From Verrucomicrobiia bacterium (GTDB lineage Bacteria > Verrucomicrobiota > Verrucomicrobiia > Verrucomicrobiales > DEV007): 64,000 nucleotides of DNA. The first letter of the stretch is position 1, and the number at the start of each line of letters is the position of its first letter. A program made the position numbers and the translations under genes. Location: contig JAGROY010000197.1 in the NCBI GenBank assembly GCA_020439995.1, positions 1 through 64,000 on the forward strand, given 5' to 3'. The notes beneath the pieces were generated by a model. That model was given only the letters and a program-made list of their open reading frames with translations. It was not told where the DNA came from and made no database searches. Below are positions 1 to 64,000 of the stretch, one piece after another.

Positions 1-2477
1 TCGTTCTCGGCAGTAAATGGCGGTTCAAAGTACCAAGCCATGTTCTTGTCGCTGGGCGAAGGCCAATCGTAGTGCCGCACCGCTTCCTTTACTGCTGACC
101 AGCGGTACCACCTATCCATGTTCGCGTGATTGCGCAGCCACTCTTCGGTCTGCCTTCTTGCAAACTCCGACTTTGTCAGTCGGTGATCCGTTCCGTCGGC
201 GATCGCGCCATTCGCCAGGTAGCGCCGGAGCCGGATCGAGTCATTGACAGTATCAGCGAGCTTGTAGATATTCCCGCTTTTCATGTTGTGCTGATCGAGG
301 AAGCGCGAGTCGTAGCGTTCCTGAGCGAGGAAGTAGCCTTGAAAATCGCCATTGTACTGGTCGACTTGCTCCTGCTCGCCATCGACCAGACGGAAGTGGT
401 ACCAGTGCGTCATAGGGGCCGGCACGCCGACCAGGCGGAAGAGAAACGGATTCAACGACTCGACCAGGCCGTAGCTCGGCTCACCGCGGTTGCCGAACAT
501 CTTTGCCGTCGTCAGCACCCGCCAGTCGCGCGCGTAGCGCTTGCCGTTCTGATCTTTTGCCTGGAGGTGACTGCCGCGGTTGAACTTGAACTTCATCGAG
601 CGCTTGCCGGTACCCTGATGCCGTCCATTTGCACCGCGCAGACGGTATTTGATGTGGTCATAGACGACGCCATCGTAGACGAAAGCGCCGTCCCAATTGT
701 AAGTCAGCGCGCCTTCACTGGCCTTCGCGAGCTGATCCGTGCTGGTGTAGGCCATGCACTGCCGCCAGTCTTCGTTGCGGGTGATCACTTGATAAACGGG
801 GAGCTGCGTCAATTGCTCCGCTGGATAGGTGTGCGGACCGTCGTTGTTCGATACCGATTCGGCAGCGGTATAATCGGGCACGCCGTTGTAGACGTAGTAG
901 GCGAAGTTCAATGAGGGATCGTCCGCGAAAGGAACGCGCTCACTTGCGCCGAGACTGTCTTCCACCACGATGCGATAGCGCACCAGCTCACGGTGTTTGA
1001 ATGCTGGCATCTCGATGGTATAGATGGAATCCGCTGCCACGGCGTCCTTCCCTGCGCCGTCGTCTTTCATTTCGAGCGTCTGCCAGTTTGCCGGATCTTC
1101 GAATTCTGGATTCGGCTCGAGAACGGCGGGCGCTGTCGGCCGCAACCTTTTGAGATCCGAACTTGCAAGAGGAATGCTGGCTGACAGGTAGTTGCCCGGT
1201 TCGACCAACTGATAGAGTAGCTTCACCGAAGCCACGCCGTCAGGATCCGTGACCTTGGCAGTGATGACTGCCGCTTCACCCTCCTTTGGCATTTGCGGAC
1301 TGTGATCGACCTGACGGATGTTCGGTGCCGCGTTTTCGGCAAAAACGGAATTCGCTGCTCCTGGGGTCGGTCGCGCAATCGGTTCGGACTCAGGTGCGGG
1401 CCGGATGATTTCCACGTCGAAGCCAAAATCGCTTCCGCCCAGAGTGGAGTTGAATGCCTGAACCGCTACGGTGTTGATCCCCTCTTTTACATAAGCTCCC
1501 ACGCCTTCGACGGTGACCTCCTCCCATCTGCCCTCAGTGGAGGAACCCGAGGCAGTCGATTCAAAAGTGGGATCACCGTCGACTTTAAAACGGGTAACCT
1601 CCTCACCGTTGATCCAGAGGATGAGCCCATCGTCCACTTGCATGCGCACGAGCAGCCGCGAAGGAATTTCTCCGGGGGCAACGGCAAACGTCGTGCGGGC
1701 AAACACACCCGTGTGCACGTTCTGCATGTTTTCGATCGGCGTGTTGAATTCAACATCGGTAACACCACCAAAACCGATCGGCGTCAATCCCGCAAACCAG
1801 GTGCCATCTTCGACGAACTCTTCACCACGCCAGGCATCGATGGGATCCGACGCCTCGCTGTCCCCGCGCCGGAATTTCCACGAACTTCCCTGCGGCAACA
1901 GTGTCGCTTCGGGCAGGATTCCTGGCGGCAGAGAGGTGCGCCATGAGCTTCCTAGATCATTGTCAAGCGAAGCGTTGATCAGCTCCATCGATCCACCATC
2001 GCCTCCCGGCCCGATCGGCCAGGGGAAGCGCACTTTGTAGTCAACGCGATCGATCTCCTGCCCGGCTCCATCCACCAGGACAACGCGCTCGCCGTCATTG
2101 TTTAAGCGGCCTGGCAGCTGCTCGATGATATTCCCCAGTTCATCGACACGCACGACCTGCCCCGCCCACGGACCGAGCGCCGTCACTCCGAAGGCCGACT
2201 TCAGCGCGGCGGGATCTTCAGCAACCACGACAAATCCGCCAGCATCAATCGCAGTTCCGGCAGGAAAGGTATACTCAACCGCATCCGCCAGCATCCATCC
2301 GGATAGATCGACAGGCGCCCCCCCGGAATTGAACAATTCCACAAATTCCACCGCTCCATCGTCGTCGCCCGGCTCATAGTGGATCTCATTGATCACAACA
2401 TCGGCACGGAGAAGCGGACAGAGCACAAGGGAGAGGAGGCCGAGGAAAAGCGATAGACGAAGCGGACTGAATTTCAT
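1..2477 (-). CDS. Secreted lamin-tail / CotH kinase-like protein, 3' end cut by window edge
   Basis: About 825 residues are visible without a stop, and the frame runs off position 1. The ATG at 2477 is followed by a signal peptide (MKFSPLRLSLFLGLLSLVLC...). Residues about 26-130 form a lamin-tail (LTD) domain, recognised by VVINEIHYEPG, VEFVELFNSGG and DLSGWMLAD. About 190-360 is a beta-sandwich linker region containing ILWINGEEV. From about residue 520 the pattern fits the CotH spore-coat kinase-like fold: a YRLRGANGR stretch, KRSMKFKFNR, then SDKNMAWYFEPPF at the edge. Bacterial proteins with LTD plus CotH are usually exported. The catalytic C-terminal half of CotH is outside the window, so kinase activity cannot be judged. 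Long frames on the opposite strand here are antisense shadows. A second LTD protein lies at 58498-60342. Confidence 0.8.
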   Translation of the reverse strand, partial: MKFSPLRLSLFLGLLSLVLCPLLRADVVINEIHYEPGDDDGAVEFVELFNSGGAPVDLSGWMLADAVEYTFPAGTAIDAGGFVVVAEDPAALKSAFGVTALGPWAGQVVRVDELGNIIEQLPGRLNNDGERVVLVDGAGQEIDRVDYKVRFPWPIGPGGDGGSMELINASLDNDLGSSWRTSLPPGILPEATLLPQGSSWKFRRGDSEASDPIDAWRGEEFVEDGTWFAGLTPIGFGGVTDVEFNTPIENMQNVHTGVFARTTFAVAPGEIPSRLLVRMQVDDGLILWINGEEVTRFKVDGDPTFESTASGSSTEGRWEEVTVEGVGAYVKEGINTVAVQAFNSTLGGSDFGFDVEIIRPAPESEPIARPTPGAANSVFAENAAPNIRQVDHSPQMPKEGEAAVITAKVTDPDGVASVKLLYQLVEPGNYLSASIPLASSDLKRLRPTAPAVLEPNPEFEDPANWQTLEMKDDGAGKDAVAADSIYTIEMPAFKHRELVRYRIVVEDSLGASERVPFADDPSLNFAYYVYNGVPDYTAAESVSNNDGPHTYPAEQLTQLPVYQVITRNEDWRQCMAYTSTDQLAKASEGALTYNWDGAFVYDGVVYDHIKYRLRGANGRHQGTGKRSMKFKFNRGSHLQAKDQNGKRYARDWRVLTTAKMFGNRGEPSYGLVESLNPFLFRLVGVPAPMTHWYHFRLVDGEQEQVDQYNGDFQGYFLAQERYDSRFLDQHNMKSGNIYKLADTVNDSIRLRRYLANGAIADGTDHRLTKSEFARRQTEEWLRNHANMDRWYRWSAVKEAVRHYDWPSPSDKNMAWYFEPPFTAEN

Positions 2478-2610
2478 TTGATTGACTGCAAAGGCTGAAG
2501 GATGAAATGACATCCTACAGGATCAGTATCCCCTTGGGATAGATCAAAATGCAGCACTTGCGAAGCGACGCCAGCGCTCGGGCCGAACTCAGTGATTGCC
2601 AGATCCGTGA

Positions 2611-5292
2611 TTACACCAGATTGGCATCAACTCCGTCAATGACTCTACGGATCTCCCTCGCGAGGACATCGACCTGATATGGCTTCTGAACCACGCCTTC
2701 CGGCACGGAACCAGCTTCTTCAGCGAAGCTATCGACCTCCACCAGATAGCCACTGCAGATGACAACCGGAATGTGAGGGAATCTACCCGAACGGAGCTCT
2801 TTGAAAGTCTCGCGTCCAGACATGCGGGGCATCGTCAAGTCCAGCATGATCAGGCTGATGGATTTGCCACAGCGAGCGACGACTTCCAGTGCCTCCTTGC
2901 CATCCTGGGCAGTCTCCACCTTGTAGCCCTGGCGCTTCAGAACATTCTCAGCCACCGTGCGGACGATCTGTTCATCGTCGACGATCAGAATGGTTTCGGT
3001 GCCTCCGACCACTGGAGCTGATGCTGTGGCCGCGACTTCCGCAGGCTTATCACAGGCAGGAATGTACACGGAGAAAGTAGTGCCAACTCCAAGTTCCGAA
3101 TCACACTCGATCCAGCCATGGTGCTCCTGAACGATGCCGTAGGATGTGGCCAGACCAAGGCCGGTTCCTTTGCCCTGCTCCTTGGTCGTGAAAAATGGCT
3201 CAAAGATTTTCTCGCGGATGGATTCATCCATTCCCGTCCCATCGTCCTGCACGGAAATCTTCACGTAGTCACCGGGCTTGCAGTCCGTCTGCCGCGGCAG
3301 GGCGTCAAGGTTCACATACGCTTTTGCAGTAGTGACAGTGATCGACCCGCCGCCGACCAAAGCGTCCCGAGCATTCACACAAAAATTCATCAGTACCTGG
3401 TCGATCTGATTTCCATCGGCAAAAATAAACGGTTCAGCGTCGTCGAGGTTCACACGAAGGCGAATCGAGGGATCGAGACCAGGCGTCAGAATTTCCTGAA
3501 CGTCCTTCACCAGCCGATTGGCCGACCACGGCTGAAGCGAAACCTTGTTCTGCCGAGAGAATGTGAGCAGTTGCTTCACGATTCCCGCCGCACGCTCGGC
3601 GGCGCGCTTTGCAGAAAGCACCAGATCCTCATTCTCTTTTGGCATATCGCCCAGCAACTCACTCAGTGAGAGGTTGCCGATAATACCTGTAAGCAAGTTG
3701 TTAAAATCGTGGGCCACACCGCCGGACAGACGGCCAATTGCCTCCATCTTCGTCGACTGCTGAAGCCCCTGCTCCAGTCGGCGCTGCTCAGTCATATCCC
3801 GGAACATCCAGAGTCGGGCAAAAGTGTTGCCAGTGGAGTTCATCACCGGGGCACTGTAGATCGCCAACCGCATCTCCGCCTCGCCATTCACCACCCATTC
3901 GCCCTTGTGCACCAGGCCGGAGCTTGCGGTATGCTGCTTCCAAACCTCCTCAAACTTCTCCTCGTCTTCAAAGCATCTCAGAAGAGCAGACTTTGACGGC
4001 GTTCCGTCTGCGAGCCCCTCCTCAAGAAGCCTCGCTCCATTCACACCAAAGAAATCCCGCACGCGCTTGTTCGCGGCAAGGACTTCTCCAGTAGGTCGCA
4101 CCACGATGATCGCCTCTGGAGTAGACTCATAGGTCGCCCGCAATTGAGCGGTGAGATCCTCGAGATCAGCCTGGGATTCTCTGAGACGCTGCGTCCTCGA
4201 CTGTACGAGCGACTCCAAGTGGGTACGGTGACCTTTCAGCTCGTGAACCATCTGGTTGAAGGAAGTTGCCAGTGCCCGCATTTCACTCGGCCCGTCGTCA
4301 TCCATTCTGGCGTCAAGACTTCCTGAAGCAACAGACTTTGCGATCTCGGCAGCGCGGATCACCGGCTGTGCAAGTTTAGATGCGAGAAACCATCCGAACA
4401 AAGCCATAAGAATGGAAATAGCCCCGCCGCCCGCTAGCTGAGTAATCTGGAACTGGCGAATCATACCCGAGATGGTTTCTTCATTCTGACGGCACAAGAG
4501 TAGCAACGGATACGGCAATCCGGTGGCGGATGGATTCAGAACCTTCGTGTAGTGCAAAAAGACATTACCCTGCTGATCAGTGTGAGAACCAATAGAGGTG
4601 GACATCCAATTCTCCGTTGTTGATTTTGCAACCACGAAATCCTGGCTAATCATTTCCTCGTTAGGATGAGACAATATTTTTCTATTCTCGTCCATTAAGA
4701 TGAATGCTCCAGGCTGACCTCCGATCTTTGCTGAATTAAGAATCTCCCAAATATCGTCAAGTCCTATCTCCGCCCGCACGACACTGGCTGGAAGTTCTCC
4801 AGGCCTGCCAATCGGGATGTAGGTTGTGATCAGCAACTTGTAACCCTTCTCTTTACCTAAGCCGTCGGGATGGGGCCTTGAGATAAAACGATTCCCCTTC
4901 ACCGCATTCGCAAAATAGCGCGTCTCGTCACGGCGTCTATCGGTTTCCCGGGTCGATATCTCCCAGCCGTCGAGATCGAACAGCCGGATGTCACGAAAGT
5001 GTGAATAGCTCTCCGTCAACCTGTCAAACTCCATCCGCTTGTCCTCTTTGGATGATTCTGCCGACAGTAAAGTACGGCTCTGGGCTAGTGAATCAAGATC
5101 CCTAATGGCCTTATCAATTACATAAGCAACCTCCCGAGCCACTTCGTCTCCCAGATCAACCACACGACCATTCTCGGACTCCCTAAGCGCTTGACTCGTA
5201 ACCGTATGAGTCACCAAAAGAATCACGGCTAGCGGCGCGATTCCTGCGAGCAGGAGGGCAGTGAAAGCCCTCTGTCTGATCGATGGGATCAT
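2611..5292 (-). CDS. Hybrid sensor histidine kinase (Cache-HAMP-PAS-HisKA-HATPase-REC)
   Basis: 893 residues. TM helices lie at about 11-30 and 284-306 and enclose an extracytoplasmic region of roughly 250 residues that looks like a double Cache sensor ([33 protein letters not shown]). A HAMP stretch (about 307-360), coiled linker, PAS domain (about 385-500), HisKA with [11 protein letters not shown] (phospho-acceptor H528), HATPase (N box about 637-646, GTGLGLA near 709) and a C-terminal receiver with D818 in MLDLTMP follow. The start lies 36 bp after the stop of the PotD-like gene upstream, so the two probably form one transcript with the binding protein first. I infer that the periplasmic protein feeds the Cache domain. 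No separate output regulator gene adjoins; the fused receiver suggests a phosphorelay to one encoded elsewhere. Confidence 0.92.
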
Positions 5293-5328
5293 TAGGGATG
5301 GGTGAACAAAGTCCCGTTGGTTTAGATC

Positions 5329-6432
5329 CTAGTTAGCGGAAATCGATTCTTCCACATTCTTGCTCTTGTGAAGAGACTTCCATCCTCTATTCATAACAGC
5401 GTCTAACTTAGGACTAACCGCAAGCGATCCGCAGCGTTCTAGCACTTCTGAATCAGGATAGAGAGCTTTATTGTTGCGCATGTCTGGATTTATTTTGTCG
5501 AGGATCGGCCACGCCTCCTTATTTGGCGTTGCAAATCCAACAAAGTCTGAACTTGCCGCGGCAATCTCGGGGCGCTGCATGAAATTAATGAATGCTTTCG
5601 CATCTTCTAGACTATTTGTGTCCCTCGAAACCACAAAACTGTCCATCCAGACACTTGCTCCTTCGTCCGGGATGAAGAAATCGACATTCTCGTTTTCTGC
5701 CGCAGCTCGGGACGCGTCTCCACTATACATCATTGCCACAGCAATTTCGTCTCCCTTGGGTAGATTTTCGATTGTGTCGACATCGCTCATGAACTTGACC
5801 CGGCCGTTCTCGACAATTTCCGACAACTGCAACTGCGCTGTCTCAAGGTCTTCGGGTGTTGCTTGATCGATGCTCTTGCCCGCCAATAAAAGTCCAATCA
5901 TGAAACATTCCTGTTTCTCATCAAGAAGGGCCACTTTGCCTGCTACCTCGGGATCCTTCAGGAGCGACCAAGATCGCGAAGATGGTTGAATTAAATCTTT
6001 ACGATAGGCGAGCAACGTCGTTCCCCACATGTAGGGAACCGAGTACGCCTTCACCTGGTCGTAGGGGGGCTTCCGAAACTCCCGACTGATGTTAACGAGA
6101 TTTGGAACATCAATTTCATGAAGGACTCGGGCGTCACTCAGTAGATCAATAGTACGACCATCGGCCACGATGACATCGTACGCACTTGCGTTAACCCTTA
6201 CCTCTTCCGCCATCTCTTCAGTATCCTCGTAGAATTCGAGCTTTACCCTAATTCCCGTTTCTTTCTCGAAGGTTTCAAGAAGCTCAGGACTAAAGTATTC
6301 ATCCCAAGTGAACAATACAATCTCTCGCCCTTTCCCCGCGCTTGGCTCCATGCCGACTTCCTTTTGCTCATTCCCACATCCTGCCAGCGAAATCACCACG
6401 AGGAGTGCCACTATACAACTAATTCTGTTCAT
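5329..6432 (-). CDS. PotD/NspS-like polyamine-binding lipoprotein
   Basis: 367 residues with a lipobox at LVVISLAGC, so it is probably a lipid-anchored periplasmic solute-binding protein. Family signatures of spermidine/putrescine-binding proteins are present: LFTWDEYFSPE at the N-terminus, VPYMWGTT, AVAMMYSGDA, and DEGASVWMDSFVVS, the region that in PotD carries the acidic and aromatic ligands for amino groups. No PotABC permease or ATPase gene lies nearby. The next gene in the same direction is a hybrid histidine kinase. That arrangement resembles NspS, the norspermidine-responsive binding protein of Vibrio cholerae that signals through a membrane partner instead of feeding a transporter. 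Ligand identity is not visible from sequence. A TATAAT-like box ends only about 8 bases before the ATG and there is no Shine-Dalgarno, so the mRNA may be leaderless. Confidence 0.88.
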   Translation of the reverse strand: MNRISCIVALLVVISLAGCGNEQKEVGMEPSAGKGREIVLFTWDEYFSPELLETFEKETGIRVKLEFYEDTEEMAEEVRVNASAYDVIVADGRTIDLLSDARVLHEIDVPNLVNISREFRKPPYDQVKAYSVPYMWGTTLLAYRKDLIQPSSRSWSLLKDPEVAGKVALLDEKQECFMIGLLLAGKSIDQATPEDLETAQLQLSEIVENGRVKFMSDVDTIENLPKGDEIAVAMMYSGDASRAAAENENVDFFIPDEGASVWMDSFVVSRDTNSLEDAKAFINFMQRPEIAAASSDFVGFATPNKEAWPILDKINPDMRNNKALYPDSEVLERCGSLAVSPKLDAVMNRGWKSLHKSKNVEESISAN

Positions 6433-6642
6433 AATTAGTAATTATACCATAACTTTCAGAAAGAGCATACATTTTTATCCTATTTTCTAAAAAATCGTTG
6501 CGTTTGCTGCTTAATATTTTATAATATGTAAAATTCTTATTATTGAGAACTAAATTTGAGTTTTTTCCCACCAGATTCTGCAATAAATCGTAAGTTAATT
6601 GGTCCTTTCTGTTGCAATCTTCCACGCGAGCGGGAGCAAAAC
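6433..6642. promoter_or_regulatory. AT-rich divergent promoter region between PotD-like gene and MATE operon
   Basis: This 210-bp gap separates divergent starts and is strikingly AT-rich compared with its flanks. On the plus strand TTGCGT (6498-6503), a 16-bp spacer and TATAAT (6520-6525) make a good sigma-70-type promoter for the MATE set, leaving a leader of about 110 nt. On the minus strand TATAAT (complement of 6441-6446) lies directly upstream of the PotD-like ATG. No clear operator palindrome was found. Confidence 0.45.
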
Positions 6643-7983
6643 GTGACGGGCAGGAGCAAGCGACGGAAAGACTTGTTGCTGGCCGGGTGGCCACTGATCG
6701 CGGCTAATGTTGCGACGGTCGGGCTCCAGCTCGGCGACGCTTGGATCACGTCGCGACTGGGAACAGTTGCGCTGGCTTCGCTCGCTGTCCCGGGATTATT
6801 CCTGTTCACGATGATGAGCTTTGGCCAAGGGTATTCGCTCCCCCTTATATCACGATTCGCCACCCAATCGCAGCGTCCTCCTGTGCGTCACGCTGCGGCT
6901 CAAGCGGGAATTCTTGCGGCTTTGGGAATCGTGATTGCTTTGCTTGGAACTTTCATGGCAAACCCGGCCTTAGGCGCATTCCAGCATCCTATACAGCTAT
7001 TAGAGATGGAGGTCGTTTATCTAAAACTTGGATTGTTTGCTACGGCAATGAAGTTTGGTTCCTTCGTCATCGCTGCCTTCTTCATAGCGATTCAGCGCAC
7101 CACGCTGGTCCTTGCAGTTGGATTATCTACAGTTACACTAAACTTAGGGCTCAGCTTTGGACTTACCACCGACGCCTTTGGATTACCGAATGTCGGATTT
7201 GTGGGCGTAGCGATTGGCACCTTGGTTGCCTGCTTTTCCGAGCTCCTCATCTTCTCCTTATGCCTCTGGAATTTGAGCCGTAATGGGAGCTGCTTGGTCT
7301 GCCTCTCTATTCCGATCGATAGAAGAGGGAAAAGGATTGCTGTCTTCGATCAGCTTCGAGTAGGGTTCCCTGCAGGATTACACGGCGCAGTCGACGTAAT
7401 TGCCTGGGGCGCAATTCTTCTATGGTTTGTAGGACAATTTGGTTCTGATCACTTGGCTGCCGCGACCGTGCTAATCCGCCTAATGCAAGTGTCCTTTCTT
7501 CCGGCGGAGGGAATTGCGATCGCTCTTGTAGGTTTCCTCGGGAAGAGCAACAGAAGCAGCAACGCCAGACGTTATACCAATTCGGCTTTTAACTTGATTG
7601 GCTCGTATATGGCTCTCTGTGCCTGCGCCTTTCTTGCATTTCGGACACCACTGTCGAGTTATCTAACAGAATCCGCCAGTGTCGCGAGAATTGTTGCAGA
7701 CTGCATACTTTTCGTCTGCGTGTTCCAGATATTTGACGCAATGAATATAACTTTTTCTAGCGCACTCTTAGGCACCGGCGACACAGCCTGGCCAGCCGCC
7801 ATCAATTTCCTACTTCTCGTCACCATACTTTTAGGGGGCGGGTATACCGTTATTCGCTTCTTCCCTCAATTGAAGTCTACTGGAATTTGGATTGTCGTTA
7901 TGATTTACGTCGCCAGCCAAGGTTTACTTTTCTATTACCGCTGGAATCGCAACATAACAACACAAAACAAGATCGCCTCATAA
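6643..7983 (+). CDS. MATE-family multidrug/metabolite exporter
   Basis: 446 residues from the GTG at 6643, which has GGGAG seven bases upstream; an in-frame TTG at 6556 would add 29 residues that do not look like a MATE N-terminus. The protein begins with a basic segment followed by LLLAGWPLIAANVATVGLQ and has about twelve hydrophobic segments in two halves, as in DinF/NorM-type Na+/H+-coupled exporters. MATE helix-1 and helix-7 patterns are recognisable (GDAWITSRLGTVALASLAVPG; second-half FPAGLHGAVDVIAWG). The SET-domain gene starts 11 bp after its stop and further co-directional genes follow, so this is probably the first gene of an operon. The substrate is unknown. Context with a carboxynorspermidine synthase invites a polyamine-like or methylated product as cargo, but that is inference. 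Base composition is lower in G+C than the genes to the right. Confidence 0.85.
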   Translation: MTGRSKRRKDLLLAGWPLIAANVATVGLQLGDAWITSRLGTVALASLAVPGLFLFTMMSFGQGYSLPLISRFATQSQRPPVRHAAAQAGILAALGIVIALLGTFMANPALGAFQHPIQLLEMEVVYLKLGLFATAMKFGSFVIAAFFIAIQRTTLVLAVGLSTVTLNLGLSFGLTTDAFGLPNVGFVGVAIGTLVACFSELLIFSLCLWNLSRNGSCLVCLSIPIDRRGKRIAVFDQLRVGFPAGLHGAVDVIAWGAILLWFVGQFGSDHLAAATVLIRLMQVSFLPAEGIAIALVGFLGKSNRSSNARRYTNSAFNLIGSYMALCACAFLAFRTPLSSYLTESASVARIVADCILFVCVFQIFDAMNITFSSALLGTGDTAWPAAINFLLLVTILLGGGYTVIRFFPQLKSTGIWIVVMIYVASQGLLFYYRWNRNITTQNKIAS

Positions 7984-7994
7984 AATATGCAACA

Positions 7995-8531
7995 ATGGAA
8001 AACAGGAAACTAACGACAAGGGATCTGGGTACCATGGGACGTGGAGTTTATGCAACAGCCAAAATCTTCCCAGGTGAGTTTATCGCCAGATTCGATGGAA
8101 AGATTTATTACTGGGACTGGCCAAACATACGGTTGCCGAATGATGCTCCGGAATATGTTTTCGAACACGCCATACCGTTTGCCGACAATTATGTTAGAGA
8201 CTCCACGGGACTAGCGAGGCTTGTCAACCACTCTTGCAAACCAAACTGTAGAATCCAAGACCTCTTCTCTATTGTCGCAATGCATCCAATTGAGGCGGGC
8301 CAACAGCTAACTTGGGACTACGACACGGCTCAAGACGATAGCTCGTGGTTCATGCACTGCAATTGCGGCGCTCGTGAATGCCGACAGATTATCCGCGGGT
8401 ACAGCCACTTAACCACTGAGCAGAAGCACCGATGTTCTAGCTACACATCTGAATGGATTCTCGCGAAATCCGTAATAGTACCCCGCCCAAGTACTGCGAT
8501 TGCCCCCTCAACGATAGGGCTAACCACTTAA
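7995..8531 (+). CDS. SET-domain methyltransferase (lysine methyltransferase-like)
   Basis: 178 residues from the ATG at 7995, 11 bp after the MATE stop; the open frame continues upstream into the MATE gene, but SET proteins begin near here. The SET fold is clear: GRGVYATAKIFPGEFIARFDG at residues about 14-34, the pseudoknot motif RLVNHSCKPNC (N78-H79-S80-C81), LTWDYDTAQD, and a post-SET CNCGARECR with C122, C124 and C129 that should complete a zinc site with C81. SET proteins transfer methyl groups from SAM to lysine side chains; bacterial members are uncommon and known targets include histone-like proteins. There is no additional domain, signal peptide or secretion tail. It sits between an exporter and a second methyltransferase gene. 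Target unknown. Confidence 0.87.
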   Translation: MENRKLTTRDLGTMGRGVYATAKIFPGEFIARFDGKIYYWDWPNIRLPNDAPEYVFEHAIPFADNYVRDSTGLARLVNHSCKPNCRIQDLFSIVAMHPIEAGQQLTWDYDTAQDDSSWFMHCNCGARECRQIIRGYSHLTTEQKHRCSSYTSEWILAKSVIVPRPSTAIAPSTIGLTT

Positions 8532-8561
8532 TAAAATCGCCGAGCTTTGTCGCAGGCAATA

Positions 8562-8595
8562 GATACGGCAACACATTCGATACGGCAACACATTC
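8562..8595 (+). repeat. Perfect 17-bp tandem duplication
   Basis: Two abutting copies of GATACGGCAACACATTC occupy 8562-8578 and 8579-8595, between the SET stop and the most likely PRMT-like start at 8600. Seventeen is not a multiple of three, so if the region is translated as part of the PRMT-like gene the duplication changes the N-terminal frame. Confidence 0.9.
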
Positions 8596-8599
8596 GTTG

Positions 8600-9721
8600 A
8601 TGCTCCCAACCAGCATGCCCACCGCAACCCCAAACAATTCAACCTCGATATCTGGATCTTTTGGCTCAGACTACCAATCGCTGCCGCACACTCCCGGACT
8701 GCCCCCCCTGTTTTGGCCTTGCGTTGGAGAGCATCCAGTCTACGACGGGAATCTTTATAACTTCCTTTCCGCCGATGAAATGCGCAACGACCTCTATCGA
8801 TCGGGAATTGGTGATACTGTTGCCGGAAAGATTGTTGTCGACATCGGCACCGGTGACCAAGCCCATTGGGCCATAGAATGCATCCGGGCAGGCGCAAAAA
8901 AAGCTTACGCCATTGAACAGAATCCAAAAGCGGCGGCGTTGGCCCAAGAGCTAGTCTCTAAACTTGGGCTGGCAGACAGAATCACAGTCTTAGTTGGCCG
9001 GTCCACCGAGATTAATCTGCCGGAACTTGCGGATGTTTGCATTTCTGAGATACTGGGCGAGATAGGTAGTGCCGAGGGTGCAATCACTACTCTAAATGAT
9101 GCCAAGAATCGGCTAATGAAGACTGGCGGAGAATTCTTACCAGAGCGCTGTAACACTTTCATCGCTCCGGTACAGCTACCGACCGAACTCATCACGTCAC
9201 CCACTTTTGATCCCGATGCCCTCCCGTACCTTAATCATATTTTCGCCGCCGCTCGGAGGCCGTTTGATGTCCGCGTCAGCATCTCGAATTTAGGAAACTC
9301 CTACAAATTGCCGTCGATTCCTACAACGTTCGAATCCCTGAACTTCAGTGGTCAAATCGAGCAGAACTCCATCCACGGTCACACGTTCGTTATTAGCGAC
9401 ACTGCTGAACTACACGGATTCCTACTCTGGCTGTCCATAGAGTGCAGAATCGGTGCAGGGCAACTCGATACCCTGCTGCACAAAACTAACTGGTTTCCCG
9501 TCTTCTTTCCAGTTTGGCCGAATAGCCTACCAGTGACCGAAGGTGATAGCATCGAATGTGCTTTCTCACGGCACCTCTCAGACGATGGAATGCATCCCAA
9601 CTACGCGATTGAAGGTATCGTGCGGAGCCGAGCGGGAAACGAACAAAATTTCATGTGGAAGTCCGATCATCACAGCTCCACGTTTCTGGCAAGCGATTTC
9701 TACAAGGAACTTTTTGCTTGA
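8600..9721 (+). CDS. PRMT-like class I SAM-dependent methyltransferase
   Basis: 373 residues from the ATG at 8600; the same frame is open back to an ATG at 8453, which would overlap the SET gene by 79 bp and add a low-complexity N-terminus. The core resembles protein arginine N-methyltransferases: YNFLSADEMRNDL ahead of motif I VVDIGTGD (about 8831), acidic post-I YAIEQNP, and SEILGEIGSAEGA (9044 on), where two glutamates nine residues apart match the PRMT double-E loop. A GGEFLPERCNTFIAP stretch follows, then a beta-barrel-like half. Where PRMTs carry THW, this protein has KTNW (about 9482-9493). Family chemistry is methyl transfer to arginine guanidinium; the altered THW loop makes substrate and product type uncertain. 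It lies 33 bp before the carboxynorspermidine synthase gene. Confidence 0.75.
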   Translation: MLPTSMPTATPNNSTSISGSFGSDYQSLPHTPGLPPLFWPCVGEHPVYDGNLYNFLSADEMRNDLYRSGIGDTVAGKIVVDIGTGDQAHWAIECIRAGAKKAYAIEQNPKAAALAQELVSKLGLADRITVLVGRSTEINLPELADVCISEILGEIGSAEGAITTLNDAKNRLMKTGGEFLPERCNTFIAPVQLPTELITSPTFDPDALPYLNHIFAAARRPFDVRVSISNLGNSYKLPSIPTTFESLNFSGQIEQNSIHGHTFVISDTAELHGFLLWLSIECRIGAGQLDTLLHKTNWFPVFFPVWPNSLPVTEGDSIECAFSRHLSDDGMHPNYAIEGIVRSRAGNEQNFMWKSDHHSSTFLASDFYKELFA

Positions 9722-9754
9722 GACCGAGGTTGAAGCAGGGAAACTCACCGCTAA

Positions 9755-10942
9755 ATGCCCAAACTACTAATCATCGGAGCCGGCGGCGTTAGCCGGGTTG
9801 TTGTACACAAATGTGCTGGCCTGCCGGATGTTTTTCCGGAGATCATGCTGGCGAGTCGGACGAAGTCGAAGTGCGATGCGATCGCAGCGGAGTTAAACCG
9901 CCCAATTCAGACGGCAAAGATTGATGCGGATGATCCTGCTCAGGTTGCAGCTTTAATCAGGGAGTTTGGCGCGGATCTGGTGGTCAATGTTGCCCTTCCT
10001 TACCAGGATTTGAGCATCATGGATGGATGCCTGGAAGCCGGAGCTCATTACGTCGACACAGCGAACTACGAGCCTCCAAATGAAGCGAAGTTTTCGTATG
10101 GCTGGCAGTGGGCGTACCAGGACAAGTTCAAGGAGGCTGGGCTTTTGGCTCTGTTGGGCTCTGGGTTTGATCCCGGGGTGACGGGTGTCTATTGCGCTTA
10201 TGCGCAGAAGCATCACTTCGACGAGATTCATGAGATTGAGATCATCGACTGCAATGCCGGCGATCATGGGCATCCTTTTGCCACGAACTTCAATCCGGAG
10301 ATCAATATTCGGGAAGTAACGGCGAATGGCCGCTACTGGGAGAATGGCGAGTGGGTGGAGACGAAGCCGATGGAGTTCAGCCAGACGTTCGAGTTCTCGG
10401 AAGGCATCGGCCCGAAGAAGGCGTTTCTCATTTACCACGAGGAGCTGGAATCGCTGGTGAAGAACATCAAGGGACTGAAGCGGATCCGGTTCTGGATGAC
10501 GTTTTCAGACAATTACATCAAGCATCTTGAGGTGCTGCAGAACGTAGGAATGACTTCGATCGAGCCGATCAACTACAACGGCCAGGAGATCATCCCATTG
10601 CAATTCCTGAAGGCGCTGCTGCCTGATCCGGCATCACTGGGGCCACGCACGGTGGGCAAGACGTGGATCGGCTGCGTGATCGACGGGATTAAGGACGGCA
10701 AGCGACGCCGCTACACGGTCTACAACACCTGCGACCATCAGGAATGCTTCAAGGAAACAGGCGCTCAAGCGGTGTCCTACACCACTGGGGTTCCGGCGAT
10801 GATCGGTGCAAAGATGATCGCTGAAGGCAAGTGGACAGGGGCAGGTGTCTTCAACATTGAAGAGTTCGATCCCGATCCCTTCATGGCCGACCTCAATGCA
10901 TACGGCCTGCCGTGGCACGAAAGCATCGAGGAACTGGAGTAG
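9755..10942 (+). CDS. Carboxynorspermidine synthase (saccharopine dehydrogenase family)
   Basis: 395 residues, close to the family's usual length. The N-terminus is a Rossmann nucleotide-binding segment (KLLIIGAGGVSRVVVHK). Family signatures are strong: ANYEPPNEAKF, GSGFDPGVTGVYCAYA, HGHPFATNFNPEINIRE, and TTGVPAMIGAKM near the end. Enzymes of this group condense L-aspartate beta-semialdehyde with a diamine (diaminopropane or putrescine) using NADPH to give carboxynorspermidine or carboxyspermidine. The usual partner decarboxylase (NspC/CANSDC) is not in this window. The gene lies 33 bp after the PRMT-like gene, and the divergent PotD-like/kinase pair a few kilobases away suggests polyamine sensing and synthesis side by side. 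It is richer in G+C than the MATE-SET-PRMT genes, so it may be an older resident of the locus. Confidence 0.9.
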   Translation: MPKLLIIGAGGVSRVVVHKCAGLPDVFPEIMLASRTKSKCDAIAAELNRPIQTAKIDADDPAQVAALIREFGADLVVNVALPYQDLSIMDGCLEAGAHYVDTANYEPPNEAKFSYGWQWAYQDKFKEAGLLALLGSGFDPGVTGVYCAYAQKHHFDEIHEIEIIDCNAGDHGHPFATNFNPEINIREVTANGRYWENGEWVETKPMEFSQTFEFSEGIGPKKAFLIYHEELESLVKNIKGLKRIRFWMTFSDNYIKHLEVLQNVGMTSIEPINYNGQEIIPLQFLKALLPDPASLGPRTVGKTWIGCVIDGIKDGKRRRYTVYNTCDHQECFKETGAQAVSYTTGVPAMIGAKMIAEGKWTGAGVFNIEEFDPDPFMADLNAYGLPWHESIEELE

Positions 10943-11028
10943 TGGGGAAGCCCGGGAGGGCTTCTCTACAAACCGGAGGCGATTGCACGGCTTGCACGAG
11001 TTGCTACGGGGAAGCTTGACGTTCCTGA

Positions 11029-11394
<366 letters not shown>

Positions 11395-11463
11395 TCGCCA
11401 GGATTTGTCGGAGAAGCGACTGAACGGCACCACTCCAATCTCGCTGGGCCAGTTGCGTCATCA

Positions 11464-11505
11464 TGTCACAGATCAATCCGTGACAAACGAGCTTGCCACG
11501 TGACA
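11464..11505 (+). promoter_or_regulatory. Possible upstream activator sites for the hsp20 sigma-54 promoter
   Basis: TGTCAC (11464-11469), GTGACA (11480-11485) and GTGACA (11500-11505). The first two form an inverted repeat with a 10-bp gap, and the third copy starts 20 bp after the second, about two helical turns. They lie 88-129 bp ahead of the sigma-54-type promoter at 11593, where enhancer-binding activators usually bind. The assignment is inference from spacing and symmetry. Confidence 0.35.
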
Positions 11506-11592
11506 TTTTGTCGCTCTTCAACGGTATTCACTCCAATCCGAAATTGACGTAAACTGCCTCACCACCAACAGATAACAGAAACAACCACCCAT

Positions 11593-11610
11593 CTGGCATG
11601 GAGATTGCAT
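11593..11610 (+). promoter_or_regulatory. Sigma-54 (-24/-12) promoter upstream of hsp20
   Basis: CTGGCATGGAGATTGCAT matches the RpoN consensus (YTGGCACG, four bases, TTGCW) at all core positions except C to T after TGGCA. The invariant GG and GC are separated by exactly ten bases. The hsp20 ATG lies 60 bp downstream, giving a leader of about 50 nt. No CIRCE-type inverted repeat was seen in the same gap. Confidence 0.6.
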
Positions 11611-11669
11611 CAATAGATTGCAAGTAATTGAACCACACAAGTAAAACCAATTAACTCTGCAAAACTATT

Positions 11670-12119
11670 ATGAATCAGACACTAACTACCTGGAATCCAT
11701 TCCGTGACCTTACAGAACTCTCGAATCGGCTGAACTCTCTGGCTGGAAATCAGTGCGGAGCGTCTGGAAAAGGCCGTTGCGCTACGGGCGACTGGCTGCC
11801 GTCGGTAGACATCCACGAGGACGAGAACGGCTACACGATCCATGCGGATCTGCCGCGCGTCGACAAGGACAACGTGACGCTGACATTTTCGGATCGCGTT
11901 CTCACCGTCGAAGGTGAGCGCAAATCCGAAGAGAAGAGTGAGGGCTCAAAAGTCCACTTGGTCGAGCGCTCATACGGTCGCTTCGTTCGCTCGTTCCGCC
12001 TGCCGGAGGACGCCAACGGTGAAGCCATCAAGGCGACCTTCAAGGAGGGCGTGCTCACTATCAACGTGCCGAAGCGAGAGGAGACGAAGCCGAAATCGAT
12101 CGCCATCAACGTCGACTGA
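11670..12119 (+). CDS. Hsp20 / alpha-crystallin small heat shock protein
   Basis: 149 residues. The N-terminal arm is NPFRDLTELSNRLNSL, typical of class A bacterial small heat shock proteins; the alpha-crystallin domain runs from about residue 45 (WLPSVDIHEDENGYTIHADLP) through the GVLTINVPK motif (about 128-136), and a short tail ends in SIAINVD. These proteins hold unfolding clients as oligomers in the cytoplasm without ATP. The gene stands alone, between a sigma-54-like promoter and a strong Rho-independent terminator. Confidence 0.95.
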   Translation: MNQTLTTWNPFRDLTELSNRLNSLAGNQCGASGKGRCATGDWLPSVDIHEDENGYTIHADLPRVDKDNVTLTFSDRVLTVEGERKSEEKSEGSKVHLVERSYGRFVRSFRLPEDANGEAIKATFKEGVLTINVPKREETKPKSIAINVD

Positions 12120-12145
12120 CAACCAGGCGAATATTCCGACAACGC

Positions 12146-12178
12146 AAGAGCCGCACCCGCAAGGGCTGCGGCTCTTTT
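12146..12178 (+). terminator. Rho-independent terminator of hsp20
   Basis: The 10-bp arms AAGAGCCGCA (12146-12155) and TGCGGCTCTT (12167-12176) pair perfectly around an 11-base loop that can itself add CCC/GGG pairs; the right arm runs into a short T tract. It lies 26 bp after the hsp20 stop. The other strand lacks a T tract, so it serves the plus strand. Confidence 0.85.
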
Positions 12179-12212
12179 GCATTGCTTAGGCATCAATGGC
12201 AATCAATGGCGA

Positions 12213-13373
12213 TCAGTTCCCCTTGATACCGGAAGTGAGCCCTTTGAACTCGAACAGATAAAATCCAGGACGCAAGCGATCGACCCCTTTGTTGAACAAT
12301 GCCGAGCGGTGCAATTGATTGGTGTAAAAGTAGAAGCGGTTGTCGCCAAAGCAGAGGCCGTCCGGCCAGTCGAAGAGCGGGTCGGAAACCACTAACCGAT
12401 ACTTCCGATACTTGGCGTCGATCACTCCAATCGCCTTGGAACTTAAATCGGTGACGTAAATATTATCGTCGCGGTCAATCGAAATGCCGTCGCACGCAGG
12501 CTTGCGGGCATACACCTCGACCTTGTCGGCGATCTCCTCCTTTGGAATAATCTCTTCTCCATTCAGGAATTCTGTTTCGACACGGTAGAGGAAATCGCCG
12601 TTGAGCGGACAAAAATACAACCACTTGCCCTTTCGATCCAGGGTAATGCCGTTCACGCCAAACTGAGGACGGACGGAACTGCCATCAATGCCCTGTGCCT
12701 CGACCACACGACTGTCCATAATGAGATCCACAGAGCCCGGCCGCACACTCACATCGCCCTCAAGAATTCGAGTAGCAGTGCCCGTTTCAACATCGACTAC
12801 AATCAGGGCCGCATTGTCGCCTCCCGCAGGGTCGGTGATATACAACGTTGTTGGGTCTTCTGGATCGAGCGCCAAATCGTTCACGAACGAGTCGGCCCGC
12901 AAGCATTCCTCGCCGAGCCGGATGACCTTGTGCAGGGTGTTTTTCTTGTCGTTCCACGCCACGATTTTGGGCGTAACCTCCCCTCTCCTGCCGTTGTCCA
13001 ACATCCAGACGATGCCCTTCTTGTCGCATTGAAGTCCCTGCACCGCATCAAGCCGGATATCCTCACTTTCAAGACCACGGCTGATCGGATCGTTTGGAAA
13101 AGGCAACGCAGTCGCCGAGCCAGCAGGAATTTTCACCACCCGGTGGGCTGGACGGTAATACTGGTGCAGGCTCAAAATGATGTCACCACTGGGAGTGATC
13201 GTCATACCCGCAGGCCCGTGCGAGAGTTCGTGCACCTGCTCCAGCTTTGCCTTTGCATTATCGACACCTGCCAGCAAATCGGGGAGCCCGATCGTGGCAG
13301 AAGCGAAAACGAGGAGCCCAGCAGTGAGAAAGCTCAGTCTCATGCTGTGCTGCGCCTGGAAGAGAAAACGCAT
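12213..13373 (-). CDS. Major royal jelly protein / yellow family beta-propeller, secreted
   Basis: 386 residues with an N-terminal hydrophobic export segment; an internal ATG at 13343 (MRLSFLTAGLLVFASAT) gives the cleaner signal peptide and may be the true start. Propeller features of the royal jelly/yellow family are visible: HGPAGMTITPSGDIILSLHQ, AVQGLQCDKKGIVWMLDNG, FVNDLALDP with LYITDPAG, the FGVNGITLDRKGKWLYFCPL stretch, and the C-terminal DWPDGLCFGDNRFYFYTNQL. Bacterial members are of unknown function; annotation as dopachrome tautomerase-related is by homology only. It converges on hsp20 and has no obvious operon partner. Confidence 0.85.
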   Translation of the reverse strand: MRFLFQAQHSMRLSFLTAGLLVFASATIGLPDLLAGVDNAKAKLEQVHELSHGPAGMTITPSGDIILSLHQYYRPAHRVVKIPAGSATALPFPNDPISRGLESEDIRLDAVQGLQCDKKGIVWMLDNGRRGEVTPKIVAWNDKKNTLHKVIRLGEECLRADSFVNDLALDPEDPTTLYITDPAGGDNAALIVVDVETGTATRILEGDVSVRPGSVDLIMDSRVVEAQGIDGSSVRPQFGVNGITLDRKGKWLYFCPLNGDFLYRVETEFLNGEEIIPKEEIADKVEVYARKPACDGISIDRDDNIYVTDLSSKAIGVIDAKYRKYRLVVSDPLFDWPDGLCFGDNRFYFYTNQLHRSALFNKGVDRLRPGFYLFEFKGLTSGIKGN

Positions 13374-13474
13374 TAAAGGCAGGTTAACGGGAAGAAACGA
13401 ATCGCGTCAACACTGCGTCGCAAAATTCGTGCCTTTCTTGCAATTACACTACAATAAAATGGCTACAATACAAC

Positions 13475-15274
13475 CTAGACGACTCCTGCAGGCTCGACCG
13501 GAGAAGGAGCATCGATCCACCGATCGTGCTCACGAATGAGATCGACGAGCCGTTCGACAGCTTCCCCTTCGGGAATATTGAATTTCACTGCTTCCTTGCC
13601 AACGTACAAATTGATCTTGCCTGGTGCGCCCCCGACGTATCCGAAGTCGGCGTCTGCCATTTCACCCGGGCCGTTGACAATGCAGCCCATGACAGCGATT
13701 CGCACCCCTTTGAGATGGCCAGTTGCCTCCCTGATTTTTTGTGTTGTCGTCTGGAGATTGAACAATGTGCGACCGCAGCTGGGACAGGCCACGTAGTCGG
13801 TTTTGAAAATACGGGTGCCCGCAGCCTGAAGAATATTGTATGCCAGGCGAAGCGATTGACCGGGTGCCTGCTCACCTTGGATCAACACTGCATCCCCGAT
13901 GCCATCGCAGAGAAGAGACCCTATGTTGGCACTCGCAGCGAGAAGCGTCTCCAGAAAAGGCTTGTTGGGATCCCTCGAGACTTCAAAAGAGTCTTTCAAG
14001 AGAATCGGATGCCGGGGATCGACCCGAGCCGCCAGCAAGCGGAACGCCGGAACCACGTTCATGGCAACACCATCGGCCACAGTGACCAGCACCGGATCCG
14101 CAGCCGCATTGAGCTTACCCACTGCCTCGTCACTGGTGGGATCGATGGCGATCACGCCGGAGTCCTCAACCACCACTTCCGGCTGAAAATCGCCGAGTTT
14201 ATCGAGCTTGTGCGAGAGGGCGTCCCACTTTTCGCGGGAGGTGAACACTTTCACCACCTTGTCCCCACCAAGTTCATGCCCGTTGACTTCGATGACTGCG
14301 GAACCACGGCGGACGTAGTCGAACGGATTGTAGGAAACTTCGGGCAGCGCTGCATTCACACCTTCATCAGGCCGCTGGCTGTAGCGTGCAGCAAGGGCCT
14401 GTGCCACGGGAATCTCGTGCACCGAATCCTCCGTCAAAGAAACTCGAATGGTATCCCCCACTCCATCGTTGAGTAGAGAACCGATGCCGATTGCGCTTTT
14501 TATCCGACCGTCCTCGCCATCACCTGCCTCGGTCACACCCAGGTGGATAGGATAGTTCCAGTCGTCGCCCTGGAGCGCCAGTTCAGCGACGAGCAAACGG
14601 TAGGCTTCGATCATGACCTTGGGATTACTAGCCTTCATAGAGAAGAGGAAATTGTGATAATCGTGGCTGCGTGCGATGCGCGCAAACTCAAGAGCGCTCT
14701 CGACCATCCCCTTCGGCGTATCGCCGTAGCGGTTCATGATCCGGTCACTCAGTGATCCGTGATTGGTGCCGATGCGCATGGCGACGCCGCGCTTCTGGCA
14801 GAGCTGCACCAGCGGTGAAAACTCTTCTTCGATCCGGGACAACTCCTCCTCGTACTGGTCATCAGTGTATTCCCGCACGGCGAACTTTTTCTTGTCCACA
14901 TAATTGCCTGGATTGACTCGCACTTTCTCCACCCACTTCGCCGCTTCAAGGGCCGCATCTGGCTTAAAGTGAATGTCGGCCACCAGGGGCACGTTCACAC
15001 CTTTGGCAAGAAGGCCCGCCTTGATATTCTCAAGATTTTCCGCGTACTTTCGGGTCTGCGCTGTGATCCGCACGATTTCGCACCCCACTTCGACCAAACC
15101 GATCGCCTCCGCCACACACGCCTCGGTGTCACGGGTATCCGAGGTCAGCATGGACTGCACCCGGATCGGATTGTCGCCGCCGATACCGACGTCCCCTACC
15201 AGGACTTCACGGGTCTTCCTGCGGTTGTAATGATAGAGATCCGGACAGTAACGGAGTGATTGCGACATGGTCAT
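13475..15274 (-). CDS. ispG: 4-hydroxy-3-methylbut-2-en-1-yl diphosphate synthase (long IspG)
   Basis: 599 residues, much longer than the roughly 370 of E. coli IspG and matching the inserted type of plants, Chlamydiae and Bacteroidetes. The N-terminal TIM barrel (VLVGDVGIGGDNPIRVQSM, PLVADIHFKPDAAL, VRVNPGNYVD) is followed by the extra middle domain (about 270-440) and the C-terminal [4Fe-4S] domain with C497, C500 (CPSCGRTLF), C531 and E538 (GCIVNGPGE). The enzyme makes HMBPP from MEcPP in the non-mevalonate isoprenoid pathway. It starts 9 bp after the rseP stop, so the two are co-transcribed. IspH, the next enzyme of the pathway, is encoded at 32464-33354. Confidence 0.97.
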   Translation of the reverse strand: MTMSQSLRYCPDLYHYNRRKTREVLVGDVGIGGDNPIRVQSMLTSDTRDTEACVAEAIGLVEVGCEIVRITAQTRKYAENLENIKAGLLAKGVNVPLVADIHFKPDAALEAAKWVEKVRVNPGNYVDKKKFAVREYTDDQYEEELSRIEEEFSPLVQLCQKRGVAMRIGTNHGSLSDRIMNRYGDTPKGMVESALEFARIARSHDYHNFLFSMKASNPKVMIEAYRLLVAELALQGDDWNYPIHLGVTEAGDGEDGRIKSAIGIGSLLNDGVGDTIRVSLTEDSVHEIPVAQALAARYSQRPDEGVNAALPEVSYNPFDYVRRGSAVIEVNGHELGGDKVVKVFTSREKWDALSHKLDKLGDFQPEVVVEDSGVIAIDPTSDEAVGKLNAAADPVLVTVADGVAMNVVPAFRLLAARVDPRHPILLKDSFEVSRDPNKPFLETLLAASANIGSLLCDGIGDAVLIQGEQAPGQSLRLAYNILQAAGTRIFKTDYVACPSCGRTLFNLQTTTQKIREATGHLKGVRIAVMGCIVNGPGEMADADFGYVGGAPGKINLYVGKEAVKFNIPEGEAVERLVDLIREHDRWIDAPSPVEPAGVV

Positions 15275-15283
15275 CCCATACCA

Positions 15284-16753
15284 CTATTCCGCTATTTTTG
15301 CAGGCAAGTCTCCAAATTTTTCAGGGACATGTTCCGGGCTTTTTTTGAACAAAGTGCCGCCGTCCTTGAGGGTTACGAAGATAATGAAGCTAAACAGCAG
15401 GACGACACAGCCAGCTTGAATCATTTCGAGCAGCCGGAAGTTCAGCGGTTTGCGTCGGACGATTTCCATCAGCGCCATGGTGATGTGGCCGCCGTCCAGA
15501 ACCGGGAATGGCAGGAGGTTCATGATGGCAAGGTTCACATTGAGCACCACGCTGAACCATAGAACCATGCGCCAGCCCTCGGGATAGTCGAGCAGCAGGG
15601 TGAACTTGGTTTGGATAATCCCCACGGGCCCACTCAAATGCCCTGCACCGATATCGGACTTTGGCGAAAACACTTTGGTGATGGTGTTATACATCATGCG
15701 CATGCTGTCCTGGATCTGCGTGAGCGGCGGAACGTGCTCCAGTTCGATCTTGCCGTGGCCTGGGTCTTCAAACGAGCGCAAGCCTATGCTGTACGTTTTT
15801 TCGCCGTCTGGAGCACTGGGCTGGGAAGGGACGGCGGGTGTTACGGCGATCTCCATCGGTTGCTTATCACGCTCGATGGTAAGCGTAATGGGCTTACCTT
15901 CCGAATACTCGATTTCCTCAAAAATGGCCTGGGCTGGCTTGCCGTTGACCCCTCTCAGAATATCGCCTTTTTTCAGCCCCGCCAACGTTGCCGGACTGGG
16001 TTCCGTAAAGGTGCCGAAGATAATGTCACCGGTTTCCGCCGCGATTCCCACTTTGCGAAACGGCTTCCGCTTAAAGAGCTTACTGAACCACGACTGCTCG
16101 TCCCAGTCGTGATGCAATTTCTCTCGGGGAGCAGTCACGGGAACAGTCAATACCTGCCCGTCACGCTCAACCTCAAAATCGATAGTGTCTCCCTCTGCTG
16201 CGATAATCGACCACGTCACGCTGTCCACCATTCCAGACCAGCGAGACACTTTTTCCCCATCGATCGAAAGAATCTTGTCCCCAATCTTCAGGTCGGAATT
16301 TGCTGCGGGCATGTCCCTCGCGATGTATCCGATCGTCGTCGTGCGATCTCCCGCAACTGGCGTACCGACGCTCCAGACTATCACGGCGAAGAAACAGGCA
16401 AGCAAAAAGCTGAACAGTGGCCCGGCAAAGGCAACGATAATCTTATCAAGGGGCGTAATGTCCGGCAGCTTCTCGCGGTCTTCGCCACTGCCTTCGATCA
16501 TCTCCATCGGTGCCATCTGCGGCAAGGCAACGAATCCTCCTGCCGGGATACACCCTAGCCCGTACTGCACCCCGTTGTAGGTTTTCTTCCAGATCGCTTT
16601 GCCAAACCAGATCTGAAACTTCTCGATGTGCAGCCCCCGCCAGCGCGCGGCGAGGAAGTGTCCCCACTCATGAACGATGATCATGAAATTGAACAGGAGC
16701 ACTACGATGAGCAAAACCCCGATAAATTGAAGAATACTGAGTATCGAATCCAT
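15284..16753 (-). CDS. rseP: RIP site-2 zinc metalloprotease RseP
   Basis: 489 residues. The first membrane segment carries the zinc motif HEWGH (H28, E29, H32). A second segment follows near 110-130, then two PDZ domains (about 135-330: GYIARDMPAANSDLKIGDKI and PATLAGLKKGDILRGVNG). The C-terminal membrane region carries NLLPFPVLDGGH, which supplies the third zinc ligand. RseP-type proteases cleave transmembrane anti-sigma factors and leftover signal peptides within the inner membrane. It is the first gene of a two-gene run with ispG, an arrangement seen in other bacteria where rseP sits among isoprenoid genes. Confidence 0.95.
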   Translation of the reverse strand: MDSILSILQFIGVLLIVVLLFNFMIIVHEWGHFLAARWRGLHIEKFQIWFGKAIWKKTYNGVQYGLGCIPAGGFVALPQMAPMEMIEGSGEDREKLPDITPLDKIIVAFAGPLFSFLLACFFAVIVWSVGTPVAGDRTTTIGYIARDMPAANSDLKIGDKILSIDGEKVSRWSGMVDSVTWSIIAAEGDTIDFEVERDGQVLTVPVTAPREKLHHDWDEQSWFSKLFKRKPFRKVGIAAETGDIIFGTFTEPSPATLAGLKKGDILRGVNGKPAQAIFEEIEYSEGKPITLTIERDKQPMEIAVTPAVPSQPSAPDGEKTYSIGLRSFEDPGHGKIELEHVPPLTQIQDSMRMMYNTITKVFSPKSDIGAGHLSGPVGIIQTKFTLLLDYPEGWRMVLWFSVVLNVNLAIMNLLPFPVLDGGHITMALMEIVRRKPLNFRLLEMIQAGCVVLLFSFIIFVTLKDGGTLFKKSPEHVPEKFGDLPAKIAE

Positions 16754-16904
16754 TGAGCTGGCGATTGCAATCTCCTGATGTTGAAAAAGAAACGTCCACT
16801 CCCCTCAGGCAAGGCAGTGGAACTGAAACTATACCACGGGCCGGGCAGGTCGCAAACGGAAGGGCGCAGGCTTGTGAGGCAGGCAATTCAAGATATGGTC
16901 CCCA

Positions 16905-17663
16905 ATGAGTGCTGATTTCCATGACCATTTCTCCGGGCATGCAGACGAGTATGCCGCAGCAAGACCCACCTATCCCGTGGAATTGTTCGATTACCTTGCG
17001 AGGCTAAGCCCGTCAAGGCGTTGCGCCTGGGACTGTGCCACGGGTTCTGGTCAGGCTGCCGTGGCGCTCGCCGGGCACTTTGACAAAATCATCGCCACGG
17101 ATGCCAGCTGGCAACAGATCGAGCATGCCACTCGAAGAGACAACGTCCACTACCACGTTGCGCCAGCCGAAGTGAGCGGCATCGCCAGCGACTCTGTCGA
17201 TCTGATCACCATTGCCCAGGCCATTCACTGGTTCGATTTCGATCGATTCCATGCTGAAGTAAGACGTGTTGCCGTGGATCAGGCGATCGTCGCGGCATGG
17301 ACATACGGGCTGACCAGCATCACTACAGAAGTGGATGCGATCGTACAGGATTTCTACACCGGAGAGGTCAATCCCTACTGGCCGCCAGAACGCGCGCATA
17401 TTGAAAGTGACTACCGCGACATTCCCTTCCCATACGATCAGTGCACGCCGGCGATGTTTAGGATGAAAGTGGAATGGTCCGCACGCGCTCTACTTGCGTA
17501 TCTGCGCACTTGGTCATCGGTGAAACGGTTTCAAGCAGACACCGGACGTGATCCCGTCAGTAAGATCGCCCCAGCAATTCACCGGGCCTGGGGGAAGGGA
17601 CTTCGCCCGGTGCGCTGGCCACTTATTTTGAAAGTCGGACGCGTGATTCGGGATTGTGAATAG
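16905..17663 (+). CDS. Class I SAM-dependent methyltransferase
   Basis: 252 residues. It starts SADFHDHFSGHADEYAAARP, the usual opening of the YafE/UbiE-like type-11 methyltransferases; motif I is AWDCATGSGQAAVAL, post-I is IIATDASWQQI, and VDLITIAQAIHWFDFDRF follows, in which the IHWFD element is characteristic of this subgroup. The C-terminal part (about 150-252) fits the SAM-MTase small-molecule family. The substrate cannot be read from the sequence. The GcvT-fusion gene starts only 22 bp downstream in the same direction, so co-transcription is likely. Confidence 0.88.
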   Translation: MSADFHDHFSGHADEYAAARPTYPVELFDYLARLSPSRRCAWDCATGSGQAAVALAGHFDKIIATDASWQQIEHATRRDNVHYHVAPAEVSGIASDSVDLITIAQAIHWFDFDRFHAEVRRVAVDQAIVAAWTYGLTSITTEVDAIVQDFYTGEVNPYWPPERAHIESDYRDIPFPYDQCTPAMFRMKVEWSARALLAYLRTWSSVKRFQADTGRDPVSKIAPAIHRAWGKGLRPVRWPLILKVGRVIRDCE

Positions 17664-17685
17664 TTCCTCGTTAGGATAATTCAGG

Positions 17686-20202
17686 GTGAGCCCTTCAAAA
17701 TCGAGTAAGACAATGACACCGCAGACGACACTTTCGAACACACCGGTTCGTCCGGAAATTCAATGGCCTTCGCAGCCTCTGCCAGAATCGGCCCGGGCAG
17801 TGATCGTTGGCGGCGGAGTCGTCGGCGCAAGTGTCGCCTACCATTTGGCAAAAATGGGATGGAAAGATGTGCTGCTGCTGGAGCAAAACGAGATCGGCGC
17901 AGGAACCACGTGGCACGCGGCAGGCATGGTCGGGCAATTGCGCACCAGCAACAGCCTGACAAAGATCAATAAGTACAGCGTGGAACTCTACCCCACTCTG
18001 GAGCAGGAAACAGGCATTCCAACCGGATGGCTGCAGGTCGGCAGCCTGATCGTCGGCACGAGTGAGGAGCGGATGATTCAACTGCGACGCACAGCAGCGA
18101 TGGCAGAGGTCTTCGGTGTGGAGGCCACCATGATCTCTGCTGATGAAGCTGGCGAGAAATGGCCTCTTATGCGGACTGATGATGTGCTCGGGGCGGTTTG
18201 GCTTCCACACGACGGCCGCGTCATTCCCGGCAATGTAGCAGTAGCCCTGGCGAAAGGCGCTGCTGACAATGGAGCCATGATTCATACGGGCGTGGCTGTG
18301 GAGGAGCTGATCATGGACGGCAATGGCCGCGCCACTGGTGTGCGGACTTCCGCTGGCGAAATCAAGTCGGAATGGGTCATCCTCTGCGGCGGTATGTGGG
18401 CGCGTGAACTGGGCCTCAAAGCGGACATCGATATCCCGCTCTTTCCAGTGGAGCACCACTACATCCTGTCCGAACCGATCGAGGGCGCGTCGAAAAATTT
18501 CGCCTGCATGCGGGACCCTGACGGACTGCTATACGCCCGCACTTTGGATGACAACAGCATCATGCTGGGAGCATTTCAGAAAGTTTCGCAACCTTGGATG
18601 GCACAACCGGTGCCACGGGATTTCTCGTTCGGCCTGCTGGAGCCCGACTGGGAGAAATACAAGCAACCGCTGGCCTCCGGTAAACACCGCATTCCCGCGC
18701 TCGAGACTGCAGAGTTTCCAAAATTCATCAACGGCCCGGAAAGTTTCACACCCGACAACAACTTCATCATGGGCAAGCCGGCACAGACGGAGGGCGTTTT
18801 TGTTCTGGCTGGATTCAACTCTGTTGGGATCGCAAGTGCCGGGGGAGTCGGAAAATACGCAGCAGAGTGGCTGGAGGGTGGCGAGTCGCCCATGGATCTC
18901 TGGTCGGTGGATATCCGGCGATTTCTCCCCATTCACAACGATCGGGCCTACCTGACGGAGCGCACAGGTGAAGTGTTAGGGTTGCACTATCAAATGGCGT
19001 GGCCAAACCGCGAATTCACAACAGCCCGCGGACTGCGCCGCACCCCACTCTACGACCGACTAACAGCACAGAACGCCTGCTTCGGCCAGTCCATGGGCTG
19101 GGAACGAGCGAACTGGTTCGCGCCTGAAGATGCGTCGCCCGAAGCAGAGTATTCCTTTAACCGCCAGAACTGGGCTCCCTACGTCGCGGAGGAAGTGCGC
19201 AACTGCCGTGAGAACGTCTCTGTCATCGATCAGTCGACCTTTTCGAAATATCTGCTGCGTGGTGAAGGCGCGTGCGGAATTCTGCAGCAACTCTGCGCAA
19301 ACAACGTCGACGTGCCAGTCGGCAAAGTTGTCTACACTGGCATGCTCAATGAGCGTGGCACATACGAATCGGATTTGACGGTCGTTCGCACTGATCCTCA
19401 CGAGTTCTATATCGTAACGTCCACCACTCAAACCGTACGGGATGCCGACTGGATCAGGCAGCACATTCCCTTTAACAGTGACACAAGACTGATCGATGTG
19501 ACTTCGGGAATAGGAGTAGTGAGTGTGATGGGCCCCAATGCGCCAGCAGTGCTCTCACTGGTCACCGATACGGATCTTTCGGAATCAGCATTCCCCCCTG
19601 GTACTGCACAGGAAATCACCATCGACGGACACTACACCAAGGCACTGCGAATCAGCTATGTGGGTGAGAATGGCTGGGAACTACATACTCCTTTCCAGAC
19701 CACTCTGGCAGTCTACGATTCCATCATTGATGCGGGGAACGCATTCAAGATCGGCCACGCGGGCGTCTATGCGATCAATGCGATGCGACTGGAAAAAGGG
19801 TTTCGTGCCTGGGGACACGACATCTCTCCCGACGATACACCACTTGAAGCCGGCCTAAGCTTTGCAGTGGACTGGAACAAGGATTTCCTCGGCAAAGCGA
19901 GCCTTTTAAAACAGAAGGAACAGGGCATCCGGCGGAGGCTGGTATCGCTGGTATTGAAGGATCCGAATGTTCAGTTCTGGGGAAATGAGCCCGTTTTTCG
20001 CGATGGCAAACTCACCGGTTACACGACATCCGCTGCTTTCGGCCCGACACTGGGGAGCGCAGTCGCGATGGCCTACGTAAAGAACGGCGATGGCTCGCCA
20101 ATTGTAATACCGGAGCTTCGCAAAAGCCGCTACGAGATCGCCTGCCATGGACAGCGACATGAGGCGACTCTCCACCTTCGAGCGCCTCACAAAGAGCGCT
20201 AG
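17686..20202 (+). CDS. Dimethylglycine/sarcosine dehydrogenase-like FAD-GcvT fusion protein
   Basis: 838 residues from the GTG at 17686, preceded by AGGA at 9 bp; an ATG at 17713 is the alternative. Domains: DAO-type FAD oxidoreductase (VIVGGGVVGASVAYHLAKMG; GTTWHAAG with H77, the position of the covalent flavin histidine in dimethylglycine dehydrogenase), an FAO_M linker (about 395-450), GcvT aminomethyltransferase (about 460-740; RLIDVTSGIGVVSVMGPNA, SYVGENGWELH) and GcvT C-terminal barrel (GRRRL... to the end). Relatives demethylate N-methylated glycines and pass the one-carbon unit to tetrahydrofolate. A methyltransferase gene lies just upstream. The 3' end overlaps the convergent glycosyltransferase by 4 bp. 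Confidence 0.9.
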   Translation: MSPSKSSKTMTPQTTLSNTPVRPEIQWPSQPLPESARAVIVGGGVVGASVAYHLAKMGWKDVLLLEQNEIGAGTTWHAAGMVGQLRTSNSLTKINKYSVELYPTLEQETGIPTGWLQVGSLIVGTSEERMIQLRRTAAMAEVFGVEATMISADEAGEKWPLMRTDDVLGAVWLPHDGRVIPGNVAVALAKGAADNGAMIHTGVAVEELIMDGNGRATGVRTSAGEIKSEWVILCGGMWARELGLKADIDIPLFPVEHHYILSEPIEGASKNFACMRDPDGLLYARTLDDNSIMLGAFQKVSQPWMAQPVPRDFSFGLLEPDWEKYKQPLASGKHRIPALETAEFPKFINGPESFTPDNNFIMGKPAQTEGVFVLAGFNSVGIASAGGVGKYAAEWLEGGESPMDLWSVDIRRFLPIHNDRAYLTERTGEVLGLHYQMAWPNREFTTARGLRRTPLYDRLTAQNACFGQSMGWERANWFAPEDASPEAEYSFNRQNWAPYVAEEVRNCRENVSVIDQSTFSKYLLRGEGACGILQQLCANNVDVPVGKVVYTGMLNERGTYESDLTVVRTDPHEFYIVTSTTQTVRDADWIRQHIPFNSDTRLIDVTSGIGVVSVMGPNAPAVLSLVTDTDLSESAFPPGTAQEITIDGHYTKALRISYVGENGWELHTPFQTTLAVYDSIIDAGNAFKIGHAGVYAINAMRLEKGFRAWGHDISPDDTPLEAGLSFAVDWNKDFLGKASLLKQKEQGIRRRLVSLVLKDPNVQFWGNEPVFRDGKLTGYTTSAAFGPTLGSAVAMAYVKNGDGSPIVIPELRKSRYEIACHGQRHEATLHLRAPHKER

Positions 20203-21347
20203 GGTGAAGCAGGCTTGAGCCGCTCAAAGAGCTCCTCCCACTTGGCGACATGTGCTGCCCACGTGAGTGGCATCACGCGGTTCCGCGCGGCCTCGCCAAT
20301 CCTTGCTCTGGCGTCGGGCGCCAGGGATGATGCTCTTTCAAGATGATGGTGCAGCTCGATCGAATCGGCCGGATCCTTTAACAGAAAGCCGTTGTTTCCG
20401 TGGTCGATAAATTCAGAGGCACCGTCGGCGGCAGAAACGATGGAGGGCGTTCCGCTGCTCATCGCCTGCAGAACGGTATTTGCACAGGCATCGTAAAGAG
20501 TCGGATGCACGAACAGATCACTGGCCCGATAGAGAGCAGGCAGGTCTGATCGATCGCCCAGGAATTTCAATCGGGACAGCAGCCCTGGGACGGATTGCGC
20601 CATCTGCCGATGTCGGCTATCGAGCGGCTTCCCAGCGATCCAAATATCAAGATCGGCGAGAATGTCGGATGCGCTCAGGGCGTTGATAATCGTGCCAAGC
20701 CCCTTTCGACGGTGGGAAGATGAGACGAACAGGGCGACCTTTCGATCAGCAGGCATCCCAAGCTCCCGACGCAGAGCTTGGCGCTGGGAAGCGGATTCGG
20801 CAGGAAAGAACTGGCCAGTGTTGACAGCGGTGTGAATGACGGAGCACTTTGCCGGATCCATTCCATAGGTTGCCTGCAATTCGTCCCTTACCTTGGAAGC
20901 GTTCACAACAAAGTGACGTGTCTTTCCAGAAGTGTAGAGCTGCCACTCGAGTGAAAGTTCCAAGCGGTTCTTAAGCCCGAGCCGCTTCGCTGCCGGCAAA
21001 AGGCGGGAGTAGACAGCATGACATCCGCCCCCTGCCCGATGCAGATCCTGAGCGATCGTCCTGCCAAATCCAACCGTGAGATCGACGGATGATCTGAATT
21101 TGCCGTCATTTCGGCAGAAGCTCTCGGAACGCCAAGCGAAATCCCACAACCGCAGCATCGATGACAGAGGTGGTCGCTTCAGCATGTGGAGGTGAACAGA
21201 CGGTTCCGCTCGGGTCGCTGCGTCAGTCTGCGCCGTCACGACCTCAAGTTGATGGCCGCACTCAATGAGAGATCGCGACAAACCCAGGAGGTATTTCTCG
21301 AGCCCCCCATGGTCGACGAACTGATGATAGATCAACCCAAGTCTCAC
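20199..21347 (-). CDS. Glycosyltransferase family 4 (WaaG-like)
   Basis: 382 residues from a GTG. GT-B fold: acceptor-side N-terminal half with HHGGLEKY-like loop (FVDHGGLEKYLLGLSRSL), DLHRAGGGCHAVYSRLL resembling the WaaG acceptor region, then donor half (FVSSSHRRKGLGTIINAL; DLFVHPTLYDACANTVLQAM, where the usual E of the EX7E motif is replaced by D; GASEFIDHGNNGFL). WaaG relatives add glucose to the lipopolysaccharide inner core at the cytoplasmic face of the inner membrane; the exact sugar and acceptor here are unknown. It sits between the GcvT fusion (convergent) and sufU (same direction, 64 bp apart). Confidence 0.88.
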   Translation of the reverse strand: MRLGLIYHQFVDHGGLEKYLLGLSRSLIECGHQLEVVTAQTDAATRAEPSVHLHMLKRPPLSSMLRLWDFAWRSESFCRNDGKFRSSVDLTVGFGRTIAQDLHRAGGGCHAVYSRLLPAAKRLGLKNRLELSLEWQLYTSGKTRHFVVNASKVRDELQATYGMDPAKCSVIHTAVNTGQFFPAESASQRQALRRELGMPADRKVALFVSSSHRRKGLGTIINALSASDILADLDIWIAGKPLDSRHRQMAQSVPGLLSRLKFLGDRSDLPALYRASDLFVHPTLYDACANTVLQAMSSGTPSIVSAADGASEFIDHGNNGFLLKDPADSIELHHHLERASSLAPDARARIGEAARNRVMPLTWAAHVAKWEELFERLKPASP

Positions 21348-21411
21348 TCCTGAAGGGCTTGGAGAGTTGCTCTTCCCACCAGCGAATATCGAGCGACACT
21401 TGGTCTAGACA

Positions 21412-21870
21412 TCAACGCTCGGTATCGCTTCGGTTTTCGATCGCTGATCTTAGCGCGTGCCAGCTCAGAGTAGCGCACTTGATTCGCGCTGGGAATTTAC
21501 GGACACCCGCCAGCGCAGCCAGATCGCCTTCAACCGCCAGATCCATCTCGGGCTCATCAGCCTGAGACAGCATTGCGATGACATCGCCAATCCGCTTATT
21601 GATCTCGGAAATCGTGCGTCCCTCCACTTGGGTCGTCATGATAGAGGCCGATGCCCTTGAAATTGCACAGCCCTCGCCAACGAATGTGACGCGATCCAAC
21701 TTGCCCGCGCCATCGGCTGTTGCATAAACCGTAATGCGATCTCCGCACAACGGGTTGAAACCCTCTGCTTTGTAGCTATAGGGATCCAAAACTTGTTCAT
21801 TCCGGGGGCGCTTATTGTGGCCGAGGATGATTTCTTGATAAAGGTCGGAGAGTTCCTCACTCATTGTCAT
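21412..21870 (-). CDS. sufU: SufU-type iron-sulfur cluster assembly / zinc-dependent sulfurtransferase
   Basis: 152 residues. Conserved zinc or cluster ligands of the SufU/IscU fold are in place: C42 and D44 in NPLCGD, C68 in GEGCAISRAS, and C132 in KCATLSWHAL. The spacing between the first two cysteines (26 residues) and the insertion region fit SufU rather than IscU. SufU takes sulfur from the SufS desulfurase for [Fe-S] assembly. No sufBCDS genes are in the window. An internal ATG two codons in is an equally possible start. Confidence 0.93.
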   Translation of the reverse strand: MTMSEELSDLYQEIILGHNKRPRNEQVLDPYSYKAEGFNPLCGDRITVYATADGAGKLDRVTFVGEGCAISRASASIMTTQVEGRTISEINKRIGDVIAMLSQADEPEMDLAVEGDLAALAGVRKFPARIKCATLSWHALRSAIENRSDTER

Positions 21871-22052
21871 CGATTGTAGCGCGAAACATCCCTTCAGTCC
21901 AAAGCTTCCACGTAAGGTATAGCAGCTTAACCAAGCAATGCCCTCTTGGAAAATGTAGGATTTTACACCTCATAGTGCCAACCCCTCTCCTTCTCCTTGC
22001 GTTTCACCGGGTCCTCCACTTCAAATATTCGGCACAGGCTCCGAAGCCAGAA

Positions 22053-22087
22053 CGGCCCCATTGGTGACGATACACCAGATGGGGCCG
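22053..22087. other. Strong stem-loop downstream of the polysaccharide export genes
   Basis: CGGCCCCAT plus TGGTG pairs with CACCA, one bulged base, ATGGGGCCG around a 6-base loop (14 pairs). It lies about 45 bp beyond the stop of the Wza-like gene. Neither side has a T tract, so it is either a Rho-assisted 3' end, an mRNA-stabilising hairpin, or unrelated. The rest of 21871-22130 shows nothing recognisable. Confidence 0.5.
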
Positions 22088-22130
22088 CGGAATGAAAATG
22101 AGAGCTCTGAACGGAGCCAGCAATCTCTTT

Positions 22131-22763
22131 TTAGTTTCCTCCTCTGAAGAATTTAGGTATAGCACTTCTCTGTGAGACGATGATCTTGTCTCCCGGCCGC
22201 AACTTTACATCAAGGCCTGGATTGCTGGAAATTGCCTTCATGTCATGTTTCGTCGTATTGCTACCGCGGATCAGTTTAACATTCCTCATATCAGCGTAAT
22301 CCGTGAAGCCACCCCGGGCAGAAATGGCAGCCAGTAGGGTCAAATCAGGGCGGTAGGGAACATCCCCTGTTCCATTTACCTCACCCGAGACTGAGACAAA
22401 GCGTAGGGAAGTAGTTCCTCCATCGACATTGATCGTGATTCTTGGCGAGGTAAATATCTGAGCAGAAGTGTAGGCTGCTTCAATTGTCTTCGCCAGCACC
22501 GAGGGCCGCAATCCCTTGGCCTGAATGTCCGATTTGATGTGGGTCAGACGAATCTTACCATCACCATCGACGGTATAGAGCCCCGAAATCTCATTCATGT
22601 CTTTGGCTGGAACCCCACTGATTTTCAGATTGATCTGATCACCGGGACGAAGAATTTCCTCCTGCTGCGACTGTGCGGAAAGGCTTCCGTAACCGAATAC
22701 GAAAACAATCGCCATCAGCATCGCGTGCGCTATTGCATTACTTTTCATAGGTAATTTTGTCAT
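22131..22763 (-). CDS. Polysaccharide biosynthesis/export protein (short Wza-like)
   Basis: 210 residues with a signal peptide (AMLMAIVFVFGYGSLSAQS). A Poly_export domain begins at EEILRPGDQINLKISGVP and an SLBB-like beta-grasp follows (VSVSGEVNGTGDVPYRPDLTLLAAISARGGFT), ending in LRPGDKIIVSQR. It is shorter than Wza of E. coli (about 380) and lacks the C-terminal outer-membrane helix and lipobox, so it may form the periplasmic part of a channel whose outer-membrane part is the barrel protein at 25156-26349. It starts 39 bp after the Wzc-like gene. Confidence 0.88.
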   Translation of the reverse strand: MTKLPMKSNAIAHAMLMAIVFVFGYGSLSAQSQQEEILRPGDQINLKISGVPAKDMNEISGLYTVDGDGKIRLTHIKSDIQAKGLRPSVLAKTIEAAYTSAQIFTSPRITINVDGGTTSLRFVSVSGEVNGTGDVPYRPDLTLLAAISARGGFTDYADMRNVKLIRGSNTTKHDMKAISSNPGLDVKLRPGDKIIVSQRSAIPKFFRGGN

Positions 22764-22802
22764 GGTTATGTTTCAAGTTAAGTTCACCGGCTCCCGCTGC
22801 GA

Positions 22803-25037
22803 TCAATACTCGTCGTCGTCGTCGTAAGTATTTGAAGGACGACTCTCACGCTTGCCACTGGAAGCGCTCGCCGTATCCACCTCATGATCCGCATAGTCCA
22901 TCATGTCTTCATCATCGATCATGGCTTCGGTAGGCCGCGCCTTAGCTCGAGGTTCGCTCTGGGTTGGTGAGTAGTAGGTGTAGTAGCTGGTGTAATACTG
23001 GTACTGGCTGTCACTTCTCACGTCGACGTTATTCAAGACAACTCCCAAAAGGTGGCCGCCAACGTTTTCGATGGCCTGCTTCACCCGAATCAGCATTCCA
23101 CGCGGAAGTTTACGGTGCTGGATCACAATCATCGTGAGATCCACCTCACTCGCAAGAACGGAAGCATCACTCACACCCAGAATCGGTGGCGAGTCAATCA
23201 GCACAAGGTCGAATCGGTTTTTGACATCGGCGATAAGCTCCGACATACGACGGGAGTTCAAGATTCCAGCCGCATCTGCGGGAAGAATTCCGCTCGGCAT
23301 AAAATACAGGTTATCGATCGGAGTCTGCAGGATCACGTCCTCAAGCATGAGGTCTGTCGTCAAGTAGTTTGTCAATCCGACCGAGTTATTGATATCAAAG
23401 AAAGTGTGCAGTTTCGGACGACGCAAGTCACCGTCGATCATCAACGTGTTGTAACCACCTTGCGCACAGATGTAGGCCAGGTTCACAAGGGTCGTCGATT
23501 TACCCTCACCAGCGCCACCACTGACAACAGTGATCGCATTCGCATCTGCGCTTTTACGGTTGAATTCAATATTCGTTCGAAGAATTCGATAAGCCTCAGC
23601 ATCTGGACTCAGTCCACTTTGCTTGTGCAGAACCCCCACATCTTTCGGAATCACAGCGAGCACAGGCACTCCCAGATAACGCTCCACATCTTCCAGCGTC
23701 TTAACACTCGTGTCCAAGTACTCTAGGAAGAAGGCCAGACCGATACCAAAGACAATTCCGACCACTGCACCTAGAGCCAACTGGAGCGGAACGCGCGGCT
23801 TTGCAGGCACCTCGTTTGCTTCAGCAATCTCATGAATGATGATGGGGGTTTTTGGCAGAGACAGGTCCACTTTTTCTTTGAGAAGGGCCTGTCGCATATC
23901 GGTCAGAATCAGATTTTGAGTCTCATAGGCGCGCTTGGCTTCAACATAAGTTGTGTATTGCTTCCTCTCATCCATGGACTCCTCTTTCTTATCCGCCTCG
24001 ATAATTTCTAAGCTTTTCAAGCTATCTTCGGCAATCTGTAGACGGGTCTGCAGCGAACTTTTAACAGATTCCACTCCTTTCGTAAGGATACGATTTACCT
24101 CTTCCAACTGTGATTTCACCGACTGAATGTCTGGGTGGTTTGGCCCTAATCCCGTTTGCAACAGGGCTTCTAACTGCACCTTCAACTTCTGCCTTTCGGG
24201 AAAAAAGACTGAAATGGTCGAATCCATCACATTTAAAGCAACGGCTTCCTCGATCAAGCGCTCTCCTTCAAGCCCAGTAAGTGTATTAATGTGAGTCTTG
24301 ATCGTCGAAATCTCCTGCTCTGCTTGCAGGCTATTCATCTTGCTGGCCATCACAATTTGCTTCGAACCAGTCTCCGTTGTATCACCGACTCCAGCCCATG
24401 CAGGCACACCACCTCCAAGATCGACAATATTGAACTTCTCCATCAATTCGATCATTCGCCCTCTTGCGTCTTCAACTTTCTGCTCCTGAAGAGTCTCTTG
24501 AGCATTGAGCGTATCCAACGCTTGATTACTCCGTGTTGTTTCCATGTCCGTCCGGCGGTTTTTGTAAGCGGCCCCAATTGCGTTCGCCAACTGAGCCGCC
24601 TCTTCGGGATCTGTGTGATAGATCTGAATATCGATCAAATCCGTTCCCCGCACCTCTTCCGTCTCAAGCTTATCCAACAGGAGCGCATATGCATCAGCTG
24701 GCGATTTCGCATCTTCCCATTTCTTCACCAGCTGCAATTCTTCGATCACATCGTAAAGAGTTTCCTTACTGGTAATGATCTGAAACTGGGTCTGAATAAA
24801 CGCAGGTGTGATCATTGCCCTCGTTGAGTTGTCACGAAACACCTCGTACTCCTGTGATACTGGCTGAATCTGAAGACGAACGCGTCCCAAGTATTCACGA
24901 GGCATGATGTAGGTAATCACGGCGGCGGTCATAAAGACCAAGAAGAACGCCAGGAGAATGACGCCATAGCGGTTCCTGATTACTTGCCAGTAATCCAGCG
25001 CGTGAAGTTTAACCTCGTTATTGTTTGTATCGTCCAT
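22803..25037 (-). CDS. Wzc-like chain-length determinant / bacterial tyrosine autokinase
   Basis: 744 residues. A Wzz domain with TM1 at about 29-48, long periplasmic coiled coil (about 150-400, including GNVR-like region), TM2 at about 425-445, then a fused BY-kinase domain: Walker A VVSGGAGEGKSTTLVNLAY, Walker A' LMIDGDLRRPKLH, Walker B DLVLIDSPPILG. The C-terminus has the autophosphorylation tyrosine cluster YQYYTSYYTYY and then a very acidic tail ending DDDDEY. Such kinases control polymerisation and export of exopolysaccharide through cycles of oligomerisation and phosphorylation. It is flanked by the Wza-like and outer-membrane genes in the same direction. Confidence 0.94.
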   Translation of the reverse strand: MDDTNNNEVKLHALDYWQVIRNRYGVILLAFFLVFMTAAVITYIMPREYLGRVRLQIQPVSQEYEVFRDNSTRAMITPAFIQTQFQIITSKETLYDVIEELQLVKKWEDAKSPADAYALLLDKLETEEVRGTDLIDIQIYHTDPEEAAQLANAIGAAYKNRRTDMETTRSNQALDTLNAQETLQEQKVEDARGRMIELMEKFNIVDLGGGVPAWAGVGDTTETGSKQIVMASKMNSLQAEQEISTIKTHINTLTGLEGERLIEEAVALNVMDSTISVFFPERQKLKVQLEALLQTGLGPNHPDIQSVKSQLEEVNRILTKGVESVKSSLQTRLQIAEDSLKSLEIIEADKKEESMDERKQYTTYVEAKRAYETQNLILTDMRQALLKEKVDLSLPKTPIIIHEIAEANEVPAKPRVPLQLALGAVVGIVFGIGLAFFLEYLDTSVKTLEDVERYLGVPVLAVIPKDVGVLHKQSGLSPDAEAYRILRTNIEFNRKSADANAITVVSGGAGEGKSTTLVNLAYICAQGGYNTLMIDGDLRRPKLHTFFDINNSVGLTNYLTTDLMLEDVILQTPIDNLYFMPSGILPADAAGILNSRRMSELIADVKNRFDLVLIDSPPILGVSDASVLASEVDLTMIVIQHRKLPRGMLIRVKQAIENVGGHLLGVVLNNVDVRSDSQYQYYTSYYTYYSPTQSEPRAKARPTEAMIDDEDMMDYADHEVDTASASSGKRESRPSNTYDDDDEY

Positions 25038-25089
25038 GGTTAGTTAATAGATATTACCGATCTCAGGCTACGCAAATGCTTACAGAGGG

Positions 25090-25128
25090 AAAAAAGAAGC
25101 TCCCGCCGTGTATGAACACAGCGGGAGC
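25090..25128 (-). terminator. Rho-independent terminator between barrel gene and Wzc-like gene
   Basis: Read on the minus strand, GCTCCCGC plus GTGT pairs with ACAC plus GCGGGAGC (25099-25128, one mismatch), followed by a T-rich run (TTCTTTTTT). It stands between the outer-membrane barrel gene (stop at 25156) and the Wzc-like start (25037), so export genes downstream may be attenuated or have their own promoter. Confidence 0.75.
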
Positions 25129-25155
25129 AATTCGTTCAAAAAATTGCTAAACTTT

Positions 25156-26349
25156 TTAAAAAGTAGCGCTTACCCCAAGTGACACCCGGCTGCGGTCGTA
25201 TTCCAGCAGCTCCGCATCAGATGATAGGTTGGTGTATGAATAACTTGAGTTCAATACTACATTGTCAAGGATCTGATAGTCGAGCCCAACAGTGAGATAC
25301 ACGACATCATCATCCCGATCTGAAGCTGCAAACCCATTTTCGAAGGTCTGGTGGATGTAGTGGACTCCGGCATTTCCTGACAAGTAGGGGCCGAACTTTT
25401 GCGTAGCCGTCAGACCAGTGCGGTATGACAAGCGCTTTTGGTGTGTTCCCGCATTTGTTGCATCGTATCCATAACGATTGTACCAGCGAAGAGTTGTCTC
25501 CTCTGCAAGACGGTAGTTCAGCGCACCTTCGAAGTAGGGATTCGTCGTATCGCCACCTGAATCAAATTCCGTGAACTCAGCACCACCTGCGATACTTGCT
25601 GTCAACTGACGAGAGAACGCATGGTTTGCCCCAATAAGCGCATAGTGCGACTTGTAATCGTTACGTCCACTATCATACTCTGTAATTCCAAACCGATACT
25701 CTGCAGTCAATGCGGTCAATCGCGACACCAAATACTTGAACTGCTGGGAGATCAAATGACTGACACGATCATCAGCGTTGTCCTCATCGTAGTAAACACC
25801 GTTGAACGTGTAGTTTGTCACCGATGTGATCGCAGGAGAGATCATGTAAGCGGCAGAGAAATTCGCATACCCGAAAGTATACTGATCTCTCACACGTGAA
25901 CTGGTCTGGCCAATCGCAAAATCCGGCTGAAACTCATATGCAACCCAACCATTGAAACCGAGCTGCAATCTGCGTGATGCTGAATGCGTGACGTTGAGTG
26001 TTGCTCTGAAGTTGTGGAACCAGTCGTCCTGGTTTGGCTGAGTGTCAAAATAGTAGAAGCCAGAATACTGCCCCCCAACCTTAACCTTCGTTACAGGAGA
26101 ACCTGATGCATAGGCTACAACTACACCGCCCTGCCAGAACCCCGTGTCAGCTTCATCGAAGCCGTCAGGTGCCTGGTTTGAGTTGGAATCGTATCCCACT
26201 GCTGTCGCAAGCGTAACAGTGAATGGCAGGTTAGCTTCAAAGTCGTTGTCGGCTCCGATGCTAAGCAACCCTTGAGCCTGGGCTCCGCCCAAACCGGCTA
26301 CGGATGCTGCTGCTAGTATGAAAGCAGAAAAACTTCGCTTTGTGATCAT
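25156..26349 (-). CDS. Outer-membrane beta-barrel protein of polysaccharide locus
   Basis: 397 residues from the ATG at 26349 (a TTG four codons earlier is less likely), with signal peptide SFSAFILAAASVAGLGGAQAQ. The rest alternates amphipathic strands rich in aromatic residues (VKVGGQYSGFYYFD, YTFGYANFSAAYMISP, TALTAEYRFGITEYDSG) and ends SRVSLGVSATF, with a terminal phenylalanine as expected for BAM substrates. It looks like the BBP2 / outer-membrane beta-barrel group associated with exopolysaccharide export. Its position directly ahead of Wzc- and Wza-like genes suggests it forms the outer-membrane conduit. A terminator follows. Confidence 0.8.
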   Translation of the reverse strand: MITKRSFSAFILAAASVAGLGGAQAQGLLSIGADNDFEANLPFTVTLATAVGYDSNSNQAPDGFDEADTGFWQGGVVVAYASGSPVTKVKVGGQYSGFYYFDTQPNQDDWFHNFRATLNVTHSASRRLQLGFNGWVAYEFQPDFAIGQTSSRVRDQYTFGYANFSAAYMISPAITSVTNYTFNGVYYDEDNADDRVSHLISQQFKYLVSRLTALTAEYRFGITEYDSGRNDYKSHYALIGANHAFSRQLTASIAGGAEFTEFDSGGDTTNPYFEGALNYRLAEETTLRWYNRYGYDATNAGTHQKRLSYRTGLTATQKFGPYLSGNAGVHYIHQTFENGFAASDRDDDVVYLTVGLDYQILDNVVLNSSYSYTNLSSDAELLEYDRSRVSLGVSATF

Positions 26350-26535
26350 GATCCTTTTCAATTCAATTGGAGGCTAGTGTTAAAATGTGTTGTCGGTTTG
26401 GTCTTCCTACAAAAAGCCCATGTATAACCAGAGTCAGGCGGTGATAATCAAACTTTTTCGGCGCGACTTCAAGAGAATTCTTCAAGATTGGGGAAAAAAC
26501 CTGTTTCCTGACGAAATTTGAGGTCAAATTTACTA

Positions 26536-27276
26536 TTAATTGGGCTTCGGTGTTGGGTCGCTCGGAGTGACAGGAACAGTTATGATAACCTTTCCACCCG
26601 ATGAGCCGGATTCCTTGTCTTTACGCTTGATGAGATTCACGACCTCTTCACGATCAATACCTTTTGGGTAGTAACCGTAGATTCTCTTGAATTCTCTGGC
26701 GAGAGATTTGGGAATGTCGAAATTCTGAGTGGTGGAAATGAACCCACCGCCTGGTGATGGAGCCAAGAGGTAGATACCGCGAACATCGAGTGGCGCGCGA
26801 CCGAAGTCGAATCCGCCATCATCGACCGCCTCAGCGGATGGAATTGAGTCTTTACCGTAACCAGGATTCTTCCCGGAGTAGACGGGTGCCTTCCCTCCTT
26901 CATCGTTGGGGTAGCCTCCAGAATCGCTGAGTGCCCGTTTCAAAGCTGACCGAATTTGTGACGCAGAGTCTGGCGCAACAGAGATCGCACACTCCGCGAC
27001 AGTTGGAGCCATGCTTTCTGAAGCGATCACTGCCGTGAAAACGATCTCACCCACTAGCTTTTCAGTGGCTTTTGAAGCGACAATTGCAGCTTTCACCACT
27101 TCACAAGCACACTTCTCGTGACTTGCCATTGAGTCCTCTACGATCATCAGCACCGTTTCAGGCGCTGCCTCTACCTGCTTGGTAACCGCGGCTGCGATCG
27201 ATTCGCAATCTGCTGCCATCAAAGAGCTGGCCCCAACGGCAGTTGCGACCACAACCAGTTTTTGTAACAATTTCAT
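26536..27276 (-). CDS. Unknown secreted protein of polysaccharide locus
   Basis: 246 residues, not recognised. Signal peptide MKLLQKLVVVATAVGASSLMAA, then a helical alanine/valine-rich half (about 24-120) with four cysteines (DCES, EKCACE, AECAIS), then a glycine/proline-rich half containing FDFGRAPLDVRGIYLLAP, FKRIYGYYPKGIDREEVVNL, and a proline-rich end. The first 18 nt of the gene are almost the same as those of the secreted-protein gene at 30168-30851. Position at the head of the export genes suggests a role in the envelope or capsule, possibly structural; nothing indicates catalysis. Confidence 0.6.
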   Translation of the reverse strand: MKLLQKLVVVATAVGASSLMAADCESIAAAVTKQVEAAPETVLMIVEDSMASHEKCACEVVKAAIVASKATEKLVGEIVFTAVIASESMAPTVAECAISVAPDSASQIRSALKRALSDSGGYPNDEGGKAPVYSGKNPGYGKDSIPSAEAVDDGGFDFGRAPLDVRGIYLLAPSPGGGFISTTQNFDIPKSLAREFKRIYGYYPKGIDREEVVNLIKRKDKESGSSGGKVIITVPVTPSDPTPKPN

Positions 27277-27438
27277 AGTGTGAGCGTTCTAGTAATTATC
27301 AACGTCGCTTCCACCTGCAATTGGTGGAATGGGGCCTTGAGCCTATTAGCAGACCTTAATAGTATGACACCCTCAATATCTTACAGCAAGAGTTTTTTTA
27401 TGATAATTCGGGTTTATTTCAATAATCCCTACTGAAGC

Positions 27439-28686
27439 TCACTCTTCAAGCCGATCTGATTTGCCATAGATGTATTCTGCCGCCTGTTCCACATCCTTAT
27501 CCCCTCGCCCAGAGCAGTTTATGATAATAATTTCATCCGTCTTCATCTTTGGCGCTTGTTTGAGAACATATGCAATCGCATGAGATGTCTCCAGAGCAGG
27601 GATAATCCCCTCGACACGGGAAAGCTCTTGGAATCCGGCAAGAGCCTCACCATCAGTAGCATAGACATAGTCGACACGTCCCAGCTCTCTGTAGTAGGCA
27701 TGTTCTGGCCCCACCGCAGCATAGTCCAGCCCTGCGCTTACCGAATGTGTGAGTTCGATCTGTCCGTCCGAATCTGCCAGTAGGAACGTCTTCGTTCCCT
27801 GCAAAACGCCCAACTTTCCGCCTTGGAATCTAGCGGCATGCCGCCCCTGCACGATTCCATCTCCACCGGCTTCAACACCTACCATTTTCACACTTTCGTC
27901 CTGTAAAAACGGATGAAAGAGGCCAATTGCGTTGCTCCCTCCGCCGACACATGCGACCAGCAAATCCGGCAGGCGTTCCTCCCGCTCGAGGATTTGCCGC
28001 CGTGCCTCAACTCCGATCACGCGATGGAAATCCCGTACAATCATAGGGAAAGGGTGCGATCCAAGAGCTGAACCCAAGATATAGTGTGTGTCACGGACGT
28101 TCGTGACCCAATCCCGCATCGCTTCATTGACAGCCTCCTTCAGAGTCGCCTGACCAGCTGTAACCGCTCGCACCTCAGCACCGAGGAATCGCATCCGCGC
28201 GACGTTCAAAGCCTGCCGCTTCATATCTACGGCCCCCATATAAATCACACATTCGAAACCGAATCGCGCTGCTACCGTGGCTGTAGCCACTCCATGCTGC
28301 CCCGCACCCGTTTCGGCGATAATCCTCTTCTTACCAAGGCGTTTGGCCAGCAGGATCTGCCCCAGTGCATTGTTAATTTTGTGGGCACCGGTGTGCAGGA
28401 GATCTTCGCGCTTCAGATAAATTCGCGCCCCACCGAGCTTCTCAGTCAACCTTTCTGCAAGGTAGAGCGGAGTCTCGCGGCCGCAGTATTCGCGCAGCAG
28501 CCGCGCCAGCTCGCCCTGAAATTCCTCATCGACACGAGCTTTCTGATACTCCAGATCCAGCTCGGTCAGGGCGGCCATCAACGTTTCCGGGACAAACATT
28601 CCGCCAAACTGGCCAAAATGCCCGTGAGCATCAGGCAAGATTTGCGGATCAGGCGTCGATGTACTGGAGGAAATTGTCTCGGACAT
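27439..28686 (-). CDS. trpB: Tryptophan synthase beta chain
   Basis: 415 residues, normal for TrpB1. N-terminal signature [20 protein letters not shown] lysine K103 in [15 protein letters not shown]; phosphate-binding loop [18 protein letters not shown]-terminal [10 protein letters not shown]. The enzyme joins indole and serine to tryptophan. No trpA or other trp genes adjoin; trpB is alone between the polysaccharide genes and a divergent glycosyltransferase. Confidence 0.97.
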
Positions 28687-28804
28687 GGTCCATTATGTGC
28701 GCACTGCCACTTGTCTGCAATCGACGAATGAGCCTCGGATCCACAATTCGCGTACGAATCACTTAGGCCGGGAGATCACCCTGTGCTATGCCCTTCGAAC
28801 GAAG

Positions 28805-30166
28805 ATGCCCACACCTCTTCCCCCCTTCCACCTCGCCTACGTGTTCGAACGTTTCCCGTCGTTCACTCAGACCTTTTGCGCCCGGGAGATTCTTGAACTG
28901 GAGCAACTGGGCCTGCGACCTCTGATTTTCTCCATCCATGACACTCGGGCAGAGAACATTCGGCACTTCCCCGCAGAGCTGTTCGATCGCGTCCACGTGC
29001 TGCCCCCGTCCGACGAGCTGGTGGAGATCGTCAAGGGACGCAAAGACCGGAACGAATTTCCTCAGGGAGTTGTCCTGACATTGCGGCACTGGGGCGATCG
29101 CCCGGACAAGTTGCGTGTCTACGAAGCCGCCTATATCGGCAGTGAAATGCAACGCCACGGTGTGCACCACGCACACTCCCACTTCGCTGGCATCGGAGCA
29201 CGAGCATGCTGGTGGATGCGAGCATTCTACGGCCACACCTTCAGTTTTACGGGCCACGCGAACGATATCTTTTGTGATCCGGATTGTGACAACGTGATCA
29301 CGCTCGATCGGCTGATGCGTGACGCCGCGCTCGTCGTCTCCGTCAGCGACTACAGTGTCAAACGCCTGGCTGAAAGTCACCCAGCTGCGGCTGCGAAGAT
29401 TCACCGTGTCTACAATGGCCTCGACCTCCAGCCATTCGAAAAAGCGATAGGAGGGGAAAAATGCACACCCCCAGCGATTCTCAGTGTCGGTCGCCTGATT
29501 GAAAAGAAGGGCTTTGATGACCTCATTCGGGCGATGGCGATCCTCAAGGAAAAACGCATTGCCTGCATCTGCAAAATTGTAGGTGAAGGCCCTCTCCATG
29601 GTAAACTGGCACACCTTATCGAGGAAACCCAGACCGGTGACACAGTCCAACTGTTGGGCCCGAAATCTCAAGACCAAATCGTCAATCTCCTCGGGCAGGC
29701 CAGCATTTTCGCGCTACCATGCGTCACTGAACACGACGGAGGCATGGACAATTTGCCCACAGTGATCATGGAGGCAATGGCTGCAGGACTTCCGTGTGTT
29801 TCGACTGTTCTAGCAGGCGTTCCGGAGATGGTGATCGATGGGGCAAATGGTCGCCTCGTCCCCGAGCGTCACCCCGCCGCCTTTGCGGAAGCGCTTGCCG
29901 AGCTCCTCGGCAATAGCGAGAACCGCACCTCCATGGGCACCACTGGCCTGCGACGGGCGCGCGAACACTTTGCTAAGGAAGTCACCGCAGCCCGCCTGGC
30001 AAAGCTGCTCATCCAAAACGGAACGGTGCGCTACGATGCCGAACTCATCCGCCGCCACACGGCATCAACGTCTGACTACATCACCCAGTTCATGCTGCGA
30101 ATGAAGCGCGGCATCAGCGGGACTTCCCGCCCCATGAAGCGCCCGTTGGAACAGCATCGACTTTGA
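28805..30166 (+). CDS. Glycosyltransferase family 4 (WcaL/AmsK-like)
   Basis: 453 residues from the ATG at 28805; the frame is open to 28685, but the added segment overlaps the trpB start and has no family resemblance. FHLAYVFERFPSFTQTFCAREI is the usual opening of colanic-acid-type glycosyltransferases; the donor half has ILSVGRLIEKKGFDDLIRAM, IVGEGPLHGKL, and EHDGGMDNLPTVIMEAMAAG with the EX7E-type loop. It probably assembles the exopolysaccharide exported by the neighbouring Wza/Wzc-like set, in the cytoplasm or at the inner membrane. Sugar specificity is not visible. Confidence 0.88.
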   Translation: MPTPLPPFHLAYVFERFPSFTQTFCAREILELEQLGLRPLIFSIHDTRAENIRHFPAELFDRVHVLPPSDELVEIVKGRKDRNEFPQGVVLTLRHWGDRPDKLRVYEAAYIGSEMQRHGVHHAHSHFAGIGARACWWMRAFYGHTFSFTGHANDIFCDPDCDNVITLDRLMRDAALVVSVSDYSVKRLAESHPAAAAKIHRVYNGLDLQPFEKAIGGEKCTPPAILSVGRLIEKKGFDDLIRAMAILKEKRIACICKIVGEGPLHGKLAHLIEETQTGDTVQLLGPKSQDQIVNLLGQASIFALPCVTEHDGGMDNLPTVIMEAMAAGLPCVSTVLAGVPEMVIDGANGRLVPERHPAAFAEALAELLGNSENRTSMGTTGLRRAREHFAKEVTAARLAKLLIQNGTVRYDAELIRRHTASTSDYITQFMLRMKRGISGTSRPMKRPLEQHRL

Positions 30167-30167
30167 C

Positions 30168-30851
30168 TCACTTTGACTCCTCGGCCTCGCGATTTTCGAT
30201 CACGATATTGTCGAAAGAGATCGGCGTTCCCGAGTAAGGAGTTCCCCAGATCGAGGCCTTACCCTGGCCTGGCTTGTCCTCTGATTGCATCGTGATCGCA
30301 GGCTCTTTCGGCACTTCCCCCCCCCTTGGCCAGACCCATCCACTGATGACCCATTTCCCATCGGCATTCGCATCGATGGTAAGCCGCATCGTCAGCCACT
30401 CGTCGCTCGTCCATTTGTATTCGACGGATTTCACCACTTCCTCAGATTTGACCAGCTCAAGCTTGCTGGTGGCAGGAACCACCCGCAGCCGATAGCCGGA
30501 GATCCCATGCAGGCCGATACCAAATCGTGGAGTACTGCGTCGACGCTTTGAGGCCTTCAAATCAGCCGTCACCGCTGCTGCGCCTTTCAGAGATTTTCCA
30601 AAAATAACACCACTCTCAGACAACGGCAGCGGCTCAAGTTCCAGAACTTTGTTGCCATCGTCATCGCCAATCTTGAAGGTGCCCTCGATCACAAACAGAT
30701 CATCCGGCTCGGTGCCCGCTTCATATTGTTCAAAATCAAACTTCTCGGTGGTGGCTTCATCTGCGACCGCAGATCCGATCGCGTGGGCAACGGTAACGAT
30801 CGCCATGCCAGCAATAACGCGCGAAACAGCTCTTTTTTGTAACAACTTCAT
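30168..30851 (-). CDS. Secreted concanavalin-like domain protein
   Basis: 227 residues with signal peptide (VIAGMAIVTVAHAIGSAVA). The body looks like a LamG/concanavalin-type jelly roll: FDFEQYEAGTEPDDLF at the start, AVTADLKASKRR, GYRLRVVPATSKLELV, WLTMRLTIDANADGKWVISG, and the closing GTPISFDNIVIE. PVC genomes carry many such family-16-like or DUF1080-like secreted proteins, mostly uncharacterised. The gene ends 1 bp from the convergent glycosyltransferase stop. Start region ATGAAGTTGTTACAAAAA matches the gene at 26536-27276. Confidence 0.65.
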   Translation of the reverse strand: MKLLQKRAVSRVIAGMAIVTVAHAIGSAVADEATTEKFDFEQYEAGTEPDDLFVIEGTFKIGDDDGNKVLELEPLPLSESGVIFGKSLKGAAAVTADLKASKRRRSTPRFGIGLHGISGYRLRVVPATSKLELVKSEEVVKSVEYKWTSDEWLTMRLTIDANADGKWVISGWVWPRGGEVPKEPAITMQSEDKPGQGKASIWGTPYSGTPISFDNIVIENREAEESK

Positions 30852-30941
30852 TGCTCACGAGGGTAGCGCCTGAACCGTAATGTTCCACACCATTTCACGC
30901 CCGAAAAAATTTCGGAAGCATCTGCCCCGCTCGCCATCGGG

Positions 30942-31799
30942 CTATCGCGAAGCAAAAATGAAGCGCTCGATCTTTCCCAGATCCCGCAGCACCACAATAT
31001 TCTGCCAGCCATTCGCCTCCAGAATCTGATTTAAGCTCGCGGCTTGGCCCATTCCATATTCCATCGCGATCCGTCCGCCTGAATTCAGGTAATCAGGAGC
31101 CTCCGCAATGAAACGCTGCATTAGCTCCGTCCCGATGGCTCCTCCGTCCAGCGCCATGACTGGATCCCGCTGCACCTCACGACTCAGCGTAGGCACCTCT
31201 GCTGCAGCGATGTACGGGAGGTTCGCAACGATCAGGTCAAATTTCCGGCCGCTCAGCGCCCCGAACAAGTCCGACTCGATCCACTCCAGCGCGACCCAGT
31301 CCGCAAGTCCCAGCGCTTCCGCATTCTCCCTTGCCAGGGCCAGCGCGTCCGGCGACAGATCGGCCAGCACCAGCGATTCGAGCGATTCTTTCCACGCTTT
31401 GCCCAGCGACAGCCCGATCACGCCTGAGCCAGTTCCCATGTCGAGCACACGACTCGGCACTTCGCCAGCATTCGCTTCCTCGATCAGCTTTTCCACCAGT
31501 TCTTCCGTCTCTGGTCGAGGGATCAGCGCACGGCTGTCAGTGATAAAATCGTGACCGGCAAACGCCACCTTCCCCAGCAAATGCTGCAATGGCTCGCCCT
31601 CCGATCTCCGTCGTAAAAGTTCTCGCAGCGGCACCAGCTCCTCTTCGCCCAGCGGACGGTCGAAGTCCACATACAGCTGCATGCGATCGCACCCTAACAC
31701 ATGCGCTACCAGGTGCTGCATGTTGAGCCTGCCGTTTTCCACACCCTTTTTTTCAAGGTATCCCGCTCCCGCCTGGATCGTTTCCAGAACCGTCTTCAC
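30942..31799 (-). CDS. prmC: Release factor glutamine methyltransferase PrmC/HemK
   Basis: 285 residues from the GTG at 31799, chosen because GGAGGTGA stands just upstream and GTGA overlaps the maf stop by 4 nt. The helical N-terminal domain ends at LIPRPETEELVE; motif I is VLDMGTGSGVIGLSL. The catalytic tetrapeptide, NPPY in most PrmC proteins, reads NLPY (N193-Y196). PrmC methylates the GGQ glutamine of release factors RF1 and RF2 and so raises termination efficiency. It is the last gene of the ispH-maf-prmC run. Confidence 0.93.
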   Translation of the reverse strand: MKTVLETIQAGAGYLEKKGVENGRLNMQHLVAHVLGCDRMQLYVDFDRPLGEEELVPLRELLRRRSEGEPLQHLLGKVAFAGHDFITDSRALIPRPETEELVEKLIEEANAGEVPSRVLDMGTGSGVIGLSLGKAWKESLESLVLADLSPDALALARENAEALGLADWVALEWIESDLFGALSGRKFDLIVANLPYIAAAEVPTLSREVQRDPVMALDGGAIGTELMQRFIAEAPDYLNSGGRIAMEYGMGQAASLNQILEANGWQNIVVLRDLGKIERFIFASR

Positions 31800-32431
31800 G
31801 CCGTCACCTCCATCGATTGCAGGAACGCCTCGTAGCGCACCCTCAACTCTTCCATTGGCAGGCCCACCACATTGCTCCACGAGCCATCGATCCGCTCGAT
31901 GATTTCGTCACCGTGTTCCTGCGCTCCGTAGGCACCCGCTTTGTCCAGCGGGTTCACTTTAGCAAAATAACCCGCAATCTGCTCGCGATCCAATTCCTTG
32001 AACGTCACCCGCGTCACCACATAAAACTTCTCGAACCGGCTCAACTCGGTGCAGCACAGTGCCACTCCCGTGCTCACCTCATGCGTGCGCCCGGCCAACC
32101 GCCCCATCATTTGCACCGCCTCGTCCATATCCCGGGGTTTCCCCAGCGCTTCTCCATCGATCGCCACCAGCGTATCCGCTCCGATGACGATTGCCTCCGG
32201 ATGGCGCTCAGCGACCCACCGGGCCTTGCTTAATGCATTCCCCGCGACCAATTCGCCCAGATCTGAAACAATGAAGTTACTTTCCTCCGCCTCCGATGCC
32301 ACCACCTCAAAAGTATAACCATCCTCAGCCATCAGCTGGCTGCGGCGGGGGGAACTGGATCCAAGTATGAGTAAACGAGTGCGCAAAGGTGCCCGAGCGT
32401 CGTACGCCACCGTGCGCCGTTCAAGCCGCAT
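31796..32431 (-). CDS. maf: Maf-family nucleoside triphosphate pyrophosphatase
   Basis: About 211 residues from the ATG at 32431; a TTG at 32467 would overlap the ispH stop by 4 nt and add 12 residues. Maf signatures are complete: LLILGSSSPRRSQLM, VIGADTLVAIDGEALGKP, LAGRTHEVSTGVAL, and DKAGAYGAQEHG near the C-terminus. These cytoplasmic enzymes hydrolyse non-canonical or modified nucleotides such as dTTP, UTP or m7GTP. Coupled by a GTGA overlap to prmC downstream. Confidence 0.93.
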   Translation of the reverse strand: MRLERRTVAYDARAPLRTRLLILGSSSPRRSQLMAEDGYTFEVVASEAEESNFIVSDLGELVAGNALSKARWVAERHPEAIVIGADTLVAIDGEALGKPRDMDEAVQMMGRLAGRTHEVSTGVALCCTELSRFEKFYVVTRVTFKELDREQIAGYFAKVNPLDKAGAYGAQEHGDEIIERIDGSWSNVVGLPMEELRVRYEAFLQSMEVTA

Positions 32432-32463
32432 TTTGCAGAATCGAGAATTTCTCCACGCAAGAC

Positions 32464-33354
32464 TCAACCCACTGCTGCTGCAAGCCGTTGCAGCAACCCA
32501 GGGGCTTCCTGCTCTGCCGCGATCTGCTTCAACCGGTCAACAACGTTGCGCACACTTTCATCCAGAGTCGATGTCCCAGCCGTCACTCCCACGTTTTCGA
32601 CTCCGACCAACCACTCAGGCCGGACTTCGTCGGCGTGCTCTACATGGTAACCCCTTGCCCCCAGCTCATTCGCCTTGGCCACCAGCTGGTGGGTGTTGTT
32701 GCTGTTCTTGCCCCCGACGACCACCACGACCTCATTGTTCTGGCACAGCTCCACCAGCGCTGTTTGCCGATCCTTCGTAGGCTGACACACCGTATCGACG
32801 AACCGTACTTCTGATTCCGGGTGAAATGCCTGAATCGCACGCACCAAAACCCGTACCCTCTCGATCTGCTGCGTCGTCTGGCTTACGATACCAATCTTCG
32901 CGTGGAACGGCAGCTCGCAGATGTCACTGGCAGATTCAATCACACAGGCTTGAGGGAAATCGCCGATCAAGCCGCGCACCTCCACGTGTCCTGCTTTGCC
33001 GATCACCACTGGGAAGTATCCTTCAGAAACAAGACGAGCCAGGGCCTTGTGCGCCTTGTGCACCAGCGGGCACGTCGTGTCTGTCACTTGATAGCCAGCA
33101 TCACGCCACGCCTTTCGGTTTCGATCAGACGCTCCGTGGGCAGTGATCACAACATCCCGTGTGGTCGCACTATCCATCGCATCCAGGTCCCCGTCCCGCA
33201 CGCCCAGCGTCTTCAGATGCTCGCTCACTACAGGGTTATGTACCAGCTGCCCCAACATCGTCACCGGTGCCTCCGATGCCGCCTTATGGGTCGCGCGCAA
33301 CGCGTCGCGCACCCCGAAACACATACCGTAATGTTTTGCCAATTGGATCCTCAT
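32464..33354 (-). CDS. ispH: 4-hydroxy-3-methylbut-2-enyl diphosphate reductase
   Basis: 296 residues. The three cysteines of the [4Fe-4S] cluster are C12 (YGMCFGVRDAL), C95 (TTCPLVHKAH) and C190 (VDTVCQPTKDRQ); substrate histidines appear in VHNPVV and GKAGHVEVRG, and TAGTSTLDESV closes the active site. It makes IPP and DMAPP from HMBPP, the step after IspG, which is encoded at 13475-15274. First gene of the ispH-maf-prmC run. A short GTTA repeat lies just upstream. Confidence 0.97.
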   Translation of the reverse strand: MRIQLAKHYGMCFGVRDALRATHKAASEAPVTMLGQLVHNPVVSEHLKTLGVRDGDLDAMDSATTRDVVITAHGASDRNRKAWRDAGYQVTDTTCPLVHKAHKALARLVSEGYFPVVIGKAGHVEVRGLIGDFPQACVIESASDICELPFHAKIGIVSQTTQQIERVRVLVRAIQAFHPESEVRFVDTVCQPTKDRQTALVELCQNNEVVVVVGGKNSNNTHQLVAKANELGARGYHVEHADEVRPEWLVGVENVGVTAGTSTLDESVRNVVDRLKQIAAEQEAPGLLQRLAAAVG

Positions 33355-33374
33355 GGTTGTCTTATGCTTGCCTT

Positions 33375-33391
33375 GTTAGTTAGTTAGTTAG
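33375..33391. repeat. (GTTA)4 tetranucleotide run upstream of ispH
   Basis: Four perfect GTTA units plus one base, 20-37 bp ahead of the ispH ATG and within its probable leader. Too short to be strongly variable, but it is the only simple-sequence run noticed in an intergenic region of this window. Confidence 0.85.
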
Positions 33392-33492
33392 AAAGTTATT
33401 CACCGAAGTATCTAGCACCACCCTTTATGGCTAAGAGCTTTGCATCACAAAGTGAATAACCAAAAAAATGCAGAAAGTTTCATTTTGCAGGT

Positions 33493-33813
33493 TCAGCTTT
33501 TGCTCATCCTCAGGATTTGCTCGATGATCTCCAGATACTCTTCGAATGCCAAACGGCCCACACCAGTCAGCGCATACTTGGTCTGCGGCCTTTTCTCCAC
33601 ATCCTTGGTCATAGACACATATCCGCTGTTATACAGGGCACGCAGGTGAGTGATCAAATTACCATCACTCATGTCCAACTCGGACTTCAAATCCTGAAAA
33701 CTCCACTCCGCCTTTGCTGCCAGGAGCGTCATGATGGATAAGCGCGCCTTCTCGTGGATCGTTTTGTCCAGTTTCGAAAAATCGACGTAGCGACTGACAG
33801 GTTTCTGGCTCAT
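33493..33813 (-). CDS. Winged-helix transcriptional regulator (HTH_34 type)
   Basis: 106 residues from the ATG at 33813, which overlaps the stop of the upstream membrane protein as ATGA. A single winged helix-turn-helix: KLDKTIHEKARLSIMTLLAA, recognition region WSFQDLKSELDMSDGNLITHL, wing YVSMTKDVEKRPQTKYALTG, and a C-terminal dimer helix. It resembles small one-domain regulators related to MarR/ArsR proteins that are encoded beside a membrane protein in many Bacteroidetes and Verrucomicrobia. No sensory domain is visible. It probably represses its own operon. Confidence 0.85.
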   Translation of the reverse strand: MSQKPVSRYVDFSKLDKTIHEKARLSIMTLLAAKAEWSFQDLKSELDMSDGNLITHLRALYNSGYVSMTKDVEKRPQTKYALTGVGRLAFEEYLEIIEQILRMSKS

Positions 33814-34538
33814 GAAGCGGAACGAAAAGGGTGATCTGCCCGACGGGCGGAGGAAACAGGAGTGACGGCTGGCAACACAGAGGAAACCTGCGCATGCGAG
33901 GGACGAAGCGCCTGAGCACCAGTGATCGCAGCGGCATAAATTAAGTGAAACAAGCCGAAAGTGATCGCCATGATTAGCGCCGCCCATTGAAAACGGTTGG
34001 TACTGTCATCTGAAAAACCAAGGTAAAATGGCAGCATCACAATGCCTGCAAACGCAAAAGCTCGCCCCAGCCAGACCAGCGATTTAGGAGCGAAGCTGCT
34101 GGTCGACAAAAGCGCCAGGCCAAAGAATATCACCCAGACAATGGCGCACAGGCCGGGGTCATTCAAAAACGCGGCAAGCGAAATTCCAGTCACACATCCG
34201 CAGAAAAGAGGTGGCGCCAGCGAGCGCACAGCATGCTTCAGCCCGGGTGACAAAAACCGGTCGCCACGATGCCGAGCATTGCGATAAATCATTGTAAAGT
34301 TGATGCCCTCGACCACGAGATAGCCCACCAGCCAGGTAAGCACGAAAGGGAGCCAACCGGATTCCCCTCCCGAAGGGTAACGGCTTCCACCAACCCACCA
34401 CAGCACAGCTCCTGCAACGATTCCAAGAATCCCTCCCATCAATGCCGCTGGAGCGGAAATCGCCCGATAGATCGTCGAGCGCTCCATCAGCGCCCGTATC
34501 GCGCAGAGGTGTTCTTCGGCTGTTTCAGATGACTTCAT
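33810..34538 (-). CDS. Multi-pass membrane protein coupled to winged-helix regulator
   Basis: 242 residues from the ATG at 34538. N-terminal MKSSETAEEHLCAIRALMERSTIYRAISAPAA is a soluble helix followed by about six membrane segments (first MGGILGIVAGAVLWWVGG, last ALIMAITFGLFHLIYAAAI) and a polar tail. I do not recognise a named family with certainty, but genes of this shape, with an N-terminal amphipathic helix of this kind, are commonly paired with a one-domain winged-helix regulator, as here (ATGA overlap). Likely regulated with its partner. Confidence 0.7.
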   Translation of the reverse strand: MKSSETAEEHLCAIRALMERSTIYRAISAPAALMGGILGIVAGAVLWWVGGSRYPSGGESGWLPFVLTWLVGYLVVEGINFTMIYRNARHRGDRFLSPGLKHAVRSLAPPLFCGCVTGISLAAFLNDPGLCAIVWVIFFGLALLSTSSFAPKSLVWLGRAFAFAGIVMLPFYLGFSDDSTNRFQWAALIMAITFGLFHLIYAAAITGAQALRPSHAQVSSVLPAVTPVSSARRADHPFRSAS

Positions 34539-34772
34539 CAATCGACTTACAATTACTTTCGAATCTTACGCTGATCCACTTTGTATTGCAAAGTGAATTT
34601 CGCGCAGAATACGTTTTGAGGAAATTTGAGACGCTTCCGGACGCAAACAGGCGCGCCGAACCACACTCATGAGACGCGCACTCGCAGGATCTGTTCAAAT
34701 TTTTTCTAAAGCCTACTCAGAAGAATGGTTCCTTTCCACCCGTATCGCCCTGTGCCATAATCATTTTTAAAG

Positions 34773-35237
34773 ATGACACCTCCACGATCACTTGCCGTCC
34801 TGCTGTTGCTCATCGCGCTCATCAGCCCGAGTTGCTCCGGCAGCTTCCAAAGAGACTGGCGAAATGCCACCACCGCTCCGGCGAAGCCTAACACCGCCAC
34901 CATCGAAGGCCGGTGGGACGGCAGCTGGGCTTCAGATACCAACCGACATTCAGGAAAACTTCGCTGTATCATCTCGCCCGCAGATCGCCCCGGCAGCTAT
35001 GAGTTCCGCTACTGGGGCACCTTTGCAAAATTCTTCCGGTTCCACTACACCGTCGACTACGATGCCAGGTTCACCGATGGAGCCTGGCACATGGCTGGCG
35101 AAAACGACCTCGGCATCATGGGCGGCAAGTTCCACCACGAAGCCACCATTCGGGGCGACAAGTTCGACGCCACCTACACATCTAAGTGGGACAATGGAAA
35201 GTTCGAACTGCGGCGACCGACTGCACCTACAAGGTAG
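34773..35237 (+). CDS. Small secreted protein, possible lipoprotein
   Basis: 154 residues, no family recognised. Signal peptide RSLAVLLLLIALISPSC; the cysteine after ISPS could be lipid-modified although the lipobox is imperfect. The mature part is beta-rich: IEGRWDGSWASDTNRHSGKL, SYEFRYWGTFAKFFRFHYTV, WHMAGENDLGIMGGKFHHEA, and a repeat-like FDATYTSKWDNGKFEL end, suggestive of a small lipocalin-like or beta-barrel fold. The 3' end overlaps thrB on the other strand by 11 bp. Confidence 0.65.
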   Translation: MTPPRSLAVLLLLIALISPSCSGSFQRDWRNATTAPAKPNTATIEGRWDGSWASDTNRHSGKLRCIISPADRPGSYEFRYWGTFAKFFRFHYTVDYDARFTDGAWHMAGENDLGIMGGKFHHEATIRGDKFDATYTSKWDNGKFELRRPTAPTR

Positions 35238-36135
35238 CAGCGCCCAGATTGTCTGCGGAAATGATGTGCGTCTCAGTCGCGTGACCCGCTGTATAGGCGT
35301 CCCGCATGGCTGCCGCTATTTTCTGCGCATTGTCACTGGCAGTCAGGCACGCGATGGTCGATCCGGAACCACTGAGAAATCCCCCCAGCGCACCAGCCTC
35401 AGTGCCCGCCAGGATGACATTGAACAAACCGGGCACCAGATGCTGCCGATACGTCTGGTGCAGGTAGTCGTCAAAAGTGTCCCGCAGCTTATGATACTCG
35501 CGCGTGGCAAATGCAGCGGTGATACTGCAGGCATTGCTCATGTTCTTCACCGCTTCTTTGTGCATGATCGAATCAGGCAATACCTTCCGCGCATTTGCCG
35601 TCAGCACTTCCAGATCAGGCACCAGCAGGACGAATTTCAGCGCCGGGTCGACTTCGAAACGAAAAAAGTCTCCGTGCGCATTGGTGATCACAAATCCCCC
35701 GAACACTGCCGGCCCGGCATTGTCAGGATGCCCTTCGATCTCCGTGCAGAGGCGGAACAGCCCGAGCCCATCAAGCGGCTTGCCAGCCAGCTCATTCAGC
35801 GCCTGAAGAATCCCCAGACGCAATGTCACACTGCTGCCAAGCCCGCGCGAAATAGGCACATCCCCTTGAATAGCCCAGCGAAATGCAAAAGGCCGCTTCC
35901 CCGTTTTCTCGAAAAAGGCCTCCGCACACTGCGCCACCATAGGATGCTCCGGCGCGCCGAACATCTCCAGATCATCGCCTCCCCGCGACACAGTCACCTC
36001 ATTGTAAATCGCCAAGGCAATCCCCAGACAATCGTAGCCGGGGCCGATATTGGAGGTACTCCCAGGCACCCGCACGCGTGCGGTGTCTGGAGAAACAGGG
36101 GAAGTTGAGATGTCGCTGTTAGTCACTGAGGCCAC
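35227..36135 (-). CDS. thrB: Homoserine kinase
   Basis: About 302 residues if the GTG at 36135 is used. The frame is open to an ATG at 36279, but the extra 48 residues do not look like a GHMP kinase N-terminus. GHMP kinase motifs: RVRVPGSTSNIGPGYDCLG, phosphate loop DVPISRGLGSSVTLRLG, EGHPDNAGPAVFGGFVI, and C-terminal GFLSGSGSTIACL. The enzyme phosphorylates homoserine on the way to threonine. No thrA or thrC nearby. Divergent from the PIG-L gene. Confidence 0.93.
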   Translation of the reverse strand: MASVTNSDISTSPVSPDTARVRVPGSTSNIGPGYDCLGIALAIYNEVTVSRGGDDLEMFGAPEHPMVAQCAEAFFEKTGKRPFAFRWAIQGDVPISRGLGSSVTLRLGILQALNELAGKPLDGLGLFRLCTEIEGHPDNAGPAVFGGFVITNAHGDFFRFEVDPALKFVLLVPDLEVLTANARKVLPDSIMHKEAVKNMSNACSITAAFATREYHKLRDTFDDYLHQTYRQHLVPGLFNVILAGTEAGALGGFLSGSGSTIACLTASDNAQKIAAAMRDAYTAGHATETHIISADNLGAATL

Positions 36136-36320
36136 GCTCGAGTCATACGCCAGATCCACCCGTTTGAACAGTGCGAACCTGTGCACTTTGATTTCAAAAC
36201 TGCATCCGTCTGTGCCCGTCTGCGATTCTCCTCCCGTTCCGTCCCATCCGTGTAAAAAGTGAGCACGGCTCCCGTTCATATTGGATGGATCTCAGGCGGG
36301 GCGCCCGCTACGATAAACCC

Positions 36321-38228
36321 ATGACCCGCACCTTCGTTCCACGGACAGCCATTCTCATCGGAATTCTATTCACCGCGCCAGCAAATGCCCAGACGGAGCC
36401 AGTCACCGGTGCTAACCTTCTAAAGACCGATATCCTAGCCGTCCTCGCGCATCCAGATGACGAGACAATGTTGGCTGCCACCGTGGCCCGCTATGCGCTG
36501 GTAGAGAAAAAGAACATTGCTCACGTCTACTGCACGCGCGGCGAGGGCGGCGGGAATATGGTGGGCACACAATGGGGCCCGGCACTTGGGATCCTGCGCG
36601 AAAGAGAACTGCGAGATTGCCTCGATACTCTTGGCGTCCGGCCCTGCTACTTCCTCGATCAAGTCGACTGGGCATACACCGAGAGCGCCTCCATGACTCT
36701 GGAGAAATGGGATCGCGAGGCAGCCGTTGAGCGGCTCACTCGCCTCATCCGAACGTTGCGCCCCGAGATCATCCTGACAATGAGCCCATTTCCCAGCCCA
36801 GGCTGGCACGGGCACCACCAAGCAGCCGGCATGCTGGCCGTCGAAGCCACAGCCGCAGCCGCCGATCCCCAACAGTTTCCACTCCAGATCAACCGCGAGG
36901 GACTGGCAGCCTGGCGCACACCCAAGCTCTACTATCGCGGATCAAAGAACGACGATCAGCCCACCTCCGAAGCTGCGATCAATACGCGCTTCCTTCTGCC
37001 GGATGGCAAGTCGCTCCAGGACACTGTGCGCGAGGCCCTGTCCAATCACCGGTCGCAAGGATTCGGCCGCTTCTCTCGCGGCGGAAGCCTCATGCCTCCC
37101 GAAACCTTTGTCCGCCTGCGATCCACCGTCGACAACGGCCCCGCCGAAGATGATCTTTTTGCAGGACTGAAAAATGCCGGAACCGAGTGGATCACGCCGC
37201 CGCAAGAGCCGAAATCCAAAGCTCCGGCGCTCTCGTTTGAACCACGCCCGGCGGTAACCCAATTCCTCGACTGGGCGAAAACGAACAGCATCGACCACTT
37301 AGCAGGAGCCTTGAAGTCAGACATTCCCGCTGTGTGCAGACTCACCACAGAACTGCACTTGAATGTCATCAACGCGAAGCCTGGAACCATCCGCTTCGAC
37401 GCGTCCATTCCGGGAGTATCCATCCCGAAACCGATTTCCTTTAACGAAACGCAGAGTCACCTGGTCATCCCCGTGACCGTGCAAACTACTGATCGCGACG
37501 TCGAGATTGATGCATGGCTTTATCAAGGGGATCCCTTCTTTCCGGTTGCGGGTACCAAGATCACCCTGCACCCCGTCCCGCTCACCAGCGCACCACGAGT
37601 CGAGGCACTCACCATCGACCAGCCCGCCGGATGGGCATCCCTCCCGGAGTTGCCGATCTCCCCCTCCCAGCTGGTGCAGGGCAAAGTCGAGAGTCCTCAG
37701 GACTGCAGCGCCACTTTCCGCATCGCGCACGACGATCAGTTTTTCTACACGGAAGTCACCGTTACAGATGACACCATTGTCTCTAACATTGCCCCCAATG
37801 ACATACGCGGTCACTGGCGCAGCGACTCCGTCGAAATCTGCATCGACCCTGGCGGCTCCGAGCACACGCTGACCTGCTTCAAGCTCGGAATATTTCCGTT
37901 TGATTCCACCGGCAAAGTAAGAGCCGCAAGAGACGCCGATGCCAATCAGGGCCCGGTGGAAGAAACCTCGCCCGGCACAAGACTTTTCTCCGAGCAGCTC
38001 GCCGACGGTACCGGTTACCGCATCCGCGCCGCCATCCCGCTCGCAGACACTCGCATTCAAATCTCAGAATTGCCGGTCAACATCGGCTTCAACATCATCA
38101 TCTACGATGGCGACAAATCCGACGCCAGCCCCGGCGAAAACATCAATCAGGCAAGAATCGCCTGGTCCCCGCGCCCCGGCATTCAAGGCCGCCCGGAAGA
38201 CTGGGGCCGGGTTACCCTAGAACGATAA
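36321..38228 (+). CDS. Secreted PIG-L/LmbE deacetylase with CBM9-like C-terminal domain
   Basis: 635 residues from the ATG at 36321; a signal peptide ends near PANAQ. The LmbE-like fold carries the zinc motif AHPDDE (H44, D46-D47, E48) and the second metal site GWHGHHQAAG; TRGEGGGNMVG lies between. The family removes N-acetyl groups from GlcNAc-type sugars such as GlcNAc-PI or mycothiol precursors. A linker is followed by a carbohydrate-binding module 9-like domain (about 430-635): CSATFRIAHDDQFFYTEVTV, RGHWRSDSVEICIDPGG, RIRAAIPLADT. Exported with a sugar-binding module, it probably acts on extracellular aminosugar polymers. Substrate is inference. Confidence 0.88.
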   Translation: MTRTFVPRTAILIGILFTAPANAQTEPVTGANLLKTDILAVLAHPDDETMLAATVARYALVEKKNIAHVYCTRGEGGGNMVGTQWGPALGILRERELRDCLDTLGVRPCYFLDQVDWAYTESASMTLEKWDREAAVERLTRLIRTLRPEIILTMSPFPSPGWHGHHQAAGMLAVEATAAAADPQQFPLQINREGLAAWRTPKLYYRGSKNDDQPTSEAAINTRFLLPDGKSLQDTVREALSNHRSQGFGRFSRGGSLMPPETFVRLRSTVDNGPAEDDLFAGLKNAGTEWITPPQEPKSKAPALSFEPRPAVTQFLDWAKTNSIDHLAGALKSDIPAVCRLTTELHLNVINAKPGTIRFDASIPGVSIPKPISFNETQSHLVIPVTVQTTDRDVEIDAWLYQGDPFFPVAGTKITLHPVPLTSAPRVEALTIDQPAGWASLPELPISPSQLVQGKVESPQDCSATFRIAHDDQFFYTEVTVTDDTIVSNIAPNDIRGHWRSDSVEICIDPGGSEHTLTCFKLGIFPFDSTGKVRAARDADANQGPVEETSPGTRLFSEQLADGTGYRIRAAIPLADTRIQISELPVNIGFNIIIYDGDKSDASPGENINQARIAWSPRPGIQGRPEDWGRVTLER

Positions 38229-38546
38229 AGCCCACGGATGAGTTGAACGTTGTTCCACTCACCACCACCGGTGAGCGGAGATGCCGTGCAGCCTTGCCAT
38301 ATCACCGACCTAGTCCTGCTTATCGCTGACTCCTTGATTCCAAAGGGATCCGGCTCGTGCTCCGAGTGCTTAGGCAAACGGAAAGAAATAACTCACATTA
38401 CATGGTATAAGCGTTCTCAAGCGAGTTGTCACCGGTGAGAGTGTGTTTGGTCCAGATGGTTTGGGGTCAACGCTGGAGTGGTCTTCGGATCAGTATACCG
38501 GGAGAGCTTCTTACAGCATCGTTTAAAGGACGTGGTGCTACTTGTG
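38229..38546. other. Non-coding gap between convergent genes
   Basis: 318 bp between the PIG-L stop and the response-regulator stop. It holds two copies of CACCGGTGAG (38266-38275 and 38430-38439), the second within a perfect TCACCGGTGA palindrome, the first preceded by CTCACC so that it can form a small hairpin. No T-tract terminator, RNA gene or supported ORF was seen. Confidence 0.5.
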
Positions 38547-39245
38547 CTACCCCGCGTCACTCTCTGGGTAGACGCTTTCGGCGATTTGGCCGCGGTTGAC
38601 GAGTTCCGTGAGGTCTCGTTGGATAGTTCGACGGTCGACGCCGAATTCACGGCTGAGTGCTGAGATATTTGGTTTTTCAGAGGCGTCGCGGAAACGGGTA
38701 ACGAGCGCGTGTTGGCGGGCGAGTCTTTGAGTGAACTGGCGCTCGGGAGCGTTGTGTTCGATTTGATTCGAGCGCTCAAGGCTGCGGAGCATTTCCACGG
38801 TTTCGCCTAGACCGCACTCGTCGAGTGCGCGGGCTACCAGTTCTCGCAGTTGTTGTAGCCTCACCGGTTTCTCAAGCACGTATTGGGCAGACCGTGCCCC
38901 TGACAGAACATCAATGCGGTCTTCCATTTGCAGCGTTCCCGAAACCATGATGACGGGAACGTGGGCCGCCACTGCCTTGATGTGCGGCAGGAAATCCGCA
39001 CCGCGCTCACCTTGTGCTAGCACATGGTCGAGGATGATTAGATCTGGCTGGGTACTGTCCAGCACCTGCAGCGCAGTGCTGGCACTGGCAACCGAGGTGA
39101 TCCGGTAACCGCGCAGGCCCTTGGTGTAGAGACGCACCTGATCGGCATCGTCCTCGATGATCAGGATGTGCGCCCGGAAGCGGGCGCTGGGGGGCGGTGT
39201 GGGTTCGCCTTCGTGTGGTAGTGGCATGGTGGCAATTGGCATCAT
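38547..39245 (-). CDS. Response regulator with C-terminal helix-turn-helix
   Basis: 232 residues. Receiver domain from about 25-145 (HILIIEDDADQVRLY; phospho-acceptor in DLIILDHVL; VIMVSGTLQ; conserved lysine in YVLEKPVRL). After a helical linker, the tail (about 170-232) has ALVTRFRDASEKPNISALSREFGVDRRTIQRDL, a DeoR/Fis-like recognition helix, so it likely binds DNA. ATGA overlaps the kinase stop by 4 nt. I infer that it is the cognate output of the WD40 sensor kinase; a natural candidate target is the divergent giant-protein promoter at about 42500-42648. Confidence 0.9.
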   Translation of the reverse strand: MMPIATMPLPHEGEPTPPPSARFRAHILIIEDDADQVRLYTKGLRGYRITSVASASTALQVLDSTQPDLIILDHVLAQGERGADFLPHIKAVAAHVPVIMVSGTLQMEDRIDVLSGARSAQYVLEKPVRLQQLRELVARALDECGLGETVEMLRSLERSNQIEHNAPERQFTQRLARQHALVTRFRDASEKPNISALSREFGVDRRTIQRDLTELVNRGQIAESVYPESDAG

Positions 39246-42200
39246 TGTGTTTTCGATACGGCAAACGCATCGGGTTGGAAACTGGGCGACTGCTCCGCAC
39301 CTGTGCTTGCAACAGGCAAGTAGAGCGAGAACATCGCACCGTGCCCACTGGTTCCGCCGCCGGGATCGACACTGATCCCAATCCCAAGTTGGGAAGCAAT
39401 GCGGTAAACCATCGATAGGCCCAGGCCAGTTCCGGCGTCGGAGCCGAGATCCTTTGTCGTAAAGAAGGGTTCAAAGATGCGGCTGATGGTGTCTCTGGCG
39501 ATGCCGGGCCCGTCATCGCTGACCGATACGGTGACCCAGCGCGGGGATTGCAGGGACGGAGCAGGGCTTGTCTCGGCGACCGCAGGAGTGAGGACAAAAG
39601 CCTCATCATCACCACCTCCGACCTGTGCGCGCACGGTCAGCGTGCCTTTACCGTGCATCGCATCGGAGGCGTTGACAATGAGGTTGAGGAGGCATTGCTC
39701 GATAGCGTTGCGCGGGGCTTCGACCATTGGCAGACCGTCCTCTAAGTCGATCTGCAAAATGATGCCACTGAGGAACTGATTGCCGAGCATGGTAATGAGG
39801 TCTTCTACGATCGGCGCGATCTCGCTTCCTCTGGATTCTTCGCCCACCGCCGAAGTTCCGCGTCCCTTTGAATACCCTAACATCGCACGAACGATGGAAT
39901 CGCCTTGACGCACAGTCTTTTGGATCTGCGACAATTCCTCGTCCACGCTGTCGCGATCGCCGGGGTTTTCAGCGATCAGCTCTGACGACATTCCGATGAC
40001 GGAAAGCAGGTTACGGAAATCGTGAGCAATGCCCGCACTGAGGTTGCCGAGCGCCTCCATCTTTTGTGATTGGAACAACTGCCGGTCGGCTTCCTGCAAC
40101 AGCTGTTCCCGGTCTCTTGCGACGCGTTCGACTTTCTCGAAGCGTCTGACGAGCCCGCGCTGGTAGTGGATCGTGAAGACTCCAAAGACGAGCGCGAGCA
40201 ATCCTCCTACTGCGGCCATTGCCAGAATTTGGTTCGTCTGCCTGCCAGCCATCGTTGTCTCGACTGCGGCAGGATCCTGATCTGTTGTTCTGAAATCATC
40301 CCAATGCAGGCCCAGGGTATGAAGCTCATCCTGAAGAGCGGAGAGGTCCCACAAGTGACAGCGTCCAGCTTGACCAGTGGCAGCAAGCTTCGAACCATCA
40401 GGTGAAAAGGCCACGCTCTTGATCTGGTCATCATACGGGCATTGCAGGGTAGCGAGTAGCCGGTGGTTTCCTGCACGTCGCGCGTCGAGCAACTGCATTA
40501 TTCCCCGCACGCCTCCCACTGCGACGAAGCGCTGATCGCGTGACCAGTCGACTCCCAGGAGGTAACCTGCGGTGTTCCGTGGTCGTTGGTGTTCGTGATA
40601 GGGTACCCAGGATTCGGTATCCCAAAAGCGGATGGTGCGCCCGTCTACCGTCGCCATTGTCTGCCCGTGCGGGCTAAATTGAACCCCGCCCGCACCGGGG
40701 ATGAATTGCGTGATCTCCGACCCATCCTCAAGTGACCACACGTAGCCGCGGTCCGCTCGCCATGCGCCAAAGCCAGCAAGTTCGCCATCCGGGTGAATGT
40801 CCAGACTGCGGTTTCCGTGGGCCTTCAGGTCGGGAAGAATCCGAAACGCGAACTGTGGATTGTTCAAGTCCACCAGGACGCCGCCGCTTTCTGTAGCCGC
40901 CGCAAACCATCTTCCAATTAACTTTCGACTCCCCGGCGCTGACTTGGGCAGCGGCATGTCGGAATCGGCAAACGGTATTGGTTCCCCTTCCAAGATTGCC
41001 GCATGCCCGGCATCCGGATCTACCGGCCACTTTCTGATGCAACCGTTGTCCTCTTCCGTAACGAGCGAGCGCCCGTCCAGCGCAAACGCGATTTGGAGGA
41101 GCGCGCCAGTTCCCATTACCCCAACCGGTTCGCCAGTGCTAGCGTTCCACATCACAAGGTGCCGTTCCGCTCCCGCAGCAACGAGTTTTCCGTCAGGGCT
41201 AAAAGCGATCGCATCGTAGGTATTATTTGTTGTGTCAAGTGCTGCCAGTGGGCGATATACCGCACTTCGATCGAGATTGAACTTCGATATGTCGAACCGC
41301 GAGGCGTCCAGCATAAAGTTGGCCTCAGGATCGAACACTCGCGGGTATTCGCCCCGTAGTTCGGTCAAAAGACAGCCGCTCGCGGTGTCCCAAAGCATGC
41401 ACCTGTTGTCCCAGCCTTCAGTCACGAGGAGTGAGCCATCGGGACTGTATCGGATGCGATGGACATGCTTCTTCTGCCCATTGATCGTGCCGGTGCACCT
41501 GCCCGTAGTGCGACGGTAGAAGTGGATCTGCCCGGGGGAGTCGCCAATGGCGATGCGTTCTCCATCAGGGTGCCATGCGAATACAGTTAGTGTTCCAGAA
41601 AAGGTGATCGTTTGTTCCAGATTTCCGGTTGCCGCCTCGTAGATCAGGAGATGCGAGTTGCCCGCCTTTACCGCTATTCGAGTCCCGTCTGGTGAGAAAG
41701 CGAGCTGCCGCGGATCGGGCTCGGTCTCCCAATCGGCGACAGTATCGCCAGAATCAAGATTGCGAATGCGGACAGCGTTTGCCTTTGGATCAAGAAAAGC
41801 GATGACGTGCGAAGACGCAGGATGGAAGTCGACCGCATGGAAGCCGCTAGCGCCGTAAGGCATGTCATGGCGAAAGACCTCCTGGCCCGAGGCAACGTCC
41901 CACGCTACAAGCGCCCCGTAGTAACAAAGAGCCGCAGCAAACCGGTGGTCGCGGCTAAGGAACGTCCACTCGGCAAAGCCACCGTGTTTCGGCGGCGGAT
42001 CCACAGGGACAAACGTTCGGATCACCGAACCATCCGCACTTCGCATTAATTCCAACGGCCCCTCGCGTCGTGCGACGAGCACTCCTTCAAGATCCGTACT
42101 GTAAGCGGCGCTGGACGTTCGGTGTTCACCGCCGATGATACCCGGAACAGATGCGATGCGCCGGATCTCGGTCTGCGCCAAAGCCTGAATCGCTCTGTCT

Positions 42201-42481
42201 CTCAATTCGGGAGAGGGACGTATCGCCGTCGCCGCTCGGATCGCATCCAACTTCTGTTTCTTGCCCGACGGCGCACCGTCCGCTTCGCGAGCCAGTGCAT
42301 TCCAAAGGTTCTCGGTCGCCTGGCGCTGGCTCTTCTGCGCCTTCATCGCCTGCGCCGCCGCCAACGCCCCCAACAGCCCGGCCACTGCGAACACCATCAC
42401 CAGAGCAGCAGTCGACGTCCGAAGCGAACGCCGGAGTCCGGCACGCTCGTTCTCGAGATTGACGCTGTCTTCAAGTGGCAT
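39242..42481 (-). CDS. Sensor histidine kinase with extracytoplasmic WD40 beta-propeller
   Basis: 1,079 residues from the ATG at 42481, preceded by an AGGGGG stretch about ten bases upstream; the frame continues to 42580. TM1 at about 24-44 is followed by a helical stretch (SQRQATENLWNALAREAD) like those at the head of WD40 modules in planctomycete kinases. WD40 repeats then run from about 105-735 (for example FSPDGTRIAVKAGNSHLLIY, RYSPDGSLLVTEGWDNRCML, FSPDGSKLAATGQAGRCHLW). TM2 is at about 752-772. A cytoplasmic HisKA has SAGIAHDFRNLLSVIG (H820) and the HATPase ends with GTGLGLS. No Cache, PAS or HAMP sensor is seen. First gene of a two-gene operon with a response regulator. Ligand unknown. 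Confidence 0.88.
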   Translation of the reverse strand: MPLEDSVNLENERAGLRRSLRTSTAALVMVFAVAGLLGALAAAQAMKAQKSQRQATENLWNALAREADGAPSGKKQKLDAIRAATAIRPSPELRDRAIQALAQTEIRRIASVPGIIGGEHRTSSAAYSTDLEGVLVARREGPLELMRSADGSVIRTFVPVDPPPKHGGFAEWTFLSRDHRFAAALCYYGALVAWDVASGQEVFRHDMPYGASGFHAVDFHPASSHVIAFLDPKANAVRIRNLDSGDTVADWETEPDPRQLAFSPDGTRIAVKAGNSHLLIYEAATGNLEQTITFSGTLTVFAWHPDGERIAIGDSPGQIHFYRRTTGRCTGTINGQKKHVHRIRYSPDGSLLVTEGWDNRCMLWDTASGCLLTELRGEYPRVFDPEANFMLDASRFDISKFNLDRSAVYRPLAALDTTNNTYDAIAFSPDGKLVAAGAERHLVMWNASTGEPVGVMGTGALLQIAFALDGRSLVTEEDNGCIRKWPVDPDAGHAAILEGEPIPFADSDMPLPKSAPGSRKLIGRWFAAATESGGVLVDLNNPQFAFRILPDLKAHGNRSLDIHPDGELAGFGAWRADRGYVWSLEDGSEITQFIPGAGGVQFSPHGQTMATVDGRTIRFWDTESWVPYHEHQRPRNTAGYLLGVDWSRDQRFVAVGGVRGIMQLLDARRAGNHRLLATLQCPYDDQIKSVAFSPDGSKLAATGQAGRCHLWDLSALQDELHTLGLHWDDFRTTDQDPAAVETTMAGRQTNQILAMAAVGGLLALVFGVFTIHYQRGLVRRFEKVERVARDREQLLQEADRQLFQSQKMEALGNLSAGIAHDFRNLLSVIGMSSELIAENPGDRDSVDEELSQIQKTVRQGDSIVRAMLGYSKGRGTSAVGEESRGSEIAPIVEDLITMLGNQFLSGIILQIDLEDGLPMVEAPRNAIEQCLLNLIVNASDAMHGKGTLTVRAQVGGGDDEAFVLTPAVAETSPAPSLQSPRWVTVSVSDDGPGIARDTISRIFEPFFTTKDLGSDAGTGLGLSMVYRIASQLGIGISVDPGGGTSGHGAMFSLYLPVASTGAEQSPSFQPDAFAVSKTQ

Positions 42482-42648
42482 CTCAGATTTCCCCCTTAGA
42501 AGTAGCTTCAGTCTAGCCCGATGGCAGCCGAAAGCCAACCGCTCACTGACCCTGCGCAGCACTCGCACACCCGTGCGCAACGGTCGCCCACTTCCCGGCC
42601 GGTGCTGGTTCGTCCAAGGTTCGATGCAATCTCACTCTAAATAATTGC

Positions 42649-45600
42649 ATGATGAATGAATCCATTTACTCGCGGCCGCATCGCCATCTCCGCACCCACC
42701 ACGCCGTCAAGATTGGGGCACTCCTGACTGTAGGAATAGTTGCCATAACGGAGCCACTGTCGGCCGGAGATGTGCCAATCGAAACCTATCCGGTTGAGGC
42801 CTACCACGCATTCATGGAGGAGCGGAACGCGTTGCTTGAAACGTCAGAGTTCATCGAAGCGTTGGGTGATGGCGAAACCTACGAGGGCACGAACGAACCG
42901 CAGTTCTTTCTCGGAATCACCTTTGACGATGGAGCGGGAGGAACCGGGGTTCCCTCAGCAAACACAATGAACGGACAAGGCGGGAGCGACCTGTTCGACA
43001 TGGACGGACTCAATTGCGCTGCCAATGGCGGCGCAGGCGCGGATATTTTCCAGCTGTTCTATCTGGCAAAGGGAAACGTTCTCCACGGTGCCGACGATGG
43101 CGACCGTTTCCACATCTTCGGAACTGCCGGCCAGAAGGCAAGAGACGGCGAGGCCGCGACGGTCGACCAGATGTTCGGCGATGAAGGAGATGACGTGTTT
43201 TACTTTCTCGGCGGTTCCACCAACACGGAATGCATCGGCGGCCCAGGTGTCGACTCGTTCGTCATGTTGCCTGACGGCGGGCAACCTTTCCCTTTTGAAT
43301 TCGGCGAAGATCCGTTCACCAAGGCACATGTCGTGAAGGACTTCACTCCGGGCGAGGACAAACTTCTGGCTGGTCCTGATGTGATGGCAACCCTGGTGGG
43401 CTTGAACGATGGCGCCGATACCGGCATACTGATTGAGCACGAGGGCGAGCAATACGGGTTCCTGATTCTCGAAGGCGTACCATGTGACGATGTCGAACCC
43501 GGACAGGAACTCGACTTCGGCGATGCTTCCAACACATACGCCACATTGCTGGCGTCCAATGGTGCACGGCACGTGATCGTCGACGGTTTCTCGTTAGGCG
43601 CTCTAGTCGATGCGGACACCGATGGCGCGCCCACGCCCAACGCGGATGGGGACGACAGCAATATTGTCGATGACGAGGACGGCGTCACTTTCCTGAGCGG
43701 TTCCACCTTTGTCGCCGGAACCACTGTGGCTGACGTGCAGGTAAACCTGACCAATGCCGCTGGCCTGCCGGATCCAGTGCTCAATGCGTGGATCGACTTC
43801 AATGCAAATGGTGTTTTCGAGCCTACTGAACAGATTGCCACGAACACGGCTCTCATCAGTGGCATGAACATCGTGCCGCCATTCGATGTTCCAGTAGCTG
43901 CGACATCTAACGGCGAGGGCGCCTGTGCCCGCTTTCGCCTCACCGGACTGATGGAAAGTGTCGGCCCGGCGGGGCCGGCGGAAACCGGTGAGGTGGAAGA
44001 CTACAGGGTGTTCTTCGCGCCGCCGAACGATCTTGCACTGAGCGTCAGCCCCGCTTCATTCAGCGAAAATGGCGGCAGCGCCACAGGAACTGTGACGCGG
44101 CAAGGGATTCACACGCATTCCCTCGTGATCACACTTTCCAGCGATGATACGAGCGAAGCGACCGTTCCTTCCAGTGTCACCATCCCTGCCAATCAGACTT
44201 CTGCTACTTTCAGTGTAACCGGCGTCGATGATGCGATTGCCGACGGCACCCAAACGGTCACCGTCACTGCTTCAGCGAGTGCCTTCCCGTCGCGCACAGC
44301 GAACTTGAATGTTACCGATGACGAGGTGCCATCGCTGCAGTTCGGAATCAGCCGTGCGCCGATCAGCGAAGGTGACGGTGCTGGCGCAGCGACCGGTACC
44401 ATCACGCACAATATCGACCCGAGCTCGCCGCTTACGATCATCCTGACCAGTAGCGATACCACGGAAGCAATGATGCCAACAACGGTGACCATCCCGGCGG
44501 GTCAATCATCGGTGCAGTTTCCGATCGACGCTGTGGATGATGCCATTGTCGATGGTGCTCAGGAGGTGACGTTCACTGCGACCGCATCGGGATTCACCAA
44601 CGGTGTCAAGATCATCGACGTGCTCGATGACGATGTCGCCACGCTGACGTTGAGCATCACCGAAGACTCTGTTAGTGAGTCGGCCGGGACAGGCGTTACT
44701 CAAGGCACGGTGGAACTCAACACGGTCGCAGGTACAAACATCAGTCTCAGTGTTTCGAGCGATGACACCAGCGAGGCGCAGGTCACGACGACCGTAGCGA
44801 TTATCATTGCAGCGGGGACGAATTCGGCCACGTTCTTTATCGATGCGGTGGACGATGCACTTGTGGACGGAACCCAAACGGTCACCTTTACCGCCAGTGC
44901 TCCAGGATACTTGAGCGGAACGGATACGATAGACGTGACGGATGATGACACGCCGACGTTGACGCTTAGTATCGATAAGGCATCCGTCTTCGAATTCGAC
45001 GGCGTTGATGCCTCGCATGTAACGGTTACACACAATCTCGCCACGATGATCCCGCTTTCGGTGTCTATTTCTAACAGTGACACCACCGAGATTGCTGCTC
45101 CGTCCACACTGGCAATTCCAGCGGGTCAGAACTCGTCTGTATTTTGGATCGATGCGGTGGATGACAACATTGTTGATGGAGACCAAACGGTCACGCTCTC
45201 AGCCTCTGCCAGCGGATTGCCGAATGCTTCCGATACCGTCGTCGTGGTCGATGATGACCTGCCATTGGATTGGGGAGACTTGCCCGAGCATTATGCAGTC
45301 ACGGACGCCGAAGGAGGGCCGCGGCATCTGGCCACCGCTGACCTCCGCATCGGGACGGTTATCGATGTCGAGCCGGACGGCACGCATTCGCCAATCGCCG
45401 ATGCCGATGACATGAGCGGAACGGCGACCGATGACGAAGACGGTCTGGCGTCGTTGCCTCATGCAGAGGCAGGGCGCTCCGTGACGTATTCGGTACCTGT
45501 GCTGAACACAACGGGTGCCCCGGCCGTGCTTTACGGATACCTCGACTGGGATGGGGACGGAGAATTCGTGACAGGGGGAGAGGTCACGAGCGTGCCCGTG

Positions 45601-48600
45601 CCGCACGGAACGTCAGGAACTTCGGTTGGTGTCAACTTTGCCATTCCATTCAATGCGCACACGCTGTCGGGCGTTGGGCTGCGCCTTCGATTGTTGCCCG
45701 AAGCGCTGGGGCGTCAGGGCGAGTTTCCGGCGTCCGATGGCTTAAAGCAATTGCCGACGAATCCGGATCCTGGCAGTAACCCTGCAAATTTGGGTGTACT
45801 GGAAACCGATCAGCAGGACGATACGGTCATTTTTGGCAATGTTGTGCTCGGTCAAGTCTTTGAAGAAGCGTTCGTGTTCTACAACGATGGCGGGCAAGAG
45901 CTGACGGTGTCCACGTTGGCTCTGCTCGATTCATCGGGCGGTGTGGTGGAGATCATCAATGCTCCAGCCGTTCCGTTCACTCTAGCGCCGGGAAAGGACA
46001 ACGGCAAAAAGATCACTGTGAGGTTTTCGCCAGTCCTGCCAGGTGACTACTCGACTGCGATCCGTTTCACGAGCAGCGATGCACTCAACACGGATGCCAG
46101 CGGTGCGTTCTACGTCGGGATCCGCCACAAGGTTCTGCCGGTTCCCGGCGAGGTGGAGGACTACCTCGTCGAGATCGCCGCGCCGGATTACGACTTCGGG
46201 GATCTGCCGGAAGACGGCGGTGACCTGCTGCCGACCGGATACAAAACGCTGCTCGCGAACGACGGGCCGCGGCATGCCGTTCTCCGCGATGGCACGGATG
46301 CGCTGCTCTACCTCGGTGGAGGGATCGACGGCGAAAGCGATGGTCAGCCGGTCACCGGCGACGGCAGCGATGAGGATGGCGTGACGGTTTCTGGGATCGT
46401 CGCGGGAGGCAAAGCGAACTTCACCGTGGTGGCGACGAATCTGACGGACGTGCCGCCGGGAGCCACCGGACAGGCCGCATACATTCATGCGTTCGCCGAC
46501 TGGAATGCCGACGGAGATTTCGACGATGCAGATGAAACGCTGGCAGCGCCTGTCAAAGTGGATCCTGGCAAAGTTATGGAGCCGTTTCCCATCGAAATGA
46601 ACGTTCCGTTCTACTCGGCGGTCGGCAAGCTGGTGGGAGTTCGTTTTCGTTACTCGACGACGCAATCCCTCGCTAACACCGGCATCGCCCCGGATGGCGA
46701 AGTGGAAGACTACTTCTTCGACATCGGCGAACCGGCGGAACTCGACTGGGGAGACGCACCCGAGACCGGGACGCCCGGATGGGACAGGCCGGGTTATGCT
46801 ACGACTCGCGCAAACAATGGGCCCCGTCACGGGATCACGAAGGATCTCTATTTTGAACCTTCGCTTCCTGATTCGGAAGCGGATGGCATTCCATCCGCCG
46901 ATTTTACAGGTGACGACGGATGGATGCCGGCTGAAGGAGCTGTCGGAGTCGACGCGAACCTGGAAGGTCACATCCTGCGTCCAGTCATTGTCTACAACCG
47001 GCTTCCCGTTGCTGCTGAGTTCAGCGTGTTCGCAGATACAACAAGTGACGGTTCCTTTGACTACGTTGAGCGTCACGAGATTCCGGCTCAAACGGATGAG
47101 TCATTTGAGTTCGAGATCAAGGCCGACCTTTTTGAGATGCGCCGCACTACGATCGCTGTGCGATTTAGGCTATCATCTCAGTTTGGGCTTAGCGCCGACG
47201 GATTTGCGGCCGATGGAGAAGTGGAAGACGTGTTGCTTGAAAACTTCGTGGCGACTGAATTTGGCGATCTCCCGTTACCATACGATCAGACGGCAGGTCA
47301 TTTCTCTGACAACTCGATTCGTGTATTGAGACTCGGTACTGCAGTCGACAGCGAATATTCGCCGCAACCACACCCCGATGCTGGTGGCGACGATTTAGAC
47401 TCCGACGACGAGGACGGCGTCTCATTCCCTTCCTTGTTGCGCCCGCTTCAGCCGGGGGACAGCTTCCCGGTTTTCGTTTCGGTGCGCAATGGATCGGGTG
47501 AGGACGCTTACTTGATCGGCTTCATCGATTGGAACGGCGACGGTGATTTTGACGATCTCAATGAGACGAGCGCGAGGGTTGCGGTTCCTTCGGCACCATC
47601 TCAGCAACATGCGTCTGGCGTCGAATTCCGTGTGCCGGGTTGGTCGAATGTGGTGCACTCGAAAGTGGGCGCAAGGTTCCGGATTTCCCGAATCCCAGAT
47701 CTCGGCCCGACCGGATTTGGAGCCGTCGGCGAAGTCGAAGATTACATGCTCGATCTGTCCGCGTTTTTGCCCTCCACCATACCTGCTGCCGATGGCGGAC
47801 GTGTTCTAGCAAATGGCCCGGTGCGACTGGGCCCGGAGTATTTGCCGCGAACATACCTCAACGATTTGGCTACGCTGACGTGGGCATTCAATACTGAGCT
47901 ATTGCCGGGGGGGGAGCGGCCGGAACTAGCCGATGCGCAGGTGGCCGCTTTGAAGGATGGATCGGCGTCGCTGTTTGCCACGATCAATGGTGATACCACG
48001 CTACAGCTCCAGCTTGAATTTTTGGAAGAGGGAATCCTCGATTTCGGCGACTTGCAGGATGATGCAGGAGGCGCAGTGGCCGGAACAATCGGGCTCGCGC
48101 AGGCTGTGCTGCCTGATTTTCGCACGAGGTTGGCCGATGGTGGGCCGCGCCATTTCAGCCAGCAGGGGTTGTATTTCGATACGCTGGATCTGTTTGCCAC
48201 GCAGACTCCGGTTGATGTCGAGCCTAACGCCAACACCAGTTATTTCGCAGACGGTGATGACCAAACTGCTGATGCAGACGAGACTGCTCCGAAATTAACC
48301 CTGGTGAAACAAACAGTGACCACCCTGCCCGCCGGGGGAACGCACACGCACAGGATCGATGCCGAGCTGGAATTGAACTTCGTGGCGCGCAATCTGCTCA
48401 GCGGCAATGCCTACATTCGCGGCTGGTGCGACCTGAACTTTGACGGGGATTTCTCCGCGAGCGAAGAGCTGGCGATCGCATTGAATGGCGGCACCACCAG
48501 CGTGGTTCCTCCAGAGTCGACTCTGCCGCCGCCGGGGCCAGGTGGTGATACTTTGGCCGGCTTTCCGGGAACGTTTACCATCCCAGTGCAGATCTCAATC

Positions 48601-51066
48601 GATGCGGGTGGCGCCTGTCACGTTTCCACGACCACGATCCTGCCGATCCGGATTCGCTACACGACCAACCCGTTTCTCGGAGCGGACGATTCGTCGGGTT
48701 CAAGCCTGGTGTTCCCCGGTGAGGTGGAAGACCACCTGTGCTGGTTCGGGTTTGAAGCGGAAGTCTGTGGGGAAGACGAGGAGGTCGACTCGCTGCAGGT
48801 GACGGGAATCGACTGGTCGCCCGGCGCTCCTTTGCAAATCAGCCCCGCACTGATTCCTGAAGCCTACCGTGACGGTTCCGAGGACGCCGAGTGGTTCCTC
48901 AACGGCGAGCCGATCGGCAAACGCCCGCTGCTCGATCCGATTCAGGCCGAATCGGTGACCACTCGTGAGTCGAAGCTGGAATTCAACACGCCCCGGTCGA
49001 CGAACACGCAGGTGACCATCGGGGATGATACTATCTCGGTTATTATCGACAACGATCACCGCGTCACTCCATTTTTGGTTCTGTCAGGGAATGGGCCAGT
49101 GGCAATCAAAGTGGCCAATGGTGGTGCATTCCGGGCGGGCTCCGATCTCCAGTTGGGGAGGCACCTGGTTCCCGAACCATATCTGCAGGATCTGAACTCG
49201 GTGCGGTGGGTGCTTGGTGGAGTCGTGCTGGATGGCGAGTCACCGGTAGTGCTGTGGCAAGACGGGCTGTTCGCGGAGGGAAGTGGTGATTCGCTGTTCG
49301 CCACTATCAACGACTTCGAGGTCGTCAGGATTGGGGTAGAAGTCGCTGATGCAGGCGGCGATTTCGGGGATCTTCCAGACCTTCAAAGCGGAACCTTCCC
49401 GGGAACCGTCGGCCTTACGCAAACGGTCATGGCGGATTACCGCACAGAAGTGAACGACGGCGGGCCGGGGCATCTTGTTGTTGATGGGCTGGACTTCAAC
49501 GTAGTGACGGCCACTGCGTCTACCGCTTCACCGGACCTGGAACTGGACGGCCAACCGCAACCTCTTGCGGATGGTGACGATACCGATGGCGCTGCCGACG
49601 AACTGCCGCCGGTGTTGCTGCTGACGGACCAACGCGTAACGGCGGGTGTCGCAGGGAGCACGCCTTCACACCAACTTAGCGCGACATTGCAGCTCGACTA
49701 CTTGGCAACCAACACCACTGGTGCCGACGCTTACCTCGGCGCGTGGTGTGACCTCAATTTCGATGGCGAGTTTACGAGCGATGAAATGCTGACGGCCAAT
49801 ATCGTGACGATTGCTTCAGGAAACTCAGGGACTTCGTCGATGTTGATTCCGGTCGAGATTCCAATGGATGATGCTGCCGGATGCGCCGCCGCTGCAGATG
49901 TGCCGCTACCGATTCGCATTCGTTACTCGAGCCATCGCGATTCGATTCAACCAGATGATGTTGGCGCAAAACTGCTTTATCCCGGTGAAGTGGAAGACCA
50001 CCTGTGCTGGTTTCACTTTGAAGCGGATCTCTGCAGTGGAGAGTCAGATTCGTTGAGTGTGGGGGAAGTCGAGTGGTCGCCCGGTGCATCGCTTGCCGCC
50101 GGGCCGACCCTCATTCCCGCAGCGTATCAGGCGGGAGCTGCCAGCGCGGTTTGGTTCCTGGATGGTGAAAGCCTTGGGATGGCTCCGGTGTTGAACCCGG
50201 CGCAGGCGCAGTCGGTGGCCAGCGGTGAAGCGGTGTTGTCTTTCAATATCTCGATGTCGCGCCGCACCGAAGTGACTGTGGGAGGCGACACGATTGCAGT
50301 GATTATCGACAACGATCACCGCATCGCACCGAAGTTTGTGTTTTCGGATGGCGGGCTGGTCACGGAGTCTCCGGTCGCCGGTGTCAGTGCCCTGCGAGGG
50401 GCTCCGCTCAAAGTGGGGCCGGATTTTGTCCCCCAGGAATACCGTTCGAGCGTCAGCGATCCCGAGTGGTTTCTCGGTGGGGTTTCACTAGGGCGGTCAC
50501 CGACACTCAGTGCGGAACAGGTGACAGCGATCGCCGATGGTACGGCGAGACTAACATTTCTCTCAAATGGCGAATCAGTCGCGCCAGTATTTGAAATCAT
50601 TGATTCGCCGCAAATGGTGAACTACCTCCGCGCCGAAGGCTTGGAAGGGGAAGATCTTGCACCGCACAGGGATATTGACGGCGATGGCTACAGTGCGCTG
50701 CAGGAGTTCGCGTTTGGCACTAGAGCGGGCGATGGTTCGAGTCGACCATTCATCATCGCAGTGCTCGTGGGAAGGACAGGTGATTCCGGGCCGGTCTTCG
50801 AATTGATCTATCCACGGCGCGAAGGTGGTGACGAAGGTGGCGATGCGGCTGCGTATTCGGTCGATGGCATCACCTACGTTCCACAGGGTTGCAGTGATCT
50901 GCGCACGTGGAGCTCGCCGAAACCGCGGGGAAATCCATCCGGTGATCTTCCTGAGCTGCCACGCGGATACGAATGGCACGTGCTAGGCATGGATGTGCCG
51001 GACTCTGGCGAAGGCTCGCGTCAGGGATTCTTCCGCATCGGCCTGCGGGCATCGTCGGGCGGTTAG
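42649..51066 (+). CDS. Giant secreted multi-repeat protein (GEVED, Calx-beta-like, EF-hand-like)
   Basis: 2,805 residues. N-terminal export signal about 1-42 (KIGALLTVGIVAITEPLSAG). Residues about 70-280 are rich in GADI, GDEGDDVFYF and GGPGVDSF turns, reminiscent of RTX-like calcium turns without the full nonapeptide. Seven GEVED-domain endings occur (GEVEDYRVFF, GEVEDYLVEI, GEVEDYFFDI, GEVEDVLLEN, GEVEDYMLDL, GEVEDHLCWF twice), each preceded by a DFGDLP- or DWGDAP-type opening. Four Calx-beta-like units lie at about 463-870, and a DUF1573/ASH-like segment near 1,060. The end holds DIDGDGYSALQEFAFGTRAG, a calcium-loop motif common in PVC exoproteins. Probably a cell-surface or matrix protein. 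Divergent from the WD40 kinase operon. Confidence 0.9.
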   Translation: MMNESIYSRPHRHLRTHHAVKIGALLTVGIVAITEPLSAGDVPIETYPVEAYHAFMEERNALLETSEFIEALGDGETYEGTNEPQFFLGITFDDGAGGTGVPSANTMNGQGGSDLFDMDGLNCAANGGAGADIFQLFYLAKGNVLHGADDGDRFHIFGTAGQKARDGEAATVDQMFGDEGDDVFYFLGGSTNTECIGGPGVDSFVMLPDGGQPFPFEFGEDPFTKAHVVKDFTPGEDKLLAGPDVMATLVGLNDGADTGILIEHEGEQYGFLILEGVPCDDVEPGQELDFGDASNTYATLLASNGARHVIVDGFSLGALVDADTDGAPTPNADGDDSNIVDDEDGVTFLSGSTFVAGTTVADVQVNLTNAAGLPDPVLNAWIDFNANGVFEPTEQIATNTALISGMNIVPPFDVPVAATSNGEGACARFRLTGLMESVGPAGPAETGEVEDYRVFFAPPNDLALSVSPASFSENGGSATGTVTRQGIHTHSLVITLSSDDTSEATVPSSVTIPANQTSATFSVTGVDDAIADGTQTVTVTASASAFPSRTANLNVTDDEVPSLQFGISRAPISEGDGAGAATGTITHNIDPSSPLTIILTSSDTTEAMMPTTVTIPAGQSSVQFPIDAVDDAIVDGAQEVTFTATASGFTNGVKIIDVLDDDVATLTLSITEDSVSESAGTGVTQGTVELNTVAGTNISLSVSSDDTSEAQVTTTVAIIIAAGTNSATFFIDAVDDALVDGTQTVTFTASAPGYLSGTDTIDVTDDDTPTLTLSIDKASVFEFDGVDASHVTVTHNLATMIPLSVSISNSDTTEIAAPSTLAIPAGQNSSVFWIDAVDDNIVDGDQTVTLSASASGLPNASDTVVVVDDDLPLDWGDLPEHYAVTDAEGGPRHLATADLRIGTVIDVEPDGTHSPIADADDMSGTATDDEDGLASLPHAEAGRSVTYSVPVLNTTGAPAVLYGYLDWDGDGEFVTGGEVTSVPVPHGTSGTSVGVNFAIPFNAHTLSGVGLRLRLLPEALGRQGEFPASDGLKQLPTNPDPGSNPANLGVLETDQQDDTVIFGNVVLGQVFEEAFVFYNDGGQELTVSTLALLDSSGGVVEIINAPAVPFTLAPGKDNGKKITVRFSPVLPGDYSTAIRFTSSDALNTDASGAFYVGIRHKVLPVPGEVEDYLVEIAAPDYDFGDLPEDGGDLLPTGYKTLLANDGPRHAVLRDGTDALLYLGGGIDGESDGQPVTGDGSDEDGVTVSGIVAGGKANFTVVATNLTDVPPGATGQAAYIHAFADWNADGDFDDADETLAAPVKVDPGKVMEPFPIEMNVPFYSAVGKLVGVRFRYSTTQSLANTGIAPDGEVEDYFFDIGEPAELDWGDAPETGTPGWDRPGYATTRANNGPRHGITKDLYFEPSLPDSEADGIPSADFTGDDGWMPAEGAVGVDANLEGHILRPVIVYNRLPVAAEFSVFADTTSDGSFDYVERHEIPAQTDESFEFEIKADLFEMRRTTIAVRFRLSSQFGLSADGFAADGEVEDVLLENFVATEFGDLPLPYDQTAGHFSDNSIRVLRLGTAVDSEYSPQPHPDAGGDDLDSDDEDGVSFPSLLRPLQPGDSFPVFVSVRNGSGEDAYLIGFIDWNGDGDFDDLNETSARVAVPSAPSQQHASGVEFRVPGWSNVVHSKVGARFRISRIPDLGPTGFGAVGEVEDYMLDLSAFLPSTIPAADGGRVLANGPVRLGPEYLPRTYLNDLATLTWAFNTELLPGGERPELADAQVAALKDGSASLFATINGDTTLQLQLEFLEEGILDFGDLQDDAGGAVAGTIGLAQAVLPDFRTRLADGGPRHFSQQGLYFDTLDLFATQTPVDVEPNANTSYFADGDDQTADADETAPKLTLVKQTVTTLPAGGTHTHRIDAELELNFVARNLLSGNAYIRGWCDLNFDGDFSASEELAIALNGGTTSVVPPESTLPPPGPGGDTLAGFPGTFTIPVQISIDAGGACHVSTTTILPIRIRYTTNPFLGADDSSGSSLVFPGEVEDHLCWFGFEAEVCGEDEEVDSLQVTGIDWSPGAPLQISPALIPEAYRDGSEDAEWFLNGEPIGKRPLLDPIQAESVTTRESKLEFNTPRSTNTQVTIGDDTISVIIDNDHRVTPFLVLSGNGPVAIKVANGGAFRAGSDLQLGRHLVPEPYLQDLNSVRWVLGGVVLDGESPVVLWQDGLFAEGSGDSLFATINDFEVVRIGVEVADAGGDFGDLPDLQSGTFPGTVGLTQTVMADYRTEVNDGGPGHLVVDGLDFNVVTATASTASPDLELDGQPQPLADGDDTDGAADELPPVLLLTDQRVTAGVAGSTPSHQLSATLQLDYLATNTTGADAYLGAWCDLNFDGEFTSDEMLTANIVTIASGNSGTSSMLIPVEIPMDDAAGCAAAADVPLPIRIRYSSHRDSIQPDDVGAKLLYPGEVEDHLCWFHFEADLCSGESDSLSVGEVEWSPGASLAAGPTLIPAAYQAGAASAVWFLDGESLGMAPVLNPAQAQSVASGEAVLSFNISMSRRTEVTVGGDTIAVIIDNDHRIAPKFVFSDGGLVTESPVAGVSALRGAPLKVGPDFVPQEYRSSVSDPEWFLGGVSLGRSPTLSAEQVTAIADGTARLTFLSNGESVAPVFEIIDSPQMVNYLRAEGLEGEDLAPHRDIDGDGYSALQEFAFGTRAGDGSSRPFIIAVLVGRTGDSGPVFELIYPRREGGDEGGDAAAYSVDGITYVPQGCSDLRTWSSPKPRGNPSGDLPELPRGYEWHVLGMDVPDSGEGSRQGFFRIGLRASSGG
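44036..45256 (+). repeat. Four Calx-beta-like tandem repeats in the giant protein
   Basis: Four units of about 100 codons each open with LSVSPASFSE, FGISRAPISE, LSITEDSVSE and LSIDKASVFE, contain SSDDTSEA or SSDTTEAM, then FxVxGVDDAIADGTQ or IDAVDDAIVDGAQ, and close with VTDDE or LDDDV. The spacing of acidic loops fits Calx-beta calcium-binding folds. Divergence between units argues for old duplication. Confidence 0.8.
47756..50605 (+). repeat. Five copies of an unnamed ~75-residue repeat in the giant protein
   Basis: Copies begin near 47756, 48790, 49085, 50055 and 50340. Shared pattern: V/L-x-GP-x-[FLY]-[LV]-P-x-x-Y, then W-x-[LF]-x-G, then an alternating small-residue strand, for example GPEYLPRTYL, ALIPEAYRDG, HLVPEPYLQD, TLIPAAYQAG, DFVPQEYRSS. 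Two of them end in VIIDNDHR. Together with the GEVED segments they form a two-fold block of about 1 kb (48037-49067 and 49360-50327). Confidence 0.65.
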
Positions 51067-51203
51067 TAAGGTCATCTGCGAGAAGCTCACCGACTCTACA
51101 GGCCTATGTGACCCTTCATTCGATCCGCAGGACTTCGTGAACCAGATGACCAGATGCGAACTGCGTAGTATCGCGTTCGGCGAGTTCGTAATATGGGTAA
51201 GAG

Positions 51204-51293
51204 TGGCGGACAGGGTGGGATTCGAACCCACGGTGACATTTCTGCCACACACGCTTTCCAAGCGTGCTCATTCGACCACTCTGACACCTGTCC
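51204..51293 (-). tRNA. tRNA-Ser (anticodon GGA), CCA encoded
   Basis: 90 nt on the minus strand, including an encoded CCA. Acceptor stem GGACAGG pairs with CCTGTCC, discriminator G; D loop has GTGGTCGAATG; anticodon stem CACGC/GCGTG with loop TTGGAAA giving GGA (UCU/UCC codons); a long variable arm identifies serine; T arm GGGTTCGAATCCC is intact. It lies between the giant-protein gene and the cytochrome-bearing dehydrogenase gene. Confidence 0.97.
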
Positions 51294-51448
51294 GTATAAA
51301 AAATGTCCGTGGGCGGAGCGTCGGCACTTTTCGGGCAAAAACCCTGTGTTGCAAGGGTTTTCTTTGGCTGTTTGACGGTCGGCCTGGGGCGAATGCGGGG
51401 GACGCGGCATGCATTGATTAAAGGGAGTGGTTCCGGTAGTCTCAGCCG

Positions 51449-54085
51449 ATGCACCCATTTTTCAGTTTTTTCGTGCTCGCAACGCTTTTGGTAGAGGCGC
51501 GGGCAGATGCGGATTATTCGCAATCGTTCGCGTCCTACGCCGAGCCCGGCTTTCCCTGGTTTTCATCGGTAGTCGATGCCACGGAGGCGGACGAGACGAA
51601 CCAGGGCACCAATCTGACGGTTCGTGGGATTCTGTTGCGGCCGGGGAACGGGATCTACGCCTGCTTTGACACCGATTTGCTGCGGATTTCGGCAGTGTGG
51701 AATGGGGCGCCGGACGGCCAGTTTATTGAAATGAACGGGATCGCGACGCTCTCTTACGATGTCGACTTTCGCAAGGCACCAGGCGGCCAGGAGGCGCTGC
51801 CGAAAATCCTCGGCGAATTCCTTTTTGGCAATGCTGTAGAGCCCGGCTGGATCGTTCGCGAGTCCGGCAAGCCGCTCGATTTCAGTGATCCGCGGGAGCC
51901 AGCGCCCGCAGCGGACGAGCCCGGACGCGGGCCGATTCCAGGAACGCTGGGGCGATTCGACGGCATTCGAATGCTCAAAGGGAACCCCGGCTGTCAGCTG
52001 GAATACACCGTCGCCGATGCGAAGATCCGCGAGCGTGTGCATTCTGCGCCCGACGGAATTCTACGGGCATTCGAGATTGAGCCGCACAAAACTGAGATCG
52101 TGCTGGTGGTTTCGAACACGCCTGAGGTCAAGGTATCGGGCAATGCGACGGTGTCGGTGGTGGATGGTCGGCATATTGTCTCAATCCCGCCGAACGAGCA
52201 GCTTCATTCGTTCTTCGTCAGGGTGTCGACTGAACTGGCAGAAGAGTCGGTCAATGTGGAAGCCGCGCAGGATCCGCCGCACCACTGGCAGGGCTTAGTC
52301 ACCACGCAGGGCACACTTTCAAAGGGTCGGACATTGCCGTATGTCGTGGATGATATTTCCCTGCCGATGCCGAATCCATGGCAGCGCAAGGTGCGGCTTA
52401 CGGGAATCGATTTTTTCCCCGACGGCCGGGCAGCACTGGTGACTCTGGACGGTGATGTATGGATCTTGAGCAACCTCAATGCTGAGCTGAAGGATCTGCG
52501 ATGGCAGCGGATCGCTTCCGGGCTGCACGAGCCGCAGAGCATCCGCGTGCGCGATGGCGAGTTGTTCGTGTTCGACAAGAATGGTCTGCAGCGACTTGTG
52601 GACACGAACGGCGACGGGGAGATCGACTTTTACCAGAACTTTTGCAGCGACTTCGGGCAGACTGCGGAGACGCGTGAGTATCCGAATGACTTCGTGGTGA
52701 AGCCGGACGGTGGCTTTTTTCTGGCCAAGGGCGGCCAGGCGCTGACCCGGCTCGGCAAGGACAACGGTTCGGTGATCGAGGTCTCTGCGGACGGCCAGTC
52801 GGCCAGAGTTTATGCGCGCGGTCTGCGCCAGCCGTTCCTGGGAATTCATCCGCAGTCGGGCATGCTGACGGCATCGGATCAACAGGGACACTTCATTCCG
52901 TCGACGCCGGTGCACTGGATCCGGGAGGGCGGCTACTACGGCTTTGATCAGGCGATCGCGGATCCCGAAAACGCGCCAGCGATCACTCCGCCGCTGACGT
53001 GGATTCCCCACGAAGTGTGTCAGTCCGGTGCCGGGCATGTGTGGATGCATGAGACAAAGTTCGGCCCCATGAGTGGCGCACTGCTGCACCTGGCGTTTCA
53101 CCATCCGGGAGCCCACCGGGTGTATCTCGACCTGGAAGGAGTAGCCGAGGACATCGACAACAATCCGCCACAGGCCGCAGTGATTCCGCTAGGATTGGCA
53201 GTGACTGGGCCAATTCTCAAAGGTGCGGTGAACCCAGTGGATGGTCAGCTTTATGTGTGCGGTGCTCAGGTTTGGGGCAGCAGTTCCAAGTTGGTCAGCA
53301 GTCTGCAGCGCGTTCGCTACCAGCCGAACGTGCCGTGCTATCAGCCATCCGACATTCGGGTCACTACCGAGGGCGTATTGCTGCGTTTTCCCTTTGCGCT
53401 GGAACCTTCTGCCGATCCGCTCGAAATCCTGGCACGTCGCTGGAACTACGTGCGCACTTCCGGTTACGGCTCCGGTCACTACAAGCTGGACGGCTCGGCC
53501 GGAGAAGAAGTCCTGCCCGTTGTCGGTATCGAGTTTTCGCAGGATCGGCGTTCCGTTCTGGTCCGGCTGCCGGACATGCAGAAGACGATGCAGCTCGCGA
53601 TCAGCTACAGCCTGCGGGCCAGTGACGGGCACGGCTTTGGCGACTCCGCTTACATGACACCGCAGCGCATCCATCCCTTCGATGCCGCCGCATCGGGATT
53701 CGCATCGCTGCCAGAAATCACCGCTGAACAGCTTCTGGAAACGACGTTCGTCACCCAGCACGCGCAGAAAGCTGATGCCTCGATGGATTACGGAAAATTG
53801 CTGGCCACCCAGTTCGGCTGCCTTGGCTGTCATTCTGTGGACGGTACGATGGAAGGGAAAAAGGGGCCGAGCTGGAAAGGCCTGGTCGGCTCGTCACGCA
53901 AGCTCACTACCGGCGCAGAGGTGGTGGCAGATCGCGACTATCTGGTGGAGTCGATCCTCAATCCAACGGCAAAAGTTTCCACAGGATTCGAGACAACGGA
54001 AACAGGTATGCCCCCGTACAAAGGAATCCTGACAGAGGTACAATTGGAATCGCTCATGCTGTATTTTGAATCACTGGCAGAGTGA
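51449..54085 (+). CDS. Secreted DUF6797-type protein with sorbosone-dehydrogenase propeller and C-terminal cytochrome c
   Basis: 878 residues; signal peptide HPFFSFFVLATLLVEARAD. Residues about 25-290 match the DUF6797 N-terminal region of Verrucomicrobia and Planctomycetes. About 300-690 is a glucose/sorbosone dehydrogenase-like propeller (VRLTGIDFFPDGRAALVTLD, VDTNGDGEIDFYQNF, PNDFVVKPDGGFFLA, GIHPQSGMLTASDQQG). The C-terminal 100 residues are a c-type cytochrome: QFGCLGCHSVDG (CxxCH) and the distal methionine in TGMPPYKGIL. Family role inferred: periplasmic oxidation of an alcohol or sugar with electrons passed to the fused heme. Convergent with the larger fusion protein at 54121-58434. 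Confidence 0.88.
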   Translation: MHPFFSFFVLATLLVEARADADYSQSFASYAEPGFPWFSSVVDATEADETNQGTNLTVRGILLRPGNGIYACFDTDLLRISAVWNGAPDGQFIEMNGIATLSYDVDFRKAPGGQEALPKILGEFLFGNAVEPGWIVRESGKPLDFSDPREPAPAADEPGRGPIPGTLGRFDGIRMLKGNPGCQLEYTVADAKIRERVHSAPDGILRAFEIEPHKTEIVLVVSNTPEVKVSGNATVSVVDGRHIVSIPPNEQLHSFFVRVSTELAEESVNVEAAQDPPHHWQGLVTTQGTLSKGRTLPYVVDDISLPMPNPWQRKVRLTGIDFFPDGRAALVTLDGDVWILSNLNAELKDLRWQRIASGLHEPQSIRVRDGELFVFDKNGLQRLVDTNGDGEIDFYQNFCSDFGQTAETREYPNDFVVKPDGGFFLAKGGQALTRLGKDNGSVIEVSADGQSARVYARGLRQPFLGIHPQSGMLTASDQQGHFIPSTPVHWIREGGYYGFDQAIADPENAPAITPPLTWIPHEVCQSGAGHVWMHETKFGPMSGALLHLAFHHPGAHRVYLDLEGVAEDIDNNPPQAAVIPLGLAVTGPILKGAVNPVDGQLYVCGAQVWGSSSKLVSSLQRVRYQPNVPCYQPSDIRVTTEGVLLRFPFALEPSADPLEILARRWNYVRTSGYGSGHYKLDGSAGEEVLPVVGIEFSQDRRSVLVRLPDMQKTMQLAISYSLRASDGHGFGDSAYMTPQRIHPFDAAASGFASLPEITAEQLLETTFVTQHAQKADASMDYGKLLATQFGCLGCHSVDGTMEGKKGPSWKGLVGSSRKLTTGAEVVADRDYLVESILNPTAKVSTGFETTETGMPPYKGILTEVQLESLMLYFESLAE

Positions 54086-54095
54086 TGAAAGCAGT

Positions 54096-54108
54096 GCCCG
54101 AAACGGGC
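54096..54108. terminator. Small GC hairpin between convergent genes
   Basis: GCCCG-AAA-CGGGC lies 10 bp after the cytochrome-protein stop and 13 bp before the stop of the convergent fusion gene. No T tract follows on either strand, so termination is uncertain. Confidence 0.3.
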
Positions 54109-54120
54109 GAGTGAAGTTCC

Positions 54121-57100
54121 TCATTCCTGTTCGACGATGAGTTCACCCCACATGACTGTGTAGTGGCCGGGGAAGGTGCAGACAAATTCATACTTGCCGG
54201 CTTTCAGTGGCTGCATTGGCAGGCGGGCGCTCTTTCCGGGTTCCAGGGTCGGGGAGGCCGCGATGATTTTATCGCTGTCAGGAACGTAGGCCCGGCCCTG
54301 CGCGTCAAGTTGATCGGGCGTCATGGTGAGGGCGGCGGCACCAAGCTCGAGTCGTGCGCCTGACTGGCAGACGACGAGGTTGTGCGGCATGACGTCGTCG
54401 TTTTCGAAGACAATCTCGAAGGGCTTACCGGCCGCGACGACGATGCGAGTGGTGTCGTAGCGGAGTTGTTCATGAACCGTGCGGATGACAGTGACGTTGA
54501 CTCCGAGGTCGCGCAGGGCCTTGCTGATACGAGCAGATTCATCGGTTGGGAGAAGGGAAGCAAGTTCTATGGCGACCTGAACGTTCTCGATGAAATCCTG
54601 AGCGGTGCGCGCTTCAGCGGGGACTCCTTTTGCCCAGTTGAACATGGCGACGGCAGCTTTCCCCGCAGATTCGGGCTGCCAAAAATCGCGGCGGATTTTG
54701 CGGATGGCGCGGGCGGCCTCCGTAAGGTTTTCACCTTTTTCGAGCAGCGTGCTGAGTTGCGCGAAAACACTGGCAGGCTTCTGTCCGGTGCTGACGAGTG
54801 CGCGGATCGCAGCCCGCTGAATGTCCGCAGCAGGATCGCCGCCCACTTCGATCGTCGCTGACTCGGCTGGTGCGGGTTGATGACGTGCTTCAAAAACTAC
54901 GCGGCGGGTTTCGTCGAGAACCTCAAGATCAAAGCCATCAAGGCGCTTGACGAAGGCACCATTGTTTTCGGTGCGGTTCCAGATGACGATGCTGTCGATC
55001 GCGCGCGTCTGGCCAAGGTCGAGCTCCCACCACGGGTTGGGGTCCGGCTCAGTGGTGTGGGTGGCGGAGTTGTTGCCGTAGGTGCCGCTGGTATTGCCGT
55101 CGATCGCGCGCTCCGGGACGCCACCGGAGCCGACACTTGACTGGCTGGCTTTCCCCTGCGGGGCAATGTTCTGGCCGCCACTGAAGGCCTGAACTTCGGC
55201 AAGGGTCAAGATGCCGGAGCGCGGAAGCGAGATGCGCACGAAGCGGCCGTTGCTGACATTCGGGTCACCGAGCTTTTCTGCAATGGATTCTGGCAAGGTG
55301 GTTACGATTCTGGCTATTTCGTCGTGTGCAGTGGCACGCAGCGCCGGATCCGCGATCCACGGGATGGCTTCGAGTGTAGCAATCAATTTGGCCGGATCGG
55401 ATTTTGTTTGATCCAGGACAGCGCCGATGGAACCATCAGCGAGCATGATCGCGGCGAGCGCGGCGGAGTGCGCCCCGGAGTTCGCTTCACTCAACTTTAC
55501 CAGACGCGTGCGCAGCGTTTTGAGTTCATCCGTCGGCTGCCGAGTGAGAAGACGCCCCAGGTCTGCTGAGGCACTTGGGTCCGTGATCGCTCCAGACTCG
55601 AGCGTATGCACCAGCGTCTCGGATGCAGTTTTTTCACTGCTTTCGCTCAAAGCAGTGAGCGCTTCGAGTCGCTTCAATTCGGGAATATTGGCGCGGGTGA
55701 GCCAGGCATTGAGCACTGCCGGGATGCGGGGCATGGCCAGCAATTCACGATCATTGACGGTATCGAGCAGGTAGGCTGCGCCGGCCGGATTGTCCGCTGC
55801 GATTTTGCCCTCGACAAGAGCCGGGCGCCACCAGGGTTCAAGCTGCTGCATCGTTTCCTTGAGGATGTAGTCGAGGTAGTAGTCGGACGGATGCGCCCGT
55901 GATAGAAGCGCGGCATTGGCAGCTGCGATCGCTTCTTCGCCTTCATAGAAACTCGCCATGCGAATGCCTTCAAGCCGGACGCGACCATTCGCATCATCAC
56001 AGAGTGCCCGCATTTTTGCGATCGGATCAGAGACGCGCTTGCGCCAGTAGCACAGCACACGACCAGCAGCAGCGCGCGCCTCGTGGGTGGGCGATGCCAG
56101 CATTTCGTTCAATAGTTCCTCGTTGACGACGTTGTGCCACTGGTGCACCCACAGCAATTCCATCTTCTCATGCTCAAGCGCTTCGCCGGCATTCTTGCTC
56201 GCGTGGAGAACCTTCAGGCGATCGGCGACGGCCTGGACGACAGCATCGGTGGGGTATGTGTCGAGTTCGATTTTAGCAAGCATGCGCGTGCCGTTGACCG
56301 GACTTCCGAGCAGTTCGATAAGGTGTTCGATGGGCTGGCCGCTGATCATTGGCGGTTCTGCCAGATCGCGTCCTTTGTAGGTGATCCGGTAGATGCGGCC
56401 GTGCTGATGATCGCGGTAAGGGTCGCGAATGTGGTGTTGTAAGTGCCCGATGATGGTCTGGCTCCAGTCGCAGAAATAAAGCGCGCCGTCCGGGCCGTTG
56501 GACATGCAGATCGGGCGGAAGTGCTGGTTGTCCTTTGGATCAGTGTAGATCAAATGCTCCAGCGTTTCGCCTGTCGGGCCGGAGCCGTCGTAGTGCACGC
56601 CCACGCGGAAGATGCCCTGGAAGCTGATGACATTAGCATTGAGGAAGTTGCCCTGAAACTCTGCCGGGAAGTGGGCACTTGAGAGAATCTCCGTAGCTGG
56701 ACACGGACGCGAGGGCCTTTGCCAGAACTCCCTGAGATTTGCGTGCTTGCGACCGTTGTCCGTGTGGCCGCTAGCTGCAGAGCCGAAGTAGTTGGCATTG
56801 CCTGTGGCATCGGTGATGAAATCGTTGCCCCAGCGGTCGAATGCCTTGCCATGCGGGTTGGCAAAGCCGTGCGGCATGTACCAGTCGAACTCGCCGGTGC
56901 GCGGGAAAAAGCGGTAGATCGATCCGTCGAAGTTGCGCTTGGGGCCTTCGGCGGTTTCGACTTGTGTGCGATGGAATACGCCATCCGAAAGATAGATGCC
57001 GCCGCCGGGATCGTAGGACATGGCATTGGTGGTATGGTGAGTGTCTGCGGAATCGATGCCGCCGAGGACGCGCTGCATCCAGTCGGCCCGGTCATCGCCG

Positions 57101-58434
57101 TCCGTGTCGCGCAGGAACCAGACATCCGGTGCCTGCATGACCAGCACGCCGTCTTTGTAAAACTGGAAGCCGGTCGGACTGTTGAGCCCGTCTGCGAAGA
57201 CCTTCATCTTGTCCGCCTTGCCGTCGTGGTCGGTGTCCTCAAAGATGAGTAGCTTGTCCAGAACCTTGTCGGTCGGCGTTGCCTCAGGATACGTCGGCCA
57301 GGCGGCCACCCAGAGACGGTTTTTAGTATCCCACGCCATCTGCACAGGGTTAGCCAGTTCAGGGAATTCCTTTTCACTGGCGAAAAGATTCACCTCCATA
57401 CCGCTGTGAACTTTCATCATTGCGATGGCTTCCTCCGGATCAGGGTAAGGAGCGATGCGGCTGTCCGGCAGATTGGTGGGGACGTCAGTGACTTCGGGCA
57501 AGTTGTCATCAGTCACTGGGATGTCGCCGTTTTTAACGATCGCCCAGATCCGCTTCTCACGGTTCGCTGTCATGACATCGCGCTGTGTCATTTCTCCCTG
57601 CATGACCTCAAAGTTGGACACGCCTTCGTAAACGCCGCGCGAGCGACCACCGTAAACATTGTACCCATCCACCGTGCGATAGCGGCTGAACCAGACTCTG
57701 TTCTTCTCTGCGACAGCGAGCTGGAGGAGATCGCCGACTTTCGGCAATCCCGAACCGAGCAGCCGCCACGCCATTGCCTGTGCGAGTGCATCGTAACCTT
57801 CCTCAGTAAGGTGCAGGCCATTCACGGTCATCTGCGTGTCCTCGCTTGCGAACAGCTCACTGCTCAGATCGAACAGATTGACGAAGGGCGCGTTCTTCGC
57901 TCCAGCGACTGCCTCGATTGCTGCCGTGTAGAGTGCCAGGTTCTCGTTGAGCGGTCCCGGATCCGGGAGGTCGGGGTTGCCAGTGTCTTCCACAGCGATG
58001 GGTGAAAAGAGCACGATTCGCGGGGCCTGCCGTCCGTACGTCTGAGCACGCTTTGCATCGATCCATGCGGCCAAATCAGCCTTGAATTGCTCTACTCCAT
58101 CGGGCCCTTTGAATGATTCGTTGAATCCCCAGAAGGCGAAAATCACATCCGCTTCGACCCGTTTCAGCCAGTCGTCCTGCGATCCAAAATTCTCCGACCG
58201 GTGCCAGGTGGTGACCTCGTCGCCGGTGACCGCGAGATTGCGCACGACTAGATCGTACTGCGGGCGATGCTTGTACAGGATCGCTTCAAACTTGGTGCTG
58301 TGCTGAAGGCGATCTGCCAGACCTCCGCCGACAATTGCGATGTGATCACCCTGTTCGAACTCGATGAGCGCATCGCCTCCCAGCGCCAGAGAAGTGAGTG
58401 TTACGGCAAAAAAGAGGGTTAGTAGTCGAGTCAT
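54121..58434 (-). CDS. SGNH - PVC dehydrogenase - HEAT - discoidin - azurin fusion, secreted
   Basis: 1,437 residues with signal peptide. About 20-235: SGNH/GDSL-like hydrolase (IAIVGGGLADRL, FAFWGFNES, DGLHLTEEGY-like VNGLHLTEEGYDAL). About 340-735: PVC-type membrane-bound dehydrogenase propeller (ANPVQMAWDTKNRLWVAAWP, EDTDHDGKADKMKVFADGL, YLSDGVFHRTQVE). About 740-1,100: helical HEAT-like repeats. About 1,120-1,240: F5/8 type C (discoidin)-like region (PWWELDLGQTRAIDSIVIWN). About 1,340-1,437: azurin-like cupredoxin with type-1 copper ligands H1351 (MPHNLV), C1419, H1424 and M1428 (CTFPGHYTVM), spaced as in azurin. Electron flow from propeller to copper is inference. No CxxCH heme motif is present. 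Confidence 0.88.
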   Translation of the reverse strand: MTRLLTLFFAVTLTSLALGGDALIEFEQGDHIAIVGGGLADRLQHSTKFEAILYKHRPQYDLVVRNLAVTGDEVTTWHRSENFGSQDDWLKRVEADVIFAFWGFNESFKGPDGVEQFKADLAAWIDAKRAQTYGRQAPRIVLFSPIAVEDTGNPDLPDPGPLNENLALYTAAIEAVAGAKNAPFVNLFDLSSELFASEDTQMTVNGLHLTEEGYDALAQAMAWRLLGSGLPKVGDLLQLAVAEKNRVWFSRYRTVDGYNVYGGRSRGVYEGVSNFEVMQGEMTQRDVMTANREKRIWAIVKNGDIPVTDDNLPEVTDVPTNLPDSRIAPYPDPEEAIAMMKVHSGMEVNLFASEKEFPELANPVQMAWDTKNRLWVAAWPTYPEATPTDKVLDKLLIFEDTDHDGKADKMKVFADGLNSPTGFQFYKDGVLVMQAPDVWFLRDTDGDDRADWMQRVLGGIDSADTHHTTNAMSYDPGGGIYLSDGVFHRTQVETAEGPKRNFDGSIYRFFPRTGEFDWYMPHGFANPHGKAFDRWGNDFITDATGNANYFGSAASGHTDNGRKHANLREFWQRPSRPCPATEILSSAHFPAEFQGNFLNANVISFQGIFRVGVHYDGSGPTGETLEHLIYTDPKDNQHFRPICMSNGPDGALYFCDWSQTIIGHLQHHIRDPYRDHQHGRIYRITYKGRDLAEPPMISGQPIEHLIELLGSPVNGTRMLAKIELDTYPTDAVVQAVADRLKVLHASKNAGEALEHEKMELLWVHQWHNVVNEELLNEMLASPTHEARAAAGRVLCYWRKRVSDPIAKMRALCDDANGRVRLEGIRMASFYEGEEAIAAANAALLSRAHPSDYYLDYILKETMQQLEPWWRPALVEGKIAADNPAGAAYLLDTVNDRELLAMPRIPAVLNAWLTRANIPELKRLEALTALSESSEKTASETLVHTLESGAITDPSASADLGRLLTRQPTDELKTLRTRLVKLSEANSGAHSAALAAIMLADGSIGAVLDQTKSDPAKLIATLEAIPWIADPALRATAHDEIARIVTTLPESIAEKLGDPNVSNGRFVRISLPRSGILTLAEVQAFSGGQNIAPQGKASQSSVGSGGVPERAIDGNTSGTYGNNSATHTTEPDPNPWWELDLGQTRAIDSIVIWNRTENNGAFVKRLDGFDLEVLDETRRVVFEARHQPAPAESATIEVGGDPAADIQRAAIRALVSTGQKPASVFAQLSTLLEKGENLTEAARAIRKIRRDFWQPESAGKAAVAMFNWAKGVPAEARTAQDFIENVQVAIELASLLPTDESARISKALRDLGVNVTVIRTVHEQLRYDTTRIVVAAGKPFEIVFENDDVMPHNLVVCQSGARLELGAAALTMTPDQLDAQGRAYVPDSDKIIAASPTLEPGKSARLPMQPLKAGKYEFVCTFPGHYTVMWGELIVEQE

Positions 58435-58497
58435 GCGTCTACTTTAGCCAATTTCCAGCGGCTGGAACAGTCGATTCTGCTGTTCGCCCCTTGCTAT

Positions 58498-60342
58498 CTA
58501 TTCGTTCGGTTGGATGCGAAAATACAGTGTCGTTTCTTCTGATTTTGCCGGATAGAAAGTCGTAACAAATTCGACGTCCGCTGAAACCTCCCGCACAGAG
58601 AGTTCTGAAAGGGTGTTGATCGGCGTCCACTGCTCCAGATCCACCGATACGACCACTACCGGTGTTGTGGACTTTATCCGTTCAAATCCCAGCTCGATTC
58701 CTCCGCTGGCACCCTTGATATTAATCGCGCCGCCTGATGCTGGAGGAAACGTCTCGTCTGGTTGGAACGGGATTCCCGCTAACCAGTTGGTGCCATCATC
58801 GCCAAATGCCGAAAGATGGATGCGCCTCAGCGAGGCTCCCTTTCCATCGGCAGCCAGTGGCCATGGGGATTCGTCATCGTAGTTAACGATATCTTCTAAA
58901 TAGTAGGCATACTTCACCTCTGCCCCGATATCAGAAATATCAGGCCCAACCTGCTCCAGCCGGATCGTGCCGCCGCCATCACTCAGGCGTACACCAAAAT
59001 CGTTGCCGTCACGCCAAGGGCCGAAGAGCGCAATGCTGCCAGAATCTGGATACGCGGTGTTAAAGGCTTTGAGACTTTCTGTATCCGTGGCAGCGTCGAA
59101 GTCGACGATCGCCAGAGTGGCCCCGGCAGCCAGTGAAGTGCCCTGGGGAAAATCAAAATCTACTTCACCCCGGACGCGCCAGTTCCCCAGATCCTGCACA
59201 GTCGTGCTGGTGTTCGCAATCGCGACGAATTCTTTGTGTAGATCCGGGCCATCTGGGTTGTAGTGGATCTCCGAGATTACCACCGGCCCGATCTTCGGGA
59301 AATTTCCATTGGCGCTATTTGTTGAACCAAGGGTCGCCTGTTTCATAGGATACAATTCCTTGCCGCCATCAGGCCAGCGGCCAAAGCTTTCGCCCTCTCT
59401 GGACGCGCCGAATTCGACCCGATCGACGAAACGCGCTGGGGTGCCATCAGCGTTCGTTTCAATCAGATAAACCTCGTCTCCCTCGTTTGCACTGAGGGAA
59501 AACGCAAACTGGGAAGCATCAAAAACGAGAAAGGCACCGGGCACCATCAATGAGCCTCCCGGAAGTTTGAACTTATCGTATTGACTGGTTTGATCACTCA
59601 AAAGCCATCCCGACAAATCAATGGTTTCGGAGGTGGTGTTGAAGAGTTCGATCTGATCCTTGCTTGATCCAGTGACATTTGCCAGGACTTCGTTGATAAC
59701 CACGCGATTGTCAGGCCCCAGTCCATTGCGACCTGGTGAACCTCCGAACTCACTGCTTGGTCGCCAGTTGCCACCATCGGACAGATAAGCGCGGCGTTCC
59801 AGCCTGTCGAGCGGGATGGGATCATCGAACTCCAGCTCTGCGCTACTACCCTGGCCATCAGCGCGCCCTGGCCAGGCACCTGAGTCTTTGAACTCGAACC
59901 GCACGATCTCAAGCCCGTCGGCTGCCAGCATGCGGATCTCCTCGCCATCATTTGCCAGCTTGCCAGAGAATGTTCCAACGACCGTTTCCTGGAGCCCTGG
60001 GAAGGCGAGTTGGAACAGATCCTTCGAACTAACAATGACACCAAATCCGGAAGGTGCAATTACCTGTCCCGTGCCAATCGTAGCAGTGACCCCTTTGTCG
60101 AAAGCGACACCGGAAAGATCCACGCTGTTTGAGGTATCGAGATTACGCAGCTCAATGAACTCTAGACCCGAGTCACGCAGGTCATTGTAGAGAATCTCTG
60201 AAACAACAAGATTCTCCACTGAAGCTGGCACTTGTCCACTGAGGGGACTCAGGCTGGAAAGAGCAAGTATTGCGACAGAGATCGGGGAGCAAAAGTTGCG
60301 ATGGATGGACTTCACGAATGCAAACTGCGCCGATGACAGCAC
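58498..60342 (-). CDS. Secreted protein with several lamin-tail domains
   Basis: 614 residues from a GTG; the start is uncertain because another GTG nine codons in (VKSIHRNFCSP) precedes the same export segment (ISVAILALSSLSPLSG). Three LTD domains are visible: VVSEILYNDLRDSGLEFIEL (about 45-155), RVVINEVLANVTGSSKDQIE (about 210-320) and PVVISEIHYNPDGPDLHKEF (about 345-480). The C-terminal 90 residues are beta-rich and end in TLYFRIQPNE, similar to the YFRI/FRIG ends of other secreted proteins here. No enzymatic domain or CotH part. Function unknown; extracellular adhesion or structural role is plausible. It lies 63 bp before the start of the azurin fusion. Confidence 0.8.
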   Translation of the reverse strand: MLSSAQFAFVKSIHRNFCSPISVAILALSSLSPLSGQVPASVENLVVSEILYNDLRDSGLEFIELRNLDTSNSVDLSGVAFDKGVTATIGTGQVIAPSGFGVIVSSKDLFQLAFPGLQETVVGTFSGKLANDGEEIRMLAADGLEIVRFEFKDSGAWPGRADGQGSSAELEFDDPIPLDRLERRAYLSDGGNWRPSSEFGGSPGRNGLGPDNRVVINEVLANVTGSSKDQIELFNTTSETIDLSGWLLSDQTSQYDKFKLPGGSLMVPGAFLVFDASQFAFSLSANEGDEVYLIETNADGTPARFVDRVEFGASREGESFGRWPDGGKELYPMKQATLGSTNSANGNFPKIGPVVISEIHYNPDGPDLHKEFVAIANTSTTVQDLGNWRVRGEVDFDFPQGTSLAAGATLAIVDFDAATDTESLKAFNTAYPDSGSIALFGPWRDGNDFGVRLSDGGGTIRLEQVGPDISDIGAEVKYAYYLEDIVNYDDESPWPLAADGKGASLRRIHLSAFGDDGTNWLAGIPFQPDETFPPASGGAINIKGASGGIELGFERIKSTTPVVVVSVDLEQWTPINTLSELSVREVSADVEFVTTFYPAKSEETTLYFRIQPNE

Positions 60343-60430
60343 AAAGAGAATCCGGGAGATGTCACAAGAATTTCACATAACCAACGACATTTGCGTAATT
60401 ATGCAACTATTAAAGTAGCGTTTTGCGCCC

Positions 60431-61360
60431 TCAGACCAGCACTTCTTGTCCGATCGGGCGAAGCGTTTCACTGGTGGAGCATTCCGTTTTGCAGAAGCGA
60501 CCGTGAGTTTGTTCGCAGGATTCGCAGAGGAAAAACTGATCGTTGCAGGCGGTGTTGCGGCAGTTCAGGTAGCGTTCCGATGGCTGCTGGCAGTAGACGC
60601 AGCGACTGACAATGGTGCGGTCTTCGGAGCGGTTGACTTCGACGCCGATGCGCTGGTCGAACACGTAGCACTGGCCTTCGAAGTGCTGGCCGCGCGCGGT
60701 ATCATCCTTGCCGTAGTTGATGATGCCGCCGTGCAACTGCGCCACGTCTTTGAAGCCCTCGCGCAGCAGAAAGCCTGACAGTTTTTCACAGCGGATACCG
60801 CCGGTGCAATAGGTGAGAATCTTGCGATCCTTGACGTCCGCCATGTTTTCACGAATCCACTGCGGGAAATCACGGAAGTTGTCGACATCCGGGCACAGGG
60901 CACCGCGGAAGTGGCCGAGCTTCGATTCGTAGTTGTTGCGGCCATCGAGCACGATGGCGTCGCCGGCCTCGATCGCCGCCTTCCACTCTGCGGGCGAAAG
61001 CCTTCTCGCGGTCAGTTCGTTCGGATTGATGTCGGGTTCTGCGGCCTGCTCAAGCCCTAACGTGACCACCTCCTCACGCACTTTGATTGAAAGTTTGGGA
61101 AACACATGATCATCGGCCGGATCGATTTTGAATTCGATCCCCTCGAGCAGAGGATCCTGTTTGAGCACCTTCATATAGGCTTCGGTGGCTGGGACCGTCC
61201 CGGAAACCGTGCCGTTCAGTCCTTCATCTGCAATGAGAATGCGTCCACGGAGCTCGAGTTTGGTACAAAGTTCGCGATGCGCAGCGGCGAATGCCTCTGG
61301 ATCGGCGATGGTGCAGTAGCGGTAGTAGAGGAGAACCTGAAAATCGTTTTGTGCGGGCAT
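60431..61360 (-). CDS. trhO: tRNA uridine(34) hydroxylase (rhodanese family)
   Basis: 309 residues. N-terminal acylphosphatase-like domain (VLLYYRYCTIADPEAFAAAH, LIADEGLNGTVSG), then a rhodanese domain with catalytic C185 in YCTGGIRCEKLSGFL, then a cysteine-rich zinc-like tail (CVYCQQPSERYLNCRN, CNDQFFLCESC). This is the standard TrhO/YceA layout. TrhO makes 5-hydroxyuridine at the wobble position of several tRNAs. Divergent from the glycine-zipper gene at 61466. Confidence 0.95.
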   Translation of the reverse strand: MPAQNDFQVLLYYRYCTIADPEAFAAAHRELCTKLELRGRILIADEGLNGTVSGTVPATEAYMKVLKQDPLLEGIEFKIDPADDHVFPKLSIKVREEVVTLGLEQAAEPDINPNELTARRLSPAEWKAAIEAGDAIVLDGRNNYESKLGHFRGALCPDVDNFRDFPQWIRENMADVKDRKILTYCTGGIRCEKLSGFLLREGFKDVAQLHGGIINYGKDDTARGQHFEGQCYVFDQRIGVEVNRSEDRTIVSRCVYCQQPSERYLNCRNTACNDQFFLCESCEQTHGRFCKTECSTSETLRPIGQEVLV

Positions 61361-61465
61361 AAAAAGGATTGAATATTCGGCAGTTGCGAGACGTCGAATT
61401 TACACGACAATTCAACCATTCGCAGTGAACAGTTGTTGTTCGATTGCGGCAAATCCAAAAAACCA

Positions 61466-61723
61466 ATGAAAAAAGGAATCCTCATCTTTGCAACAGCGGG
61501 TTTGCTCCTTTCCGGAGTTTCCTGCGGACCTAACTCACAAACTGGCGCTGTTCTTGGCGGCCTCGGCGGCGCGGGCGTCGGTGCGATCATCGGAAATCAG
61601 TCGGGACGCCCTCTCGAAGGTGCTGCCATCGGTGGTGCTCTGGGCGCGGGCTCCGGTGCATTGATTGGCAATGCTCAGGACCAGCGGAATCAGCAGCGCT
61701 ACTATGATCAACGCCGCTATTGA
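61466..61723 (+). CDS. Glycine-zipper lipoprotein (YMGG-like)
   Basis: 85 residues from the ATG at 61466; eleven upstream codons are open but lack export features. Signal peptide KKGILIFATAGLLLSGVSC with a probable lipid-modified cysteine, then alternating glycines (VLGGLGGAGVGAIIGNQSG, AAIGGALGAGSGALIGN) forming a two-pass glycine zipper, and a Gln/Tyr-rich tail. Such small proteins sit in the outer membrane or periplasm; function unknown. It has its own strong terminator. Confidence 0.88.
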   Translation: MKKGILIFATAGLLLSGVSCGPNSQTGAVLGGLGGAGVGAIIGNQSGRPLEGAAIGGALGAGSGALIGNAQDQRNQQRYYDQRRY

Positions 61724-61735
61724 TCAATCATCAAC

Positions 61736-61812
61736 CCAGGCGAGGTGACTAATGTCGCCTGGCTGCATTTACTTACTCCAAGCCCGGCTGGGATCATCCC
61801 AGTCGGGCTTTT
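61736..61812 (+). terminator. Tandem hairpins, second a strong Rho-independent terminator
   Basis: First hairpin CCAGGCGA / TCGCCTGG (61736-61762), no T tract. Second: AAGCCCGGCTGGGA pairs with TCCCAGTCGGGCTT (one mismatch) around a 3-base loop, then TTTT (61780-61812). It ends 15 bp before the next ATG, so the following gene must start from within or after it. Confidence 0.9.
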
Positions 61813-61827
61813 ATTCGTAACCCTGTC

Positions 61828-62985
61828 ATGATGATGGCGCTCCTTCCACGGATCACGGGTTCGGCACTCCAGGCGATTTTAATCGCCTTGTGCGCGATTG
61901 ATCTTCCTGCGCAGGAACAGGAAGCCGCAGCTGACTGGAAACGCGCGCTGCCGGGGTGGGCCTACGAATTTCCTCGCGACCACTTTGATCACTCTGATTT
62001 CAAAACGGAATGGTGGTACTTCACCGGCCATCTGCACGAGCAGGGAGGCGAGGGGAGGGACTTCGGATTTCAAGTGACGTTCTTCAGGCAGGGCGCGCGA
62101 GCACCGGGGAATCGATCAAAGGTCTCGTCCCGCTTTGTGCAGGATCACTTTTACTTCGGGCACTTCGCCGTCAGTGATCTCTCAGCGAAGCAGTTCTACT
62201 ACACTCAGGAGATCAGCCGTGGAGCATTCGATGAAGCGGGAGCAGCCAGTGACGGCGGCGCTGGCGATCGCGTGGTGTGGCTGAATGACTGGAACCTGAC
62301 ATTGAACGAAAATGACGGCTTCCACACTACCGCGCACAACAAAGAGGACGGCGTAATTCTGGACATGAACGTGGTTCCGCAGAAGCCGTTGGTTTTCCAC
62401 GGTGAGAATGGAGTGAGCCAGAAGGCGGCGGGCGCTGGCAATGCGTCGCACTACTATTCATGCAGTCGCATGCGGGCCACTGGGACGATGACCATTGGTG
62501 AGGAAAACATCTCGGTCGCCGGTGAGGCATGGCTCGACCGCGAATGGGCCACCAACCAACTGGCTGCAGATCAAGTGGGCTGGGACTGGTTTTCGTTGCA
62601 ATTCAAGGATGGTTCCGAATTGATGATTTACCAGCTGCGGAAAAATGACGGCAGCGCCGATCCAGTTTCAAGCGGCACCTGGATCGATCCCGCTGGCAAG
62701 TCGACTCACCTTTCATCGGACAACTTCACTTTGACTCCGCAGAAGGCTGGAACCTGGAAGAGCGGGAATTCCGGTGCCGACTATCCGCTGCGCTGGAGCA
62801 TTGCGGTGCCGTCGCTAGGGATCGATGTGATGACTTCGGAAGTGATGCAGAACCAGGAATTGTACCTGCCGCCCCTCACTTACTGGGAGGGTGCGGTCAA
62901 AATTTCCGGTACGCATGAGGGACAGGGATACATGGAACTCACTGGCTACGGCGGCACCATCAGCCCGCTATCCGGCAGTCGCTGA
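61828..62985 (+). CDS. Lipocalin-like CrtC/AttH family protein, secreted
   Basis: 385 residues with a signal peptide (ITGSALQAILIALCAIDLPAQ). The CrtC/AttH signature is strong: YEFPRDHFDHSDFKTEWWYF then TGHLHEQGG, DFGFQVTFFRQG, HFYFGHFAVSDL, GEAWLDREWATNQL, GWDWFSLQFKDGSELMIYQL, and YWEGAVKISGTHEGQGYMEL. Relatives include carotenoid 1,2-hydratase and AttH of Agrobacterium; no carotenoid genes are near, so substrate is open. Ends 3 bp from the stop of the convergent reductase. Confidence 0.88.
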   Translation: MMMALLPRITGSALQAILIALCAIDLPAQEQEAAADWKRALPGWAYEFPRDHFDHSDFKTEWWYFTGHLHEQGGEGRDFGFQVTFFRQGARAPGNRSKVSSRFVQDHFYFGHFAVSDLSAKQFYYTQEISRGAFDEAGAASDGGAGDRVVWLNDWNLTLNENDGFHTTAHNKEDGVILDMNVVPQKPLVFHGENGVSQKAAGAGNASHYYSCSRMRATGTMTIGEENISVAGEAWLDREWATNQLAADQVGWDWFSLQFKDGSELMIYQLRKNDGSADPVSSGTWIDPAGKSTHLSSDNFTLTPQKAGTWKSGNSGADYPLRWSIAVPSLGIDVMTSEVMQNQELYLPPLTYWEGAVKISGTHEGQGYMELTGYGGTISPLSGSR

Positions 62986-62988
62986 AAA

Positions 62989-63987
62989 TCAACGTAGGTC
63001 CAGCAGGATTTTGCCGTCGCGGCTGGAGCGCTGGGCATGTTCCAGAGCGGTGCCGATCTCGCTGATGGAATACGCCTTTTCCACAGGAAGGTTAAGTTTG
63101 CCGTCGACCATGTAGCCTGCCAGTTGGGCGAACAATTCTTCGCGTTCGGCCAGTGGTAGGACGTCCATCCACTTGGTCACCCACAGGCCGTGCAGATTGA
63201 GGCGCTTGAAGATTAGAAACTTGTTAGGCACCTTGAGGCTCTGCCGGCTCATGGCGCCGTAGGTAACGTGCGTGCCCTCCTCGCCCAGCAGATCCATCAA
63301 TCGCAGAGCGCTGTCTCCGCCGACGGCATTGCTGGCCAGCCGCGGCACCGTGCCGCCCGCCGCAGCGAGGGCATCGCGTGCATTTTTGCAAAAATCGTCG
63401 TCATCGATGAGGACGATATCCGCTCCGTGCGCACGGCAGATTTCCGCCGCAACTTCACTTCGCACCGCATTGATGGTGTGCAGGCCGAGTGCCTTCGCCA
63501 GCTGGATCAACGCGAGGCCGACACCAGAGTTGGCAGCATTCTGCACCACCCAGTCGCCCGGCTTCAGTTGGACATAGCCAGTGAGCAAGCGCCAGGCCGT
63601 GGGCGGATTCACCCGCAGCATCGCGGCCTGGGCAGAATCCAGTTCGCCGGGCACACGCACCAGATGATCGCGCTGCACGCAAACCACTTCGCTCCACGAG
63701 CCGATGTGATCGAACAGGACGACCTTGTCACCCGGCGCGAGATCCGTGACACCGTCGCCGATCGCCGTGACGATGCCGCAACCTTCCATGCCAGGCGTCG
63801 CCGGCAGTTCTGCCTGCACTCCATAGTTTCCCTGAAGATAGTTGATGTCCGCCGGATTGATCGGAGCAAATTCCATTCGCACGCACACTTCGCCCGCACC
63901 GGGTGCTGTCACTTCCGCCTCACTGACTGCTGCCACCTCTTGTGGGACGCCGATTGCTGAAAATTCGATTCGTTGAAAAGTTGCCAT
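62989..63987 (-). CDS. 2-enoyl thioester reductase (MECR/ETR-like, MDR superfamily)
   Basis: 332 residues. NADPH-dependent medium-chain reductase without structural zinc: catalytic-side FAPINPADINYLQGNYG, substrate loop TPGMEGCGIVTAIGDGV, nucleotide motif NAANSGVGLALIQLAKAL, and C-terminal LPVEKAYSISEIGTALEHAQ. The INPADIN and ANSGVG elements distinguish mitochondrial-type enoyl thioester reductases from plain quinone oxidoreductases, which remain the alternative call. It probably reduces trans-2-enoyl-CoA or -ACP. ATG at 63987. Confidence 0.88.
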   Translation of the reverse strand: MATFQRIEFSAIGVPQEVAAVSEAEVTAPGAGEVCVRMEFAPINPADINYLQGNYGVQAELPATPGMEGCGIVTAIGDGVTDLAPGDKVVLFDHIGSWSEVVCVQRDHLVRVPGELDSAQAAMLRVNPPTAWRLLTGYVQLKPGDWVVQNAANSGVGLALIQLAKALGLHTINAVRSEVAAEICRAHGADIVLIDDDDFCKNARDALAAAGGTVPRLASNAVGGDSALRLMDLLGEEGTHVTYGAMSRQSLKVPNKFLIFKRLNLHGLWVTKWMDVLPLAEREELFAQLAGYMVDGKLNLPVEKAYSISEIGTALEHAQRSSRDGKILLDLR

Positions 63988-64000
63988 GCCTAAGATGCTA

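Follow-up and report, generated by a model that had tools for sequence, protein, structure and literature searches.

Here, we analyzed a 64,000-nucleotide window (contig JAGROY010000197.1) from a member of the phylum Verrucomicrobia, and an ORF check of this window confirmed all previously named ORFs at their coordinates (Table 1). As originally predicted, a PotD-like solute-binding lipoprotein (SBP) without transporter genes is encoded 36 nt before a Cache-type hybrid histidine kinase (HK), which was confirmed by the ORFs, Pfam and NCBIfam. Divergent genes are present on the opposite strand, and the proposed operon with carboxynorspermidine dehydrogenase (CANSDH) as its last gene is plausible; a HIT gene lies 107 nt further on in the same strand. 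The SET and methyltransferase genes mid-way in the divergent set had been absent from the original prediction. The intergenic region between the SBP and MATE genes is likely regulatory; each of the 18 loci with a MATE gene shows this divergent arrangement.

Table 1. Features of the locus in the verrucomicrobial window.
Feature	Position	Strand	Evidence and remarks
Hybrid histidine kinase, 893 aa	2611..5292	-	TM-dCache-TM-HAMP-PAS-HisKA (His528)-HATPase-REC; Pfam, dCache fold model, sequence reading
PotD/NspS-like solute-binding lipoprotein, 367 aa, lipobox Cys19; proposed polyamine receptor	5329..6432	-	Pfam, NCBIfam, PDB, model, pocket residues
Divergent intergenic region, 210 nt, binding protein/MATE	6433..6642	.	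Coordinates and start codons
MATE-family exporter, proposed polyamine/cation efflux	6643..7983	+	Likely GTG start 6643; MatE, TIGR00797
Small SET-domain methyltransferase	7995..8531	+	Likely ATG start 7995; SET Pfam, PDB rows, motifs
PRMT-like class-I methyltransferase	8600..9721	+	Likely ATG start 8600; PRMT6 rows, double-E loop
Carboxyspermidine/carboxynorspermidine dehydrogenase (CANSDH)	9755..10942	+	NF043000, PDB 8deb

The binding protein and the hybrid kinase

The SBP matched SBP_bac_8 in Pfam (106.8 bits), its best NCBIfam model was PotD (165 bits, below the 582-bit cut-off), and its predicted structure (pLDDT 87.8) matched PotD, VcPotD1 and PotF. It resembles the PotABCD and PotFGHI systems in its fold and in most of its polyamine pocket, whereas ABC genes are absent beside it.

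Pfam identified dCache_1, HAMP, PAS, HisKA, HATPase_c and REC domains in the kinase, and the H-box and the region of the REC Asp are legible in its sequence. The dCache_1 score alone (36.5 bits) is below Pfam's threshold of 45, and the assignment was therefore based on the predicted fold: residues 1-340 were modeled as a dCache domain (pLDDT 86), whose best PDB rows were TlpA, TlpC and PctA (Z up to 18.7) in a VIA-align match list that was filled by dCache rows and does not inform on families beyond these, including LuxQ. Domain order and modeled fold thus bear out the claim of a Cache-type hybrid kinase, and the presence of dCache, HAMP, HisKA, HATPase and REC in a single protein is the architecture of SBP-activated hybrid kinases. 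No GGDEF or EAL match was obtained with Pfam. The LuxQ model NF041947 reached 95.3 bits against a cut-off of 1200; CckA models were top-scoring but also far below their cut-off, and a family name taken from them was rejected.

Pairing of the two genes in related genomes

Excluding six small contig fragments, we counted 45 of the 51 SBP loci in the host's taxonomic family that are not linked to PotABC. A kinase gene was located downstream on the same strand in 38 of the 45 and in none of 14 PotABC-linked loci, counts which are not independent because the loci are phylogenetically related. L046 and L058 stop at a contig edge, L039 was scored as lacking a kinase though a truncated one is present, and no kinase was seen despite downstream sequence in L060, L065, L082 and L095 (4/45; only 1.2 kb in the case of L082). 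The median SBP-kinase gap was 29.5 nt (46 gaps). In the reverse direction, 41 of 48 matches to the sensor-domain profile adjoin a binding protein and seven do not. Among 20 further match regions that were opened, six had a hybrid kinase (L210-L213, L221 and L222), seven had Pot genes (L214-L219, and L225 with PotB only) and seven had neither. Hence, conservation of the pair holds in the family and extends to loci beyond it. A possible SBP/kinase fusion in L213 was rejected: the 1292-aa ORF has no SBP domain in Pfam, and the SBP is encoded in a different frame by its own 368-aa ORF. We noticed no response regulator gene beside the pair.

The phylogenetic tree of the binding proteins agreed with this gene context. 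A branch with 100/100 support separated all 65 HK-side rows and the unassigned L082 from the PotABC-linked rows (all 21), E. coli PotD and the remaining unassigned rows. L095 has transporter-type residues and grouped with the transporters.

It might be argued that the SBP works with a polyamine ABC transporter whose genes lie elsewhere, and that the kinase functions by itself or with a different partner. Membership in the PotD family would fit this, and a functional link between neighboring sbp and kinase genes does not always exist, as reported in the available text of PMC11113362. However, the HK-side proteins branch apart from every PotABC-linked row, and the pairing is tight in both search directions. 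No PotABC genes were found in the first 14 kb of the window, in line with the prediction that the PotD-like protein is unaccompanied by transporter genes. A whole-genome search (91.7% complete genome) with E. coli PotC, the only Pot query used genome-wide, retrieved no close PotC: one match was a fused permease at C364, whose best piece reached 33% over 121 residues (E 3e-8), and the other, at C306, was weak. We consider a distant transporter highly improbable.

Pocket residues of the kinase-linked proteins

In the alignment, the pocket of the window protein consists of W43, E45, Y46, D91, E175, Y236, D239, W262 and D264; the distal part is unlike PotD, with Arg93 for Y85 and Leu337 for Q327. 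The PotABC-linked verrucomicrobial proteins differ systematically from the kinase-linked ones at two positions. At PotD S83, Asp is present in 50 of 61 HK-side rows (which include second domains of tandem proteins, L077/L154 as one locus twice, and loci with an off-contig kinase) vs. Ser/Thr in 14/14 PotABC rows; at PotD W255, Trp occupies all 59 filled HK-side rows vs. Ala/Ser in 14/14 (L082 and L095 were excluded from both groups). The PotD D257 position is kept in 59/59 filled HK-side rows, and the S232 position (PotF D247) has Asp in 59 of 61 rows and Glu in the other two. The lipobox was rejected as a sensor hallmark, since transporter-linked proteins also carry it (13/14, compared with 20/27 HK-side proteins by the same strict pattern).

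The ligand-contact residues printed for Vibrio cholerae NspS are W41, D70, D90, F131, Y233, D236, W261 and D263 (PMC9993111). Placed through E. coli PotD numbering and this printed list rather than the NspS sequence itself, W41, D90, Y233, D236, W261 and D263 fit W43, D91, Y236, D239, W262 and D264 of the window protein, with D70 and F131 unplaced; only D90 among the six is described, in the available text, as not also usual in PotD homologs. Most kinase-linked proteins have in common with NspS this Asp, which the PotABC-linked ones lack. The retained polyamine box and this one NspS-type residue are consistent with the proposed polyamine-sensing receptor, although the ligand is predicted from sequence.

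A real SBP-gated kinase could instead respond to another ligand, such as GABA, 5-aminovalerate, agmatine or an opine-like compound, with the nearby polyamine genes being incidental. PF13416 is a broad family, and the Pseudomonas aeruginosa members PA0602, AgtB and PA4985 were predicted to bind spermidine/putrescine and bind GABA/5-aminovalerate according to the available text of PMC11113362, which is the weak point of a polyamine receptor. Moreover, the Arg at the PotD Y85 position could hold a carboxylate. On the other hand, the aromatic box and amine-binding acids are nearly invariant, the top structural rows are PotD, PotF and VcPotD1, and linkage to polyamine synthesis was repeatedly observed in several genera. 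Another ligand is therefore unlikely in our opinion.

Genes linked to the pair

The original prediction also placed the pair beside CANSDH, and this linkage did not hold across the relatives. The CANSDH assignment is based on NF043000 (374 bits against an 800-bit equivalog cut-off) and on a nearly full-length match to carboxyspermidine dehydrogenase (PDB 8deb, E 1e-169). One copy was found in the genome. Three of 45 loci (the window, L037 and L045) have CANSDH near the pair, and another genome from the host's genus has it on the opposite flank of the kinase. When 20 other CANSDH loci were opened, tblastn detected neither a binding protein of this type nor a sensor kinase or MATE gene next to CANSDH, and carboxynorspermidine decarboxylase (CANSDC) adjoins it in 18 of them; CANSDH was thus rejected as a conserved partner.

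Polyamine-synthesis genes in general were found within 8 kb of the pair in 7/45 loci and 0/14 PotABC loci (Fisher p 0.18, not significant alone), none being recognized within this distance in the other 38. Arginine decarboxylase (ADC) is near the pair in five of 45 loci vs. 0.08 expected by density. Four loci (L044, L047, L048 and L076) have both ADC and a DHS-like gene, and L044 additionally contains agmatine-deiminase-like and N-carbamoylputrescine-amidase-like genes. Since these other loci carry ADC with a homospermidine-synthase-like gene, norspermidine, the ligand suggested by analogy with V. cholerae, is not favored over spermidine or homospermidine. ADC and DHS-like genes are shared with the ADC-SpeY homospermidine clusters described in the available text of PMC9992855 (e.g. 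Pelagibacter), whereas the four loci combine them with the sensor kinase and SET and/or MATE.

Besides, some relatives have a DDAH-like/PSD-like gene pair beside MATE, and ADC was detectable in none of these. This suggests that they make putrescine by another route.

The MATE gene (MatE, 86.3 bits; TIGR00797, 128.4 bits against a cut-off of 147.4) is nearby in 18 of 45 HK-side loci and in none of the 14 PotABC loci. The prediction of a possible exporter adjacent to the sensor pair is supported by these 18 loci, in which MATE faces the pair; a polyamine would be its putative substrate. We recognized no paper on bacterial MATE export of polyamines among the titles listed in a literature search.

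The SET protein (52.9 bits in Pfam; best PDB rows MLL/KMT2) has sequence motifs that we take to be NHSC and post-SET CxC. A SET gene is nearby in 25/45 loci; five of these (L050, L052, L053, L061 and L069) have no SET gene nearby other than one of a second kind, present in one copy in most genomes, so that 20/45 loci have the weaker-scoring kinds like that of the window. The class-I methyltransferase matched PRMT6 rows (E about 1e-17) and contains SEILGEIGSAE, presumably the double-E loop of PRMTs. In L048, a PRMT-like homolog is located between the SBP and the kinase.

A possible polyamine-gated phosphorelay

Several known systems resemble the window pair in part. LuxP-LuxQ likewise pairs a periplasmic binding protein with a hybrid kinase whose periplasmic domain is of the Cache type. 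LuxP is a ribose-type AI-2 binder, whereas the window SBP belongs to the PotD family (PF13416). NspS-MbaA (V. cholerae and Sinorhizobium meliloti) also consists of a PotD-like protein without its own transporter beside an inner-membrane receptor with a periplasmic domain, but MbaA is a GGDEF/EAL c-di-GMP enzyme, and the window has a dCache hybrid histidine kinase in this place. In P. aeruginosa, AgtB/PA0602/AgtS and PA4985/AruS also comprise PF13416 proteins encoded near sensor kinases; they differ in their GABA/5-aminovalerate ligands, and no contact of these SBPs with the kinases was found according to the available text of PMC11113362. None of the literature matches listed described the window layout, as the original prediction had supposed; its parts are less novel, NspS-MbaA being already known and about 10 SBP-activated sensor kinases being characterized according to the available text of PMC9602780. 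Since many relatives also carry the pair, it has the appearance of an undescribed system for polyamine sensing, assembled from parts of known types.

Our best reading is that the pair is a homeostatic or cell-density sensor and not an uptake system. With a probability of roughly two in three, it is a polyamine-gated phosphorelay that controls polyamine synthesis and export, with an NspS-like receptor and a kinase of LuxQ-like architecture. The lipoprotein would bind spermidine, homospermidine or a close analog outside the cytoplasm and dock on the neighboring kinase's dCache domain, which would set the kinase/phosphatase balance. The signal might then pass through REC to a putative phosphotransfer protein and a putative regulator, and finally affect polyamine-gene expression. 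In whichever direction control would run, the most likely output would be the divergent operon, which includes the MATE exporter gene and, in the window, CANSDH.

As a special form of this phosphorelay, the organism may export its own homospermidine or spermidine by MATE and read it back via the pair as a quorum-type signal. Synthesis, exporter and sensor genes are adjacent in some loci, and V. cholerae was proposed to sense self-secreted norspermidine via NspS-MbaA (available text of PMC8079147). However, polyamine secretion by MATE is conjectural, and homeostasis or detoxification accounts for the same genes. Such signaling is possible but less likely than not.

In an integrated circuit, the NspS-like receptor phosphorelay would set both synthesis and MATE export, the SET/PRMT-like enzymes would methylate a polyamine or a protein under polyamine control, and putrescine would be made in lineages without ADC by an undescribed route. 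In this route, an arginine deiminase/dihydrolase-like enzyme would act before a pyruvoyl decarboxylase of the PSD family, both encoded next to this exporter and sensor. We regard this whole scheme as speculative and quite unlikely in full; the linked exporter, SET/PRMT-like genes and candidate ADC-free putrescine route are open to direct test.

In the literature found, sensing of extracellular polyamines via an identified binding-protein receptor is represented by the c-di-GMP pair NspS-MbaA, and a branch of kinase-tied binding proteins would show polyamine signaling wired into phosphorelays. It would also give an annotation rule to distinguish sensors from transporters in this phylum, namely Asp at PotD S83, Trp at W255 and a kinase next door.

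Additional matches were observed elsewhere. Three plasmid-record matches (of 799 matching, 60 listed) were opened as an NspS-MbaA yardstick, and all have ABC genes, which are annotated in two and were deduced in L207 solely from the order of the ORFs and the starts of their sequences. Among the few cyanobacterial SBP matches opened, the kinase adjoining in L174 is REC-PAS without Cache. In L037, the same-genus copy, a stop codon lies within the binding-protein frame.

The SBP-kinase pair and its conservation

A PotD-like lipoprotein (the binding protein, SBP) had been claimed to lie 36 bp before a Cache-type hybrid histidine kinase. All genes of this original prediction were found at their positions among the ORFs of the window, and both members of the pair and the gap were confirmed. 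The sensor domain of the kinase was predicted to fold as dCache (pLDDT 86) and the SBP as PotD/PotF (pLDDT 87.8). The genome is an 8.83-Mb draft in 490 contigs (completeness 91.7%).

Features of the window and of related regions (L-numbers, opened loci of relatives; CANSDH, carboxy(nor)spermidine dehydrogenase/synthase; CANSDC, carboxynorspermidine decarboxylase; ADC, arginine decarboxylase; DHS, homospermidine-synthase-like)
Feature	Region	Position	Strand	Remark
PotD-like lipoprotein	window	5329-6432	-	36 nt gap, then hybrid kinase
Hybrid kinase	window	2611-5292	-	dCache, HAMP, PAS, HisKA, HATPase, REC domains
MATE, SET, PRMT-like methyltransferase, CANSDH, in this order	window	start 210 nt beyond SBP	+	short gaps between
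PRMT-like methyltransferase	window	8600-9721		double-E loop
PRMT-like homologue	L048	10175-11377		double-E loop; between SBP and kinase genes
CANSDC, ADC-like gene	G000:C453, contig of the window's genome (L034, L252)	16610-19719		apart from CANSDH
DDAH-like/PSD-like pair	L050	12024-13765		
SET-MATE-ADC-DHS	L253	1-5102		no pair on stretch
ADC, MATE, amidase, deiminase, SET, DHS	L254	3823-10750		no pair on stretch
SET-DHS	L264	6599-8372		no pair on stretch
MATE, amidase, deiminase, SET	L270	3493-7389		no pair on stretch
More distant SET gene	L237	5925-9525		upstream of CANSDH-CANSDC
615-aa protein	L045	8533-10380		C-terminal receiver domain; directly after kinase
SBP	L037	8913-10046		in-frame TAG

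The SBP query matched 43 of the 74 family genomes, and most neighbourhoods of these matches were opened (six small fragments were omitted) and scored uniformly by tblastn. This gene-neighbourhood search, which had been proposed as a check, revealed that the transporterless pair is kept in the family: the kinase was downstream on the same strand in 38 of 45 loci without PotABC, compared with none of 14 loci whose SBP is encoded with polyamine ABC transporter genes (Fisher p 9e-9), and the median gap was 29.5 nt (n = 46 gaps). The seven kinase-negative loci comprised L039, with a truncated kinase, L046 and L058, which stop at a contig edge, and L060, L065, L082 and L095, where tblastn of the opened neighbourhoods showed no kinase beside the SBP. 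In the reverse test, 41 of 48 sensor-domain profile matches adjoin an SBP (lists compared by hand).

Phylum-wide, SBP profile matches were present in 105 of 337 genomes, and a hybrid kinase lay beside the SBP in 6 of the 20 regions opened, one of them on a contig titled Lentisphaerae (L212, the same place as L153). The dCache domain of these kinases was recognized by Pfam in four (L210, L213, L221 and L222) and by resemblance to the window's sensor domain in two. In the SBP tree (n = 102, four loci reached by two tools being counted twice), a 100/100 branch separated all 65 rows of the kinase-paired type (HK-side), together with one unassigned row, from all 21 PotABC-linked rows.

Genes in the neighbourhood of the pair

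A MATE gene was found within 6 kb in 18 of 45 loci, divergent in every case, a SET gene in 25 (five of which have only a second SET kind, single-copy in most genomes), and either of the two in 33, compared with none of the 14 PotABC loci each time (Fisher p 0.003, 1e-4 and 7e-7, respectively). By density (121 matches in 74 genomes) SET would be expected in 0.2 loci, and kinship among loci makes all such neighbour statistics optimistic. Of 20 regions opened at SET genes remote from the pair, most had neither polyamine nor MATE genes. Small SET genes of four pair-less stretches that contain such genes (L253, L254, L264 and L270) are 41-47% identical to the window's, and the MATE proteins there are only 25-27% like its MATE; a further SET gene precedes CANSDH-CANSDC in L237. 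PRMT-like methyltransferases with a double-E loop, as in the window and L048, are not known to be common in bacteria. By analogy with BurB, a SET enzyme described in PMC12542666 as methylating free methionine, the target of the SET protein could be a protein or a small molecule.

Seven of the 45 loci and none of the 14 PotABC loci had polyamine-synthesis genes within 8 kb (Fisher p 0.18). These were CANSDH in three (the window, L037 and L045) and ADC in L044, L045, L047, L048 and L076 (5 loci observed, 0.08 expected). In L045, L047 and L048, the three loci where it was compared with NCBIfam models, ADC scored above the cut-offs, and a DHS-like gene accompanies it in all but L045. Because L044 additionally has agmatine-deiminase-like and N-carbamoylputrescine-amidase-like genes (assigned through their resemblance to L254 proteins, for which these models are the best but score under cut-off), an arginine-to-homospermidine route would lie near the sensor there, provided that the DHS-like enzyme is SpeY as presented in PMC9992855. 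Outside the family, L158 combines SBP, MATE and ADC, its kinase side being lost at the contig end.

CANSDH is single-copy in the window's genome. The other genome of the genus has the gene behind the kinase instead. CANSDC is located elsewhere in the window's genome, adjacent to an ADC-like gene. Of 20 other CANSDH loci examined, 18 have the two genes as neighbours, so that in this genus CANSDH seems to have moved out of its customary operon and into the sensor neighbourhood. This placement upholds polyamine as the theme originally predicted but gives no support to either carboxynorspermidine or norspermidine being the specific signal.

A DDAH/arginine-dihydrolase-like gene was observed near MATE in 9 of 45 loci, with an adjacent PSD-like gene in eight (L050, L040, L042, where a desaturase-like gene intervenes, L052, L055, L059, L061 and L069); in L058 the contig ends after the DDAH-like gene. 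Both genes occur in one identical set of 13 among the 74 genomes. The 32 genomes in which ADC was detected include none of this set (hypergeometric test, 2e-4 by genome and 2e-3 by genus, uncorrected for relatedness and incompleteness). Alignment showed that the PSD-like protein keeps Gly-Ser at the expected pyruvoyl-forming site. This distribution and the kept Gly-Ser suggest a candidate ADC-free putrescine route. Pyruvoyl decarboxylases derived from SpeD have been reported (PMC10407285), in whose main text the term 'phosphatidylserine decarboxylase' is absent.

Ligand pocket and proposed mechanism

The dCache domain, aligned and judged by eye, lacks a conserved Arg at the place of the amino-acid motif R-x-W-Y, which fits sensing via the partner SBP. 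SBP residues were mapped via E. coli PotD, with PotF/PotD residue roles from PMC8666671. In HK-side rows the aromatic box is near-invariant (W34 in 55/61, W229 as Tyr in 60/61, W255 in 59/59 filled), as are the amine-binding acids (D257 in 59/59 filled; S232/D247 as Asp in 59 and Glu in 2 of 61; E171 as Glu/Asp in 60/61). Two positions set the sensors apart from same-family transporters: S83, which is Asp in 50/61 HK-side rows vs Ser/Thr in 14/14 transporter rows, and W255, which is Trp vs Ala/Ser.

Predicted contacts of NspS are W41, D70, D90, F131, Y233, D236, W261 and D263, of which five (W41, Y233, D236, W261 and D263) are common in ordinary PotD homologues too, according to PMC9993111. 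NspS D90 should correspond to PotD S83, because the spacing W41-D90 equals W34-S83; by this published numbering, Asp at the S83 position is the one specific NspS likeness of the HK-side SBPs. The polyamine ligand is a prediction, because in PMC11113362 near-kinase proteins of the same Pfam family, also predicted polyamine binders, turned out to bind GABA or 5-aminovalerate, and no contact between them and the kinases was seen.

The arrangement is well supported and would be a form of SBP-gated sensing that has an NspS-like input but, unlike NspS-MbaA, a kinase output; such an arrangement was not found described in the literature searched. By analogy with known SBP-kinase systems, about ten of which are characterized according to PMC9602780, the observed pairing, conservation, pocket and neighbourhood would operate as follows from ligand capture onward. 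The lipid-anchored SBP would bind polyamine in the periplasm, dock on the Cache domain and switch the kinase, whose REC domain would signal to a putative phosphotransfer protein and regulator. The obvious target of this relay would be the promoter region between the divergent genes.

Variants of the pair

Tandem SBPs precede the kinase as one ORF of ~720-740 aa (L054, L062, L063, L066, L067, L072 and L073) or as two neighbouring genes (L046, whose kinase side is off the contig, L071 and L074). In the SBP tree the second domains group in a separate branch, and the tandems suggest a two-receptor input. The 615-aa protein of L045 is a possible relay partner of its kinase. In the same-genus genome, the in-frame TAG of the L037 SBP represents either a pseudogene or an assembly error.

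Follow-up and report, generated by a model that had tools for sequence, protein, structure and literature searches.

A small SET-domain methyltransferase and, in two genera, a PRMT-like methyltransferase belong to a polyamine module that also carries exporter and sensor genes. We describe this module from a stretch of 64,000 nucleotides of a verrucomicrobial contig (GenBank JAGROY010000197.1, positions 1 to 64,000), here called the window. The cluster makes polyamines, with export and sensing of them probable. SET and PRMT folds are known mainly as protein methyltransferases, including in human cells; relatives keep a SET or a PRMT gene in this cluster, and the likelier target would therefore be an exported small amine and not a protein. 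Our preferred reading of the sequence, to which we give about even chances, is a polyamine biosynthesis-export-sensing module in which the SET and/or PRMT-type enzymes would methylate the exported amine or guanidine. The genes concerned are:

2611..5292, minus strand: hybrid histidine kinase (HK), 893 aa, with dCache, HAMP, PAS, HisKA, HATPase and receiver domains (Pfam)
5329..6432, minus strand: PotD-like polyamine-binding lipoprotein (SBP; NF007048 PotD, E=2.1e-48)
6643..7983, plus strand: MATE-family exporter, 446 aa (PF01554, E=1.8e-24); reading frame open from TTG 6556
7995..8531, plus strand: small SET-domain methyltransferase, 178 aa (PF00856), with post-SET cysteines and a C-terminal extension
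8453..9721, plus strand: PRMT5/PRMT6-like class I methyltransferase, ORF of 422 aa (PF05185); start may be 8600
9755..10942, plus strand: carboxyspermidine/carboxynorspermidine dehydrogenase (CASDH; structure 8deb, E=1.1e-169)

In the window, the MATE, SET and PRMT-like genes lie head to tail on the plus strand with their motifs intact. The ORF coordinates confirm that the three are consecutive and that SET begins 11 bp past the MATE stop, at ATG 7995; this is the first in-frame ATG, and so SET is taken as 7995-8531. The run 6643-9721 given in the preliminary description is therefore real, but the unit is larger (approximately 2611-10942) and includes HK, SBP and CASDH; the linked polyamine-binding sensor pair, SBP and HK, had been left out altogether. 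This pair lies upstream of MATE in divergent orientation on the minus strand, its genes 36 bp apart. The MATE, SET, PRMT-like and CASDH genes are closely spaced and co-directional, with 33 bp between the PRMT-like gene and CASDH. SET and the PRMT-like gene overlap by 79 bp if the latter starts at 8453, or are separated by 68 bp if it starts at 8600, which is also possible because homology begins near residue 85. G+C is about 0.43-0.54 in a run from about 4200 to 9900, compared with about 0.52-0.60 in most of the surrounding 16 kb. Promoter and terminator scans of the locus gave signals at or below chance level.

The exporter has two PF01554 stretches, a TIGR00797 match below that model's cut-off (E=2.6e-37) and two candidate starts, TTG 6556 or GTG 6643, with the stop at 7983. 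In many related modules the exporter slot is filled by an SMR-like membrane protein of 112-116 aa, whose matches to EamA/SMR profiles are weak. Guanidinium and polyamine exporters are found among SMR transporters (PMC9574504). Another gene that adjoins MATE, often within 10 bp and convergently, encodes a DDAH-like hydrolase (PF19420). It is seen mostly in modules that lack SET (L174 4475-5482, L179 3004-3987, L183 9524-10534, L185, L187, L189 and L190; in L106 it comes after SET), and the system may thus include a guanidine hydrolase as well.

The SBP matches E. coli PotD in the PDB with E=1e-45. Most of the residues that we take to be polyamine-contacting in PotD are kept, and equivalents of W34, E36, Y37, E171, W255 and D257 can be recognized. 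Beside the SBP gene there is no ABC permease or ATPase gene, its neighbours being HK and MATE in the window and an exporter, SET or HK in relatives; a PotABCD uptake system would have such genes next to the binding protein. In most of the related modules, too, an HK homologue is next to this binding protein, so that a PotD-like protein stands beside a membrane signalling protein, as in NspS/MbaA-type systems. HK has histidine kinase and receiver domains according to Pfam, and GGDEF/EAL output domains are absent from it. The binding protein is doubled in several loci (L114, L139, L140, L142, L143, L144 and others), either as two tandem genes or as a single open frame (about 730-756 aa) in which the PotD-like match occurs twice. 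In the nearest relative (L176 8913-10046, G001:C39) its gene is split by a single TAG stop, through decay or an assembly error.

The 8deb structure is a solved carboxyspermidine dehydrogenase, and the window protein matches it over 390 residues; its match to NF043000 (E=8.4e-112) does not reach the cut-off. Elsewhere in the same genome, on contig C453, nspC (above its profile cut-off) overlaps speA, which makes a route from arginine to spermidine or norspermidine via SpeA, CASDH and NspC plausible. A search of this genome, run without a control, found no SpeY/DHS-like gene. In a relative (G008, L181), CASDH-SpeA-MATE is divergent from SBP-HK. This run makes CASDH a module member too. Modules thus reach a triamine in one of two ways, through a SpeY/DHS-like enzyme or through CASDH, and both routes have been described (PMC10407285).

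How firmly SET belongs to the module can be judged from relatives. SET neighbourhoods were taken from 75 genomes of the same family and from beyond it, and their genes were marked by BLAST, with the window proteins and SpeA, AguA, AguB and homospermidine/DHS-like enzymes named by NCBIfam as references. Module genes were defined as a MATE or SMR-like exporter, the binding protein, SpeA, SpeY/DHS-like, AguA and AguB at a distance of at most 8 kb, and membership of the window's SET subfamily as at least 147 bits to the subfamily profile. Module genes lie within 8 kb of 26/27 subfamily copies (the copies come from 24 loci of the same family), compared with 5/25 other SET genes of that family and 0/79 SET loci from Burkholderiales, Acidobacteria and others (L002-L080). 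Fisher's test for 26/27 against 5/25 gives p=9e-9, a value that overstates the weight of the linkage, since SET copies share descent, some are paired and they are thus not independent. Near the 27 subfamily SETs there is an exporter in 23/27, SBP in 21/27, HK in 20/27 and polyamine enzymes in 8/27. Linked and unlinked SETs are largely separate in a tree, with 6 changes compared with 23 expected from shuffles, and the window SET groups with other module SETs.

The window order, HK and SBP on one strand and MATE and SET on the other, is repeated in G014 (L106) and G027 (L160). SET is found beside SpeA, SpeY, AguA or AguB in six loci (L107, L108, L111, L113, L116 and L121); in L121, SMR, SET, SpeA and SpeY follow one another at spacings of 3, 75 and 18. 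An SMR-SET pair overlapping by 4 bp is also present in L131, from a different family of the class. Gene order varies from genus to genus, evidence that SET has been re-linked to the module repeatedly. SET is also an accessory gene, present in some modules and absent from others: it follows MATE in G014 and is missing from G017 at loci that are apparently equivalent, each of them with a DDAH-like gene downstream and one that by eye resembles phosphatidylserine decarboxylase. Many modules (e.g., L177, L179, L183, L187 and L190) contain no recognised methyltransferase, and so methylation would be optional. The preliminary description proposed looking for conserved SET-PRMT-MATE neighbourhoods. 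MATE-SET and PRMT-with-module arrangements do recur, so that its refuting outcome, a lack of co-conservation in every other genome, is contradicted for both, but the full trio occurs, among the sampled genomes, in the window genome only, with SET and PRMT separate elsewhere, and the notion of a conserved trio was dropped.

Several further features of SET loci were observed. Two diverged SET copies are present in one module in L116 (8555-9769), L120 (5734-7028) and L142, suggesting split substrate roles. Genes for a glutamine-synthetase-like protein and for a protein of which one half is PP2C-phosphatase-like (both named by eye) lie beside the SET module in L108, L111, L115, L118 and L119. A different, housekeeping-type SET is found near HK, mostly about 1.6 kb beyond it (L106 600-1166, L145, L158, L183, L185 and L186), and three of these form their own clade in the tree. 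In a gracilibacterial locus read with code 25 (L001 6268-9106), a protein of 531-545 aa has a C-terminal SET domain close to the window's SET group and an N-terminal part without a Pfam match; its gene directly follows one for a PLP decarboxylase. This neighbour belongs to the Orn/DAP/Arg family and may be a true ornithine decarboxylase, though LysA gives its best NCBIfam match, at a score under the cut-off.

The SET protein itself matches PF00856 at E=3.9e-14 (53.4 bits, with a cut-off of 22.4) and shows the features expected of a SET domain: the GRG turn, SAM-binding glycines, NHSC and, within WDY, the catalytic Tyr (Y109). It also has the post-SET zinc cluster CxCx4C, with C122, C124 and C129 invariant in the alignment. 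The preliminary description credited both methyltransferases with intact SAM and zinc motifs; the SAM motifs are present in both, but the zinc motif is found solely in SET. The nearest solved structures are MLL1-type histone methyltransferases (MLL1, 6e-12). BurB, the nearest bacterial match in the PDB, scores below MLL1 (4e-8) and is the only bacterial small-molecule SET there that is matched by both SET profiles. An AlphaFold model has a mean pLDDT of 63, and with this low-confidence model Foldseek puts MLL1 at the top of its list and BurB 26th. At the catalytic strand, WDY replaces the usual [YF]DY in 8/8 aligned members of the window's SET group; our guess is that an amine could sit in a cation cage formed by its Trp.

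The PRMT-like protein is just above the cut-off for PF05185, the PRMT5 family (24.3 bits compared with 22.9, E=3.2e-5), and matches human PRMT6 in the PDB at E=1.5e-17. It keeps VDIGTG and the double-E loop SEILGEIGSAEG, with TNW replacing THW. Relatives are found in 1/388 genomes of the phylum at E<=1e-25 and in 4/75 of the family at E<1e-50, the window's own genome included in both counts. Thus, of two folds that had both been thought uncommon in bacteria, the PRMT-like one is indeed rare here, but SET is common, with matches in 48/57 relatives. In another genus (G400, L182) the PRMT-like gene (8175-9377) is inside the module between SBP and HK: SpeY-SpeA-MATE are on one strand and SBP-PRMT-HK on the other, with a 4-bp overlap between SBP and PRMT. 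In G001, of the window's genus, it is at a contig end, and a separate contig of that genome ends after HIT-CASDH-HK-SBP; in G029 it is on a 4-kb contig that carries no module gene. Distant relatives occur in Streptomyces, Nostoc and Tistrella replicons. On plasmid pNsp_c of Nostoc sp. ATCC 53789 (L126 12001-12999), the PRMT-like domain of an NRPS shares about 38% identity with the window protein, and the Streptomyces clusters with a relative also carry an amidinotransferase and an arginine deiminase. These NRPS and Streptomyces contexts point to small-molecule, perhaps guanidine, chemistry.

The main rival to small-amine methylation is that SET and the PRMT-like enzyme do methylate a protein and thereby adjust polyamine export or response, so that the module is their regulatory setting and not the source of their substrate. 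The transporter, the binding protein, the kinase, a polyamine enzyme or a ribosomal or nucleoid protein could then be targets. We consider this a serious possibility, if a doubtful one: both enzymes come closest, in sequence and fold, to the lysine and arginine protein methyltransferases of eukaryotes, and the PRMT double-E motif is kept, but in different genomes two unrelated folds turn up in one amine module, SET genes sit inside biosynthetic operons, and BurB and the PRMT-like NRPS relatives suggest small-molecule roles. BurB also raises the prospect that the substrate of SET is methionine or some other amino acid, with a sulfonium or amino-acid derivative exported and the polyamine genes sharing regulation only. 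As the sole bacterial small-molecule SET in the PDB hit by both profiles it lends this idea some weight, yet we find it quite improbable, because the enzymes of the module are those of arginine, agmatine and putrescine and its sensor is PotD-like, in place of the BurI, BurD and BurE steps (PMC12542666).

It is likewise improbable that the PRMT-like gene alone is a recent and functionally unrelated arrival from a natural-product context behind a genuine MATE-SET pair. Its rarity and patchiness, its relatives in Streptomyces, Nostoc and Tistrella and the G029 copy with no module gene adjoining would fit, but the G400 copy is embedded in a module, overlapping the binding-protein gene, and the window copy has SET and CASDH as its neighbours. 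That unrelated genes adjoin here by chance is scarcely credible: the trio is seen once, but SET-module linkage in relatives (26/27 against 5/25 and 0/79), with orders repeated in different genera, contradicts it. Methylation of a small amine followed by export, as the preliminary description had it, is thus still the best explanation, backed by the family-wide linkage of exporter, SET and polyamine genes and by the G400 PRMT, but the trio itself is unique and the SET fold is not rare.

In outline, the small-amine module would work as follows. Its enzymes would make agmatine, putrescine and a triamine, using CASDH here (with nspC-speA on another contig) and SpeA, SpeY/DHS-like, AguA and AguB in relatives. 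SET and/or the PRMT-like enzyme would move methyl groups from SAM onto an amine or guanidine group, agmatine, putrescine, spermidine and homospermidine being the candidate substrate class. MATE, or the SMR-like protein in relatives, would export the methylated product, and the PotD-like lipoprotein would bind extracellular polyamine and signal via the dCache hybrid histidine kinase. Linkage in many genomes, with both methyltransferase folds recurring, establishes module membership; from the gene content we infer that the substrate is a small amine and that its methylated form is exported and sensed. More tentatively, SET and PRMT folds may have been recruited repeatedly as interchangeable N-methylating tailoring enzymes for a polyamine or guanidine destined for export and for detection by its own PotD-like receptor with HK, as a methylated-polyamine signalling or defence system. 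If true, two folds known chiefly for acting on proteins would gain a polyamine or guanidine as substrate, a group of bacterial SET genes without a known target would be accounted for, and an environmental bacterial family would be seen to have a make-export-sense polyamine loop.

Among the open-access papers searched, none describes the module, and none brings a SET domain together with methylation and an operon, spermidine and arginine decarboxylase. Parts of the module do resemble known systems. Known bacterial polyamine clusters (PMC10407285, PMC10413350) have the same enzymes: SpeA, AguA/AguB, SpeY (a DHS homologue) and CASDH/CASDC. In those descriptions we noted no SET or PRMT-like partner. 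MdtJI, a spermidine exporter of the SMR family, resembles the SMR-like exporter of many related modules, whereas the window has MATE instead. In Vibrio cholerae, polyamine is sensed by NspS with MbaA (PMC5646818), likewise a PotD-like periplasmic protein with a membrane signalling protein in a producer that makes polyamine via NspC; there the output is a c-di-GMP enzyme, while the window has a hybrid histidine kinase, and its locus adds an exporter and methyltransferases. The window's PRMT-like protein shares the SAM motif and double-E loop of PRMT5/PRMT6, with TNW for THW, but it is 34-41% identical to bacterial relatives (NRPS, Streptomyces clusters and same-family loci), and eukaryotic PRMTs are far more distant. 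BurB of Burkholderia thailandensis, a SET-domain methionine S-methyltransferase with a pocket that relies on main-chain contacts (PMC12542666), is also a small stand-alone bacterial SET protein (180 compared with 178 aa) and serves a small-molecule biosynthetic pathway. It differs in methylating the sulfur of methionine for DMSP and in not being described with polyamine genes, and the window SET differs from it in its gene neighbours and in the WDY of its catalytic strand.
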